This document shows, in pieces, positions 1 through 64,000 of a stretch of DNA of 64,000 bases (the stretch's first letter is position 1; each line of letters opens with the position of its first letter). Under the pieces are notes generated by a model that worked only from the letters and a program-made list of their open reading frames with translations, did no database searches and had not been told where the DNA came from. This DNA comes from Malania oleifera (lineage: Eukaryota; Streptophyta; Magnoliopsida; Santalales; Ximeniaceae), in the NCBI RefSeq assembly GCF_029873635.1, contig NC_080423.1, positions 108,113,988 to 108,177,987 of the forward strand. Direction: 5' to 3'. The position numbers were made by a program, and so were the translations under genes.

Positions 1-69
1 ATGTATTCGTTTTTTCTTCTTTGGAGCATTGATCTAGAACTAAGTGATCATTTTATGCTAACATTGAGT

Positions 70-505
70 GATTAGCATCGCTCTACCCAAGTATGGGCAG
101 AGGGCCATATAGAGGTGTTATACTGTCGTGGTGGCACACAGTTTATGGGGCGATTATTTGATGCAGACCAGCGCATTATCGAGTGGAAATGCATCTCTAG
201 GTTTTACGATTTGTATTGTATTGGTCACATCCAGCTAGATTGGCATCTTGTCACCACATTTGTTGAGCGTTGGAAGCCAAAGACACACACATTCCACCTA
301 CCCCATGGTGAGGCCACGATCACACTAGAGGACTTAACTATTCTATTTGGCCTTCCTATTCATGGAAGGAGGGTGATCCAGACTAGAAGGGACAACAGAC
401 ATTGCGTCGTATGTGCCACCAACCATTAGGAGTTACCCCACCTAATGCTACAATACTTGGTTCGCACATGAGGTTTCTGCAAGATCAGTTTCGTCATTTA
501 CCTAA
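70..505 (+). pseudogene. Plant mobile domain (MAIN-like) fragment
   Basis: The translation from about 115 to 429 reads as the start of a plant mobile domain (MAIN / PP7-long-form-like). Recognisable stretches include HIQLDWHLVTTFVERW, THTFHLPHGEATITLEDL and FGLPIHGRRV. Similar coding continues to about 505 (GSHMRFLQDQFRHLPKY) but in another frame, so the copy is broken. The domain is known both in host genes and as a passenger of plant transposons. No flanking exons or terminal repeats are visible, so I read this as a relic. The domain assignment is from memory of the family. Confidence 0.6.
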
Positions 506-1351
506 ATATGCAAATTATCAAACTATCATTTTTTATGCATGCACATATTTTGCAATTGATTTTCAACACTCTTTTTTATGATATTTTGGGTAGTTACCCG
601 CATCCAATGTTCCCACCACTACTAGAGAATCTAATGCAAGTCATTAATGATAGAATAGGTCAAATTTTCTTCTCTTTTACTTTTACCCTATTTTAGGTGC
701 ATTCACACACACACTTAACATTAGTGACCATTCTTTGAATAAATGAGGACATTGGTGTTTGTTGACTAGTTGTCCTCAAGATGGTCAGTCAATTCCTTTT
801 TCTGCACATGAACATATTGTTCTTGTAGAGTTATAGGGTTTTCTTCGTTATTTTCTTTTTAAAAACTATAGTGGAGAAACTGGTTCTTGTTTTGTTTTGC
901 TTCATCCTTTTATTAGCTTTCTTGTTTGGGAATGCTACACCACCTTATTGGCGCCCATTTAGGACAAACATATCATGCTAGCTTCCAATATACCCATCAT
1001 TGCCCTCAAAGTGGGCGTTCTGTTTCATGGGTTTCCAAACGAAGTAAGATTAGGACTCCTACGTATTGATGATTCAACTATTTTTTGTCTGTCATATTGC
1101 TATCAAAATTGGGAACAGTGTAAACAGGATTGATACAACTATAATTGTGCAAGCTGCTAATGCTTGCAAAGTCATACTGCGTATCCACATGCTACACCAT
1201 TCCATTGCTTTACATGCCTATGCCAACTACTAAACAAATGGAATGAAAGTTTAAATGGAAAGTCAAGTAATAAATTTGATTACTTTCTTTTTCCATTTTA
1301 TCCCATTCCTACATTTAATATGTACCGTACCATTAGAATCCATACAGGTCG
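506..1351. other. Intergenic stretch, no gene seen
   Basis: AT-rich DNA with only short open frames of no recognisable similarity and no terminal repeats. It may be decayed flank of the mobile-domain copy. Confidence 0.5.
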
Positions 1352-1463
1352 ATGTTTCTATAACAATGCTTGCTATCATCAGTTAAGATACAAAACCGCA
1401 GGTTAATGTTTCTATAACAATGCTCGCTATCAGGTTTATGTTTCTATAACAATGCTCGCTATC
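1352..1463 (+). repeat. Three near-identical 26-bp direct repeats
   Basis: A 26-bp unit beginning ATGTTTCTATAACAATGC and ending GCTATC occurs at 1352-1377, 1406-1431 and 1438-1463. The copies differ by a single base (T or C before GCTATC). Spacing is uneven, 28 and 6 bp. No gene overlaps it. Confidence 0.75.
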
Positions 1464-1824
1464 GTCGGGACAAGAACCACATAAAATGAACCATTGTTTT
1501 ACTTCAATTCAGTAGCTTAATCTCCTAAATCTCAAACTGAAGATTCATCCAACTTGACCTCCTGGTTTAATGTTAAAGTGCATAAAATCATGTTAGTTAG
1601 CTAATGCTTGATTTCTTTTAAAATGGTAAATTACACGGAAGTCCTTTTTAACTCTTTTAAGTTTCATGCAACTAGGCTGTCCTATGGTAAGAAAAAATAT
1701 ATTAGCTCAACAAAGATAAATACAACAAAACTAATGAAGCCTGCTAGTTTTTAAAAAGCTATTAAACTTACCAAGAGGATTGACCTTAACATCAAACGGA
1801 ATAAAATAACATTGCATTTGAGAG

Positions 1825-1990
1825 CATGAATTTTGAACTTTGAATTTGGATTTGCATGGATTTAAAAAAATTTCAATACAATTTTATATTACATCTTATT
1901 CAAATCCAATACAACTCCAAATCTAAGATCTTTCCATACATAAGGTAAGAGTTTTAAAACAAAACCACGGTTCTAACTCTCCAAACATGG
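1825..1990. repeat. MITE-like unit, family B
   Basis: The segment starts like TTTGAACTTTGAATTTGG, passes through ATTTTATATTACATCTT, and ends in CAAATCTAAGATC. Related sequence occurs near 2636-2790, 44824-44945 and 62885-63070. It is short, non-coding and AT-rich. The ends are roughly inverted but diverged, so the boundaries are approximate. Confidence 0.4.
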
Positions 1991-2635
1991 TATAAAGAGG
2001 CTGCCCGAGTTAGCACAAGGGCACTTCTCAGATTTACTATCAACAATTAAATCATTGAAGTTGCCTACTCAAACTCAACTTCAAGCTTGGCCAAATCCCT
2101 ACTCAAAGATGTCATAAAAATTGAATTGGAAATTCAAAATTCTAATGGCTAAAATTCAAACAACAAAACAATGTGCAATTGAAACTTTACTAAAATAAAA
2201 TTTATCTTCAAAAAATGGAACCACTCACACTCATTTTTTAAAAAATAATAATAAACTAGTACAAAATGTGTAGACCAAACGTATATGGATTTTCTTCCCC
2301 AAACTTTGCTTCCGTGAAGTACTCAGATCCTCCACACACCCTGAAACAAAACCTAACTTCCATTTCGTTTGCAAAATAAGGTACTAGACAAGGGCAGTCC
2401 TTACGCTTGCAAATGCCTACTCAAAACAGATGAAACCCATCCTAGAAAGGGAAGGATAATTACATAAATTAAAGCAGAATAGATTTTGCATTAATCACAC
2501 AAAATCGACCACACTTTTACAATTTCACTGTAATTCATTATATAAAATTCACCGGCACAAGTTTTGCACTGTTGTATAAATCCCATAGACCTGAAATCTT
2601 CCCTAATGCCACACAATGTGAGGTGGATATTATTA

Positions 2636-2790
2636 TGCTGTGTTTGAAAGTATGGAGTTCAAATGTTAAATTTAGATTTATGCAAATTTGGAAACCGGTA
2701 CACATTTGTACTGGGTTCTGTCCAATCCCGATATTCCATGCAATGCCAAATCCAAAGCTCTGAACTGCAGTCTCCCAAACAAAGCATTAA
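2636..2790. repeat. MITE-like unit, family B
   Basis: It starts GTGTTTGAAAGTATGGAGTT and ends around CAGTCTCCCAAACAAAGC, so GTTTG at one end faces CAAAC at the other, as in hAT-like MITEs. The start matches the copy at 44824. Boundaries are approximate. Confidence 0.4.
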
Positions 2791-2990
2791 AATTTATGCA
2801 CCTCTTGCTTCTATCAAGCAACCAACTCAAATCTTTTTTCTTTTTTCATGGGCAAAGAGAAATCGGTGAACACCACCACACACACAGAAGACCAACAGAA
2901 GTATATGCCAATTCTAATAAAGAACACGAAGCACATGTGAAGGAAAAGGGATAACAATAATATCACTGCATGAAATTCATCAGTTACTCT

Positions 2991-3014
2991 GTGTGCGTGC
3001 ATGTGTGTGTGTGT

Positions 3015-3052
<38 letters not shown>
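2991..3052. repeat. TG/AG microsatellite
   Basis: A TG-rich run passes directly into a long AG run just downstream of the minus-strand gene. Simple repeat only. Confidence 0.9.
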
Positions 3053-3053
<1 letters not shown>

Positions 3054-3159
3054 CCTGTGACAGTTTGTCTATGTACAGGAGCAGGGCTCTGCAGTTCACA
3101 GTTCAACAACATGTATTCGAGTGGTCTTCTGAAATTTCAACACCTTTGAACTGTCATAT

Positions 3160-6100
3160 TTACTGCTTTGCGAATATGGTAGAAAGCTGCTCCTCCAACT
3201 CCACCAAACTGAACATGCATGCAAACAGTAAATGAGCAAACTTCAACTGCACAAGTGATGGGCATTTTAAATAAATAAATAAATAAAGGGAAAAGGTGTT
3301 GACTGGAAACTAGAGAAAAAAGGTTGGACAACTGACATCTCATATTTGTGTAAAGCTTCATTACGTTTCGCAAGATAAATGTCACTATCTTTGGGAAGGT
3401 TGTTGACAGCATTGCCTGCAAAATTAATGCCTGTGTGAATGAATGGTGAGAGACTGAGTTGAACACAATAGAATATATTTTACAGTAATTTGTCTACGAA
3501 GTTGGGTACCATTCCAACCAAACTAAAGCCCCATGGGAAACATCAAGGAAGGGAAAATATGCAGAGTAATGTTTTTTCTTTTTGAGTTATGAAAGATTGC
3601 AAGAAAGAAAATAAAAATATATAGTGGACCAATGAAAACAACATTTACCTTACATGTCGTAATCTTAATAGTACTTGAAATAGAGAGAAAATAAAATGAA
3701 AAATTGGATTCCATCTTCATTTTTTTTCCTTCTCTTTTCTCTAACAAAATTCTTAGGCTCCATTCTGAACTACAGAAATATTAGAGAAAAGAAAGAAAAA
3801 TATGAAGGAATCCACCTGTTCATGTTTAGTTATCAAGGAAAGTGAGAAATATATATATATATATATATAGATATATATATAACAAGTGGATAAGAAAATT
3901 TGTAATTATTTAATAGAAAAGCAAAATTTTAATTCTACACGCCATTAATATTGGATTTTTCTTAATTGTTATTCATATTAGAACGCATTTTCATTGTTAA
4001 TAGTATTTGATATAGAGAGAAACTACAATGGAAATTGAATTTCCTTAAACAATATCCTTCATCCAAATGGAGCCTAAATGTTCGGAGGATACAACAAAGT
4101 GCCATGGAGATGGACAAGGCAAGAGATATGCAATTTGTAACACTTCCTATCCACCAAATGAGACTTGTGCATACTCGAGCACATGAAGCACCATCTCTAA
4201 AGGCAAACAAATAAACCTCTTTAGTTGGAAATTTGACCAGACTAGGGATTACAGCATTCAATGTAATCAAATAAGAGGCGAAAAAAAGAATGTAAACCAC
4301 GAGAAGAGTTGAGGTGATCTCCCCACTTAAGCATCCGTGGCACACAAAAATTAGTGTGGAGTGGCATGCAAGAGAACTGTTATGAATAACCAAAAATATG
4401 GAAATGCTAACAAAACCTCAGAAAAAAAAAAGGGGGGGGGGGGGGAAGCTGCTATTTGCCGACATAAACATGGGATAAGGATGCGTCACGCATCATTGAT
4501 TACCATGCATATTAAATAGGCAACTTTTATCATATTTTAAATAGCATCTGAAAAAATTCTATTTAGTTTCTTGTAGCATTCAATCGCACCTTTATTGATT
4601 TCATATGATCATTCTAAAGTTGCGTGGAGAAGAAATTTTCAAATTCTAATAGCATTTGAGTTGGCAACATTTTAAGTAACAGCACCATTCTAATGAACAG
4701 ACTCATGCCCTCAACCACTCCAGAAATGAATGGCAACTACTCTGTTGCCTTTGACATCCAAAACAAGTAGCAAAGCATTTATAGCAACAAGTTGAATGAA
4801 CCTTACATGGCTGAATAACTGGTTGTTTGACCACACCAGGTTTCTGAACCTTTACAGGGGTAGTTTTGTTGGAGTGTTGCGGCTCCTGTTCAAGTAAGCA
4901 ATATCAGATAATGAAGAATCTAAGATAAAAGCAAAAGTAGATGGAACACCCCCCCCCCCCCCCACAAAGCCCAAAAAATAAAAAGGAGTGCTAATTATAT
5001 TTCTCATTGAAGCATCAATTCTCAGTACCAAGCATCAATATTGAAGATGAACTAAATTAAAGCATCTAATAGTTTCTAAGCTAAAAACAAACAACTATGA
5101 TATGTAGGGCATTTGTCTCAACTATTAGGAAGATTTACTAGTGTTTCAGTTTTAAAATTTTATGGCAGAAAAAGTGGAAAAATTTTGAATATGAAAAATA
5201 CATTGAATAAAGACAAAAGTATAAATAGAGCACGATGAGACTGAGGAGGGGAGGAGAGGGGGGATTAAATACATGGCATAAAACTCAGGAACTGCAATCA
5301 GAATTTGGCTCACTCTGTTAATAAATATAATACTGCATACATAACTAGCAGATACACATGTAAGAAATGTGTGTGTGTGTGTAGTGCACATGCATCTGTG
5401 TGACTGCACTTGTATCCCAAACGCCACTAATGTTGACCTCATTCCACCTTCAATTTGTTTGTGCTTGGACCAAATTATAGTTATGCTCAATCAATTTACT
5501 TACTATTAAATATAAGCTAATCTCCTTGTACCCCTGTTGGCATTAAATGTAAAAGGTGCTTACTATCTCAAAGCTTCGTTGCATTAAATCTTATTTGTAA
5601 TAAATTTTCTATTTCATGTTTTGCAATGAGTAAAAAATCAAATATTTCCACAATTCCAACAATACAGATTACAGCCTGTCAACATAACATAAAACCCAGG
5701 TCCAACAACCATGATGTAGATAATGGCAACAATGGCTAATATTGACTACAAAGGTAAATTTTTAATATCTCATAACAATAGCTAGCAATGTCATAATCAT
5801 CGAAAATAGAAACTAAAACATGCAAATTCACAACCCCAAAAAAATTCTAATAAACAATCAAAATAAAAGTTCTACATTTTTCCAAGCCATTCAAATAACA
5901 CGTCTACTACAACAGGTAAAGTGAACTTCACAAAGATACCACGTGAAATTTATAAATAAAAAAACAGCATAAATATAATGTTCTCATGCTATTTGCAATA
6001 TAACAATAGACAGCTGGAATGAGTAGTAAGTAGTAACTGATACCTTCTTCTTATCTCTTCTCTTCAGTATTTTAAGATGGCATTTTTTAATATAATGCAT

Positions 6101-8100
6101 CAAATGATAACGAGAATGTCTCAAGCATAACTGTTCTCTGATCTTCGGGTTGTCAGACAGCCAGTCAGAAATTTCTTTAGATTTAACAACCTCATCTTTA
6201 TCCAATGATTCTAACCAAGAATAAACTGGAATCCATTGATCAGTGCGTTGAAAACGCGCATGTGAAAAATCGGCTTGATTAGTATCTGTTTCCTGCAAAC
6301 AGACAAAAAATCATAATGTAATTGATATGTCAGCTACCATTTCCATATTTCTAGGGATATCAAAACTTTGGAGTTAGAGAGAGAGAGAGAAAGAGAGAGA
6401 AAATAAGCAAATAAAATTACTAATATTGTCAAAAGAGTTGCTCGAGTGCTAAATTTGAGGCTCTCCCACGTAGTTGCTAAGACTCGGGGCTTCGACTGTC
6501 CATTTGAGATCAAATCTTCATATTTAAGTGGAGAGGGGCAAAAGGGTCCGTTAACCTGGTGGATTAGTCAAGAGCCTTTGATGGGCTCTAGTCTCTAGAC
6601 ACCATCAGATAGCATAATTCACACACCTACACTCATTTAAAATAAGCAATAACATGGTGCATATCTCCAAGGTTAGCCAATGACAAATCTCTAAGCATTG
6701 AATCTCTGAAGTTCAAACCTTTAACCACCCCAACGATTAAGATTCACTACATTACTAGTGAATTCTTAATTGGGAGATCGTAACCTAAACTTGTTACAGA
6801 CAACAAATCAATCATGTCACTTACTTATAAATATTCACATACAGAAAACAATTCTAAGTTATTCCTGAGATTTTGTAAATGCATAAAAACTTCTTTTAAA
6901 TTTTATAACCATTAAAAAACCGTAGCAGCAAAGCAATTCATTTATCTGTATTTTATGATGTACAAAATTTCCAAGCATGTCCACCTATACAGACACTTCG
7001 ACGATAAAGCATATTAAATGGAAAAAGCATGTAGCAAAAAGGAGCCACATTACGTATTTCTTTGCTAACTTGTGTACATCTCCCTTTGCCCCCCAAACTC
7101 TCTCTCTCTCTCTCAAGCTTCCACATTGGAAATCAACCACTCTCAGGCTAACCATAGTCCCCTTAAACAACCAGTCCTAGACTCCTCATACAAAGATTGA
7201 GCACACCCCCATAATCTCATCTACAAACTGCTCACGAGAGTGGATGTCACCTTCATCTCCCTAGCCTGAAATTTCATATAAACCTGTCCCTAATGGCTGT
7301 GGCATCAAACTATCAACATCTTATATTCTCATCAAATGTAACGCCCGATGAACAAGGCTCGGGGATCTGGGAAGGGCATGACCTAGACAGCGTTACTTCC
7401 CATATGAATACGTATCATATCAACCGAAAAATTAATATGATTCCTTCCTGTTTCCCCTCTACTTTCACACCAAACTCTATTCCACTTCAAAATTTATTGT
7501 AATCATGGTTTAAGATTACGGACTAGTCGAACAGATGGCAATTTCGGTTATATGAAGTTTCATAATTCCAAATAAGACTTCATCATAATCGACATGTATT
7601 GGCCACGACATGTCAGTCCTAAAAGGAGGCAATCAATGGAAACGGCTGAACTGCTGAACCTCCATCTATATATGCCATATTCGTTTATCGATGCCATTAA
7701 TATAAGTCAGTTTGAAATTAAACTTCTAACATCTTCAAAAGCGATATCCTCAATATCCAAAATTAGTCAACATCACGCACACATTGCGCGAATGACGACG
7801 TTACAAAACAGAGCGTAAAAAGAAAACCTGATTGAGCAGTCCCATAGAATCTTGAATCGAAAGGAAGCGATCGCAGAGCTGCGACGGCGGCAACGATCTG
7901 AGATCCTCCGGTAGAGAGGCGTGGTTCGAGGCGACCCAAGCCTCGACCTCGGCCGCGGACAAGGCGCGCCCCTCGGGCAGCGCCGAGAGCCAGGATCGAA
8001 CGGCGGCCTCCCATTGCTGATCTCGAGCTTGGTCGCTGTGCCGATCTGGGCTTTGCTGAGGAGATTCAGAGCCCGGGGTTTGGTCGTCGGAGTTCGACAT
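3160..8100 (-). CDS. Conserved plant protein of unknown function, five exons
   Basis: Minus-strand exons 8100-7828, 6292-6044, 4885-4807, 3415-3337 and 3208-3160 join through GT-AG introns to 729 nt (242 residues), from the ATG at 8100 to a TAA at 3160-3162. Phases fit exactly (0, 0, 1, 2). Residues 1-29 are polar and Ser/Gln/Asp-rich. Two tryptophan-containing modules follow, at about 30-84 and 111-160. Both show W-L-x2-L, then W 18 residues later and N 4 residues after that (W37/W55/N59 and W117/W135/N139). A basic stretch ends module 2 (KKCHLKILKRRDKKK). The C-terminus contains KDSDIYLAKRNEALHKYE and a helical acidic end, ELEEQLSTIFAKQ. I recall similar unnamed plant proteins with this C-terminal pattern but know no function. 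No signal peptide or membrane segment is apparent. The tiny last exons were placed by splice sites, reading frame and that family resemblance. Confidence 0.8.
3520..3753. repeat. Diverged MITE-like unit, family A, intronic
   Basis: It shares the GGAAAATATG start, the GAAATAGAGAGAAAATA middle and the TTCCTTCTCTTTTC end with other family A copies. It lies head to tail with the unit at 3754-4076, inside intron 3 of the minus-strand gene. Confidence 0.45.
3754..4076. repeat. MITE-like unit, family A, best terminal inverted repeats
   Basis: The ends are perfect 11-bp inverted repeats, TAGGCTCCATT at 3754-3764 and AATGGAGCCTA at 4066-4076. The outer TA may be the target duplication. The interior is non-coding, with an AT microsatellite near 3850. 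At least six relatives occur in the window. Confidence 0.65.
4431..4445. repeat. Poly-G run
   Basis: A run of about 14 G inside intron 3 of the minus-strand gene. A similar C run lies near 4949-4963 in intron 2. These are simple repeats. Confidence 0.85.
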
Positions 8101-8167
8101 TTTCGGGGGGAGAGGAGTGAGCTGATGCTCCGCCGTTCAGAAAGGAGATAAGTGTGTGTGACAAAAT

Positions 8168-8183
8168 AAACGACGCCGTTTTA
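8168..8183. promoter_or_regulatory. Candidate promoter motif of the minus-strand gene
   Basis: AAACGACGCCGTTTTA lies about 70 bp upstream of the start codon of the 3160-8100 gene. It is nearly palindromic around GACGCC and resembles the AAAACGACGTT repeats upstream of the RIO1 gene. A regulatory role is inferred only from position and recurrence. Confidence 0.35.
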
Positions 8184-10169
8184 GTTTCGGTTTGACAAAA
8201 ACAAATCTCAAAAATGAAAATATTTATAAACAAAAATTTAAAACAGAAAACTGAAAGTTCGTTTGTTTGATTAATATTCTTAAATTTTAAATAAAATAAA
8301 AACTTGACAGAACGTATATTTATTTTCACTTTAAATGAATGATAATTAAAGAGTATTAATAAAACAAAAAATGTATAAAGAATACAAATAAAAAAAATTT
8401 GTGAAAATAAAATTTGATTATAATTATTTTACTAGATTAATATAGTTTTAGACTTTTTTTAGTGCTCTAAGAGCAAACATATTATATGTGAATATTGAGA
8501 AGAGAATACATGAAAATACTTTTTGGGAAGTTTTTTTTTTTTTTTTTTAAAAAAATTTAAAGATGTTTATATTTTAATTTTTATTTCAATTCAAATGATA
8601 ATTCTATTTTAATTTAAAAAATTATACAAATAATAATAATTTAAAATAAACGATAATTCTATTTTAATTTAAAAAATTATACAAATAATAACAATTTAAA
8701 ATAATAGTTGTATTGTATACCATCCAAACCTTGATTTGATAGGCCACAACTAATTAATGTCTTCAAATATATGGGGACAATAGTGTAACTTGTACACTCT
8801 CCAAAATGATCAAAATCCCCAATGGCCTAAAAATTTTGTACCCTAACTCTATGTTTTGGAGAGGTATTAGATTTTGATTTCTACGATTTAGGAAAAAATT
8901 AGTACAAAATTATGTTAATCTTGTCTACGTCCAAATTCAAGATTTGAAAATAATCTAAACCCAAACACAACAAAGATGTTGCAGTTATTATTATTATTGT
9001 TATCATTATATATATATATGAAACAATCCCATCTACTTTTATTAATGTTGTAGCTAAACTATAATTTATTGACTTATTGCAATTTACAAAATAAACTATT
9101 GCTAGTGTTATAATGTGTAAAATCAATATAATGTTGTTATGTTTTAAACGATTTTTTTTCTTACACATTGCTTGGGCTTTCATTTTGTGACATGTCTTTT
9201 ATATAACAAAATTATTTTCCAATGAAACAAGGAAGACAATTCATTTTTAGAGTTGGGTTAAGTCTATTATGCATAGTAGAGTTAGGCTAAATCTATTACA
9301 TATAGCACAAGTTACCCCTCGTATATAATTCATATTTGATTAAGTTTGAGACATTTATGTTAAAGGTATCAAGTTTAAATTTGTACACATAGCTCAAGTT
9401 GCCCCTAGTACATAATTTATTTCATATGCAAATATCTCGTATGGGACATCAGAACAATTAAAGTTTGAGACTTTTGTGTTAAAGATCTCAGTTTTAAACC
9501 CTGAAATCAGTGGGAGCAAGAAACTACTTTTTTTTTTTTTTGGTGTAATCTTCACTCGTGTTAGCTTCCCATTGACCAAAAAAAAAAAAAAAAATGTGTT
9601 CAAGGTTATACTAGATCACTTCAATTTAGTTTCACTAGATCACTTCAATTTGGTTTCGACAACCTTTTTATAATAGGTAAGTGAAACATACACCCAAACC
9701 TATCCAATTAATTAATGGATTGTAAATAGCTACATGTTAATTAATATATATAATCTGTTTTAATATTTTTTAGAAAAAGCACGAGCTAAAATCTTAAGAA
9801 ACATATACTCATTATTTTTCTACTTAATATTTCAACAAGAGTTAAATTAAAATAAATAATTGTTTTGACTATTTACTGTTTTCTTTTTAATATTTTAACT
9901 AGTATAAGTTAAAAATTATAAATGGGAGAAGGTGTGAGTTGTAGCCTGATTATCAGTCACAATTATGAATTATGACTTATAAAATTAAATTTGGATTGAA
10001 CATAGGCAAATGTCGAGTGGCATATGGGATATACAGTTAACAAAAATAAATTTTATGTTGAATCAATAATAAATAGGTGAATGTACCTAAAGTAGATCAT
10101 AGCGTAAATAAATCAATCACAACCACTCATTGTGCATTTATTAATGTGAAAGACTTCCATGCCATGAGG
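8184..10169. other. Intergenic, AT-rich, repeat-bearing
   Basis: No gene is seen. It includes the tandem duplication at 8597-8706 and an imperfect direct repeat of about 100 bp (9295-9382 and 9386-9498, sharing AGTTTGAGAC and TGTTAAAG). A poly-T (9528-9541) and a poly-A (9578-9594) could pair as a hairpin. Confidence 0.6.
8597..8706. repeat. Tandem duplication, 55-bp unit
   Basis: A unit starting GATAATTCTATTTTAATTT occurs twice in a row (8597-8651 and 8652-8706) with almost no difference, which suggests a recent slippage or duplication event. Confidence 0.8.
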
Positions 10170-10445
10170 TATCATGTCTCCTATACTAAAATTGTGTTGC
10201 ATAAAGTTGAGTTGTAACTTATATTGTACTTCACTCCTACTTTCATAAATTAAAACAATATCATTACAATATACGTCATGAAATCTCATTTTAAATATTT
10301 TTATTAAGTTCATCAATTACTAAAATGAAAAAGATAAAAGCTCAACATATAACTCTTAATATAGACATATATATATATATACATATACTCCTAATGACAT
10401 ATACATATACTCCTAATGACTTCAGTATACTTACATATTTTTTTA
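10170..10445 (-). mobile_element. RTE LINE reverse transcriptase fragment
   Basis: The minus-strand translation includes MMNLIKIFKM, CNDIVLIYESRSEV and further similarity to the RT active-site region of the RTE copy at 21177-23749 (there [12 protein letters not shown] and [10 protein letters not shown]). The alanine-aspartate part of FADD reads CND here. It is a short decayed piece. The lower-coordinate side also matches the reverse complement of RTE sequence preceding the catalytic motif (TCCTAATGACTTCA). Confidence 0.6.
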
Positions 10446-10462
10446 AACCACTATAAAACTGT

Positions 10463-10939
10463 TGTGACATGAAACGCGCGGTGTAATGCAGCAATCACGA
10501 TGAATAATATAAAAACACACACAGATCTATTATGAAAGCAATAAAAGACACAGAAGAATTTAATGTGATTCGATAGAATGTCTACGTTCACGGGAGCAAG
10601 CGGCGGCTGAAATTCACTATCATAAAAAATAGGGTTACATCATTGTAGTTATGCTAACCCTAAACATACAGGGGATTAGAAAATTCCCCAAATACCCATG
10701 TATCAATCCGCGGAGGATTTGCCCCCACATTGCCAAACTATTGATCTTCCCAGTTTAAATTTCAAAAACAACGCCAAACAAAACCATCGACGGTTTTCTT
10801 CCTAATTTGCTTTTGGAAGAAACCGTCAATGTACCTAGTAAAACTGTCGACAGTTTTTCCTCATACCAGCTTCCTTGTTTTCATTAGCCTGCTTTTTCTG
10901 TACATGTGTTCCACTCAATATGAGCCACATACTTCAACA
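10463..10939 (-). repeat. 3' LTR of the copia element
   Basis: On the minus strand it starts TGTTGAAGTATG, directly after the purine-rich tract AAGGTGGAGAT, and ends in TGTCACA. Length is about 477 bp. It contains three related palindromic motifs around TCGAC (near 10787-10855), for example ACTGTCGACAGT. Confidence 0.65.
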
Positions 10940-13700
10940 ATCTCCACCTTAACGAATATTCACCCCTTAGGAGAAAAGAAAATATAACCCGAAGCTCCAC
11001 CTAAGACAATAGGTTTGGGCACCTCTCATCTAGCATTTGGAGACGCTAATTTATGTCCAAGTTGTGTTTGAACTTGTCTGTGGTAATGAACTTTGTCAAC
11101 GCGTCTGTTACATTCTCAGAAGTGTGAACTTTCTTAAGCAATAATTCACCAGAAGAAACCAATTCCTTGATCTTGTGAAGCCTCACATCTATGTGATTGG
11201 TACTTATATGATACACTTGGTTCTTTTCCAAATAAATGGCACTTTGTTTATCACAATGCAACTGAACTCCGCCTTACTGAATACTCAGTTCCTTGACCAA
11301 TCTTGTAAGCCACAAATCTTCCTTGGCAGCCTTAGCCACTACCATATATTCTAACTCAGTAGTAGACATTGCAACTAGGGACTGAACCATGAACCTCCAA
11401 CAATAGCCCCTTCCCCACAAGAGTGAAAACATACCTTGTGGTAGACCTTCTATCATCCAAGTCCCCTGCATAGTCTACATCCACATATCCCACAACTGAA
11501 GGATCACCTTATTGTCTGCTAAACACGATGTCATAGTCTATAGTACCCCTCAAGTATCTGAAAATCCACTTGACCACATCTCAATGTTGTCGTCCCAAAT
11601 TTGATAGAAACTTGCTCACCACACCGACAACTTGTGCCAGATCCAGTTTTGTACAAACCATAACGTACATCAAGCACCCCACTACACTGACATATTGGAC
11701 CTTGACATGTCATGAACTTCATCATCTGCCTTCAGGCACTGGGAGGTAGACAATCTAAAATGATTCACCAAAGGTGTACTCGCAGGTTTTGCATCATCCA
11801 TGTTGAACCTCTCTAACATCCTCTCAACATAGCTACGTTGAGATAACTATAATCTCCTGGAAGTTTTGTCCCTGCGAATCTTCATCCCAATAATCTTTTT
11901 GGTTACACCCAAATCTTTCATGTCAAATTCTTTACTCAACAGAGTTTTCAACTTGTTGACCTCACTTATATTCTTCGTAACAATCAAAATGTCATCCACA
12001 TAAAGCAACAGAAAAATAAATGAACCATCATCAAGGCTATTCACATAAACACAACAATCATACTCACATCTCCTGTAGCCAATTTGGATCATGTAGGAGT
12101 CATATCACTTGTACCACTACCTCAGAGACTGCTTTATCTCATAAAGTAATTTCCTCAATTTACAGACAAAGTGTTCCTGTCTAAGCTGATTGAACCCTTA
12201 TGACTTTACCATGTAATCAGTTCCTCTAAATCACCATGGATAAACGCTATGTTTACATTAATATGCTCCAAATGCATATCAAAATGCACTACCATACCCA
12301 ACATTGCCTTGATGGAAGTATGTTTGACCACATAGGAGAATATCTCATCATAATCAACTCCTTTCCTCTACGAGCAATCCTTTGCTAATAGACAAGCCTT
12401 TAATTTTTCTCCTTCTTTTTATGATACTGTTTCCTTCTTCTTATACACCTGTTTACATGCTATCGTTTTCTTCCCCTCTAGAAGCTCCACCAACCCCCAT
12501 GTCTAGTTCTCATGCAAAGACTTCATCTCCTCCACCATATCACCCATCCATCTACTCTTCTTTTGGTTGTGCACTACCTCTTGAAAGGTAGTAGGATCCC
12601 CGCTACTAGTAATAAGTGCATAAGAAACCAATCATCAAAACCATACCTAGGGGTGACCTGATAGTGCATCTGAGCCTGTTAATAGCTATACTCTGATGTT
12701 GCTAATTTCTTGAGTTAGGACTCCCTACATTTTGAACATTGTCATCTCTAGAATGAGGCTCTAGCTCCACCTGCACCACATGCTCATTACTATTGTAATT
12801 TTTTGGGACATGTTTCTCTTTTTCCTGAGTACGCTACAACATGACTTTCTTATCAAAAACCACATCTCTCCTAATCACCACTTTGTTTTCTTTCGAATCC
12901 TAAAGCTTGAAACCTTTCACCCTTTTCTGATACCCCATAAAGATATACTGTTTAGATTTTGCATCAAGTTTCAATCTCTCCTCACTAGAAATATGCACGT
13001 AAGTTGGACATCCAAACACTCTCAAAATAGAGTAGTCTACCACTCTACCTGTCCACATCTCCTTTGCTACTTTCCCATCTAGTGCTACCCCTGGTGACCT
13101 ATTAATAAAGAAACATGTTATATTCATTGCCTCTACCTAGAAATTCTTTACAAACTCTGCATTCAATCTGAGACACCGAACTCTTTCAGTTATTGTTACG
13201 TTTATCCTTTTCGCCACACCATTCTGTTGTGGTGTCTTATGTACTATGAAGTATCTCTTAATCCCATGCTGCTCGCATAACTACATGAATTTTGAATCTA
13301 TGTACTCAGTATTATTGTCAGACTTGAGGCATTTGATCTTCCTCCTTATTTGGTTTTCCATTTCAGTTTTCCGCAACTTGAACTTAGCAAACGTTTTTAA
13401 CTTGTATCACATGAGTACACCTAGACATTTCGTGAGTAATCATCGATAAAACTCACAAATTATGTATGTCCTCCTCGTGATGCTATCCTTACTAGCCCCC
13501 AAACATTTGTATAAACATGGTCTAGAATTTCCTCCTTTTTATGTGCAATTGTCTTGAAATGCATCATATTATGTTTTCCAATAACACAATACCTGCAGAA
13601 ATTCAGCTTGTATGTTTTGACACCCTTCAAAATATTTCTCTTACGAAGCTTCATCATCCCACGCTAATTGAGCCATCAATTAATTGGGCCATTAGATTTA
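10463..13700 (-). mobile_element. Ty1/copia element, partial, broken
   Basis: Minus-strand coding remnants appear in copia order. They are GAG-pre-integrase and integrase (about 13657 down to 12900, with FFINRSPGVALDGK and LRVFGCPTYVHI), reverse transcriptase (12092-11847, with the YVDDILIV active site) and RNase H (11471-11046, with STTELEYM and DALTKFITT). One LTR follows at 10463-10939, preceded on the minus strand by a polypurine tract. No gag and no second LTR are visible in the window. The reading is broken in several places, so it is an old, non-functional fossil. Confidence 0.85.
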
Positions 13701-13875
13701 TTCAAATTAGTTTTAGTTCATAAAAAAATTAAATTAAAAGATTTAATTCAATTTAATTTTCAAAGATTCAGTTTTAATAATGCCTTATAAATAATTTGAC
13801 ACTCAAAAATGTGTGACAAAATTTTAACATAGGGGCATGATGGCCTACCGCCACCTACTTATTTTGTCTATTAGT

Positions 13876-13915
13876 ATGGATAAAACGACGTTATTAGCAT
13901 GGATAAAACGACGTT
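13876..13915 (+). promoter_or_regulatory. Duplicated 17-bp motif upstream of RIO1
   Basis: ATGGATAAAACGACGTT occurs at 13876-13892 and again at 13899-13915, about 170-210 bp before the RIO1 start codon. Each carries an ACGT core. The position suggests a core-promoter or 5'-UTR element. A GAA-repeat purine tract lies at about 13971-13996 between it and the gene. Confidence 0.4.
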
Positions 13916-14084
13916 TTCTTAAATTGCCAAAATCCGCAGTGTACCCAAAACACATTCTTAAGAAAAGAAAAGAAGAAGAAGAAGAAGAAGAAGAGGAGAA
14001 AGGGCAGCAACGGCCGAGCGGCACCTAGTGTCGTTCCTTTCGCACGCACAATCATTTTTTGTCCTTCTTCGTGCTGAAGCAGAG

Positions 14085-17000
14085 ATGGCGACAGGAGTAG
14101 AGGCGTCCGCTGTTGTCGAAAAACCAAAGGAAGAGGATCCGCCAACGGTGGACGAAGGCGAAGACGAAGACGAGGACGAAGACCTCTCTTTCTCATCGGA
14201 ATCTGAAATCGGAGATGCATTGGACTGGTTGGACTCGAAGGACGACTTGGAAGATGCGGATGGAGCTGCTTTTACCCTCCACGCGAGGCGTCCAAACGCT
14301 CACGGAGGGCTTCTCTCTCGCCCTCAGTCGTCTCCGCTTCAGCCGCTCTCGAATCGGAACCAAAGGTTCTCCAACCACATCAAGGACTCGCCTTTGGAGG
14401 TATAGTAATTCTCTCAATAATGATGGGGCAATTGCCTTTCTCACACTGAAATTATAGTTTCACAACTGCCCGTCTAGAAATTTTTTGCCAGTTAAACAAA
14501 TTATTGTTCTACAATGTTCTACGACTCGAGTTCTTATAGATAGATCCCTCAAATTATCTTCTTTAAAATTGAAGACTTTGTAATGAGTTGCCTATAAAAA
14601 ATTGAGATGGATGGTTATTGCCAAAAGGCCTTTTTGGGTTACGGAACATCCGTTGAAACATTTGAATTAGCTTTGTAGAGTTATGTTGTGCCGAAGTACA
14701 AGGACATGGTTTGAAATCATTTGGTTAATGGCATTTCTTTTGCTTCATTCTTGCCAATATTGCGTTGGCTGGTACTTGGATTGTTGGGATTAGTTACACC
14801 TTCCAACGATTATTATTGTATTGGGATATAATATTGTTTGTAAGCATGTGAAGGCAGATATGTGCTTGTGAAAGTAACATTACATTTCTTCTTTTTTGGA
14901 ATTATATTAATTGAGATGGCAGGAGTGGGAGGGGAGGTTGAATATTGGCATGTCAAATTCCGTGGCAACTGCAATTCGTGAAAGTGTTCGAGTGATGGCC
15001 ATTGGTAAAACGAGAACTACTGACAAAGCAGATCGTGCAACTGTGGAACAGGTGAATAACAATTTTTCTTATTATGTTTGAATTGTTCGCATCAACTTGG
15101 TTGATGCATCCCCACTTCGTTGTGGGTATTTTTACTTAAAAAGAAAAAATATCTTTGTGTAATTTTTTAAATTTCATTTTAAAATTCCTGCAATGCATTT
15201 GTCCGTCTGATGGAAATAATGTATTTATGTTTAAATAAAAAAAAATCACAAAGCTTTTGAAGACCTTTTTTTTTTCATTTTATTCTAAAAACATGCTTTA
15301 TAGTGAGGTACTTTCCAAGTAGTTTGGGCTTTGGAGCAACCATGTTTAGCTAGTAATTTGTTTACTGTTTTTATCTAGTTATTATTATTATTATTATTAT
15401 TTATTAATTATTTCTTGTTATTATTATTATTATTATTATTATTTTATGGCTATTGAGATATTCCTGTCCCTCCCTCCTTTCCCTTTTTGTATTGCATTTG
15501 TGCTTGTTTGTGTGTATGCGTATGGTGGCTTTTTTGTTTTGGATAAAAAAAGATATATTAAGAGAGAAATAGAATACAAATTAAAGAGGACAAGAAGGCA
15601 AGAAATCCTCGATAAAGAAAACTAAAATAGAGAATAAAAACTGCCCACTAACCAAAAAACCTAATAAAATGCTACCTTAGAAAACCCCTTTTCAATCCTT
15701 TTCCATCATAGCTAATAGGCACTGCATATTAGCCAATTCCTGTTGTCCCTTCTTAGCCTTAATTTTACTATCATCCAAGTGGACGTCCTCTCCCACTTGA
15801 TCAGCTAAACCGTAAACCTTTTTTACCGAGCAGATGCTGAAGGTGAGATACAGAGACAAGCAAAATACCAGCCTCATTCTGTTCGATCTTGTGTTTTCTT
15901 CACCGATTCTGACATTCTCAGAAGCAGAAACTTCCTCTAAATCATCCACTGAAGGTGGACATTGAAAGGGCACATCACCCATTAAATCCAAAAAATCTTA
16001 ACCAAACCCAAGTTGTCTCACAAACCTCATCTATAAGCATCCCTCTGTCATAATCAAAATCACTACCTAGCTCACCACACTATCTGATACATCATATACT
16101 GCTTACTTTTTCTGTTTGCATCTGTTGGTCATTTTGAGTCCATGCTATCATGATTGACTGGGTCAAGAACTTTGTTTTGTGTTGTGTTTTTTCTTTTAAT
16201 ATCTGTGAATATTTTTTGTTATTTCCAGGCAATTGATCCTAGAACTCGTATGGTTCTATTCAAAATGCTGAATCGAGGCGTATTTCATGATATTAATGGC
16301 TGCATTTCAACTGGGAAAGAAGTATGCAATGCATCACTACCTTCATGTTGTTGTTAATTTTGAATCCTTTTAAATGCATTTAAATTTCATTTGATTGTGA
16401 TTGCTGCTTTTGAAGCCAGTGTATATGGGAAATGATTTCGAACATGAATCTATTTTTTTCATTCATTTTCCTTGGGGGTTGGGGGCGGATGGGTTGGTTG
16501 TACAGGCAAATGTTTATCATGCAACAAAATCTGATGGTCAGGAGCTAGCAATTAAAGTATACAAGACTTCTATTCTTGTATTTAAGTAAGTTCGACTACT
16601 CTTTAGCTTTTTGTAGTGACTATTTGCAGAGTGCATGAATTTGAGGCACTCTTGTAAACTCATATGAATTCATGATCATCCTAGGCATTTTTCTGTCAGC
16701 TAGACAACACGATAGCAGTCAATTCATTTATCAAATCATTAATCTCAATTGCAGTGTAGTTGTTATATGACAAGAACAAGAGGTGAGAAAGGCGATATAA
16801 AAATGAGATTTTATGTTTGAGCTAGCTCTTTGAAATGCGAAAGAGGTTGTAAACTTCATCTGCTTTTTATTCTCATAAGACTCTGTATCTTTTAATGGCA
16901 AGGTTGAATTCTTATACTGATATTAAATATGGTTGGTAAGCATTGATCTGCCAACCTTTAAGTTAGTTCTTACAGCAAGATTAATGGATGTAGAGCACTA

Positions 17001-19040
17001 GATTGTTGTGCTACAGCAGACAAGGGACACTTGAGCAAAAAATTTTAAATTCTGGTATGATGCTGTGATTTTTGAATATGTTGCTAACAAGTTATAGGTT
17101 TCATTCATCAACCAGTAGCATTTAGAATTGGTGTTAATAAGAAATAGGCTTAGAATTATTTCATGAAGGGTTTAGTCTGAGTAGGTTAATTGCTTCTCCT
17201 TGATCAAGCAGCAGAAGTTGAAATCTGTAAAGGAGAAGCTGGTTTGAATATTTTGGTAGCTATTTTGAATTTTTGAATTAGGTTCTATGGATTAATTTAG
17301 AACTTCTGTTTTGAGACATTGAAGCAACTTATATTTTCCTACACTGGAAACATGTTTTGGGTTTTTCATAGCTCATCTTGGTTTGAACTCTTTCATGCTC
17401 CCCCAGTTTTATGTTGTCATTCACAATGTCAGCTTGCAACTAAGTTCCATGTCTAGATGGTACATGTTAATGCTTATGTCACAGTGAAGTGATTCAGCTT
17501 TGTTTTTCTAAATTGCCAACTTCAGGGATAGGGATCGTTATGTACAAGGAGACTACCGCTTTAGATATGGATACTGCAAGCATAATCCTCGGAAGATGGT
17601 TAAAACTTGGGCTGAGAAAGAAATGAGGAATCTTTTGAGGTAAAATGCATTAGTTTTTCATAAGGGTATGTTGTGCATCATTTTACCTTGATAGCATCAC
17701 ACTCATCGACAATTATTATTATTTTGCAACGGTTGTGCTGCTAAAATGCTATTATTTGTTTAAGCTTTGTATGTGAAGAGAAAACCATGGGAATGTTTCT
17801 GTGGTTTACATGAATTTTAAACTGTAGTCTTGCTTTAGTAAATTTGAGTAAATAAATATATGCTTCTTTGTATTATGTGTTGGTTTTAGCTTGAATGTGT
17901 GCTTATTGATATTGGTGGTTGTTTATTTAGTTTGAACAGTTCCTCATTTATTAATTAAGTGATAGCAAATTTTTCCCTTCTTCATTATTCATCATCCACA
18001 AATGCTTGCAATGAATTAAATCATATTGAGGTATTTTTACCTCTATCTTCCCTTGTGTGATTTACTGTCAAATGCTTGCTATAATTTATAAATAGACCTT
18101 TTGGCCTTTCAGCTTGCACAATGAAAATCATGGGGACATTTTCTCCAAGATCTGATCCCTTCAACTTACTGAAAACAAGGTTTATTTCCCCCATGAATTA
18201 ATTGAACTAAATGATAAATGGGCACACAAAGTTGAGGCAGATGTCAACTTTGGCATTGACCTGAGGTCTTTAGACACAGCAGCTTTCCAAAATCTGTTCA
18301 TGATGGCACTGCTAATGTTGTACTGTGTTGAACGTATGTCTTTATCCATGTTTGAGTTTGCTTCTATGTGTTAAGGAACCAATATCTGGAATATTGATCG
18401 TTAATAAATTCTCAAGGGAGATTCCAAAGGTGCTTTAAGTATAGTGGAGGAGCCAATTGTTGAGAGGATTAATACAAATAAGGATAGTAAGAGATGGGAT
18501 ATTTCAGAGGATGATACTGTATGTAGTAGTGATTTTGAATGTGGCAAGAGTTTACTTTTGGATCAAATTCAGGAGCATCAAGGATTTTTTTTCAATTCTT
18601 TTTCGTGTTTTCTTGGAGATTTATCTTATGTGCGGCTTCCTCCTGTATGAGGTTTATATGGAATTAATATTTCTGTGGATGATGCTTCTAAAGAAGAACT
18701 GAAGGTAAAAGATGGAATTCTGCCCAATCCAGTTCAAGAATTTGTTGAGAAAGACATTCGAACTCAGAATTTGTTCGATACCTTGGGCCTAACGTTGTTT
18801 GAGCACGGAGGAAATGAAGTTAGGTTTGATGGTGGTAGATTTAAGGCGAAGAAGGTTATGAAGGAATTAGAAAATTTGAGGTGCTCGGTGAAGTATGATG
18901 TGAAGGGATTAAAGAGGGGCTTTCTTGGATAATTTCAACATTTTATTTTTTATTGTTAATACCTTTTTGTTCTTTGCTTTTATGTTTCCTCTTTCTTTTT
19001 GAGGATTTAGTACCCTTGCTTTGATTGTACATTCTCTTTC

Positions 19041-19073
<33 letters not shown>

Positions 19074-22000
19074 TTAATCACAAGAACAACAAGACTTAAG
19101 TCCCACTAGGTGGGGATCGTGGGTTGACTACATGAATCCTTTTCCACCAATTTACTCGATTGAGAGTATTTTCCTCCACTAGATTAAGAGCTATTAAATC
19201 CTTCATCATTATCTCATTCCACGTTATTAAAAACAATACTCTTCTTCACATGTGTTTTGGTAGGCCTATGTTTCAAATGCCCAAACCATTTAAGCCGCCC
19301 CTCCTTTATCTTGTCTTTGACTGGTGCTATGCCTATATTATTGCGTATGTGCTCATTCCTTAGTTTATCTTTTAATGTTATACCACTCATCTACCTTAAC
19401 ATTCATTTCTTGGTAACTTTTACTTTTTGTACATGTTGTATCTTAGTTGCTGACCATTTTGAACCATAAAGCGTAGCCAGCCTTATAGTTGTCTTATAGA
19501 ACTTTCCTTCCAATTGTAAGGGTATTCTACAATGACAAAACTTACTTGATGCACTCCTCCATTTTACTCGACTTGCTTTAATTCGATGTATTACATACTT
19601 TTCAATTTCCCCTTCTACTTGCGTAATAGATCCAAGATATCAAAATCTACCAGTGCTATTAATTTCTTGATTATCAAGTTTAATCTTCTTTCTATTACTC
19701 CTTACGTTATAGAAATTACATTCTACTTATCCCAAAATTTTTAGACTTTAAAGTGGTTCTCTAAAATTCTAACTTAGGTTCATACTTTCATCGACCAAGA
19801 CAATATCATCTATAAACAACATACACCAAGGGATCTCATTTTGGATATTCCTAGTGAGTTCATCAATCACTAAAGTGAAAAGTTAAGGACTCAAAATAGA
19901 ACCTTGATGTACACCTATTGTGATAGGAAAATCTCTAGATTCCCTCCTACAGTCCTAACACTAGTTACTATTCTATCATACATATCCTTAATGACTTCAA
20001 CATATCTACTGCATACCCCTCTCTTTTCTAAGTCCCACCAAAGAACTTCCTTAGGTAGTCAATCATATGCTTTCTTTAGGTCAATAAAAACCAATGCAAG
20101 TCCCTTTTCTTTTCCCTAAACTTTTCCATTAATCTTCTTAAAAGATAAATAGCTTTTGTTGTTGATCTCCTTGGCATAAAATCAAATTGATTCTCTGAAA
20201 TAATAATTTTTACTCTTATTTTTTGTTCAATTACCTTTTCCCATAGTTTCATCGTATGACTCATAATTCTAATTTTGTGATAGTTATTACAATTTTTATA
20301 TTGCCTTTGTCTTTGCATTAAGGTATTAACATGCTTTTGCTCTACTCCTCTAGCATTTTCTTAGGTTTTATAATAATGTTGAATAGATTAGTCAACCAAA
20401 TACTTCCTTTATCCCATAAACATTTCCAAACTTCAATTGGTATGTTATCTAGTCCTATAGATTTCTAACTTTTTTTTTTTTTTTTAAAGTCATCTTAACT
20501 TCAAGGACTTTAATTTTGTGAATAAATCTCCTATTTTTAGTCTTCTCCGTATTTGTCAGTTCCAAGTTCAATCTTTCATTTTTGTTTTCTTATAAAAGTA
20601 TCTTTGCCACCTCTCTTTTATGTTTTCTTCTCTAGTTAAGGCAATTATCATTCTCATGCTTTATACATCTTACATTACTTAAATCATTGCATTTTTTTCT
20701 TTAGCTCTAGTAAATTTAGAAATTTCTCTTTCTCCTTCTTTTTTATCTAGTCTAGTATATAAAGTATCATAGCTCTATGTTTAGCTTCACTAATAGTCTT
20801 TTTTGCATTTTTTCTTGCCTCTTTATACTTTCCAAGGTTTTCCATATTTTTTATAACTTTGCCATATTTTATACCAATTTCTTTTTGTCTAAAGACTTTT
20901 TGGACTTTTTGATCCCACCACCAACTTTCTTTACTACCTGGGATCTTCCTTTGGACTCACCTAAAATCTCTTTTGCTATCTTTATGATAGAGTTAGCTAT
21001 CTTATTCCAAACAATATTTGCATCTACCTTACCCCTTACTGTCCAATCACATTTTTGATAATTTTATTTTTGAATTTTACTATATTTTCTTCCTTCAAGC
21101 TCCACCACTTAGTCCTCTTGTGTTGATTATGTTACTTTTTTCTTCCATTTTTTTAGTACGTATATTTAATACCAGATGCTCCTCAAGTCGGCTTAGCAGA
21201 AAATCTTAAGAGACAATTTTGGGAAGATATGGATAGATACAAGGCATACCAGGAACTGAGAAAATATTTATAGGAGGAGATTTGAATGGATATTTTGGAA
21301 GAGATAATAAAAATTTTGAGAGGATACATAGAGGATATGGATATGGAGACAAAAATGAGTCTAGGGAGATGATCTTAGATTTCGCTATGTCTTATGATTT
21401 TAGTATAATGAATACTTGCTTTAAGAAGAGAGAAGAACACTTAATAACCTTTAAAAGTGGACAAAGTAGAAGTCAAATAGATTTTTTTTTAGCTAGGAGA
21501 GTAGATCGTTTATCATGCAATGATTGTAAAGTTATTCGAGGTGAAAGCCTAACCACACAACATAGAGTCTTAGTGTTAGATATATGTATTAAAAAATGGA
21601 AGAAAAATGATAAAATAAACTAGTGTAAGAGAACTAGATGGTGGAACCTAAAAGGAGAAAATATAATAAAATTTAAAGATAAAATGATCAAAGATGGGGA
21701 TTGCACTATAGAGGATGGGATAGATACAAATACTCTTTGGAATAGTTTAGCTAGCTCTATTAAAAAGATAGCAAAAGAGATTTTAGGTGAATCAAGGAGG
21801 GAGATTCTTGAATAGCAAAGAGAGTTGGTGGTGGGATAAAGATGTACAAAAAATCATGAAGACAAAAAGAATTTGGTATAAAACGTGACAAAAATGTAGA
21901 AACAGAGATAACTTTGAAAGATATAAGGAGGCAAGAAAAGATGCAAAAAAGGCTGTTAGTGAAGCTAAATATAGATCATTTAATAGTTTGTATGATAGAT

Positions 22001-25000
22001 TAGGTACAAAAGAAGGGGAAAGAGATATATTTAAACTTGCTAAAGCTAGAGAAAGGAAGAGTAAGGACTTAGAAAATGTAAAATATATAAAAAATGAAGA
22101 TGATATTGTCTTGGTTAAGGACGAAGTCATTAAAGAAAGATGGGGAAGTTACTTTAGTAAGTTGTTTAATGAAAACCATAGAAGACTAAACTTAGAATTG
22201 TCAAATGAGGAAAAGATTAAAAATATGAGATTTATTCGCAAAATTAGAGTTAACGAAGTTAAGTTTGCACTAAAAAAGATGAAAAATGGGAAAACTGTGG
22301 GACCAGATAACATCCCAATTGAAGTTTGGAAGGTGATAACGGAATTATATGGTTAACTAATTTATTTAATACAATTTTAAAAACTAAGAAAATGCCAGAT
22401 GAATGGAGGAAAAATACTTTAATACCTATATACAAAAATAAAGGAGATATTCAAAATTGTAATAACTATTGTGAAATTAAACTTATGAGTCATACGATGA
22501 AACTATGGGAAAGGGTAGTTGAACAAAAATTAAGGTTAGAAACGAAGGTCTCAGAAAATCAATTTGGTTTTATGCTTAGGAGATCTACCACATAAGCTAT
22601 TTATCTTTTAAGAAGATTAATGGAAAAGTTTAGGGAAAAGAAGAGGGACTTGCATATGATATTTATTGATCTTGAGAAAGCATATGATAGGATACCTAGG
22701 GAATTTCTATGGTGGGTTTTTGAAAAAAATGGTGTATGTAGTAGGTATACCTATGTCATTAAGGATATGTACGATGGAGTAATGACTAGTGTAAGGACTA
22801 TATATGGAGAAACTAGAGAATTTCCAATCACCATAGGTGTATATCAAGGATCTGCTTTGACTCCTTATCTTTTTGCTTTAGTGATGGACCAATTGACTAA
22901 GAGTATTCAAAAGGAGGTTCCATGGTGTATGTTGTTTGCAGATGATATTGTATTAATTGACGAAATTAGGGACGGAGTAGAGGCTGAGTTAGAATTATGG
23001 AGAGAAACTTTGGAATCTAGAGGTTTTAGGATAAGTAGAAATAAGACAGAATATATGAAATGTAATTTAGTAATGATAGGAAGAATATTGGAGACAAAGT
23101 TAAACTTGATGATGAATAAATAAATAACACTTGTAGATTTCGATACCTTGGATCTATTGTGCAAGCTGAAGGAGAAATTGAAGATGATGTAATGCATAGA
23201 GTTAAAGCAGGTTGGGTAAAATGGAGAAACGCTTCAAGTGTGCTCTGTGATCGTAGGATACCCTTAAAATTGAAAGTGAAGTTTTATAGGACAACTATAA
23301 GATCAGCTATGCTATGTGGATCGGAATGTTGGGCGACGAAGAAACATAATATCCAAAAAGTAAAAGTCGCCGATGTGAGAATGCTTAGATGGATGAGTGA
23401 TATAATATTGAAAGATAAATTAAGAAATGAACATATTTGTAGTAAGTTAGGTGTAACTCCTATAGAAGATAAGATAAGGGAAGGACGACTCAGATGGTAT
23501 GGACACTTGCAACGTAGGCCACATAGTGCACCTATGAGGAAGAGTGACTTAGTTACTGTGAGGGGCAGTAGAAGGGGTAGGGGTAGACTTAAAAATAACT
23601 TGGGAAGAGGTAGTGAGTAAGGATTTAATATCCTTAAATCTATCAAAAGAAATGGTCCATGATCGCATAAATTGGCGAAAAAAGATTCATATAGCCGACC
23701 CCACCTATTGGGACTAAGGCTTGGTTTTTTTGTTGTTGTTGTTTTTGTTGTATATCTAATACCAGAAATCTATATTGTGTAGCCAAACTTTCATATGAGA
23801 TAACTTTACAATCCTTACAAGATAGACGATCTCCCTTCCTAGTTAAGAAGAAATCTATTTGGCTTTTATTTTGCTCACTCTTGAAAGTTATTAAGTGTTC
23901 TTCTCTTTTTATAAAACAAGTATTCAATATAACCAAAGTGTAAGACATGGCAAAATCTAAAATTGTATCATCGGTCTCATTTTTATCTCCATATCCATAA
24001 CCTCCAAGTTTCCTCACATAACCTATATTAACCTTTTCAATGTGTCCATTCAAATCAACTCCTATGAATGTCTTTTCAAACACTGGCATCTCTTGTAAAA
24101 TACTATTCATATCTTCCCAATTGTCTTTTAAAATTTTCTGCAAAGCCTATTTGGGGAGCATGCACACTAATAACATTTAACTATCTCTAGGCCTAAAGCT
24201 ATCCTTATTTTAATTCTCCTATTCCCTATTTTTTTAACATCTACTACATTATCTTTTAGGTCTTTGTCTACAATAATTTCCACCCTGTTTTTATGTCTCT
24301 TTTCCAGTGTACCAAAGTTTAAATCCAGATTTTTTCCAATTTTTATAGCCTTGTCTCTTACCATATTGAAGGCAAATTACGTTAACTTTCCTTCTAGGCA
24401 TTGTTTCCATTATTTCCATGCTTTTGCTTGTAAGTGTCCCTATATCCCAAGTTGCTAATCTAATTTTAGTTTCTTGTGCTAACTTCTTAGCCCTCTCCCT
24501 TCTACACTGACTAGGTCTGTTCTCTTGACTTGAGTGGATTTGGTAAGAATTTATGATATAAGGATATGACAAATTTTATGCTGGTTGTCAACTACCTAAC
24601 GCAACCCTGCTCCTTTTTTGTGCTTGGGATCAACTGTGTGTACAAAGATAATCTGTGTCGCACAGGTAAAGTGTAAGTTCTTTTTTTTTTATTTTTATTT
24701 TTAGATGCAAAAACTTATTTTACATAGACAATAAAGGAAAAACTAAAGTGCTTATCATGCTAGTGCTTTTTGGGAATTTTTCTAGCAATTGCAGGTGAAA
24801 TCTTTTGTCACATTTCAAAAGTGGTGTTGAATGTGCTGGCATAGCTATGACATTGAAACCATGAATAAGGGAAAACATATATTCTATGAGTAAAGTCTCA
24901 TTTTATATATTCAGAAAATTAATTACTACCAGTTCAACAATGCTTATTTGATTGCTGATTTTTTTTTCCCCAAAAGAAGGGCAGATTTTTGTTTATGCTG

Positions 25001-28000
25001 TCTATTTTATTATGGAACATTTTAGGCCTGCATATGACTATTGAAGAGTTGTTCTTGTTGTGATCTTCAAGTACCTATATATTACAAGTTCCAAAGTTTG
25101 AAGTATTCTTTTTTCTTTTCTGGAGATTGCTTCTTTTTATACCCCATAAGATAGCACAGAAAGACTATTCGCCATCCAGTTTTAAAAGGATATGTCTCTG
25201 GATTGAGTAAAATGGTGAAATGTGGATTCACAGGCAGCCTAAATAGTGGGACTTAAGACTTTTGTGGTGGCAGTTGTTGTTGTTGTAATCTTGTAGATCA
25301 CCTTGTTTATATTATTTTAGCTCTCTGAGCACAAAGAAAGAAATGCTGGAATTTTGTATTGGGTTTTATTTTATTAAGGAGTGATAGATAAGCTGAAATC
25401 TTCATTTTTTTTTCCTTTTAGTTTGGTTTTGGATTTTTTTTGGGTTTCCAAAAGTTAATATTGTATTTTGTGTAAAGTTTGAGTCTTCATTGGTGTCATA
25501 GGTCGAACTCTTCACACCTTGTTGAAGGGTTTTGTGGCACCATTGTAGCACTCTCTCTTGCTTAACTAGTTGGCCGAAAGTACACTGCAGTCTCATAACA
25601 TAAACAAATTCCCCAACCATCCAATACAAAGTTAAGTGGAATTAGTAAACAAGAATTTATGCAAACATGAGTCACGCAGTAAAATGTATAGCAACCTAAT
25701 TCATTATACACACCTCCATAGGCAACGTGTGTTTAGTGAGGGAGGCAAGTAGGCTAAACGCATTTACAATAGCTAATGAGTTTTACAATGGTTGAAGAAT
25801 GCTCACCTTCCTGTAAAGAGCTTTTTGTTTCTAGCTGTGGCACTAGGAAATATCAACTAAGGACATCAAGACATTATCCTACTCAAAGAATAAGCTTGGC
25901 CTGCAACATTCTCCCCCATTTATGCTGTCAACATCCTTGTACTTGAATGCTATGCTTAAACTTTGTCCATGGACGATTTCATGTCTTCCGCTGACATCCA
26001 ACTAGTTTCATCTCCGAGGCCCTTCCACTTCACTAAGAACTCATGCTGCTTTTTCCTTGATGATGTGAACTCTGTCTACAAAGATATATTCAACTTCTTG
26101 TCTCTGTTGTTGCGACATCTTCAGTGGTGATTTGCTTGGATCTCCAGTGTCATCGATGAATGGCTGAACCAGCTGACACGAAATACAAGATGTACTTTCA
26201 TCCAAGTTAGAGGAGGAACCTTGTAAGAGGCCTTCTCAACTTTGGCCAAGATGGGGATTGGTCCTTTATATTTGTGAAGTAATCTCCTATCTTGATCTTG
26301 TGGTGACTTGGCTTGTCCTAGATGGAGCATAACAAGCAACAAGTCACCCACGTTGAAGTGCAACAGTCTCATCCCTTGATTTGACCACTTTTTTCATTTG
26401 CGTAGAAGCTTTCTCTGGGTAAGCTTCGACAATCTCCACTTTTTGTCTCCGTTCTTTGGTGAAGATGTAAGCTCTTGGATTCTTTCTTTTGTACGGATCA
26501 TCCTCTATGTGAGGTAATACTAGCTGCTGGCTTGTTTCCTCTCAAAAGGAATCTTGTTGGTTGTTAATCTCTTTTTGGCATTGAAATAGAATTAAGCCAC
26601 GTCGAGTGGTTGCACCTAATTATTCTAGTTAGAGGCAATGAAATGGTACAAGCGCTCCTTTAGTAGTCCTTGTAATCTTTATGCGTATTCATCTGCTTGT
26701 GATGGTAGCTTAAAGAGATGTCAAGCTGTGTATCAAGGACTCTCAAAAGTTTTATTCAAAAGTTTCTTGTGAATCTTGTATCTTGGTCATTGACGATGTG
26801 TTATGCAACACCCTAATACATCTCAACATGTTTAAAAAACAAGTTTGCTTTCTCTTTTACCGAACAATAATTCGGAGCTAGTGTGAAAGTACTATACTTT
26901 GAAAACCTCCCTACAACCAAGAGTATAGACCTTGTGTCTCCCACTTTGGGCAGGTTGGTGATGAAGTCAAGTAAGACACTCTCCATGGTCTCGTTGGTAC
27001 TTGAAGAGACTCTAAGCTTCCAACAACTTTGTGATTTTCTTCTATTTGACCTTGTCTTGTTGGCAGGTGAGACAAGTTCGGATATACCCAACCACCTCAT
27101 CACATATATGTGACAATAATATCTCTGCTTCAACAATGCCAAAGTCTGATGCCTTCCTAACCTGCCCTCATGGTGTCATGACATGATGTCTTTGTAGCTC
27201 GAGGTGCAAAGAGCCAATTACCATGTGTCAACAACAATCTATCCTCTAACCAGAACTAGCGCATTTTTCTCTCTTCCACTAAGTTAATGAGGTTTTGGGT
27301 AATTGGATCTTTGACAAGATTTTTCTAAATGCATTTTCGCACTGTTGTGATAACCTTCCTTTCAAGGAAGTGTGTTAGCAGTTGTAAGGTCATAAGCTTG
27401 GTGTTCCTGCTTAGTGCATTTGCAATTTGATTCATCCGCCCTATCTTGTGCTCAAAATAAAAATCAAAGACCGCTAGGAATTCTTGCCAATGGGCCTACT
27501 TTGGGGATAACTTAGGGTGTGTAAAGAAATGGTTGATAGTCGAGTTATCGCCTTCATCATGAACTTATACCCAAGTAGGTAATGCTGCCACCCACATAGA
27601 CAATGTATCATCGTTAGCATTTCCTTCTTTTGAGTTGTGTGCTTCTACTTAATTTCACTAAGCTTGCGATTGTTGTACAACAAGATGCCTCTCTTGTAAC
27701 AAGACTACCAAAGGCATAGTATGATGCATTTGTCCATACCTTGAGGGGCTTTATGATGTTCGAAAGAGTAAATATCGGATCTCGCATCATAGCCTCCTTC
27801 AAGTTGTCAAGGGTTCCCTATCCATTTAGTTCCGCTAATGACCTTTTTTCAATAGTTCCATCAACGAGGTTGTCCTCCTCAAGTACTTTCCATTAACTTG
27901 TGATAGTAGTTAACAAGTTCAGGAAAGGAATGCAACTCCTTAACTGTTGTTGGAGTCTTCCTATCTTGAATTGCTCCCATTTTCTCTATATCTATCCAGA

Positions 28001-31000
28001 TACGACCTTGTTCAATCACATGACCAAGGAATTTGACACTCTTCTAAACGATAGAGCACTTCACTTTCTTTACATAAAGGCTGTTCTTCTTTAGTCAAAC
28101 ATCTCTACAGCAGATGCTCTTCATGTTCCTCCAAAGTGGAGTTGTAGACAACAATATCATCCAAGTATACCATGAGAAACTTGTTAAGATAGTCATGAAA
28201 TACCTAATTCATCAGCGTATAGAAAGTCATTAGCAATTTGTCAACCCAAAGAGCATCACCAAGAATTCATATGATAGGGTACTCCCATACGTGTTAAGCA
28301 AGTAGTCTTCTACTCATCACCGTTTGCTAATAGTAGCTTGGCTGCAAGTTAAGTTTGGTGTAGTGCTTGACATGACTTAGTTGATTAGTGAAATGGGATA
28401 CATGTTGTGCATGGTTACTTTGTTGAGTGTGTGGTAGTCCACACACATCTGCTTGCTCTTATTATATTTCCTCGAAAACAATATTAGTGCTCCGAATGGT
28501 GCTTTGGAAGAATGTATGTTACATCACAACTTTGCACTCGTACAATACATCTCAGATGATAGTAGAAACTCGCTCTTCCCTACCTCTTCATCCACCATCA
28601 ACGTGGCAAGATATGTTTGCTCACCCCTTCTCAACCGTTCTAGAGTTGCATGGTTGAGGAACTTCTCATCATCCCTTGCTTCGCAACAGCTTGCACCATA
28701 CAAAGGTGATCATTGATCAAACAAAGGGAATTTAGCAAACAACATTGGTGTTGTCTTAGCCTCTCTTAAGAATTCCATTCCAAGTATCACTTGGAAATCA
28801 TCCATGAACATGTCTGTCCAAGCTTCACATTCACTTGCTTGGCTGCTCCTAAAGTAGGTTGTATTGCGGAGTTAGCCACTTTCATGCATTATGAATCCTT
28901 CTCCTAGTTTGAGTTGAGTCTCTGGGCTTTTCGTTGTGAGACAAAGTTATGGGTAGCCCCGCTATCCACCAAAGCACTGGTGTTCTTCCTATTGATCCAT
29001 AGATCCACAAACATTAAGCCTTTAACTTAAGGTAACTTTAGATTCTTTCGTTTGCCTCTCGAACACTTTGAGTAACCCTATTACACTCATTCTCGGGGTT
29101 TCCTCCTCATCCTCACTCTGTCCTTGTGTCCACTCGGCAATAGAAGCTCGCAATGCATTGAGCTATGACTTGTGAGGTTCTTGACATAGCAGGCATGCCA
29201 AATTATTCTTACCATTGGATGTATCGAATTACGAAGACGACAAAACTTCCTTTAAAGTTGGTCCCTTGGTGTCAGCTCCCTTACTTTTGGGTTTGTCTTC
29301 CTTGAAAGACTTTTCATTGTTTTTGTCCAACATATCACTCTCTTTGGACATGGTGAAATTCTCTCTACCGTAGTCAGTCTAGTGTTCCGCGTCAGTCCGT
29401 GCAATAGGCAAGTTTTTCCCTCTTTGTCAATGAAGTTTGACACTTGCCCCTGGTTTCAATCCTTTTAGGAAAAAAAATAGCTTGTCTTTCTTAGACATGT
29501 CATGGATATCCAACATCAAAGTAGAGAGTTGTTTCATTTATTCTCTTACTATACTAGTGTTCTTAAAATCTTGCAATTTGCGTAAAGAATTGTACTCAAC
29601 ATTTCTAGGAAAGAATTGGCCTTAAGTTCTCTTTTCAAGTTTGCCCATCAATTACACATTGTCAACTCTGAATCTCATTGTACTTCATTTGCCACCACAA
29701 CTTAGCACACTCAATACATAGTCGCCGTGGATATTTTCACCTCCTTAGAGGTGGTCCTCATTGCACGAAAGTGTTGCTCCATGCCAAAAAAGAAGTTCGC
29801 AAAATCCTTAGCATCATGAACACCTCATACAATCGGGGTTTTGGCACCCTTTTTTGTTCCATACTACCATTGTAGAATTGGAATTCCCAATAGCACAAGA
29901 CATAAGGTTAATCCTGACAGTAGTTCACCCATCTGTTTTTATATTGTTTTCACCGTAGCACAAAAGTCCTCAGACAAAACACAATAGCACCTTGTACATC
30001 AACATGCTTTACGAGTTGGGTCATCTCCATGGCCACACTGTTGGTTGTCACAGCTAATGTCTCTAGTGCATCAATTCTCTTAGTATTATTGCACGACATG
30101 GTTCTCCCACCTATGCTTCACATAATCCTATAATTTGGAGGCAACCAAATCACCAAGCTTTGATACCAATTTTCACAAGCCAAACACTTCACATGTTGCG
30201 AAAGGCTGTGCAACACTAGCTGTAGCACTCTTGCTTAATTGGTTAGCTGAAAGTATACCGCAGTTGCACAACATAAATAAATTCCTAACCATTGAATGCA
30301 AAGTTAAGTAGAAGCAGTGGACAAACATATATCTAAACATGAGTCATGCGGTAAACTATAAAGCAACGCAATTCATTATTTACACCTCCGTAGGCAACAT
30401 ATGTTCAGCGAGGAAGAGAAGTGGTCTAAATATGTTTACAATAGCTGGTGAGTTTAACAATGATTGATGAACACTCACCCTCCCCTTAAGAGCTTTCTAC
30501 ACTACTCTAGCTGTGGCACTAGGAAACATCAAACTGTGCGAGGAGTCATACTCTCATTTTTACTCTTAAGGCATTATCCTACTCAAGGAATAAAACCTAC
30601 ACAATTATTTACATGATGGTTACCCATCCCATGTATACCAGACAAGCGGCCACAGGCAAGTATAATGCTGTGAACAAGCTTGGCTTGTTACAATTGCTCG
30701 TCCTTTCTTTCATTTTTTAGCAGGATGCCTTTTTTGCTCATTTGTATTCTTTTCTTTTCACTCTCTTCACAATCTCCTTTTTCCTAATAAAAAATATTTT
30801 ACTTTTCTCTAAAAGGTGGCTCCCTTTTTCTAGTGACTATTGACACGGCTCTTTGTTTCCTTTTTATTGTGCCTCCTTGGCCCTTACTGGAGTTCATTTG
30901 CTTATGAGAAAAAGAAAACAATGCTTCAGGTGTAGGGGATTTAATTGGAGGTTGTGCACATCAGATCTCTGTGGCACGGTTTATAAAACACGCATCTTAG

Positions 31001-34000
31001 ATAAAGAAATTTACTAGAAAAGAAAAGTGAGATGGAAGAGGGAGGGTAAGTCGCCTTTTTAGATAACAGAGCAAGGAAGAAAGAAAGTACAAAAGCAAGT
31101 AAAAAAACAAAGGACAAATGAATAAAGAAAAAACATTGCAAAGAAGAAAGAAAGGTACAAAAGCAAGTAAAAAAACAAAGGATAAATGAATAAAGAAAAA
31201 ATGTCAATTGAGCAAGGCTTTTCAATCATTCTCAAAATTAGTGAAGCATGCTTGCTTAAAAACTCAAGAAGCATAAGCCCTGAGGGAGTCGAGGCAATTC
31301 TTTTCAAAAATAATTGTATAGATATAAATTTTGTTCCTTAAAAGTCATAATCTTACCTCTAGCCAAATATGTCAAGGCACCAACAAAGGTGGACAACTCC
31401 ACAGACTCTTAGCTTCCTCATCTCTTCCAGAAACCCTAAATGAAGTAAGCGAAAAAAAATTGATGGTGTTATGTTAGTTGTGGCCCTAGAAAGGGTCAGA
31501 AGCTAAGTCAATGATTTCTGTGGGTAATGAATGTGTTGGTACAATGTGTCCAATGCTCACATTTGTGGGCAAGCCAAGTTAAGCTGCGATATGAGCTACT
31601 GAATCCTTCCTTAATTTAGTTTGGCTCCGGAAACAGTTGTTGGAATCTTATATTTGCAATTCAGGTCATGCGATTCGTATCAATTCCACACCAAATCGAT
31701 TCAAATCTTTTAGAGTTGAAAAACCACTGAATTATTGCTGAATAACTGATTCACCCTCTGAATCTAATGAAACAAATAGATTCACATAATTCTGAACCTA
31801 TCAGATCTAGTAAGACCCTGCTGCAGCCTTTTTTCTTTTGCCTTCTATTCCTTCTCTATGTAAGTTCTGTGCTGCAAATAGGAGAAAACCAAATTTAGGT
31901 CTTTTGTTGCCTTCACAAAACCATATGCCTTTTAATTAGAGAAAGCATATGCATGAAATATGATTTTTTAAATTGTTGATAGACACTAAAAGTTCTGGTT
32001 TTTATTATTTCATCTTGACTCCTTCCCTTAAAAAAATGTAAGGTTTATTTTTTCATTAATTTTTCTTGACTCTTTTATTGTTTAGACTTTAGAGAAAGCA
32101 TACACACATGATTTTTTATTGTTAAAATTTAGAAATATTTTATTATTTGAGTTGTTGTATGTATCTCAGTATATGCATAAATTTGAGTTGATTTTGGAAA
32201 TTTGTACCAAGTATTATGGCTCAATTCAATTCTCAATTCCCAAAATTGGGATTTTGTCACAATTCAAATCTTTATGTTAGCTCGATTTGACATCTAGCCT
32301 ATGCACATTGGATATTAATCTGTGCTGGCCGGGATCTGTTCAAGCTTGGCCTCGATTAGCTTGGTGGAGCACTGGATCTACCTTACTCTTAAGCCTAATT
32401 AGGTTCATTGTTTGCCTGTTCAAAGAATCCATGTCAGATCTAGCACCATTGGCCTTCAGTGATGCAAATTATTAAGTAGAAAATACTGCAGAAATTTACT
32501 GAATTACTCATTGTATTCAACCATATATAATTCTAATTGTGCAAAGCCTCATGTATTTCGAGCTTGAAACATGAAGAATAAATCATCCTAGAAATTTAAC
32601 TTGAGCTTGATTTGTTCGATTAATTTGCACGAACAAGATGTGTAAATGCCAAGCTCAAGCTGTTCACAAATTATTGTTTTGTTCATTTTTCCTTGAATAT
32701 TTCAGCATGTACACGACCCTAATCAAGCAAAGCTTTGGATGGATTAGGATTGCCTGTTAAGAAAACAAAGGATCTAGCCTGAGTTTGCCTCCTTGCTGTT
32801 TGATTGATGAGCAAACCTAGGATCTAGGCCTGAGTGCTGCACCTAACTTGTACAATGCTTTGGGGTGCAATTTTTTTTATATACAAGTATGGGTAGATTC
32901 TTAGCCTTTGTTTGCATTCTTTGTCATTCTGTTGCGTTCAAAATTATATGCATTTACAGATTGCTATCTGATTTCCCACACAATGGCAGATGAGGAGTAT
33001 TATTGCCCATGGCATCTGAACTTCCATCATGTTATTAGAGCTTAGTTGTTTCACTCTCGGCCTCTTAATTCCCATTTTGCAATTTTATCTTTAGAACCTT
33101 GTAAAATAATTAATATTTTATTCACAAGAACGCTGGTGCAATTTGTTTTCGTGCTAGTATCAAAATCTGTTAGGACTAAAGAGCAAATTCTGAAGCTGGT
33201 TTAGTCATTTTTAAAAGACATTGTTCTAATTTTTTTTATATGTTCATGGTTAACAGGCTGAAGGCAGCAGGAATCAGGTGCCCAACTCCACTGCTTTTGA
33301 GACTTCATGTTTTGGTCATGGAATTCATAGGTATTGAGTGTGCGCGCGCATGCATGCTTGTTGTTTGCCATCTAGATATGTTGTGCACCACTCTCCTCTC
33401 CCCCCCCCCCACCCCACCCCACCAACCCCTTAAAAAAAGAAAAAGTATACCTAAGTATATAGTGTGGAGACATAATTGTTAGTCACCTTAATTTCTTAAA
33501 AATGGAAGAGAATTATAGTTCATTGTTTAAAAAATCCAGATTTACAAATTAAATGTTTCTTGGTGCTTTTATGTTATACAGGAAAGGCTGGTTGGGCTGC
33601 TCCTCGACTTAAAGATGCTGCTTTATCATTGGACAAGTTACGAGAAGGTTATGTGGAGGTGTGTCCAGAGCTTCATAGTTATGTCATATGTTAAGCTTAT
33701 TGCTTCCATCATTTAGCACTATGGCCATGTACTGTCTTTGAGGCTATCTTATCTTTTTTAATTGTGTTGATCCACTTTTGTTCTGGCCTCGCTTTTCTTC
33801 ACCATATCTTTAACTCAAACAAAATCATCCTGTGTTGATGCATTTACTTGTCTCTGTTTGACAAGACTAATTTGTATCAATAAATAATAAATTTATTAGA
33901 ACATAGAATAGACGACACAAAAAGAGAATAATCCTATTTGTATCACTCTGCTATTAGCCATTGGTAGCTCAACAAAACAAAGCCTATACGCTACACAGAA

Positions 34001-37000
34001 CAATCACTCAATTTCATTAGACCCAGTATTTATGATCTTACTAACAATCTTATACCTGCCAAGACATTTCTTCCAAAAATACCATAATTTCTCGTGTTTC
34101 TAGATGTGAGGCTGCTGCAAACCCAGCTCTATGCCTAGCCTCTAAATCACCTCTGCCTCTGGAATTAACCACCATCCAGTTAGCTTCTGCTGCCCATCCA
34201 GCAAGGCTCCTGTTAATACCTAACCATGCAAACACCCCAACAACTCACCTTGCCTTATAATACTCAGTAGATGAGTAGGCATTCTTCAATAGAATTTCAT
34301 AAAAGTCATTGCCATGTCATCCTCATGTTGTGGCTGGCATGGGTTTTACACATTTTGGAGAGTACATGTGTAGAGGGGCCTAAGTTGACAGCCTTTTTAG
34401 AATGTGATGGAGGACTGCATACAGATAATTCTAGACAATCAAATTCTCTTTGATGATGTAAAAAAAACTTGGAATTTTTAATGTCAAATAAATCTAAATA
34501 ATTTCGGAGTTTAATGCTAAGGTGAATGAGTAGGGTATATTTTTAAAAGATAAATTAAAGAATGAACGTATTGCAGTAAGTTAGGCCTAGCTCCTGTAGA
34601 AGATAAGATAAGGGAGGAACAACGTAGATGGTATGGGTATTTGCAACATAGGCCAAGTCTTGAGTTAGTGAGGAGGAGTGAGCTAATTACTGTGAGGGGG
34701 CAGTAGAAGGGGTATGGGTAGACTTAAGATAACTTGGAATGAGATAGTGAGCGAGGATTTTGATAGCCCTGAATTTGTTAAGGAAATTGCCCATGATCGT
34801 GTAAATTGGCAGAAAAGAATTTGTGTAGCCAACCCCAACTGGTGGGACTTAAGGCTTGGTTTATTGTAGTAGTTAATTTAGGGTTAATTTGAATATTTTA
34901 GGTGTGTTGGGCTTATTTTATTTATTTGTCATCATGTATGGTGTATAACAACTACATATTTTGAATTCAAATTGGTTTCCGGTTCCCTCTCCCCTGTAGC
35001 TTTCTCCCTCTTCTTCTTCCAGTCTTCCTCCTCCCTCTTTCTTCTTCTTCTTCCCTCCTCTCTCTTTCCCTCCCTTGATTCTGTGTGTGTTTCTGTTCCT
35101 GTTTTGTTCTGCTCCTGGATCAGTTTGGTATCAAAGCAGGCTTGGACCCATATCCAATTTCTTTGCTGCTGCCACTCTTGTCCCAAACCAGAACAAATTG
35201 GAGTCACTTCTGTGCACCTCTATTGCACATTGTAAAAGGTTTGAATCTTCGAGTAAACCATCAGAGCCAAACAAAGCTCTTGCAGATAATTGCACGCTGC
35301 CCCTTGTCTTTGAATAGTGCTGCCCCTCATCTTTGATATCTCCACCACCATAAAAAGCGTAAATCTCTGTAAGGCTTTCCCTCCAAGTCTTATTGTGCAA
35401 AAAAGATGTAGGGGCATGCACTGACTGAAATTTTCCCAGTTCCCAGTTTACCAACTTCTGCTGGAGTTTTCTTGACCAGCCACCACTATTGGATTTGCCA
35501 ATCCCAATCTGCTTTCACCTGAAATACCTTCACCTGAGGACCATTGGTGGAGGCCCAAGCTCATGCACCAACAACTCACGTGATTAACTTCCAGAACTTG
35601 AATATTGGTCTGTAGTGTGAGAATTTCATTCCAGCTACAATATTTTGAGTTCTTTCGCTATATTCTGTGATCTGATCTATATAGTAAGAACTTGAACTGC
35701 TATTATACCAGGCTACCAGCAACGTTTTGGAGCAGAATCTTGTGCTGGTAGCACCCAAATTCTGACTTAATTGCAGTGTTTTGTGGAAATCTATGTGAGA
35801 TATTCAGAATTATTGTTGAGAAATTGGAGATCTTGAGCTGGGAAACCAACATTTTTAATATTTTGAAGGATATGGATTTGGAAATGATTCATGAGTTATC
35901 TTGAGATTGTTGCTAGTTTTTCAATGGTAATCTTTCCAAGAGAGAATTTTTTTTTTTTTGATAAGTAATAAGTTTATTGATATAAAAAATGAACACCAAG
36001 TACACAAGGAGTGTACATGGGGTAAACAAATCAAAAACAGAAATTACAAGAATCTAGTAAATCAAAAACAGAAGAAAATGATTGGTTTTGCAAAGCAGCC
36101 AACCAATCCATCAAAGTTGTAAAGAAAAATAGCTTCAGGTCCGAAATGGATCTTTCCTTATCTTCAAAACACCTACTATTTCTCTCCCTCTAAAGACACC
36201 ACAATAAACAATGAGGAACTATCAACCAAATAAACCCATTTCGATAAAGACCAAATCTGCCTCTTGCCAACATTCTAGCAGTCCCACTACAGATTGCGGC
36301 ATAACCCAACTCACTCCAAACAAACCCAACACCATAACCCCCAAGTCCATTGCAACCGGACAATGAATAAAAAGATGATCAACCGTTTCATTATTACACT
36401 TGCACATGTACACCAATCCAATAACCAAACCTTTCTTTTTTGTAAATTGTCAATCGTTAAGCATTTCCCTAAAGCAGCAGTCCAAACGAAAAAAGCTACT
36501 CTAGATGGAATTTTCTGTTTCCAAATACTTTCCCAAGGAAAGCCACAATCTTTGGAGCCCATTAAAATACCATAATAACCTTTAACCAAGAAGCCCTTCT
36601 CTCTATTAGATTTCCAGTACATCTTATCCTCACCGGATCCCTTCACCGATGCACCATATATGGTATCCATAAAACCAGTCAAGGCCTCTAATTCCCAAAG
36701 ATGCATACCCCTAAAGAAACTTACATCCCAAAACAAGACTCCATTATCAAACTTCATAAGCTCAGCCACGCTACCTTCTTTATCTTGGCAAAATCTATAC
36801 AAATCAGGATAGGTGACTGCAAGAGACGTCTCACCACATCATTGGTCTTGCCAAAATTTCACCTTAGACCCATTTCCAATATCATATAGAACGTGGCAAG
36901 AAAAAGAAGGCCATCCCCGACTAATATTTTTCCACAAGCCAACACCATGTGGACCATTAACAGGCCTAGTACACCAACCACCCCATGCACAGCCGTATTT

Positions 37001-40000
37001 CACCTCTATCACTTGCCTCCAAAGAGCAGGTTTGATAAATCCCCCAGCAAGCTTGGAAGAAAGCCATTGTAAATCCATCTGGTCCAGGCGATTTATCACC
37101 ATTAAAATTTTGTATGACATCAAAAATTTCCGCTGCCTCAAATGGTCTATCTAACCAATCTGCGTTATAACCAGATATTCTTGGAAATACTAAGACTTCT
37201 GGGAATGATCGACCAACTTGTTGCTCAGACTATAAATTCATGAAAAATTGAGTGATGTAATCAGCAATCATACCTTGATCGGAAGACAAGGCACCATCAA
37301 CCACAAGGCTTTCAATACCATTATTTCTTTTATTAGAATTAGCCATTCTATGGAAAAATTTGGTATTTGCATCCCCCTCCTTCAAGTGTAGCACCCTAGA
37401 CTTCTGCCTCGAACTAATCTCTTCTAAAAGAGTGAGCTTTTCAATATCGGTGCGGAGAGTAGCTTGTTCTAACTTTTCCTCAGCTGTTAAAGGATGAGTT
37501 TCCTCTCAATTTGTTCCAAAGTTGCTGTATCTTAACAGTGACATTCCCAAATTCCGCCTTGTTCCACTTTTTTAAATCCAACTTCAATGCTGCCAATTTC
37601 TTAGCTAGTATGAAACTAGGATTTCCTTGGAACGAATAGGATGCCCACCACTCCTTCACTTTATCAACAAAGTTCTCCACCCTTAACCACATATTTTCAA
37701 AGTGAAAAGGAGTTCTATCTCTCCAATTACTCCCCCACTCCAACAGAATTGGGTAGTGATCAGAAAGTATTTTGGACAGCCTTCTCTGTGAAAATTAAGT
37801 GATCCTCTAAGAATGGAGAGAAAAGAAACTGATCTATTCTAGAAGTGGAGGAAGAATTGGACCAGGTGTAAAGGCCTCCTTCCATGGATATATCCATCAG
37901 CCATGAAAAGAGATAAAATCTGAAAACTCATGCATAGCCCGTGTATAACTTACAGCCCCTAGTCTTTCTGATGGGAAGCGGATTATATTAAAATCACCTC
38001 CTAGGCACCATGGCGAATCCCACCAACTAATCAGCCCTGTCAGTTCGTCCCACATTTTCCTACGCCTCTTGTTCAAATTTGGCCCACAAACACCTGTGAA
38101 AGCCCACTCAAATTGATCACCGACATTTTTAAATTTGCATGAAACAGAAAAATACCCCACCCCTTCCTCCACCTTTTCCACTACCCTTCGATCCCACATC
38201 AAGACAATACCTCCAGAAGCACCTTCTGAACCCAAGTACAACCAGTCTACATATGGACAACTCCATATATTTTGGACAATTCCTCTAGTAATCCATTCAA
38301 GTTTAGTCTCTTGCAAACATACAATATCAGGTTTCCATGTACGCAAAAAATTACGAATCTGAAGCCTCTTCTCATCCTTGTTCAATCCTCTGTCATTCCA
38401 TGAAAGTATCTTCAAATTCATTTAGAAACAGAGAGAGCCTGCTCCCTATTAATACCACTGCGCGTAGATGAAGTAGAACCATAATTAATTGAACTGAATA
38501 AACCTTTCAGTTCTCTTAAACCTTTCGCACCAGTTCTCTTTAAGTCACTTGCATTTTTTTCCAAAGTAGCCCTATGGCGTAATTTAGCCTCAACAGCCAG
38601 CAAAAAAGTGGTTACTTGATTTTCCCAACCTTATAAGGACGTGCCCTGAAATTTGTCAAACCCTTTAAATCTTCTTTGGAATCAGAGAACTGTTTTATCT
38701 TGATCTTGTTTTGAATACAACGAGGCACTAGTAACAAGGAGGATAAGACTTGCACCTTGTAAGCTCATGGGACTTGCGCTAGGTGGTGGGATGGAAATAT
38801 GGAATACAATATTCCTGAAGACAGCAAGGTAAAACTCAAACCTGCTTTTGGTTTCGGATGAGAGTTAATATAGGGGCCGAATAATCAGCAAATTAAAAAC
38901 TTGATTAAAAAGGTCTCATTTCATCTTTAAATCAAATAATATTATAAAAATGTGATTAAAATAATAAAATTACAAATAATACACATTAAAAAATTACTAT
39001 AATAAAAATAAAATTTATTATAATTATTTTACTTTAATTGTTCTACTTTCAAATTTTTCTTTACGATAAAAATTTTATTGGACATGACAATTGAAAAATA
39101 GTAAAAGTATTTTGTAATTGGATTTATTACTATTTTTTGAAATTTATGTATATTATTATTTTAATTATATTTAAATTATTATGATCGTTTATTTTTTATT
39201 TTAATTTAAAAGTGTATAAAATGAATAATTTAATCCAAAAAAAGTTTTTTTGGATATTAAATTTTTTGATAACAGATTGTCAAAACAACTGAAAGCCATA
39301 AAATTTGGTTTTTGGTTTTTTGGCAAACAACCAAAAACCAGCAACAGAAATAGAAAGCTGACAACATAAACAAATGCATTTTTATAATCTATTTTTTTCA
39401 TTGTGGATAAATAGAAACAAAAAATAGAAAATAACAATGATCATGGTTGTCAAATCGAGATTCGAATCGTGAATCAAAATTCCAATTTTGGGAATTGAGA
39501 ATCGAGAATCGAATCGTAAGATTTGGTATAAATTTACAAAGTCAATTCTAAATGACATGCATACATTGATATACAAACAACAAGCAAAATAGTAAAACAC
39601 ATTTAAATTTTGACAACAAAAAAATCATATTTCATTTGTATGTTTTTCCCTAAACAAATGAAAAATAAGAAAACGAGTAAGGAAATATTAATAAAAAAAT
39701 GAACTTTGTGTTGTTTAAGGGAAGGTCTCGAGAAAAAATAATAAAAGTTGAATTTTTGGTATTTATCAAGAATTAAAATAATAATAATATTGCATGCATA
39801 TTCTTTCTCAGATTAAAAGGAAAAAAAAATTATTCAAAAAATGATAATAATTGAACAAACTACTGAAAAAACCAACTTAATCTTAACAACACAATGAAAT
39901 AAGAGTACCACCATAGCCTGGGAGTGTTTTGCCACTTCTTCTCAATGGCAAAACACTATACTCCTAGAATGAAGAATGATTTTGTGAAGACAACATGAGA

Positions 40001-43000
40001 CCTAAAATTCAATTTTCTCCTTTTTAGTACAAAATTGACATAGACAAGGAATGGTGATGGTAATTGTGTAAAAATAAAAGCAATAAAAAAAAATTTTGGT
40101 TTGGAGGTTTCAAACCAGTTGGGCTTGTCAGGATATGATAGGTCTAGAATCGTGTGAATCGATAGATTTCAACAAATCGTTAGATTCATGAGGTGAATTG
40201 ATAGATTCGGCAATGATTAAGTTGTGTTTAGATTCGCTAGTAAGATTCGAATCGATTTGGTGTAGAAGTGATTCGAATCGTGAATCATAAGATTCTAAAA
40301 ATTATGACAATGATACCAAACAGACCCATAGAGCTTTCCCTTGATTATTATAATGAGATCTTCCATCGCAACAGGCAAAAGAGTTCTTATTTTGGGCAAC
40401 ATGCTTCAGATCTCACAACAGCCTAATATAGATGAAACAGAGATTATTGTAATGGACTGCACAGGTGATCACATAAAAGAGAAACTTGCAAGTGAACCTA
40501 AAATTGTTGTTGTCATGGATTGTCATTGGGGAAATGAAAGCTTCATTGGCTGTTTTATTAGATCACATGATGCTTTACTTGAAGAGCAAGCAAATGCAAC
40601 GGAACAAAGTGTTGTTCAAGCCCTAGGAGCGGGCAGCAGAGTTCAAAGTAAGAAGCCTTTTGGTGGATGAAATTGTTGAATCTTGTGATGACTCTGAGAT
40701 GCATAGGCCCCAAGCCCTGGTTCATCTTCCAAAGTGCGACAATTCTCCACTTATTGACTTTATTGTGGTTGGGATCTTGAGGAAAATTTTAATAATTTGT
40801 TAGTGATTGTGTTAGTTGAAAATGGATGATATGAAATTACAAGATGAATGGATTGTGTATATATATTCCCCGCCCTGGCTGTGACATTGTAAAATTCAAG
40901 ATTTAGTTAGGTCGGGTTTTCTCTAAACAAGGGGAGTTTGTTGGAGGACCTCTTACAGATAAATTTAGGCAATCATATTCTCGTTAAAGATTTAAAAATT
41001 AGGAATTTAACTATTTATTTTAGTTTTTATTCCGGATGTATAAGTATGTTCTTTTTGTGTTGTGTAAGGCAGTAAACATGTTTCTTCCCTGTCTTGTGCA
41101 GCCCTCACCTTTCTTCCTTCTCTTTCCTCCTCCCTTCTTCTTGTTGTTGTTATAACTACTGCAATAAAATGCTGTTACTAACATACATGATATTTTATGG
41201 TTGTAACAAGGTTTTTGTGTTATATTTTGCTGTTACTCCGCAGTTATGGTTGGAATAACACTTTAACCTTTCTTTTGTCAGATGATTGTGGCAATGCGGA
41301 CATTATATCAGAAGTGCAAATTGGTCCATGGAGACCTCAGTGAATATAATATCCTCTATTTTGACGTAAGGTTCTTTTAGTTCCCCTTTTCAATTGATTT
41401 TGCATTTAATTGTGAATAATATGTAAAGATTTTCTTTTTATGTTTCTCAGGGTCACTTGTATATCATTGATGTTTCTCAAGCAGTTGACCTTGACCATCC
41501 TCGTGCCCTTGATTTTCTTCGTGAAGATTGTGTTCATGTTTCTGTGAGTTTTTCCTTCAAAATTGCTAGTTGAGATTTTGATGGTTAAAAAGAATAACTA
41601 AATACATAAATATTGAATAATACAACTTAATGAAGCATCTGGCGGCATGCAGGATTTCTTTAAAAAACATGGGGTAGCTGTTATGACTATTCGGGAACTG
41701 TTTGATTTCATTGTTGATCCATCCATTGCTGATGAATCCGTGGACAGTTATTTGGAGGAGGTTTGATACTATTTTTTTCATGCTATATAAATTTCCTAAA
41801 ATAATTTAGACTGATCTTTGTTGTAAATTGTTTATAAATGGCGGAGGTTGGTGCTTTTTTTTATTTTTTAATGCTATATAAATTTCCTGGGATAGTTTTT
41901 GTAGATCTTTATCTTTAATTGTTTTCTAACTTCTTTCAGGTTCAACAACGAATTGTTTCTAGAGTAGTTTCTCAGGAAGATGAAATTGCAGATTCTGTAT
42001 TTATGCAGGTAATCTCTATAGCAGTATTATCCTGCTATTATTTTTTTTTCCCTTGCTGTTTTTCAAACTAAAAGTTTTTCATAAATTATTCTATTACATA
42101 AAATCTAATTCATTGCCAGCATGGTGACTTGATCTTGATTTTAATCTGAATCTGACATGTAGTTAATACAATGATTTCTGAATAATGCTTTTCTTATGTC
42201 AGCATGGTTTAGAGATATGGGCAAGTCTTGAGTTGAAGAGGTTCAAATTTTAATTTTTTCTGAGATGTAAAAAACCAATTTCTAGAAAAAAAAAAAAAAA
42301 AAAAATTCGGTACATGAAGATTTTAACAAAAATAATGCAACTGTACAGACCTTAACAGCATGTAAATGGTTTATCCCAAAAGGCCAGAGCAAACACGTAC
42401 AGAAGGAACCACTATATAACAGAATTACGTTTACAAATATATCAATCATACCTCTGAGCATTGTCAACCTCTACTTGAAAATTATCTTTAAGTTCTGTTT
42501 TTCAATGATAACCCTTTTTTTTTTATCTTGCTTCATCATAGAAGCTAAAATTGGAGCTGGAAAACATCGATAATCCAATGCAGGACATACCAATGAGAAT
42601 GGGCTCTGCTTGGAGACATTTATCTTTCTTTCCTACCATAACTAGTTTACTGTAGCCGTAAAGCAACTGGCTTTATGTAACTCTTAACATTAGTCCTTTC
42701 AAAATTATCCTGCAGCCAGTGCACTTCCCAATCCTATTGCATCCTTTACTGCTTTTTATACAGCACTTTTTTTTAGTATAATTGTCCTTAACATTCTATG
42801 AGAATCACATTCAGAAGGCCTATTAACGAAATTTTGATTATACTCGTGGGTAATTGCTTAAAAATTGCTTTCTTCATTAGTAAGCCTCATGTTTGCGGTG
42901 ACTGCAGTCTCCTCAAGCTGACCATGAAAGGAATCCAATTATTAAATTACAAGAATATTTTAATCCTTTCCCAAAAAATAAAAAATTTCATATGATAAAT

Positions 43001-43533
43001 AGAGAAGGTTGGTTTGGTAATGCTCCTTGTTGCATGAATATCGCACAACTTGTTAATTTCTACATTTTTTTTGCCAGACATTTATTCCGAAGACACTAGA
43101 ACATGTGAAGAATGTGGAGGAGGATGTAATCCGGTTAACAAGTGGCAAGGACACTGGAGACATGTATTATCAGACTATTACTGGACTGAAGCAGGCTCTT
43201 TCTATGGTTCAACGATCCCCTGCTCACAATGATCAGGAACATGGGGACGCGGACGGTAAAGAAAAGCACCTCACCAATGCAACTGATCATTCAAACTCAG
43301 TTGAAGGCGAAACAGAATCCGAAACAGATGGAGATGAAGAAAACCCAAGTGACTCAGAAGGGCAGGAGTCTGCATCTGATACCGAGGCACAAGCACCTGT
43401 TGATAAAAAAACTGCCAGGAAAGAGAACAAGAAAAAAGTTAAAGAAGAGAAGAGGGAGGCTAGGAAGAACAAAGTGCCAAAGGCTGTGAAGAAAAGAAAG
43501 AAGAAGTTGGCCAAAGCTAAGAAAACAAGGTAG
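14085..43533 (+). CDS. RIO1: RIO1 atypical serine/threonine protein kinase, 12 exons
   Basis: Exons: 14085-14399, 14923-15051, 16229-16321, 16506-16585, 17526-17639, 33257-33330, 33582-33658, 41282-41365, 41451-41543, 41653-41760, 41940-42008, 43078-43533. They join in frame to 1692 nt (563 residues) with GT-AG introns. RIO1 kinases act in late cytoplasmic maturation of the 40S ribosomal subunit. The N-terminus is acidic ([17 protein letters not shown]). RIO signature motifs follow: P-loop STGKEANVYHA (175-185), catalytic lysine K196 in AIKVYK, hinge VME (264-266), catalytic loop HGDLSEYN with D312 and N317, and metal-binding D329 in IIDVSQ. The tail is acidic, then very lysine-rich (from about 500), as in other RIO1 proteins. 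All key residues are present, so it looks functional. The first ATG in the frame was chosen. Introns 5 (15.6 kb) and 7 (7.6 kb) are full of transposons. Confidence 0.95.
14923..14928 (+). other. NAGNAG tandem splice acceptor of RIO1 exon 2
   Basis: The acceptor reads GGCAG|GAG|TGGGAG. Splicing at 14923 or at 14926 keeps the frame and differs by one glutamate (LE-E-WEGR versus LE-WEGR). The shorter form matches the RIO1 sequence I recall from other plants more closely. Confidence 0.55.
15379..15444. repeat. TTA microsatellite
   Basis: Two runs of ATT/TTA triplets separated by a short interruption, in RIO1 intron 2. Confidence 0.9.
15540..16010 (-). mobile_element. Possible LINE fragment in RIO1 intron 2
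   Basis: The minus-strand frame 15991-15692 contains [18 protein letters not shown]. This resembles the G-R-x-K-x-K-R-E-L-x-N-L stretch before the endonuclease of plant L1 elements and the similar stretch at 18840-18880. The lower-coordinate end looks like a LINE 3' tail (TATATCTTTTTTTATCC on the minus strand). This is weak evidence from one motif. Confidence 0.3.
16586..17525 (+). other. RIO1 intron 4, no feature seen
   Basis: A normal-looking 940-bp intron between exons 4 and 5, without recognisable coding or terminal repeats. Confidence 0.7.
18420..18940 (+). mobile_element. L1-type LINE linker fragment in RIO1 intron 5
   Basis: Open frames at 18444-18650 and 18675-18932 end in [20 protein letters not shown]. 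This is a pattern I associate with the region between the two ORFs of plant L1 elements (x-K-x-K-R-E-L-x-x-L-x-C-S). No endonuclease follows, so it is a fragment. The assignment is tentative. Confidence 0.4.
19049..19071. repeat. AT microsatellite at RTE 3' end
   Basis: An AT dinucleotide run abuts the 3' end of the minus-strand RTE element. RTE LINEs typically end in short simple repeats. Confidence 0.7.
21160..21176. repeat. Left target-site duplication of inserted RTE
   Basis: GTATATTTAATACCAGA, matched by GTATATCTAATACCAGA at 23750-23766 with one mismatch in 17. These flank the 21177-23749 insert and mark a retrotransposition event into the older RTE. Confidence 0.8.
21177..23749 (+). 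mobile_element. 5'-truncated RTE LINE inserted in the older RTE
   Basis: It starts inside the endonuclease ([21 protein letters not shown] in translation; [14 protein letters not shown]-like, [20 protein letters not shown] follow) and continues through a nearly complete RTE reverse transcriptase. RT blocks seen are [19 protein letters not shown] (22276-22332), [36 protein letters not shown] and [10 protein letters not shown] (FADD at 22935-22946). The C-terminal region [11 protein letters not shown] and [12 protein letters not shown] follows. The 3' end reads GGGACTAAGGCTTGG, then a TTG repeat. In-frame stops (for example after 21619 and at 22593) and frame changes interrupt the ORF. The 5' truncation is typical of target-primed reverse transcription. 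Confidence 0.88.
23750..23766. repeat. Right target-site duplication of inserted RTE
   Basis: GTATATCTAATACCAGA, partner of 21160-21176. Confidence 0.8.
24666..25492 (+). other. RIO1 intron 5 segment with a possible RTE 3' scrap
   Basis: No gene is seen. Around 25235-25290 the text AGTGGGACTTAAGACTT followed by a TTG run resembles an RTE 3' end of the family at 21177-23749. The piece is too short to be sure. Confidence 0.4.
25493..25911 (-). repeat. 3' LTR of the gypsy element
   Basis: It matches the LTR at 30172-30691 along its length (for example GAGTCACGCAGTAAA versus GAGTCATGCGGTAAA). It starts TGTTGCAGGCCAAGCTT on the minus strand. Boundaries are good to within about 10 bp. Confidence 0.75.
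30172..30691 (-). repeat. 5' LTR of the gypsy element
   Basis: It starts TGTAACAAGCCAAGCTT on the minus strand and ends beside the tRNA-Met primer-binding site. It is longer than its partner LTR. Confidence 0.75.
30692..31639 (+). other. RIO1 intron 5 segment with a 67-bp tandem duplication
   Basis: A unit starting GCAAGGAAGAAAGAAAGTAC at 31071-31137 is repeated at 31138-31204 with few changes. The rest is featureless intron. Confidence 0.65.
31640..32290 (+). repeat. GAATCG-rich interspersed repeat, copy 1
   Basis: It contains ACCAAATCGATTCAAATC and, near its end, AATTCCCAAAATTGGGAT. Both occur in reverse complement in the copy at 39440-40310. It has no coding and no clear terminal repeats, so the class is unknown. 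Confidence 0.6.
32291..33256 (+). other. End of RIO1 intron 5, no feature seen
   Basis: AT-rich intron sequence leading to the exon 6 acceptor TTAACAG. No gene or repeat recognised. Confidence 0.6.
33870..34240 (-). mobile_element. Possible LINE 3' fragment in RIO1 intron 7
   Basis: The minus-strand frame 34235-34050 gives [19 protein letters not shown], loosely like the RNase H tail of plant L1 elements. An ATAAATTTATTATTTATTG stretch at the lower end looks like a LINE 3' terminus. Weak evidence. Confidence 0.3.
34542..34873 (+). mobile_element. RTE LINE 3' fragment
   Basis: It matches the last 330 bp of the RTE copy at 21177-23749. Shared stretches include AAGATAAGATAAGGGA, AGATGGTATGGG and GTGGGACTTAAGGCTTGG. 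It sits inside the left LTR of the composite element, so it inserted later. Confidence 0.75.
35943..38640 (-). mobile_element. L1-type LINE with its RT core missing
   Basis: Minus strand. A linker (38603-38418, with [14 protein letters not shown]) leads into an endonuclease at 38421-37897 ([32 protein letters not shown]). The region before the RT follows (37743-37480), then the RT start [18 protein letters not shown] (about 37106-37051). This runs directly into [15 protein letters not shown], sequence that normally lies after the RT. The RT centre with its FADD-type active site is therefore deleted at about 37048. A zinc-knuckle zf-RVT region follows (36802-36222, with [16 protein letters not shown]). 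A poly-A tail on the minus strand shows as poly-T at about 35947-35959. It inserted into the composite LTR element. Confidence 0.85.
39440..40310 (-). repeat. GAATCG-rich interspersed repeat, copy 2 (inverted)
   Basis: The reverse complement matches 31640-32290. Plus-strand landmarks are CCAATTTTGGGAATTGAG and GATTCGAATCGATTTGG, several of them palindromic. It lies inside the composite LTR element in RIO1 intron 7. Confidence 0.6.
40341..40670 (+). pseudogene. Unrecognised coding-like fragment in an LTR element
   Basis: An open frame of 109 codons contains [34 protein letters not shown] and [17 protein letters not shown]. Composition looks protein-coding: balanced residues and codon-like use unlike the AT-rich flanks. 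I do not recognise the family. It lies near the 3' end of the composite LTR element, so it may be a captured host gene piece or decayed element coding. It is not part of the RIO1 mRNA, since exons 7 and 8 join in frame without it. Confidence 0.35.
40939..41165 (+). repeat. Right LTR of the composite element
   Basis: It starts TGTTGGAGGACC right after the purine tract. The first 100 bp match 34403-34520. The 3' boundary is unclear. Confidence 0.5.
41761..41939 (+). repeat. Duplicated segment inside RIO1 intron 10
   Basis: TGCTATATAAATTTCCT occurs at 41781-41797 and again at 41872-41888, with similar flanks. This suggests that about 91 bp of this 179-bp intron was duplicated. Confidence 0.6.
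42009..43077 (+). other. RIO1 intron 11, no element recognised
   Basis: A 1069-bp intron with a long A run near 42284-42304 and no recognisable coding. Confidence 0.6.
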
Positions 43534-43767
43534 GAAGTTACATTTATCGGTAGGGATGAGAATTTTTTTTTTCTCCAGGGAATTCATTGCCTATTGATTA
43601 AAAAAAAAAAAAAAAACAATTTTGGCATCTGGGGAAATACTTGCTTTGGGCAGCCATTTTTCTGTTTATATATTTAAATTTTGTTTCGCCTTTTATATTA
43701 TGTGGTCACTTTTAAATTTAATTGTCAAGTTTTCCTCTAGGACAATGCTTGTCAAAAGTTCACATTT
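43534..43767 (+). other. RIO1 3' flank, probable 3' UTR
   Basis: Sequence after the TAG stop, with T and A runs. No clear polyadenylation signal can be singled out. Confidence 0.5.
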
Positions 43768-43872
43768 GATTTCCTTGGGCTCCTATCTGGAACTTGGAAA
43801 ATATGAAGGGAAGGAAGGGAAAGGAAAAGACAAAGAAATTCAATTTGTCATGTTTGGTTATCGAGGAAAGCG

Positions 43873-43911
<39 letters not shown>

Positions 43912-44105
43912 TAAATCAATAAACAAAAATTTGGTTTTATACACCATTAACACTCGATTTTTCTTAATTTTTAATTATATGAGAATAGATTTTTATTCTT
44001 AGGAATATTCGATATAAAGAGAAAAATATAATGGAAAACAAGTTTCTTTATCATTTTTCTTTCCTTTCTTTTTTACACCAAAAATCCTTGTTCCAAACAA
44101 GATAC
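43768..44105. repeat. MITE-like unit, family A
   Basis: It starts GGGCTCCTATCTGGAACTTG and passes through GAAATTCAATTTGTCATG, an AT run and ATACACCATTAACACTCG. It ends CAAAAATCCTTGTTCCAAAC. Same order of landmarks as 3754-4076. Confidence 0.6.
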
Positions 44106-44384
44106 ATGCAATTCCTAAAGAGGTGGGAATGTCATGATTTTGGGTAGGGCATGACTTTATTCTTCAAAATCACAATATTACCTTTCAATTACAATCACAG
44201 CAAATCGTATTTCTTGATGCCTAAATGAAAATGCATCGACTGGGAGTGATATATTCCCATTTCAGGAATTTATTACGATGCAATTCGATGCCCCAAACGC
44301 AGTTAGGTCATAACTGGGCAGATGGGTTAACATTTGTACATTAGATTGTCTGGGTTAATAAAAAAAGTGAAAAAAAAATAAAGA

Positions 44385-44584
44385 GTATATCAAGTTAATG
44401 GATGGAATTTTGATTCTACATATAATTAATTTTTTTATATTTTAAATTGTTAATTATATTAAATTGAATTTTTATTTTCAGTAGTATTTGATATAGGGAA
44501 AAAATATAAAAGAGAACGAGTTTCCTTCTCATTAATTCGTTTTTCTTTTTTCAACTAAAATCCTTGATTCAAACGGATCCTTAG
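44385..44584. repeat. MITE-like unit, family A, partial
   Basis: The right half of a unit, with GTATTTGATATAGGG and the end AAAATCCTTGATTCAAACGG. It faces an inverted partial copy that starts at about 44585. Confidence 0.5.
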
Positions 44585-44805
44585 AGCTAGTTTGGATCAA
44601 GGATTTTATTTGCGAAAAGAAAAGAAAAGGAAAATATTTTCCATCATATTCTCTCTATATAAAAATTAACAAAAAAAAAATGTTATAGAATGTGACAAAT
44701 TAAAATTTTTATTTTGTTCATTTTTCTCAATAACAAAACACGAAAGAATCGAATCCTTTCTATTTTTATTTTCTTTCCTGAATATTTTTCAAGCCCTAAA
44801 TAAAT
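44585..44805. repeat. MITE-like unit, family A, inverted partial copy
   Basis: It starts GAGCTAGTTTGGATCAAGGA, the reverse of the family A right end, and ends near CCTGAATATTTTTCAAGCCC. The pair 44385-44805 could fold as a hairpin. Confidence 0.45.
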
Positions 44806-44823
44806 CATTAAAAAACTTGATAG

Positions 44824-44945
44824 TGTTTGAAAGTATGAATTCCCGACTTTAAGTTTGATTACGTGAATTTAGATTAAATTCAATACAATATTATATTGTA
44901 CACAAATTCAAATCTAAGACTTGAAATTAGCCACCCAAATACAAA
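44824..44945. repeat. MITE-like unit, family B
   Basis: It starts GTGTTTGAAAGTATGAATTC and ends GCCACCCAAATACAAAA, like the copy at 2636. Confidence 0.45.
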
Positions 44946-46545
44946 ATTTGGTGAATTTGTTCATCCTTCTCTTCTTTCATTTCATTTCATTTTCATGTTT
45001 GGATCATGACCCACTCCAAAATGAAAATTGGAATGTGTGCACCCAGACAGTGTTCTGCCTTTTCTCTCGCAAGTTTATTTATTAGATAGAGGACGTTGGT
45101 CTTTGGCCCATGTTCTATGAATCTGAATCCATGTGCCGGGACATTCATTTTCTCAATGTTGTTTTCATGCCACCATGTTGTATCTGCAGTCTTACATTTG
45201 AATAATATGAAAATTTGTTTTGAGGTGACCAAACCCTTTTAATAATACTTTGGGTTTTACAGACATACAAGTTGAAGTAATATTCAATTCAAATCGAAAA
45301 CTTTTCACATATCAAAATTATGTGTCGCATATTATTTGCCAGAGATTCTCTATTTGGCGAGACTGCAGAGAACCACCGTTACATATGCGTATGTGTTTGT
45401 TTGACATTATCACGACGATTAGTAGTATATATTATACTGATAATGAAAATGATGATATCGCTTAGGTCACTAGCTAGGAAAGGGTCCATTTATTTTTGGA
45501 TCAATAATTTTGACTGCTCGCGTGCTTGAAATTTATGCAAATTATTATTATTATTTTTTTAAAATTGCAGCTGTAAGATGTAATCTAGAAACTATTAATC
45601 TAGTTAATTAAGTTCTCTTTAATAATTTTTGAAATCTAGATCATTAGACTGGAAGATCATTGAATGTTTCAAACTCTGAAACATCATTGAATGTAAAATT
45701 GTTATGTATAGTGAGTATTACCAATTGTCTGCATCATCACTGAGATGAACATCAAGACGGCTCTCAAGGTCAAGCTCTCCAAATCTTAAGAAAGTTTTAA
45801 AATGTGGAGTGTTAAAAAGTGTGAGGCCTTCATTGGGGGTTTGGGAGTGAATTCACATTTCAATTTCAGGATGTCAAAGTCAAAACCCTTTTTTTAATTT
45901 TTTTTTGTTTTTTAATAAATAATTATTGGATTTAAAGTATTTTTGTCGATCAACCAATTTTTAAATGCTTGAAGTAAATTATACAGAGATACCCACTTTC
46001 TCGTAAATTTATTTTGAGTCGAGGTCTTTTGACTCAATTTTCTCCTAATTTTTCTACTGGAGCAACTCGATTTTTTGCTTTAAATTGGTGAAAATATTCT
46101 TCTCTCTTACAAATAACTTTTATCTCTAACTATATAAACAATTTTGAGTTCAAAATTTATTTAAGTGACCCTATGTTAGAATGAGATTAAAGTCAATTTA
46201 TGAAATTGGCATATTAAATGGTCGGTTAATTTATAATCATGCCCTTCCATCCCCCCACAAAAAAATAAAAAAAATTATAAGTTTTTCTTAGTCAATATAT
46301 TTAGTTAATAGAAAAAGTCTTATACTAAATAATAATGATAATAATATTTATACAATTTTTACTTATTGAGTAGAAAATGTTTTAGGGCCTGCAATGAAGA
46401 GAAATAAGGGGTGATTGGACTTACTGATTTGAGAAACCCTCCGATACTTAAATTAATGAAAAATTAATTAGTGCTTAAGACTTAAGGGAAGGGTTTTTTC
46501 AAGGTTAAGTTAATTCTACATTTTCTGAGATATAGGCACACAGTT
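44946..46545. other. Intergenic, no gene seen
   Basis: AT-rich sequence with short random frames. No terminal repeats or recognised coding. Confidence 0.5.
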
Positions 46546-46851
46546 TATTAAGACCCATTTGGAACTCAGAAATTAATATTATGTAAAGGAAAATAAAATA
46601 TTAAGGAATCCTTATTTTCATGTTTGATTATTATGAAAAATGGAAAAGAAAATGAAAAATATTCTAAATTTATATATATAAAAAAGTTTCAATTTTACAC
46701 TGCATAGATATTTTTTTTCTAATTTTTAGTCATTTTAAAATAAATTTTTATTTTTAATAATATCTAATAGAGAAAGAAAATATAAGAAAAATGAGTTTTC
46801 CCTTCATTTCCCTTTCCTTTTCTGTCCCCTTGTAAAATCCTTGATCCAAAC
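46546..46851. repeat. MITE-like unit, family A, interrupted at its right end
   Basis: It starts GACCCATTTGGAACTCAG and ends CCTTGATCCAAAC, where the solo LTR at 46852 begins. The last five bases, CAAAC, are the LTR target duplication. Confidence 0.6.
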
Positions 46852-47033
46852 TGTTGGAAGTGGTGTCATCCCAAGAGGGGGTGAATTGGGTTTTAAAATT
46901 TTTTGGGTAATTTAAATATTTGTCGATTCACCACAATTCATATTTCATTCGATATTGAAAGCGTGTACGTAAAAAGATTAAGCTATCAGTGCAGACATAC
47001 ACGTATGCATCATATTCTCATTTAAATTAAATG

Positions 47034-48942
47034 TGTAACGACTTGCTATACTTTATAAATATTTTAAAATTTTTCAATAATAAATACCATGAAATTCCAT
47101 ATCTCTAATACCTTCTAATATATAAATATATTTAACTACCAACCTATGCAGCAGGATGTTGTATCCATATAACCATAAACACATATATACACAATACCAG
47201 AGTACTAAGATGTTCCCAAAATATGCATATATAACTATTCCTCAGAAAGAAACCCTCATCTGTGCCAGAGTTATACAAAATTAATTTCCCAAAAATACAA
47301 ATTAATCTCCCAAAAATACTCACTCTATTGATGGGGCAGCACTGAAGCCCCTCTACCTGCGAGCTTGATCTGCTCGCCTACTTGAATCACCTGAAAAATA
47401 TTAAAGTAATGAGATGAGCCAACACTCAGTAAGACGAAATATGTTATTGCTAGTATGTGGCAAATGGTTATAATACTATGAAAGTCTGATTCTATATAAT
47501 CATATATAACTGAATCTGTAAATATGGTACAAATAATATAAAATACCACATTGTTCACATTGCTTAACATAACTGTCTTTATAAGTTTTCTATTTAAAAT
47601 ACTTCTAATATACATAAGTATATCTTTTGTTTCTATAAACTGTATATACATATAAATACTGAAAAACTTCCCTATGAATAACTGTATGTCATGATTTAAC
47701 CCCTCATGATAGGGTTGTGCGGCCCGTAGGCAGGATCTATCACTGGCTGGCCTACCAGGATAAACCACTATACTCCGTCAGTTAGATCGGCCCTCCTCAA
47801 CCCATATCTGATGGGGAGCCTGTCCACAACATAAGCACGATCGACTTATCTACCACATATTATCTGAATAGGTGGTTGCACTCTATACTGTATATAGTTA
47901 CGGTACCGTGCTCTATAAACTGTATCTGTAATGGTCCATCAGGGTCTGATACTATATATTACGTTTCTATATACAACTATCTGTTTCACCATGATTCTGT
48001 AATAATTGTATTAACCATGACGCTGTAATAAATTGTATCTATATTAACTGTGTTTCTGAAATTAACTGTAAATTTGTATGTCATGGTACTGTAAAACTAA
48101 AAATCAAGGTATTCTGAAAAATATTGTAAAACATGTTCCTTGTCTGTATATTCTGTAAAACACAATCTTGAAAATACTGTAAAACATATTTCTGTACTGT
48201 ATCCATATTCTCATGCCACATAGTAATTAAAACATCTTAAACATAATTGATAATTGTATAAAATTCCTGCTGTGAATAATAATCTGGTAAAAATACATAT
48301 TTTATACTGAAAATCTTACTAGAAGTGCCTAGCATAGCATATTTCCCTTACCTATTTCCTGCTAGAACCCCTACTGTGGCGAGTCTTACACCCGCAGGGT
48401 TCTCCACTCAACACCCTGAAAACCATAAATCCCATAACAAAATAGTTTTATTTCCTTGCGTACTACATTTCCTACAACTGCTGAAAAGCCAAACTTTGAC
48501 AAAAAGACCTTACCCTAAATCTGGGATGAAATTCAACTTCGCCCCACCGACAATCGGCTCTGACAGACCCTAGGAGCGTCGTGGTGGCCTCTAATAATTG
48601 ATCCAGCGGTCGACGGGGCCGGAATAGAGGAGAGAGAAGGGAGAGACCGTAGAGAAAAGAGAGAGAGAGTTTCTGTGAACTTTCCTGCGTAAAAACTAAG
48701 TTTAGCCCTATTTATATTATGGGATTTGTCAACAAGTCACGTCATCTCATCGATGAGGCTAAGAAGTAATTCGTCAATGAACTCTCCCCTTCATCGATGA
48801 AATTCAGAATCGCCCAAAACATCCTCTTGGTATCTTCTTGTCGACGAAACATGTCCTCGTTGACGAGACCCTCTTGTACCCTCGTCGACGAATCCTCTGT
48901 GTTCATCGACGAGGCCATGAGAAAATTTCTTGGGTTATTACA
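47034..48942 (-). repeat. 3' LTR of the gypsy fragment
   Basis: About 1.9 kb, starting TGTAATAACCC on the minus strand and ending CGTTACA. U3 holds about eight TCGTCGACGA-type palindromes (48728-48915). The TATA box is CATAATATAAATAGG (48708-48722 region). A CT-rich run follows it on the minus strand. Confidence 0.8.
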
Positions 48943-50205
48943 TTCTCCCTTCCTTATAAAATTTCGTTCTCGAAATTTACTATTCATATAACTCATCATC
49001 CTTTAAAGGCAAAATGATCTACTTATTTTATTACTTGCCCTCATTTATGGCGGAGGAATATTGTGGTTACATGGGTAGTTCTGGGAGATTACAACTCTAA
49101 AAGAAAATTCCCCCAAAATCAAAATACTACATATCCTATATACTACATTACAATTCCATTGTGCTAAACAAAATAAAATTACCATTACCTTAATTATACA
49201 TCACTGCTGTATTCACTAAACAAGTGGGGATATTTTCGTCTGATCTCATCTTCAAGCTCCCAAGAAGCTTATCGCGTGATTCTTCCACAGAACTTTTACT
49301 AGTGGTATCTTTTTACTGTGCAATTCCTATTCTTTTCTGTCTAGGATTTGTACTAGAGCTTCCTCATATGCTAGATCACCACTGAGTTCCAATTCTGCAT
49401 AACTAATGATATGAGAAGGATCTGTGATGTATTTTCTTAATATAGAAACATGAAACACGTCGTGAATCTTGAATAAAGATGGTGGTAAAGCTAGCCGATA
49501 AGCCACTGACCCAATTCTCTCGAGTATCTCAAATGGGCCAATGAACCTAGGGCTTAACTTACACTTCTTCCCAAACCTCATGATCCCCTTCAATGGTGCT
49601 ATTTTCAGAAATACATGATCACCCACTTCAAATTCTAGTTCTCGGTGGAGAGTATCCACGTAACTTTTCTGTTGACTTTATGCTGCACTGATTCTATTTC
49701 GAATGAGTCGAACTTTATCATATGCCTACTGTACTTTTTCTGGCCCCAAAACTCGCCTCTCACCCAGCTCACTCCAATATAAAAGGGAACGACACCTCCT
49801 ACCATAGAGTGCTTTATAAGGAGTCATGCCAATGCTAGCCTGGTAGCTTTTGTTGTAGGCAAATTCCACCAATGACATATACTGAGTCCAACTACCCCCA
49901 AAATCCAATACACACGCTCGTAACATATCCTTAAGTACCCGAATCGTTCTCTCTGTCTGACCATCCGTATGAGGATGGAAAGCGGTGTTGAATGCTAGCT
50001 GAGTCCTCAATGCCTCCTGCAAACTTCTCCAAAATCGCGATGTAAAATGTGGATCACGGTCCGAGACTATAGATACCGGCACTCCATGGGGTCGAACAAT
50101 CTCCTATATGTAAATCTTTGCTAACCTGTTCATAGGGTAGCTAATTCTGATGGGCAGAAAATGAGCTGTCTTTGTCATCCTATTAACAATCACCCAAATG
50201 ACATT
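47034..50205 (-). mobile_element. Ty3/gypsy (Tekay/Del-like chromovirus) fragment
   Basis: Minus-strand integrase remnants (50205-49726, with [28 protein letters not shown] and [13 protein letters not shown]) are followed by the C-terminal integrase region (49659-49327, with FEVGDHVFLKIAP and KLSPRFIGPFEI). A purine tract GGAAGGGAGAA and the 3' LTR at 48942-47034 come next. These sequences match the Tekay/Del type as I know it. No gag, RT or second LTR is present. It is a broken fossil that inserted into an older LTR. Confidence 0.85.
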
Positions 50206-51596
50206 TTGAAATTAATCAAAGTTCCTAATCAAAGCAAATGAAGGGGTATTTATAGTTTTTCAGGAAATTATGACCGTTGGGGACATATTGGGGATTTTAA
50301 AAAAGTTTAATTAAGTTTAATAAAAATTAACCCCTATTTAACCTCGGTAAAAATTGGTCAGCCAGAGAGGTTCGGTCAACCAAGGCAAATTTCAACTACA
50401 AGTTTGGTTGGTCGTCTTAGTGCGGTTATGAACCCTTCGTGGGTTTGGTCGACCAACGCAAAGTTTGGTCGGCTACTCATCTAGGTTTGGTTGACCAAGA
50501 CTAATTTGAACTACAAGGTTTGGTCAACCAATTAGTTGGGGTGTCAGACACTTTATGGTTCGGTCGACCTAGGACGATGCGTTCAAAATAGAATGGTCGA
50601 CGGAGAGAAGTCAACATGACTGGTTCGGTCGATCGAGGCATTTATACTGCCAAGGGTTCGGTCGACCGAGACCACTAAATTTGTGCTTTTAAGTCCTGTT
50701 TTCGTCTCTATGCTTTAACAACCCTATGTGATCAAGCATATGTCTTTTAAGCTTAAGGGTATTGGTCCTTATGGTCATATTATGGTCTACGGCCTATTTG
50801 GTTGACTGAGCTAATTAATACTGGAAGGGTTCAGTCGACCGGACTTATAAATTAAGCCTAAAAATCTAACATCGATCGACTTCTTTGTAAGCCCTAAATT
50901 GACCCTAAAGTTAACATATTAAAACCTTTGTAAAATTTTATCTTTTTATGAAAAAGTTTTGTATGAAGTGTAGGTGCCCTATGGTCAGTCCACGGTCATT
51001 TGAGCATTCAATCCATATTATGCAGATCCATGCATTATTATAGACCAAAGATAAAAAACTAAATGCAAATACATATGAATTTAGATGTCTTTTTCTTTTC
51101 TTTCTCTTCAAATCTTCATGGAATATGCTAGGATGATGTGAGCTTTACATCCTTTTTGACTTCCATTTTCAGTCTCCTTATGTGTGTGTTGAATTGTAAA
51201 CTTGTTCACATGCTAAGTACACATTTGTCAGTATCAAAACAGGGATCAGACTCAAAAAGCTAACACAAACATAACCTAAGGGATGGAAGATGGGGTTCTA
51301 GTTGCCCTCCCCACCATATTCACTTCTTCCACTTCCGTTTTTCAAGAGGAGGGTTCCTAGTTTGTTTATTGTTAATAGAATCATGCTATCTGTCACATAG
51401 AACGTGGCGAGAAGGTAGGGATGACGCCCTATCTGCTCGCCACATCAACCTATAACCATCAAAAACCTGTGACAAGTAGGATCTTTCATTATTATTTTTG
51501 TTACAATAATACTAGTATCTAAAATTGAGATGATATATTCATTTTTTTTTCTGTCTTTTAACAAATCAAACTTGTTCCTATATCCTTCTACAATCA

Positions 51597-51895
51597 GGCT
51601 CCATTGGGCACTCAGAAAATATAAAAGAAAAAAGAAAAAAGAAAAAATAACAAAAAATTCATATTTTCATGTTTGATTATCAAGAAAAGTCATAAATAAA
51701 ATAAAAATATATCAAATCTACAAACAAAACATTCATTTTATACATCACTAATATTTAATTCTTTCTTAATTTGTAGTCACATTAAAATAAACTTTCATTT
51801 TTTATTATATTCAATAGGAAAGGAAAACCTAAAGAAACCAAGTCTCCTCCTTATTTTTTTCTTCTTTTCTTTTCTGAATCAAAATTCTTATGATT
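51597..51895. repeat. MITE-like unit, family A
   Basis: It starts GGCTCCATTGGGCACTCAG and passes through TTTTCATGTTTGATTATC and TATACATCACTAATATTTAA. It ends ATCAAAATTCTTATG. Confidence 0.6.
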
Positions 51896-52602
51896 TGCTG
51901 CATAGTGAATTATAAGAAATGCGGTAATGGGCGGATCATAATATCGTCATCCCTCAATTTGATGCTGTTTGGGTGAATCCAAAGAACTAATCTAGATTAG
52001 ACTTTCGGACCATTAAAAAAAATCATATGATGATGAATGAAGGGAGAAGAAATAATTCTTATTAAAGTTTTGGGTCATTAAAAAAAAACATATGATGATG
52101 GATGGAGGGAGAAATAAGATGGGGATGAGATGAGAATAGACGTTGATTATTATTAGTGCTATTTTGTTCCCATGTCAAAGGTAAGCTAACGGCCATGTCG
52201 GGGTTTGAAAATTGAAAGGGGTCATAAGCCAATCTTCCGGAATGCTCTGTCATAAATGTATACGTCTCTTTTCCTTTTTCTTCTTTTTCTTTTTCTCTTT
52301 AGAATTCGATATTTTATGTTATTGCAATCCTTTACTTCACACATTTCAAGGAGAGTCAATCAGAAAGGCATGCCTGCGCTTTCACTTTCAGTTTCAGTTT
52401 CTCCAAGGCATCGCTTATAAATGTCTTCATTTTTATTTCTATTTTCTTTTAAATACTTTATGCATATATAAATATATAAATTAATTTATGGATAAGTGGC
52501 AAAAGACATTCACTTTTCTTAAAGTTTGATAAAAAAAGTAAAACCTATTCATAAGAATCTTTCTTGAGGTTTTAAAAATATCACAAACATGTCGTGGTAA
52601 CT

Positions 52603-52880
52603 ATTTGGATTCGGAAAATATGGAGGAAAGGAAAGGAAAGAAAAACGAAATTCAATTTCCCATGTTTGATTATCGAGGAAACTAGAAGAAGAAGAAGAAG
52701 AAAACAAAAAATATATCAAATTAATGGACAAAAGTATGATTCTATACACAATTCAGAACAAACTTTTATTTTTTGTAATATTTAGTATGAAAAGAAAAAT
52801 ATTATGTAAAATGAGTTTCCTTCTCATTTTCATTTTCTTTTACTTTTCCTACCAAAATCCTCGACCCTAATGGACTCTTA
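52603..52880. repeat. MITE-like unit, family A
   Basis: It starts TATTTGGATTCGGAAAATAT, has CATGTTTGATTATCGAGGAA, and ends CAAAATCCTCGACCCTAATG. Confidence 0.6.
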
Positions 52881-53437
52881 AAGTTTATCAAAAAGACACA
52901 AAACTCGCCTGAAAAGATTTTTTTTTTTTATAAAATACGAAAAAAAAAAAAAAAAGGTTTGATTCTATTTGAGCACTTAAGGGAAAGTCTACAAAATTTT
53001 TAAAATCTTAGAAGATGTCAATGTCTTTTTTACGAATCTCAAGGAAGGTAGTATCTTTTGCCATTATGGATATGTATCTTTATTTTTTAGGGTAAAAAAC
53101 ACTAACCTCTCGTGATGTTTAGCAAAAAGACATAAATCTCTTTTGAAGTTTAAAAAATCTAATTGATTTCTTTAAATTTCAAAAATGTCATAAATTTTTC
53201 CTAAAGTTTGTTAAAAGGACACAAATCTCCTTTTATAAAAAAAGGATTGTGTCTTTTTTGATAAACCTCAAAAGAGTTTCTTGAATTTTTTGAAATCTCA
53301 GGAGAAGTCAATCTTTTTGTTAAACCTTAGGCAAGGTTCCCAAAATTCTTGAAATATCAGGGAAAATCCCTGAAATTTTTGAAACCTTTAAAGGAGGTTA
53401 GTTTCTTTTGTTAAATTCTTTTGCCATTATGAATAAG
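52881..53437. repeat. Degenerate repeat with AAACCTCA-type units
   Basis: Several imperfect units of roughly 50-60 bp carry phrases such as TTGAAATCTCAGG, TTGTTAAACCT and TCTTTTGCCATTATG. The phrase TTGCCATTATG occurs at 53061 and 53421, the second time just before the solo LTR. The repeat resumes after the LTR at 55975. Confidence 0.5.
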
Positions 53438-55974
53438 TGTTGACTTGATTGGTCACACCCAGTTTTGATTATGACAAATACTCTTGGTACTAATGGTTGT
53501 ACTGAGAATTGTATGCAGGTTCACCTTGTGCGCGCTTCAGGACTAAAAGACTTATTATGATGGCGTGCGGTGTTCGTGCCGATGAATGAAGAACCTTGTG
53601 CTGCATTTATATTTATTTTTCAGTTTCTTCATTCTGAGATGTAATTTTATTATGGACTGTGCACTCATATGGCTTGTAATAATTTGCATCATGCATGATA
53701 GGTAGGTATGCTCAAATTGACCTTAGATTGACCATAGGACCTCCAAATAACATGAAAAACCTTTTTCATAAAATGCCTAACTTATACAAAGGTTTTTAAA
53801 TGGTTTTGAAGTTAAAAGAAGGCAAAAACTAAAATTTTCAAAGGGGTCGGTCAACCGGCCATTCGACCAAACCGTTAGAAATGAGAAATTTTCTCACTCA
53901 ATTGGATCTCATATCAAACCATGTTCAACATGAAAATTGTGGTATTTTACCATAGCTTGGGTTTGATACCAAGAACATCCAAATTGGAGTTGCACAGAAA
54001 AAGTTATGGTCAAAACACTGAAATGTGTTCGTAAGAGAAAAACTCCCTTCATGTTTCTTCCATCTCATTGATGGACATTTTTCTCAATCTAAAAGTCATT
54101 ATCCTAAAATGTGTTCAACATAAAAGTTGTGGTATTTTATCTTACCTTTCTATTGGTATCAAGAACATCCAATTTGGAGTTGTATAGGAAAAGTTATGGC
54201 CAAAACACTAAACACTGTCTGTGCAGAAAATTAGACGCCGGTCGACCGAGCCCTTACAGTTCATTTGTCCCCGGTCGACCGAACCACGTGGGAGTCAACT
54301 TTTTGACCTCCCGGTCGACCGAGCCTTCACTACGGTCGACCGAAACTCGCTGATTTGAGCCCCGGTCGACCGAGCCTTCACCACGGTCGACCGAAACCCC
54401 CCTGGTCGACCGAAACTTGTAGTTCAAAAATCCCTGGTCGACCGAAACCCTCCAGAGTCAACAGTTGACCATTCGGTCGACCGAGAGCTTTTGTAATACA
54501 ACTACCTGGTCGACCGAAGGGTCCTCGGGTGAATTTTCAGCGGTCTGGTCGACCGAACCAGGTAGTTCAAAATGCCCTAGTCGACCGAAACTCGGAAAAT
54601 TGGCAAATCGCCCTCTCCGGTCGACCGAGCCTTTCAGTTCAAAAGTCCCCTGGTCGACCGAGCCAATTGAGTCCTGGTCGACCGAAACATTTTTGGTCGA
54701 CCGGACCTCTCGGGTTGCCCTGATTTTTTACCGCACTTAATATTTTTTAAACAGGGTTAATTATTTTAAAATGATTTAAAACTTTCCTAGTAATGCCCAA
54801 TAGGTCGCCAACGGTCAAAAATAACTCCTTGCCTATATATACCCATTCATTTATCATTATTAGCAAGGATTAACAAACTTGATTAGGGCAAAACTCTCTC
54901 AACTCTTAAAACCCTATATTAGCCAAAAACTTCTTGCAAACACTCACATACTCTTCAATCTTTATTTCTCTAAGCATTGTGAGTATTTCTATAAGGCTGT
55001 TGTGCGTAATCTTTCTAGCTAATACTCTCTTTTGGTATAAAGGTTGATTGATTTTATTTGAGAGTATAGCCTAAAGTTCTTCCACGGATTTCATTTGATA
55101 AATCTTGTGTGGGAAGACTTTGAGGGTTGTGGTTCTTGCATTGTTGTTGCAAGATACCTAAACCTAGATTTTGTGTGCAAAATCCTTTTGTGAAAAGCTA
55201 ATCTTTCAAACAACTCCATTGTTCTTTAGAAATTGAAATATCATATTGAGTTTGTTTGATCTATCTTGCTTAGCATATTTGAAACCCTAATATGATTTTG
55301 TGATATTCGAATATTGAGTTTCAAATCTTGCTTAGATACACACTCTAGATCTTGATTGATTATCATACTTGATTGAGTGTTTAGCACACATTAGAGCACT
55401 GAGCATATCCACATATCATTCGTGCTTGCTTTATTGATTGAGCTGTATTGGTGCACACATCTGCTTTTCTAGAAGCATATTTCCGTGTACAAATTTTATA
55501 CACTTTGGTTGTATTTCCAGGCACGGGCCTGAAGAGGGAGACTAGCCCTGGAATAGTCCCGGATTGGCTTAGACCCGGTTAGGAAAGCTAGGTGCGTCGT
55601 CCTGTTAAGGCGTGTAGGTTGAGGTCAGCCCCGCTAATTGACCTGGTTAAGGTTGAGGTCAGCCCTGTGTTAATTTGACCTGGTTGTAAACGGTGCCGCT
55701 CCACCCTTAAGTGAGCTGTTAGTGGAATCCTCTTACTTGCGAGCTAGAGGCGGGGACGTAGGCACAGTTGGCCGAACCCCGATAACATATCGTGCGTGTT
55801 CTTTACATTTCCGCAATTTACTTACTGCACGTGTATGTTATATTGTAAATGATTAGATTTACATTTGCATAGACAGACCCTAGGTTAAGTAATACTGCTT
55901 ATCTGGTTTAACCTAGGTGATAATTTTTAAATACCCAATTCACCCCCCCTTTTGGGATTGCACCAAAGCTAACA
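53438..55974 (+). mobile_element. Solo LTR carrying a GGTCGACC palindrome array
   Basis: 2537 bp, starting TGTTGACTTG and ending AAGCTAACA, with a perfect 5-bp duplication ATAAG on both sides (53433-53437 and 55975-55979). A TATA box, CTATATATACCC (about 54833-54844), sets plus orientation. U3 contains the GTCGAC array at 54236-54708. The end (CAATTCACCCCCC, TTTTGGGATTGC) is of a kind common in large plant LTR elements. There is no internal region, so it arose by LTR-LTR recombination. Confidence 0.85.
54236..54708. repeat. Array of about 16 GGTCGACC palindromes in LTR U3
   Basis: Sixteen units of the type CCGGTCGACCGA or CTGGTCGACCGA lie about 20-40 bp apart and end about 125 bp before the TATA box. 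Nearly all keep the palindromic core GGTCGACC. Spacers such as GCCTTCAC and TAGTTCAAAA are partly shared, so the array grew by unit duplication. Confidence 0.9.
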
Positions 55975-55979
55975 ATAAG

Positions 55980-56814
55980 TATCTTTATTTTTAAAAGTAA
56001 ATTTTTATACAACCAACATTCTTCAAATAAATAAATTTCTATACTATATAAATATATAGTAAAATCCAACGTCTCTTAAATTTTTTGAATATGACACTTC
56101 ACAACTTAAGTTTTAAAAATAACTAAAATATTTTCTAAGGTTTAGTCTAATTGACAAAATGAACCTTCTGTTAGTCAATCATTTAGTATATGTGAAAATA
56201 TATAAATTTTATCCATAATTAAATGATTTTAAAATGGTATCAATTTAATAAATTAAATTGAGAAATTTGGTCAGTATAATGCATTGAAAATCTAATTGGT
56301 TCTTGAATTGAAAGGTCTAACTGATTCAATTACTTTGGATTAAACAATTAACATCAACACAACACAAAAAATTTTATTATTGAATGAAAGAGTAAAATTA
56401 TCATTTTATTAAGGACAGTAAAATTATCATTATATTAGAGATAAAATTTATTTTTTACTAGAATTAGGTTGAATGGCATTCAATTAATAAAATGTTCATT
56501 TTGTAAATAAAATTAAACCTTATGAGATTTCTAGGTAGCCTTGAAATGGGAGCGAGTATCATATTCAAAAAAATTAAGGGCTATTATTGGATTTTACCAG
56601 AATAGTGTAAATTATTTTATTAATAAAGTTATTCTAAGATTAAATACTAAAAAGTAATTTAACCAAAGGCAGATGAAATTATATTTAAAATGTCAAAAAG
56701 TTAATGATTAAAATTAAAGAAAATTTTTTATTTGGTTATAAAATAAAATAAGCTAACATAATACTTACATATCGATCTATATATATAATTTTTGCTTAGT
56801 TAAAGAAAATAATT
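55980..56814. other. Intergenic, AT-rich, no gene seen
   Basis: It continues the degenerate repeat interrupted by the solo LTR, then AT-rich DNA without recognisable coding. Confidence 0.5.
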
Positions 56815-57080
56815 GTATGCTTTAAGCCCATTTCAAACTTGAAAAAAATGTAAAAAATAAATAAAAAAGAAACAAATTATTTTTAAATTTTAATTATCAA
56901 GAAAAAAATGAAAGAATTAAAACATATAAAAATTTAATTCCACAAGTTAGTAATATTTAACTTTTTAAAATCTAGATTAAATTAATTTTCTTTATAATAT
57001 TTGATATAAAGAAAAATATAATAATTATTTTTCTTTTTCAAAAAAATTATTAATTAAATGAAACTAAATTTCATATTGAA
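56815..57080. repeat. MITE-like unit, family A, diverged
   Basis: It starts GCCCATTTCAAACTTG and has TTAATTATCAAGAAAAAAAT-like and AATATTTGATATAAAGAAAA landmarks in family order. Confidence 0.45.
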
Positions 57081-57599
57081 ATATTGAAATGTGGGAAAAA
57101 ATGACAATAAAAATTATGCTAATTGGGAGATTTGTACCTTATTCAAAGCTAATTTTCTATTTTTGGCAATATCTATTTCCTAAAAAGGAATAATTGACCA
57201 CATATTTTTGTTGTTAAAAGGAAATAAATATTATTAAAGTATTTAAAAAAAACAATCATATTACAATCAATTTAGTTTTGACCTTATTCTTCACCATGTA
57301 CTAAATTGTCTTCCTCCTTAAAAATATTGACTTTACCCCTAATGATGTAGTCATTTATTTTGCCAAAAAATAAAAATAATAACCAAAATTAGGCATGTGG
57401 ATTCAAATGGATTAACACAACAAAACACATGAAAATTATAATGTGAAAAAAGGAAGAAGAAGAAAAGAAGGATGTCAGGGTAATGCATCAATATAGGTAA
57501 GGCAATAGTGCAATTGATTTTCTTACTAAAGAAAGAGAAATGAGAAACAATGTAATTTATGAAGAACAACACCTTCTACCACGTTATCTGAAAGGTATT

Positions 57600-57855
57600 C
57601 TTCAGATGGATAGGTGAGGTATCGTTTCCGTTTGTCATTAGTTCACCTCTAGAGTTTTGTTTGGTGCATTTTGTTTTGAGTTTGGTTGTGTTTATGTTTT
57701 TTATCTTCTTTGTTAATTATGTTTTAGTTTTTTTATCCTAGTTTGATTGGTTACTGGTGTTGTTTTATCTTGTAACCATGGTATTCCTCTGCCAAAAGTA
57801 AGAGTATATTAATAAATAAATGGAGGTGCCACCTTCTTTTAGCAAAAAAAAAAGA
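57600..57855 (+). mobile_element. L1-type LINE 3' end, first of two
   Basis: The 3' UTR has AACCATGGTATTCCTCTGCC and GGAGGTGCCACCTTC, then a poly-A tail at about 57846-57855. It matches the second 3' end at 58370-58466. 5'-truncated. Confidence 0.65.
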
Positions 57856-57889
57856 AGAAGAAGAAAAGAAAACTCCTCAAGCTTCGGCA

Positions 57890-58466
57890 AGGACAACGTT
57901 TATTGTTAGGTAAGAGCTAGTCTGAACTTAGGAAGTATTTGGTTTGGAACTTATGGGAATTGTGAAAAGAACTTGTGTTAGCATTGAGAGACATATATTA
58001 CAAAGTGGAACATGTTTATAGGGAAGAGAATCAAAGTGCGGATTTCTTTGCCAAGTAGGGTGAATCTGGTATATCTCGATCATATAGTTGTCAGGATGAG
58101 CTTCCAACAAGTCAGGGAAATGATTCAATTGGATTTGTTGAGATTTCCTTCCTCACACTCGTGATGCTTTGTGCTGGCGTTTTGTGAAAGTTGGAGTCGT
58201 TGGTTTATTCCTCGAGATCTTCCAGAGTTTTGTTTGTTTTTAACTTATAGTTGTTTAGTTCTTTTTTTTGTTTGGTTGTTGGTCACTGGTTTTTTGGTTT
58301 TGAATAAGTTGGTTAAGTCAGTTTTAGATTTTTAGAGTTTGATTTTATTTTCTTCAAGTCTCAAGGTTGAAACCACGGTATTTCTCCGCCATAAGTGAGG
58401 AATTTTCTAATAAAGATAGGAGATGCCACCCTCTTTCTTTCTTTTTTCAAAAAAAAAAAAAAAAAA
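57890..58466 (+). mobile_element. L1-type LINE 3' end with RNase H remnant
   Basis: It encodes part of the RNase H tail, VYREENQSADFFAK, near 58013-58055, interrupted by a stop. A 3' UTR follows with AACCACGGTATTTCTCCGCC and GGAGATGCCACC, and a poly-A tail at about 58448-58466. Same family as the copy just upstream. Confidence 0.7.
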
Positions 58467-58758
58467 CCATTCTGAACCTCGTACTTGTTTTAAAATAGAA
58501 AAAAAAAAAACCCCCTTAGAATTGTTTGCTAACATAGGTATGGGCAATGCTTCTTGTTGATTTGGAGTTTGAATCTCATATTTACTTGAAAAAGGTAAAA
58601 TTTAGAGAACGTCCTCCCTTCTTGCGAATTTGCTGAGCCAAAAAAAAACCCAAACAACATTAGTTGAGAAATTTTTTTTTTTTAAAAAAAAAACTGTGCT
58701 AGTTGTCTCATTGGCAAAGACATTAATAATGTTTGTTGGTGTTTAAGAGTTCAATTAT

Positions 58759-60583
58759 TGTAACGCCCTGACCCTTAATACGGCCCCAGAGTGCTACTAT
58801 ACATACATATCCTGTACAGGTCCTGATAACATACATAACTACCCGCAGTAAACATGGATATATGGGTATTTCATAATGATTCGTACTCACTATATTGAGA
58901 AAAACATAAACATTCATATGAATTTTAATAGACATACCGGAGTATCTAAATGTTCATTACATATATTCAACCGTACTTAAAAACATAAACTGTATTACAT
59001 TCCCAAAAACAACCAGGCTAACAACCCACTATTCATATAGAAACTTACGCTAACTAACAGGACCCTATGCTCCACAGCCTCATTAGAAGACTAGGACCGA
59101 TTTCCTGTAACTCCTGAAAACAAGGTTGTAAGATTGGGGTAAGACACTTCTTAGTAAGGACGAAGATATTACATCAGTGTGGGACTATACAGTTATATTC
59201 TTGTTTGAAAATAGTTACATATATTGCACATTCTCAATACTATAATATATATAAATTCCTAATAATGTATAAACCAACATCATTACAAGTGAGAGTACTC
59301 GAGGTTAGGGCAGGGTACAGGCCCATACACTGTACAATCCCTCTGCCCGGTACTCAAACCTGTGACTCTGCCCAGTAAAGCTTTTAAATCATGCATATGC
59401 ATATTTAGAACACCGTCCAGCTCGAAACTATCATAACTATGCCAGTAACTGCCCGTGGCAAGGGTTGTGCGATAAGAAAACACTGATCGAGCCCTGTACG
59501 TGCATGCATCGTTAGACATCATAACATACTGCAGTCGAACTTGGCCATCACCACCCTGATCCCTTTTAAGCAGTGGCCCTTCTTACCAAGCTTACTACTA
59601 GGTACCCACACTGAACAATAACTACGTGTGGTTGCACTGTACCTCTGTTTTGGCAACGGTACCGAGCCTACATGATATAAGCTTTTTAAGGCTTCATGTG
59701 CTATTGAAACAAGCTGCGGTCCCAATATCATATATAAAATTTACATTAAAACGTAATAACCTGTGCAATTCCAATATTTTCACAATCTCATTCATGCATA
59801 CTTTCATTCATACTGTGGTAAAAATCGGCTCGTAACCTCTCGGTTTTACCCTTTTCTCATACTTGGCACGGTAGCTAACCGGCACATGTTTCCTGAAATT
59901 TCTAATAATCACTTGGAACCTTAGTCCCCATAGTTCATACACATGTATCTCAAATCAGTATAAATTAAATTCTTATCATGCGTCACACTTATTCAGGTAA
60001 AAATATACTATAAACAGTAATCAGTTCAAAATATCCTTTAAATGGAAAACATGGGTTCAAGCATCTCCTATTAGTAGTTTTAATGCAATTTAAGTAATTT
60101 TAAAGAAATTTGGAGATCGTCTGTCAAAAACCCCACTTTTTCCAAAACCATAAAACTATCGATCTGGCATATCTACCCGATGGAATTTCGCAAATAAGCA
60201 GTCATATTTTTCATATAAACATAAGCTACATATCTAGTAGTTTCATTTTCTGAAAATACTTATGTAAACAAATCCCCTTACTTTTATCTCGAAACTAAGA
60301 CACGAGCTTATTGATCCAAAATTACGACATGAACTCCTCAAAACCTTAAAACCGAAGAACAATACTTCAATATTATTCAATCTACTACAGATCTACCAAA
60401 ACGAAAATGAATTCAGATCATTACCTCGATTTTAGGGAAAAACTCGAAAATTTTTAAAATGATGATTTGATCTGCTATAACTGAAGAGATTCTCCTCCTG
60501 ATCCACACAGGAACCTCTGATCGTCGAAGCGAACGACAAACGGCAAAGAATAGTAGAGAGAGAGAGAGAGGGCTCGCTGGTTC

Positions 60584-60633
<50 letters not shown>

Positions 60634-60914
60634 GGGTTTTCTTAACCCTTGAGCAACCAAAAATGATATTTATAGAACCTTTGACCGAGTCAAATTCGTC
60701 GACGAAACGGCGCCTTCGTTGACAAACTAGCCAGGCTGTTCATGGACGAAACTCTACCCTCGTCGACGAACCCCATCCGGATATTTTCTTTGGTTCACTC
60801 GGTATCTCTTTGTCGACGACACTCTGAATTTCGGCGACGAAGAGCTGAAGGGATTTTGTCGACGAACATACTGTCTTCGTCGACGAATCTTATTTATGGG
60901 TTCGGGTCTCTTCA
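58759..60914 (-). mobile_element. Solo LTR, gypsy (Tekay-like), with GTCGAC array
   Basis: 2156 bp, TG at 58759 and CA at 60914, with a perfect 5-bp duplication ATTAT (58754-58758 and 60915-60919). On the minus strand it runs from TGAAGAGACCC to GGGCGTTACA. U3 has about eight TCGTCGACGA-type palindromes (60697-60890) and a TATA box TCTATAAATATC (about 60667-60680). A long CT run (plus strand AG, 60552-60630) follows the TATA box. The layout matches the LTR at 47034-48942. Confidence 0.85.
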
Positions 60915-61217
60915 ATTATCCTTTTACTTAATTTACCTAGAAAAAGATAAAAACTAAGAGAATGTTTGTTTTTATCTAAGTGTTCAATTAATCTTATGTC
61001 TATTTACCATTAAATATATGAAAACTAACAGAATGTTCTTCCATCATGTGAATTCATCGGGTATAAAAAAACATAGACAACATTAGTAAAAAAAAAGAGC
61101 CAAAAAGTAAAAACCTGCGAAAGTTGTCCCATTGGTAAAGGCATGAATAATGTTTGTTGTTGTCTAAGAGTTCAATTAATCATGTATCTAAAAAAAAAAA
61201 AGAAAAAAGAAAAAGAA

Positions 61218-61330
61218 AAAGGGCAGCCCTGTCCACAAAGCTCCCACCTATATGAGGTTCTGAGAAGGGTCGAACCACAAAGGGTCTATAGTAACAGCCT
61301 TATCTTACATTTTTGTAAGAAACTATTTAT
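61218..61330 (-). mobile_element. Au-like SINE, 5'-truncated
   Basis: On the plus strand GGGCAGCCCTGTCCACAAAG, AAGGGTCGAACCACAAAGGG and TTACATTTTTGTAAG match the reverse complement of the plant Au SINE 3' body as I remember it. The sense strand is minus and ends in GGGCTGCCC plus a T-rich tail. The tRNA-like head is absent. Confidence 0.7.
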
Positions 61331-61435
61331 CTAAAAGAAAAAAAAAAGATAAAAATTAAGAGAATATCCTTCCATACCGTGAATTTGCTACGTCTAAAAA
61401 AAGACCAAAACACCATTAATCATGAAAAAAAAAAG

Positions 61436-62884
61436 GATTAAATAAAAAATAAGATAAAGGGGTTTTCCTAGTAGGTGATTTTTTCAAATGTTAAGGCAAG
61501 TGGGTGGTGATGCATGATTTGACATGAAGGTGGAAAAAGATGGGCCAATTTCTTGGATTGGCTCATCACCAATTGAGAGATTGTGTTTCATTTCTCTATG
61601 TAAGAATGCAACATAGAGATTTTCAATGATAGTGTGGATGGCACACATGACCCTTCACAGAGTTTTGAACACACTTCTTTAACTTCTCCACCCATTCTTG
61701 CTTTCATCTTCACAACTATTCATTCTTGAAAGTGAGAAATTGGCAACAATATGGACCTAACATTTTTTGTTGTGTCCTTGTCAATAATTTATTTATTTTT
61801 GGTGATTGAAACAAAAAGGGACAGAGGAATAGGCCTAGCCCCCTTTTTTGATAAAAGCATTACCCTACTTTAATGTGTTTTTCCAAATTGAAATATGGAG
61901 TTTTGAATTATTCTCATTTGGAGAGCGTTGGAATGGTTTTCATTCAGAAAAATTAAAATGAAAAAATTTGATTAAGACGTTGTGATTGGAATAGAATTAC
62001 TTCTCGATTCCCATTTTGTGGAAATAGGAACTTTGACATTGTAGAAGCGACTGAAGTGTCCATAATTTTTTTATTGAAAAAATCTTGACTTTAATATGTT
62101 TTGCACAAATATCACATTGCAAAATTCTACCATTACTGACATTAAGAGCATGGTCAATAATTATACTACTATTTAGTCTCATTAAAATATTATTTGTATT
62201 CCTCCATTTTAGAAGATATGTTATGTTAACATATATTAAATTGTAATAATATTATAATAATATTGTCATTATAGCATGGTCTAATGATAATATTAAACTT
62301 GCAAGGTATAATTCTTATTCCTTTTCTCTTTTTTTCTTTTCTTTCATGGATGATGGATGATTCCAATCTTAGACTTGCCTCAATAATGGGCTCTACTAGA
62401 CATAACTTTTTTTTTTAAAAAGTACAGTTAAAGAACCTTAAAAGAAGAAGAAACTTATTAAAGACATCATAACTGTTCTATAAGGAAACACCCAATTAAT
62501 TGAATACAAAATTTTCATATTAAAGATATTGAATTTTTTTTGTCTGCTTAATCTTAGTTTAAAAAGGAATTGATAAAAAGACACTATTGTAGATGCATTT
62601 TTAAGAAATATAGTTAATATATTGATGATGTTGTAATATTTGAAAAATTAAGGATAATAATGAAATTGAATAATTTATTAAAGAAAAGTATAGTTTTTAA
62701 CTTTTAAAAGATTTAAATTTGTAAATCTTCGAAATTAACAAAAAAAAAAAAAATTAAAAATTTACTTTTAAAAGTTTACCAAATACATTGGACCTAAATT
62801 TTATTTTTTAAAATAAGAGTTTAGGTAAAAAAGGAAAATCAAACTCACTCTTGGAGCTTATTGGATGGTTAGCATTTCGTATTC
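61436..62884. other. Intergenic, no gene seen
   Basis: AT-rich sequence with scattered short frames and no recognised repeats. Confidence 0.5.
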
Positions 62885-63070
62885 TTCCTTGCCTCTTATT
62901 AAGATTGATTCAAACAAGCGTAAAATCTCAAAATCTTTCGTTACTTACGATAGTATTTGATAACATAAACCTTGAATTTAGATGATACTAAACACAATTT
63001 TATATTAAATATTATCTAAATCTAATGCTCCAAATCCAAACTTGCAAATGTAGGGTAAGAAACAAAAATT
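62885..63070. repeat. MITE-like unit, family B, diverged
   Basis: It contains AACCTTGAATTTAGATG, ACACAATTTTATATTAAATA and CTCCAAATCCAAACTTGC, in the order of the other family B copies. Confidence 0.35.
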
Positions 63071-63178
63071 AGAAATTCTACTCTTAAAAAAGTTAATAAA
63101 CCAAACTTAAAATTTTCAATAAATTTAAACTTTAACTACAAGAATAATATTGCCTTTGAGAGGCTTTGACCATCACGG

Positions 63179-63388
63179 ACTCAGGGTGTGGTTCAGGTGG
63201 TAGTACAGGCTGCGAGAGTGCCTCTCACGAGGTTAGGTATTCAAACTCTCCCGGATTCGTTTTCACCCCTGAACTCCTAAATTTATCCTCTCTTTGGAGT
63301 TGTGGGGTCAACTTCAAGAGGCGTGTAATTAGTCACGTGGACCGTAAAACGGACACATGGATACTTGGTGCGTAATCCAAAAAAAAAA
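63179..63388 (+). mobile_element. tRNA-derived SINE with poly-A tail
   Basis: An A-box-like TGGTTCAGGTGGTAGTACAG lies near 63188-63207 and a B-box-like GGTATTCAAACTCTC near 63235-63249, about 30 bp apart. A non-coding body follows and ends in a run of A at about 63379-63388. This is the layout of a plant SINE transcribed by RNA polymerase III. No clear target duplication was seen. Confidence 0.6.
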
Positions 63389-64000
63389 CCAAGAGAAGAG
63401 AGAAGAACAAAAGAGAAGCTTTCGCTGTTAAGCTTAAGCTTTGTCACCCTCTATTTGACTTCTACGTGAGCCCATAATATTTATCGGGTTAGGATATATC
63501 TTAATTTTTTTTAAAAAAAAAAGGAAAAAAAGAAGAAGAAGGTAACAATGGGCATGAAAGAGGTATTGGAGTCATGGAAAAGATGCCCATACTCTGCTCA
63601 TCTGTTCCACCCAAAAAATAAAAAAAGACAAAAAGAGGAAAAACCTAAAATATTATTTTTCTCAAAATAAAAACTTCCAAACAGCTACTAAAGAAAACCA
63701 CTAAAATAGCTAATACCAAATTATGCCGATGGGGACATGTACCAATAAACAAGGCAGACATAAAACAATCCATTTAAATTTCCACAAAAACAAAAAACAA
63801 AAAACAAAAAAAAAATTTCTTTTCCTAAACTACCCCTTCCATTTTCTCAATGGGACCAATCTAACCCCCCTCCCCAAAGTCCAAATCAAAATCCCTAACA
63901 TTCTGTACACAAACAAACCCTAAACCCTATTAAAGTCCTTCAAAAGTAAGAAAATTTTAAAAAATTATTACCCTGCAACATCTTCATCTTCTTCCTCTCT
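63389..64000. other. Intergenic to window end, no gene seen
   Basis: AT-rich with A runs. The last bases are TCTTC-rich, as in a plant 5' UTR, but no coding start is inside the window. Confidence 0.4.

Follow-up and report, generated by a model that had tools for sequence, protein, structure and literature searches.

GTCGAC-centred palindrome arrays upstream of the TATA box in LTR retrotransposons of Malania oleifera

We analysed 64,000 nt of the Malania oleifera genome (GCF_029873635.1, NC_080423.1, 108,113,988-108,177,987, forward strand; this whole stretch is hereafter referred to as the window) and found that, in LTRs of three apparent retrotransposon lineages, a short palindrome is repeated several times per LTR ahead of the TATA box. 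With moderate confidence, we interpret these arrays as homotypic clusters of dyad-symmetric putative protein-binding sites that would serve the LTR promoter as its upstream activating region. DNA-binding proteins of the host would sit on the units, probably as dimers, and a copy deprived of units would have left fewer descendants. The five LTRs concerned (A, A2, B, B1 and C) and their features are as follows.

53438..55974, + strand: solo LTR A, Sirevirus-like copia (TSD ATAAG, 53433-53437 and 55975-55979)
54236..54706, + strand: array of 16 GGTCGACC(GA) units in the U3 of A
54834..54841, + strand: TATA box of A, TATATATA, about 130 bp past the last unit
46852..51265, - strand: LTR A2, related to A and split by a gypsy-like 3' LTR plus a pol fragment
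50375..50876, - strand: decayed GGTCGACC array of A2
58759..60914, - strand: solo LTR B (TSD ATTAT, 58754-58758 and 60915-60919)
60693..60890, - strand: about eight TTCGTCGACGAA-like units in the U3 of B
60667..60674, - strand: TATA box of B, TATAAATA
47034..48942, - strand: LTR B1, a gypsy-like 3' LTR
48740..48915, - strand: decayed YTCGTCGACGAR array in the U3 of B1 (17 relatives compared)
about 48710-48716, - strand: TATA box of B1, directly downstream of the array
49330..50103, - strand: pol fragment adjoining B1, an integrase-like piece plus an SH3_Tf2-1 domain
10460..10939, - strand: LTR C, classed as a classic Ty1/copia 3' LTR (far end at about 10460 by eye; RVT_2 in a relative)
10783..10856, - strand: three AACCGTCGACGGTT-type sites in the U3 of C, one with an exact GTCGAC

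GTCGAC counts and placement upstream of the TATA box

The window contained 30 GTCGAC sites against 2.60 expected (sd 1.58; 0 of 100 shuffles reached 30), and all 30 lay inside the five named LTRs, which bears out the GTCGAC palindrome clusters proposed by an earlier sequence-only reading. The observed-to-expected ratio (12.7x) was the highest of the 64 six-base palindromes, the runner-up being GCGCGC (10.5x, 4 sites only). Sixteen exact sites were counted in solo LTR A (54241-54701; 15 within GGTCGACC and one AGTCGACC), in agreement with the "about 16 units" of that reading, and its "about 12 decayed" units in A2 are consistent with 5 exact sites (0.08 expected) and 16 at no more than one mismatch (2.4 expected) in the first 1010 bp of this LTR. 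The three related motifs it listed in C were likewise recovered by eye, comprising 1 exact and 2 one-mismatch sites (0.02 and 0.6 expected). Its figure of about eight units per gypsy LTR held for B, with 5 exact sites (0.3 expected) and 8 at no more than one mismatch upstream of the TATA box (3.4 expected; shuffle maximum 8, the count in a single LTR thus not being decisive). For B1, 2 exact and 5 one-mismatch sites lay upstream of the TATA box (0.1 and 1.8 expected; shuffle maximum 6) and 1 exact site downstream, and a total of eight requires more mismatches.

The enrichment in B, B1 and C became firm only once genomic copies were added. GTCGAC had the largest excess among palindromes in the U3 of genomic copies of A (256 vs. 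4.4 expected), B (45 vs. 2.3) and B1 (37 vs. 2.7), and the third largest in those of C (13 vs. 0.7), where ACATGT (16 vs. 1.7) and AAATTT (21 vs. 8.7) outranked it. L007, the second LTR of the L006 element, was left out of this ranking and of the CpG-change comparison below, from which L057 and L060 were also excluded; L001-L004 were dropped after an early count.

We further compared the sequence on either side of the TATA box, taking in only LTRs with a TATA match. Exact GTCGAC occurred 239 times in 24,980 bp upstream versus 0 in 16,373 bp downstream among A copies (18 of 19 LTRs, L014 having no TATA match; the downstream LTR part is incomplete), 33 times in 4,306 bp versus 0 in 30,826 bp among B copies (16 of 19) and 12 times in 4,848 bp versus 0 in 2,881 bp among C copies (17 of 19). 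The corresponding binomial P values were 8e-53, 8e-31 and 0.005, with related copies treated as independent. These results support the proposed placement of the arrays, which precede the TATA box in A, A2, B and B1 of the window and, by eye, in the flanking loci L022 and L026. The expected U3 enrichment in several families stood for exact sites, none of which followed the TATA box in A, B or C; for C it was weak, given that one-mismatch sites were not clearly denser upstream (7.84 vs. 5.21 per kb). Moreover, 10 of 20 C copies lacked any exact GTCGAC, and a search for a TATA box in the window copy of C gave no match.

Confinement of the excess to the studied families was not established. In 131,627 bp flanking 57 loci, with A, B and C relatives masked, GTCGAC was found 33 times versus 6.4 expected, the largest ratio of the 64 palindromes, in a non-random set, the loci having been picked as relatives of A, B or C. 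Fifteen of these 33 sites sit in three more arrays recognised by eye, one Sirevirus-like (L014) and two B-like (L022 and L026), while the other 18, which include 3 in L037, a locus of a different type, as well as some isolated A- or C-like sites, leave a mild excess outside the known arrays.

Lineage assignment and known systems

The A-type array is already known, having been described for Sireviruses in 2010. Bousios et al. (BMC Genomics 11:89, PMC2829016) present CGGTCGACCG as the repeated motif (RM) of a Vitis Sirevirus located upstream of the TATA box, with 10 RM copies in its 3' LTR. A likewise carries a palindromic RM array of CGGTCGACCG in the upstream half of the LTR followed by a TATA box, and has a poly-C signal, CACCCCCCC, about 25 bp from the 3' end. 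In one A relative (L082), the 5' junction reads aaca followed by attggtatcagagcc, corresponding to CA/ATTGG and then a tRNA-Met primer site, and the polypurine tract AAAGGGGGAGA occurs in two copies before the 3' LTR, as in Sireviruses. In contrast to these, the TATA box of A lies about 130 bp past the last unit rather than at the reported average of 37 bp past the CpG island, and the attachment site, read by eye in L082 only, is AA/TG rather than the AT/TG given for 20 elements (PMC2829016). The 4.4-kb interior of L082 held one gag-like ORF (Retrotran_gag_2, E = 0.00023, below the gathering score) and no pol ORF of at least 100 aa. Because of this attachment site and the lack of reverse transcriptase evidence from L082, A is termed Sirevirus-like and is not a proven member. 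In family A, an MSA-like (MYB3R) site was also observed immediately before the TATA box.

The fragment adjoining B1 gave an SH3_Tf2-1 match (E = 3.9e-28), while its 125-aa integrase-like piece, recognised by eye, had no Pfam match; B, itself a solo LTR, is tied to B1 through 53 bp common to both at the TATA box. Both resemble the Del chromovirus LTRs with 5' CpG islands of Cruz et al. 2014 (PMC4029996) in that the gypsy LTR has a variable, CpG-rich stretch at its 5' end. That article, in which the term "palindrom" is absent, gives its eudicot Del group as lacking the CpG island. For C, a relative (L083) encodes RVT_2 (1.3e-27), Pol_BBD and gag_pre-integrs, and this copia pol together with the short LTR (about 480 bp) points to classic Ty1/copia. 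On the small amount of coding sequence recovered, neither B/B1 nor C is Sirevirus-like. Their motifs lack the CGG...CCG order of PMC2829016, and the B and B1 arrays differ further in lying within the first 250 bp of the LTR.

Nevertheless, B/B1 and C share the architecture of A, although the units of C number only about three. Arrays of palindromes in the regulatory portion of copia LTRs were reportedly also the subject of a 2016 Genome Research study, which coincides with the window in this LTR region and differs in species and families. In the open-access literature we found no published palindrome array of gypsy or classic copia LTRs that matches in both architecture and core. The similar arrays in the gypsy-like and classic copia lineages hint at the same sort of host switch.

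Probable selection on the units and alternative readings

We next compared units with spacers within single LTRs (20 LTRs each for A and B, 17 for B1; C has too few units). Core columns agreed at 0.64-1.00 and most spacer columns at 0.17-0.46, the core values being raised by construction because units were chosen by similarity of the six core letters. The units of A, B and B1 are thus alike while their spacers stand at chance identity, which argues that a word was kept rather than a tandem repeat. Conservation extended past the six letters, on the right side in A (G 0.86, A 0.80) and on both sides in B (left T 0.92; right A 0.95 and 0.88). Furthermore, non-motif CpG sites changed faster than other C/G positions (odds ratio 2.5 in A and 2.1 in B), so that a CpG-rich word should be the first to go without selection in the transposing lineages. 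Among A/T cells of A, 0 of 578 changed within the motif versus 287 of 23,810 outside it.

Protection of motif CpGs after insertion was absent in B and C, where their decay matched that of the remaining CpGs in these LTRs (P = 0.61 and 0.88), and amounted to a weak difference in A, where they decayed slightly less (P = 0.026). With motif CpGs decaying like those elsewhere in the LTR, no special targeting of the motifs by silencing was seen.

There is an even chance that the GTCGAC core is shared by coincidence, each lineage having its own palindrome and factor and the TCGA centre happening to recur in three; this is compatible with the protein-binding explanation and competes with convergence on one factor. 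The flanks were said to differ around a common core, and the arms indeed proved lineage-specific (CGGTCGACCG, TTCGTCGACGAA and AACCGTCGACGGTT), while Sirevirus RMs have in common a CGG-CCG signature whose centre varies (Table 3 of PMC2829016). Some B sites keep the arms without the GTCGAC centre (TCGTCGCCGAA exact in 5 of 20 copies, TTCGTCCACGAA in 9 of 20), which suggests that the essential part may lie elsewhere than in the centre, and a rough count after the fact over the 16 CG-centred six-base palindromes puts two more matches by chance at about 1/256. Coincidence is harder to reconcile with the leading rank of GTCGAC among the 64 palindromes in the U3 of A, B and B1 (third in C) and in the flanking DNA, although the latter partly reflects more A- and B-type arrays.

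It is doubtful, by comparison, that three lineages of two superfamilies converged on GTCGAC dyads because one host factor reads the core. As a variant, since 5-methylcytosine bears the methyl group of thymine, both strands of methylated GT(5mC)GAC may read like TTGAC, the letters of the W box, and the array would then work best when methylated by the host. The W-box TTGAC is tied to WRKY biology. Such a link may exist, and is favoured only by TTGAC/GTCAA at no more than 45 bp ahead of the TATA box in 19 of 19 TATA-matched B copies (of 20); the same search gave 8 of 16 in B1 (mostly decayed units) and 0 of 10 in C, which opposes it.

A serious rival, though an unlikely one, is that the arrays were selected or tolerated as RNA: U3 lies in the 3' end of the element RNA, and the units would pair with one another into long hairpins that either supply small-RNA silencing or act as decoys for it. 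The property under selection could then be the ability of palindromes to fold as RNA, and LTR palindromes of maize Sireviruses have been termed sRNA mapping hotspots (PMC5311732). The window arrays of A, B and C folded better than dinucleotide shuffles (z = -7.46, -3.35 and -3.19; shuffles as good, 0/100, 0/200 and 0/200), but any palindrome cluster folds well, and these scores therefore do not separate an RNA from a DNA role. The flanks of A are not mirror images, although unit-to-unit pairing would favour mirroring, and the small number of units in C also speaks against hairpins. The protein-binding explanation meets a difficulty of its own in A, whose units carry the GA extension on one side only and in constant orientation, a feature that a dimer site of full symmetry fails to account for.

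Descent of all arrays from one ancestral array, whether inherited in common or captured by one family from another in template switching, is improbable. Shared ancestry was accepted within pairs, which are related outside the motif (A and A2, 75% identity along 125 bp after masking of the motifs; B and B1, the stretch at the TATA box), and one family with a shared array was ruled out across A, B and C. Between lineages the best matches were short and weak (A2 end vs. B1, E = 0.05 over 18 bp; A2 vs. B, 0.087 over 29 bp; A vs. B1, 0.21; B vs. C, 0.63), with none at E <= 1 for A vs. B, A vs. C or B1 vs. C; the copia RVT_2 of the C relative contrasts with the SH3_Tf2-1 domain beside B1, and the arms differ. 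An ancient capture may have escaped notice, because spacers drift to chance. On this sequence evidence, the five LTRs represent three lineages, Sirevirus-like copia (A/A2), gypsy-like (B/B1) and classic copia (C), so that the "unrelated families" of the sequence-only reading were overcounted and selection in five independent ones did not hold. Least probable of all is a neutral artefact in which the arrays arose by slippage or unequal exchange, with no selection on the word: duplication did build and reshape the A array, as its repeating 32/39-40 bp spacing and its 12 to 17 units across 20 LTRs indicate, but a CpG-rich core was kept where homogenisation would have kept the spacers too, and their chance identity in A, B and B1 rules out a simple tandem repeat.

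Overall, our findings extend a Sirevirus feature to the LTRs of gypsy-like and classic copia elements within a single host, and with three arm types around one core the question of convergence is now testable. If one factor were found, it would offer a common handle on much of the retrotransposon transcription in a large plant genome.

GTCGAC clusters in the LTRs of three lineages

The source genome comprises 510 contigs (1.494 Gb in total), with the window at 108113988-108177987 of contig C7; its retrotransposons point to a plant. GTCGAC occurs 30 times in the window against 2.60 expected, and all 30 sites fall inside the LTRs in which the sequence-only reading had reported GTCGAC-centred palindrome clusters:

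53438-55974, solo LTR A, Sirevirus-like copia, TSD ATAAG
58759-60914, solo LTR B, gypsy-like, TSD ATTAT
46852-51265, minus strand, LTR A2, Sirevirus-like copia, interrupted by B1 and a pol fragment
Inside A2, LTR B1, a gypsy-like 3' LTR with the pol fragment
About 10460-10939, LTR C, a 3' LTR of classic copia

The pol fragment of B1 carries an SH3_Tf2-1 domain (Pfam, E = 3.9e-28), and Pfam gave no match for the adjoining 125-aa piece; the interior of a C relative contains RVT_2, Pol_BBD, and gag_pre-integrs domains. Elsewhere in the window (19238-24097), a large inverted repeat of four arm pairs (165-463 nt, 74-87% complementarity) is accompanied by a strong GC skew switch.

The LTRs had been described as belonging to unrelated families, a description that holds between lineages but not within them. 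With motifs masked, A and A2 align at 75% over 125 bp (E = 3e-13), and B and B1 have 53 bp in common at the TATA box (E = 9e-5). By sequence comparison, the five LTRs form three lineages, because the matches between lineages are only short and weak (A2 3' end versus B1, 18 bp, E = 0.05; A2 versus B, 29 bp, E = 0.087; A versus B1, E = 0.21; B versus C, E = 0.63). In the U3 of A, B, and B1, no other six-base palindrome of the 64 shows as large an excess as GTCGAC, which ranks third in the U3 of C.

The flanks of 57 loci (131,627 bp; A, B, and C relatives masked) held 33 GTCGAC sites versus 6.4 expected, the highest ratio (5.1x) of the 64 palindromes in a set that is not a random sample, because kinship with A, B, and C was the criterion for choosing the loci. 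Three more arrays account for 15 of these 33 sites: one at locus L014 (Sirevirus-like) and two at L022 and L026, which are of the TTCGTCGACGAA type and precede a TATA box. GTCGAC is also the top palindrome in these three loci and A2, all chosen for holding clusters. At L037:3731-3806, three GTCGAC sites have yet other arms (e.g., TTAGTCGACTAA and AATCGTCGACGATT) in an element of another type.

Conservation and placement of the units

Units of one A LTR, chosen at no more than one mismatch to GGTCGACC, agreed at 0.90-1.00 over its letters, versus 0.2-0.48 in nearly all spacer columns. When units were chosen by the six core letters alone, agreement beside the core was 0.86 (G) before and 0.87 (C), 0.86 (G), and 0.80 (A) after in A; 0.92 (T) and 0.77 (C) before and 0.80 (G), 0.95 (A), and 0.88 (A) after in B; and 0.97 (T) and 0.77 (C) before and 0.81 (G) and 0.97 (A) after in B1. 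The spacing of A units (32, 39, 33, 39, 32, 40 ...) and their varying number (12 to 17) show that the array grew by duplication, after which spacer identity fell to the chance level by drift.

Placement upstream of the TATA box, also noted from the sequence alone, was evident for exact sites in all three lineages, with a strong contrast in A and B and a modest one in C. Genomic copies of A held 239 exact sites upstream versus 0 downstream (18/19 LTRs; L014, where no TATA was matched, is left out, and the downstream part is incomplete in A loci), and those of B held 33 versus 0 (16/19 copies with a TATA match). The corresponding counts in C were 12 versus 0 (17/19 copies, P = 0.005); exact GTCGAC was absent from 10 of 20 C copies. 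P values for these contrasts overstate independence because the copies are related. With one mismatch allowed, densities upstream and downstream were 22.06 versus 0.88 per kb in B, but showed no clear difference in C (7.84 versus 5.21 per kb). B1 relatives (n = 17) carried 5-10 such units upstream versus 0-3 downstream in stretches of ~400 bp.

CpG transitions, scored against majority sequences with subfamily differences included, affected 39/1008 motif versus 89/1517 other CpGs in A (P = 0.026), 97/546 versus 317/1680 in B (P = 0.61), and 15/72 versus 113/568 in C (P = 0.88). CpGs outside the motif changed more than other C/G (odds ratio 2.5 in A, 2.1 in B). Motif CpGs of genomic copies decay much like other CpGs, a pattern that would be expected of methylated DNA and which argues that the word is kept not through local protection but by selection in the lineages that transpose.

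Neighbouring promoter motifs and known elements

YCYAACGGYYA, which we take to be the MSA consensus (a MYB3R, G2/M-phase site), occurred in 18 of the 20 LTRs of family A including the L006-L024 relatives (L006 and L007, one element, counted as two), the exceptions being window copy A and L012. It starts 27 bp before TATATATA, and 26 bp before the preceding C, in the 17 of these 18 LTRs that have a TATA match; the A2 site (window 50271-50281, minus strand) likewise starts 27 bp before TATA, and 23 sites were found in total in the 271,068 bp examined. The motif suggests that family A elements may be transcribed at G2/M. PMC10905365 confirms the AACGG core of MSA, and among the open-access papers listed, MYB3R, MSA, and retrotransposon came together in one, on tomato fruit shape. 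Of 20 B copies (relatives L025-L043 included), 19 have a TATA match, and each of these 19 carries one or more TTGAC/GTCAA sites no more than 45 bp upstream of it. In B and its relatives, an inverted TTGAC pair (TTTGACTCGGTCAAAGG...TATAAATA; 60667-60695 in the window) lies directly upstream of TATA.

In Sirevirus LTRs, repeated palindromic motifs precede TATA, and CGGTCGACCG is the one given for the Vitis element (Bousios et al. 2010, PMC2829016). Compared with that account, A agrees in the motif, its place, and the junctions, but differs in its attachment site (AA/TG, not AT/TG) and gag-only interior, each in the one relative examined. This relative, the family A element L082 (C2:144463700-144468140), has an interior of only 4.4 kb with a single gag-like ORF, lacks any pol ORF of at least 100 aa, and is perhaps non-autonomous. 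Maize Sirevirus palindromes are termed sRNA hotspots in PMC5311732, and Cruz et al. 2014 (PMC4029996) report 5' CpG islands for the Del LTRs of grasses but not for those of the eudicot group. Among the matches listed from the open-access literature, none was found to describe palindrome arrays for LTRs of the gypsy or classic copia type.

Possible function of the arrays

The arrays would represent homotypic clusters of putative dyad sites upstream of TATA, resembling a multi-site activating region. Action as RNA is a real rival, because the A, B, and C arrays fold better than shuffles (z = -7.46, -3.35, and -3.19, respectively). The GTCGAC centre common to the three lineages may stem from one factor or from chance; consistent with chance, the arms differ between lineages, and B has sites with the arms but without the GTCGAC centre, exact in 5/20 and 9/20 copies. 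Most likely, the arrays act as a multi-site activating region read by a putative DNA-binding protein, a reading favoured because, in A, B, and B1, the word is maintained while the spacers are free.
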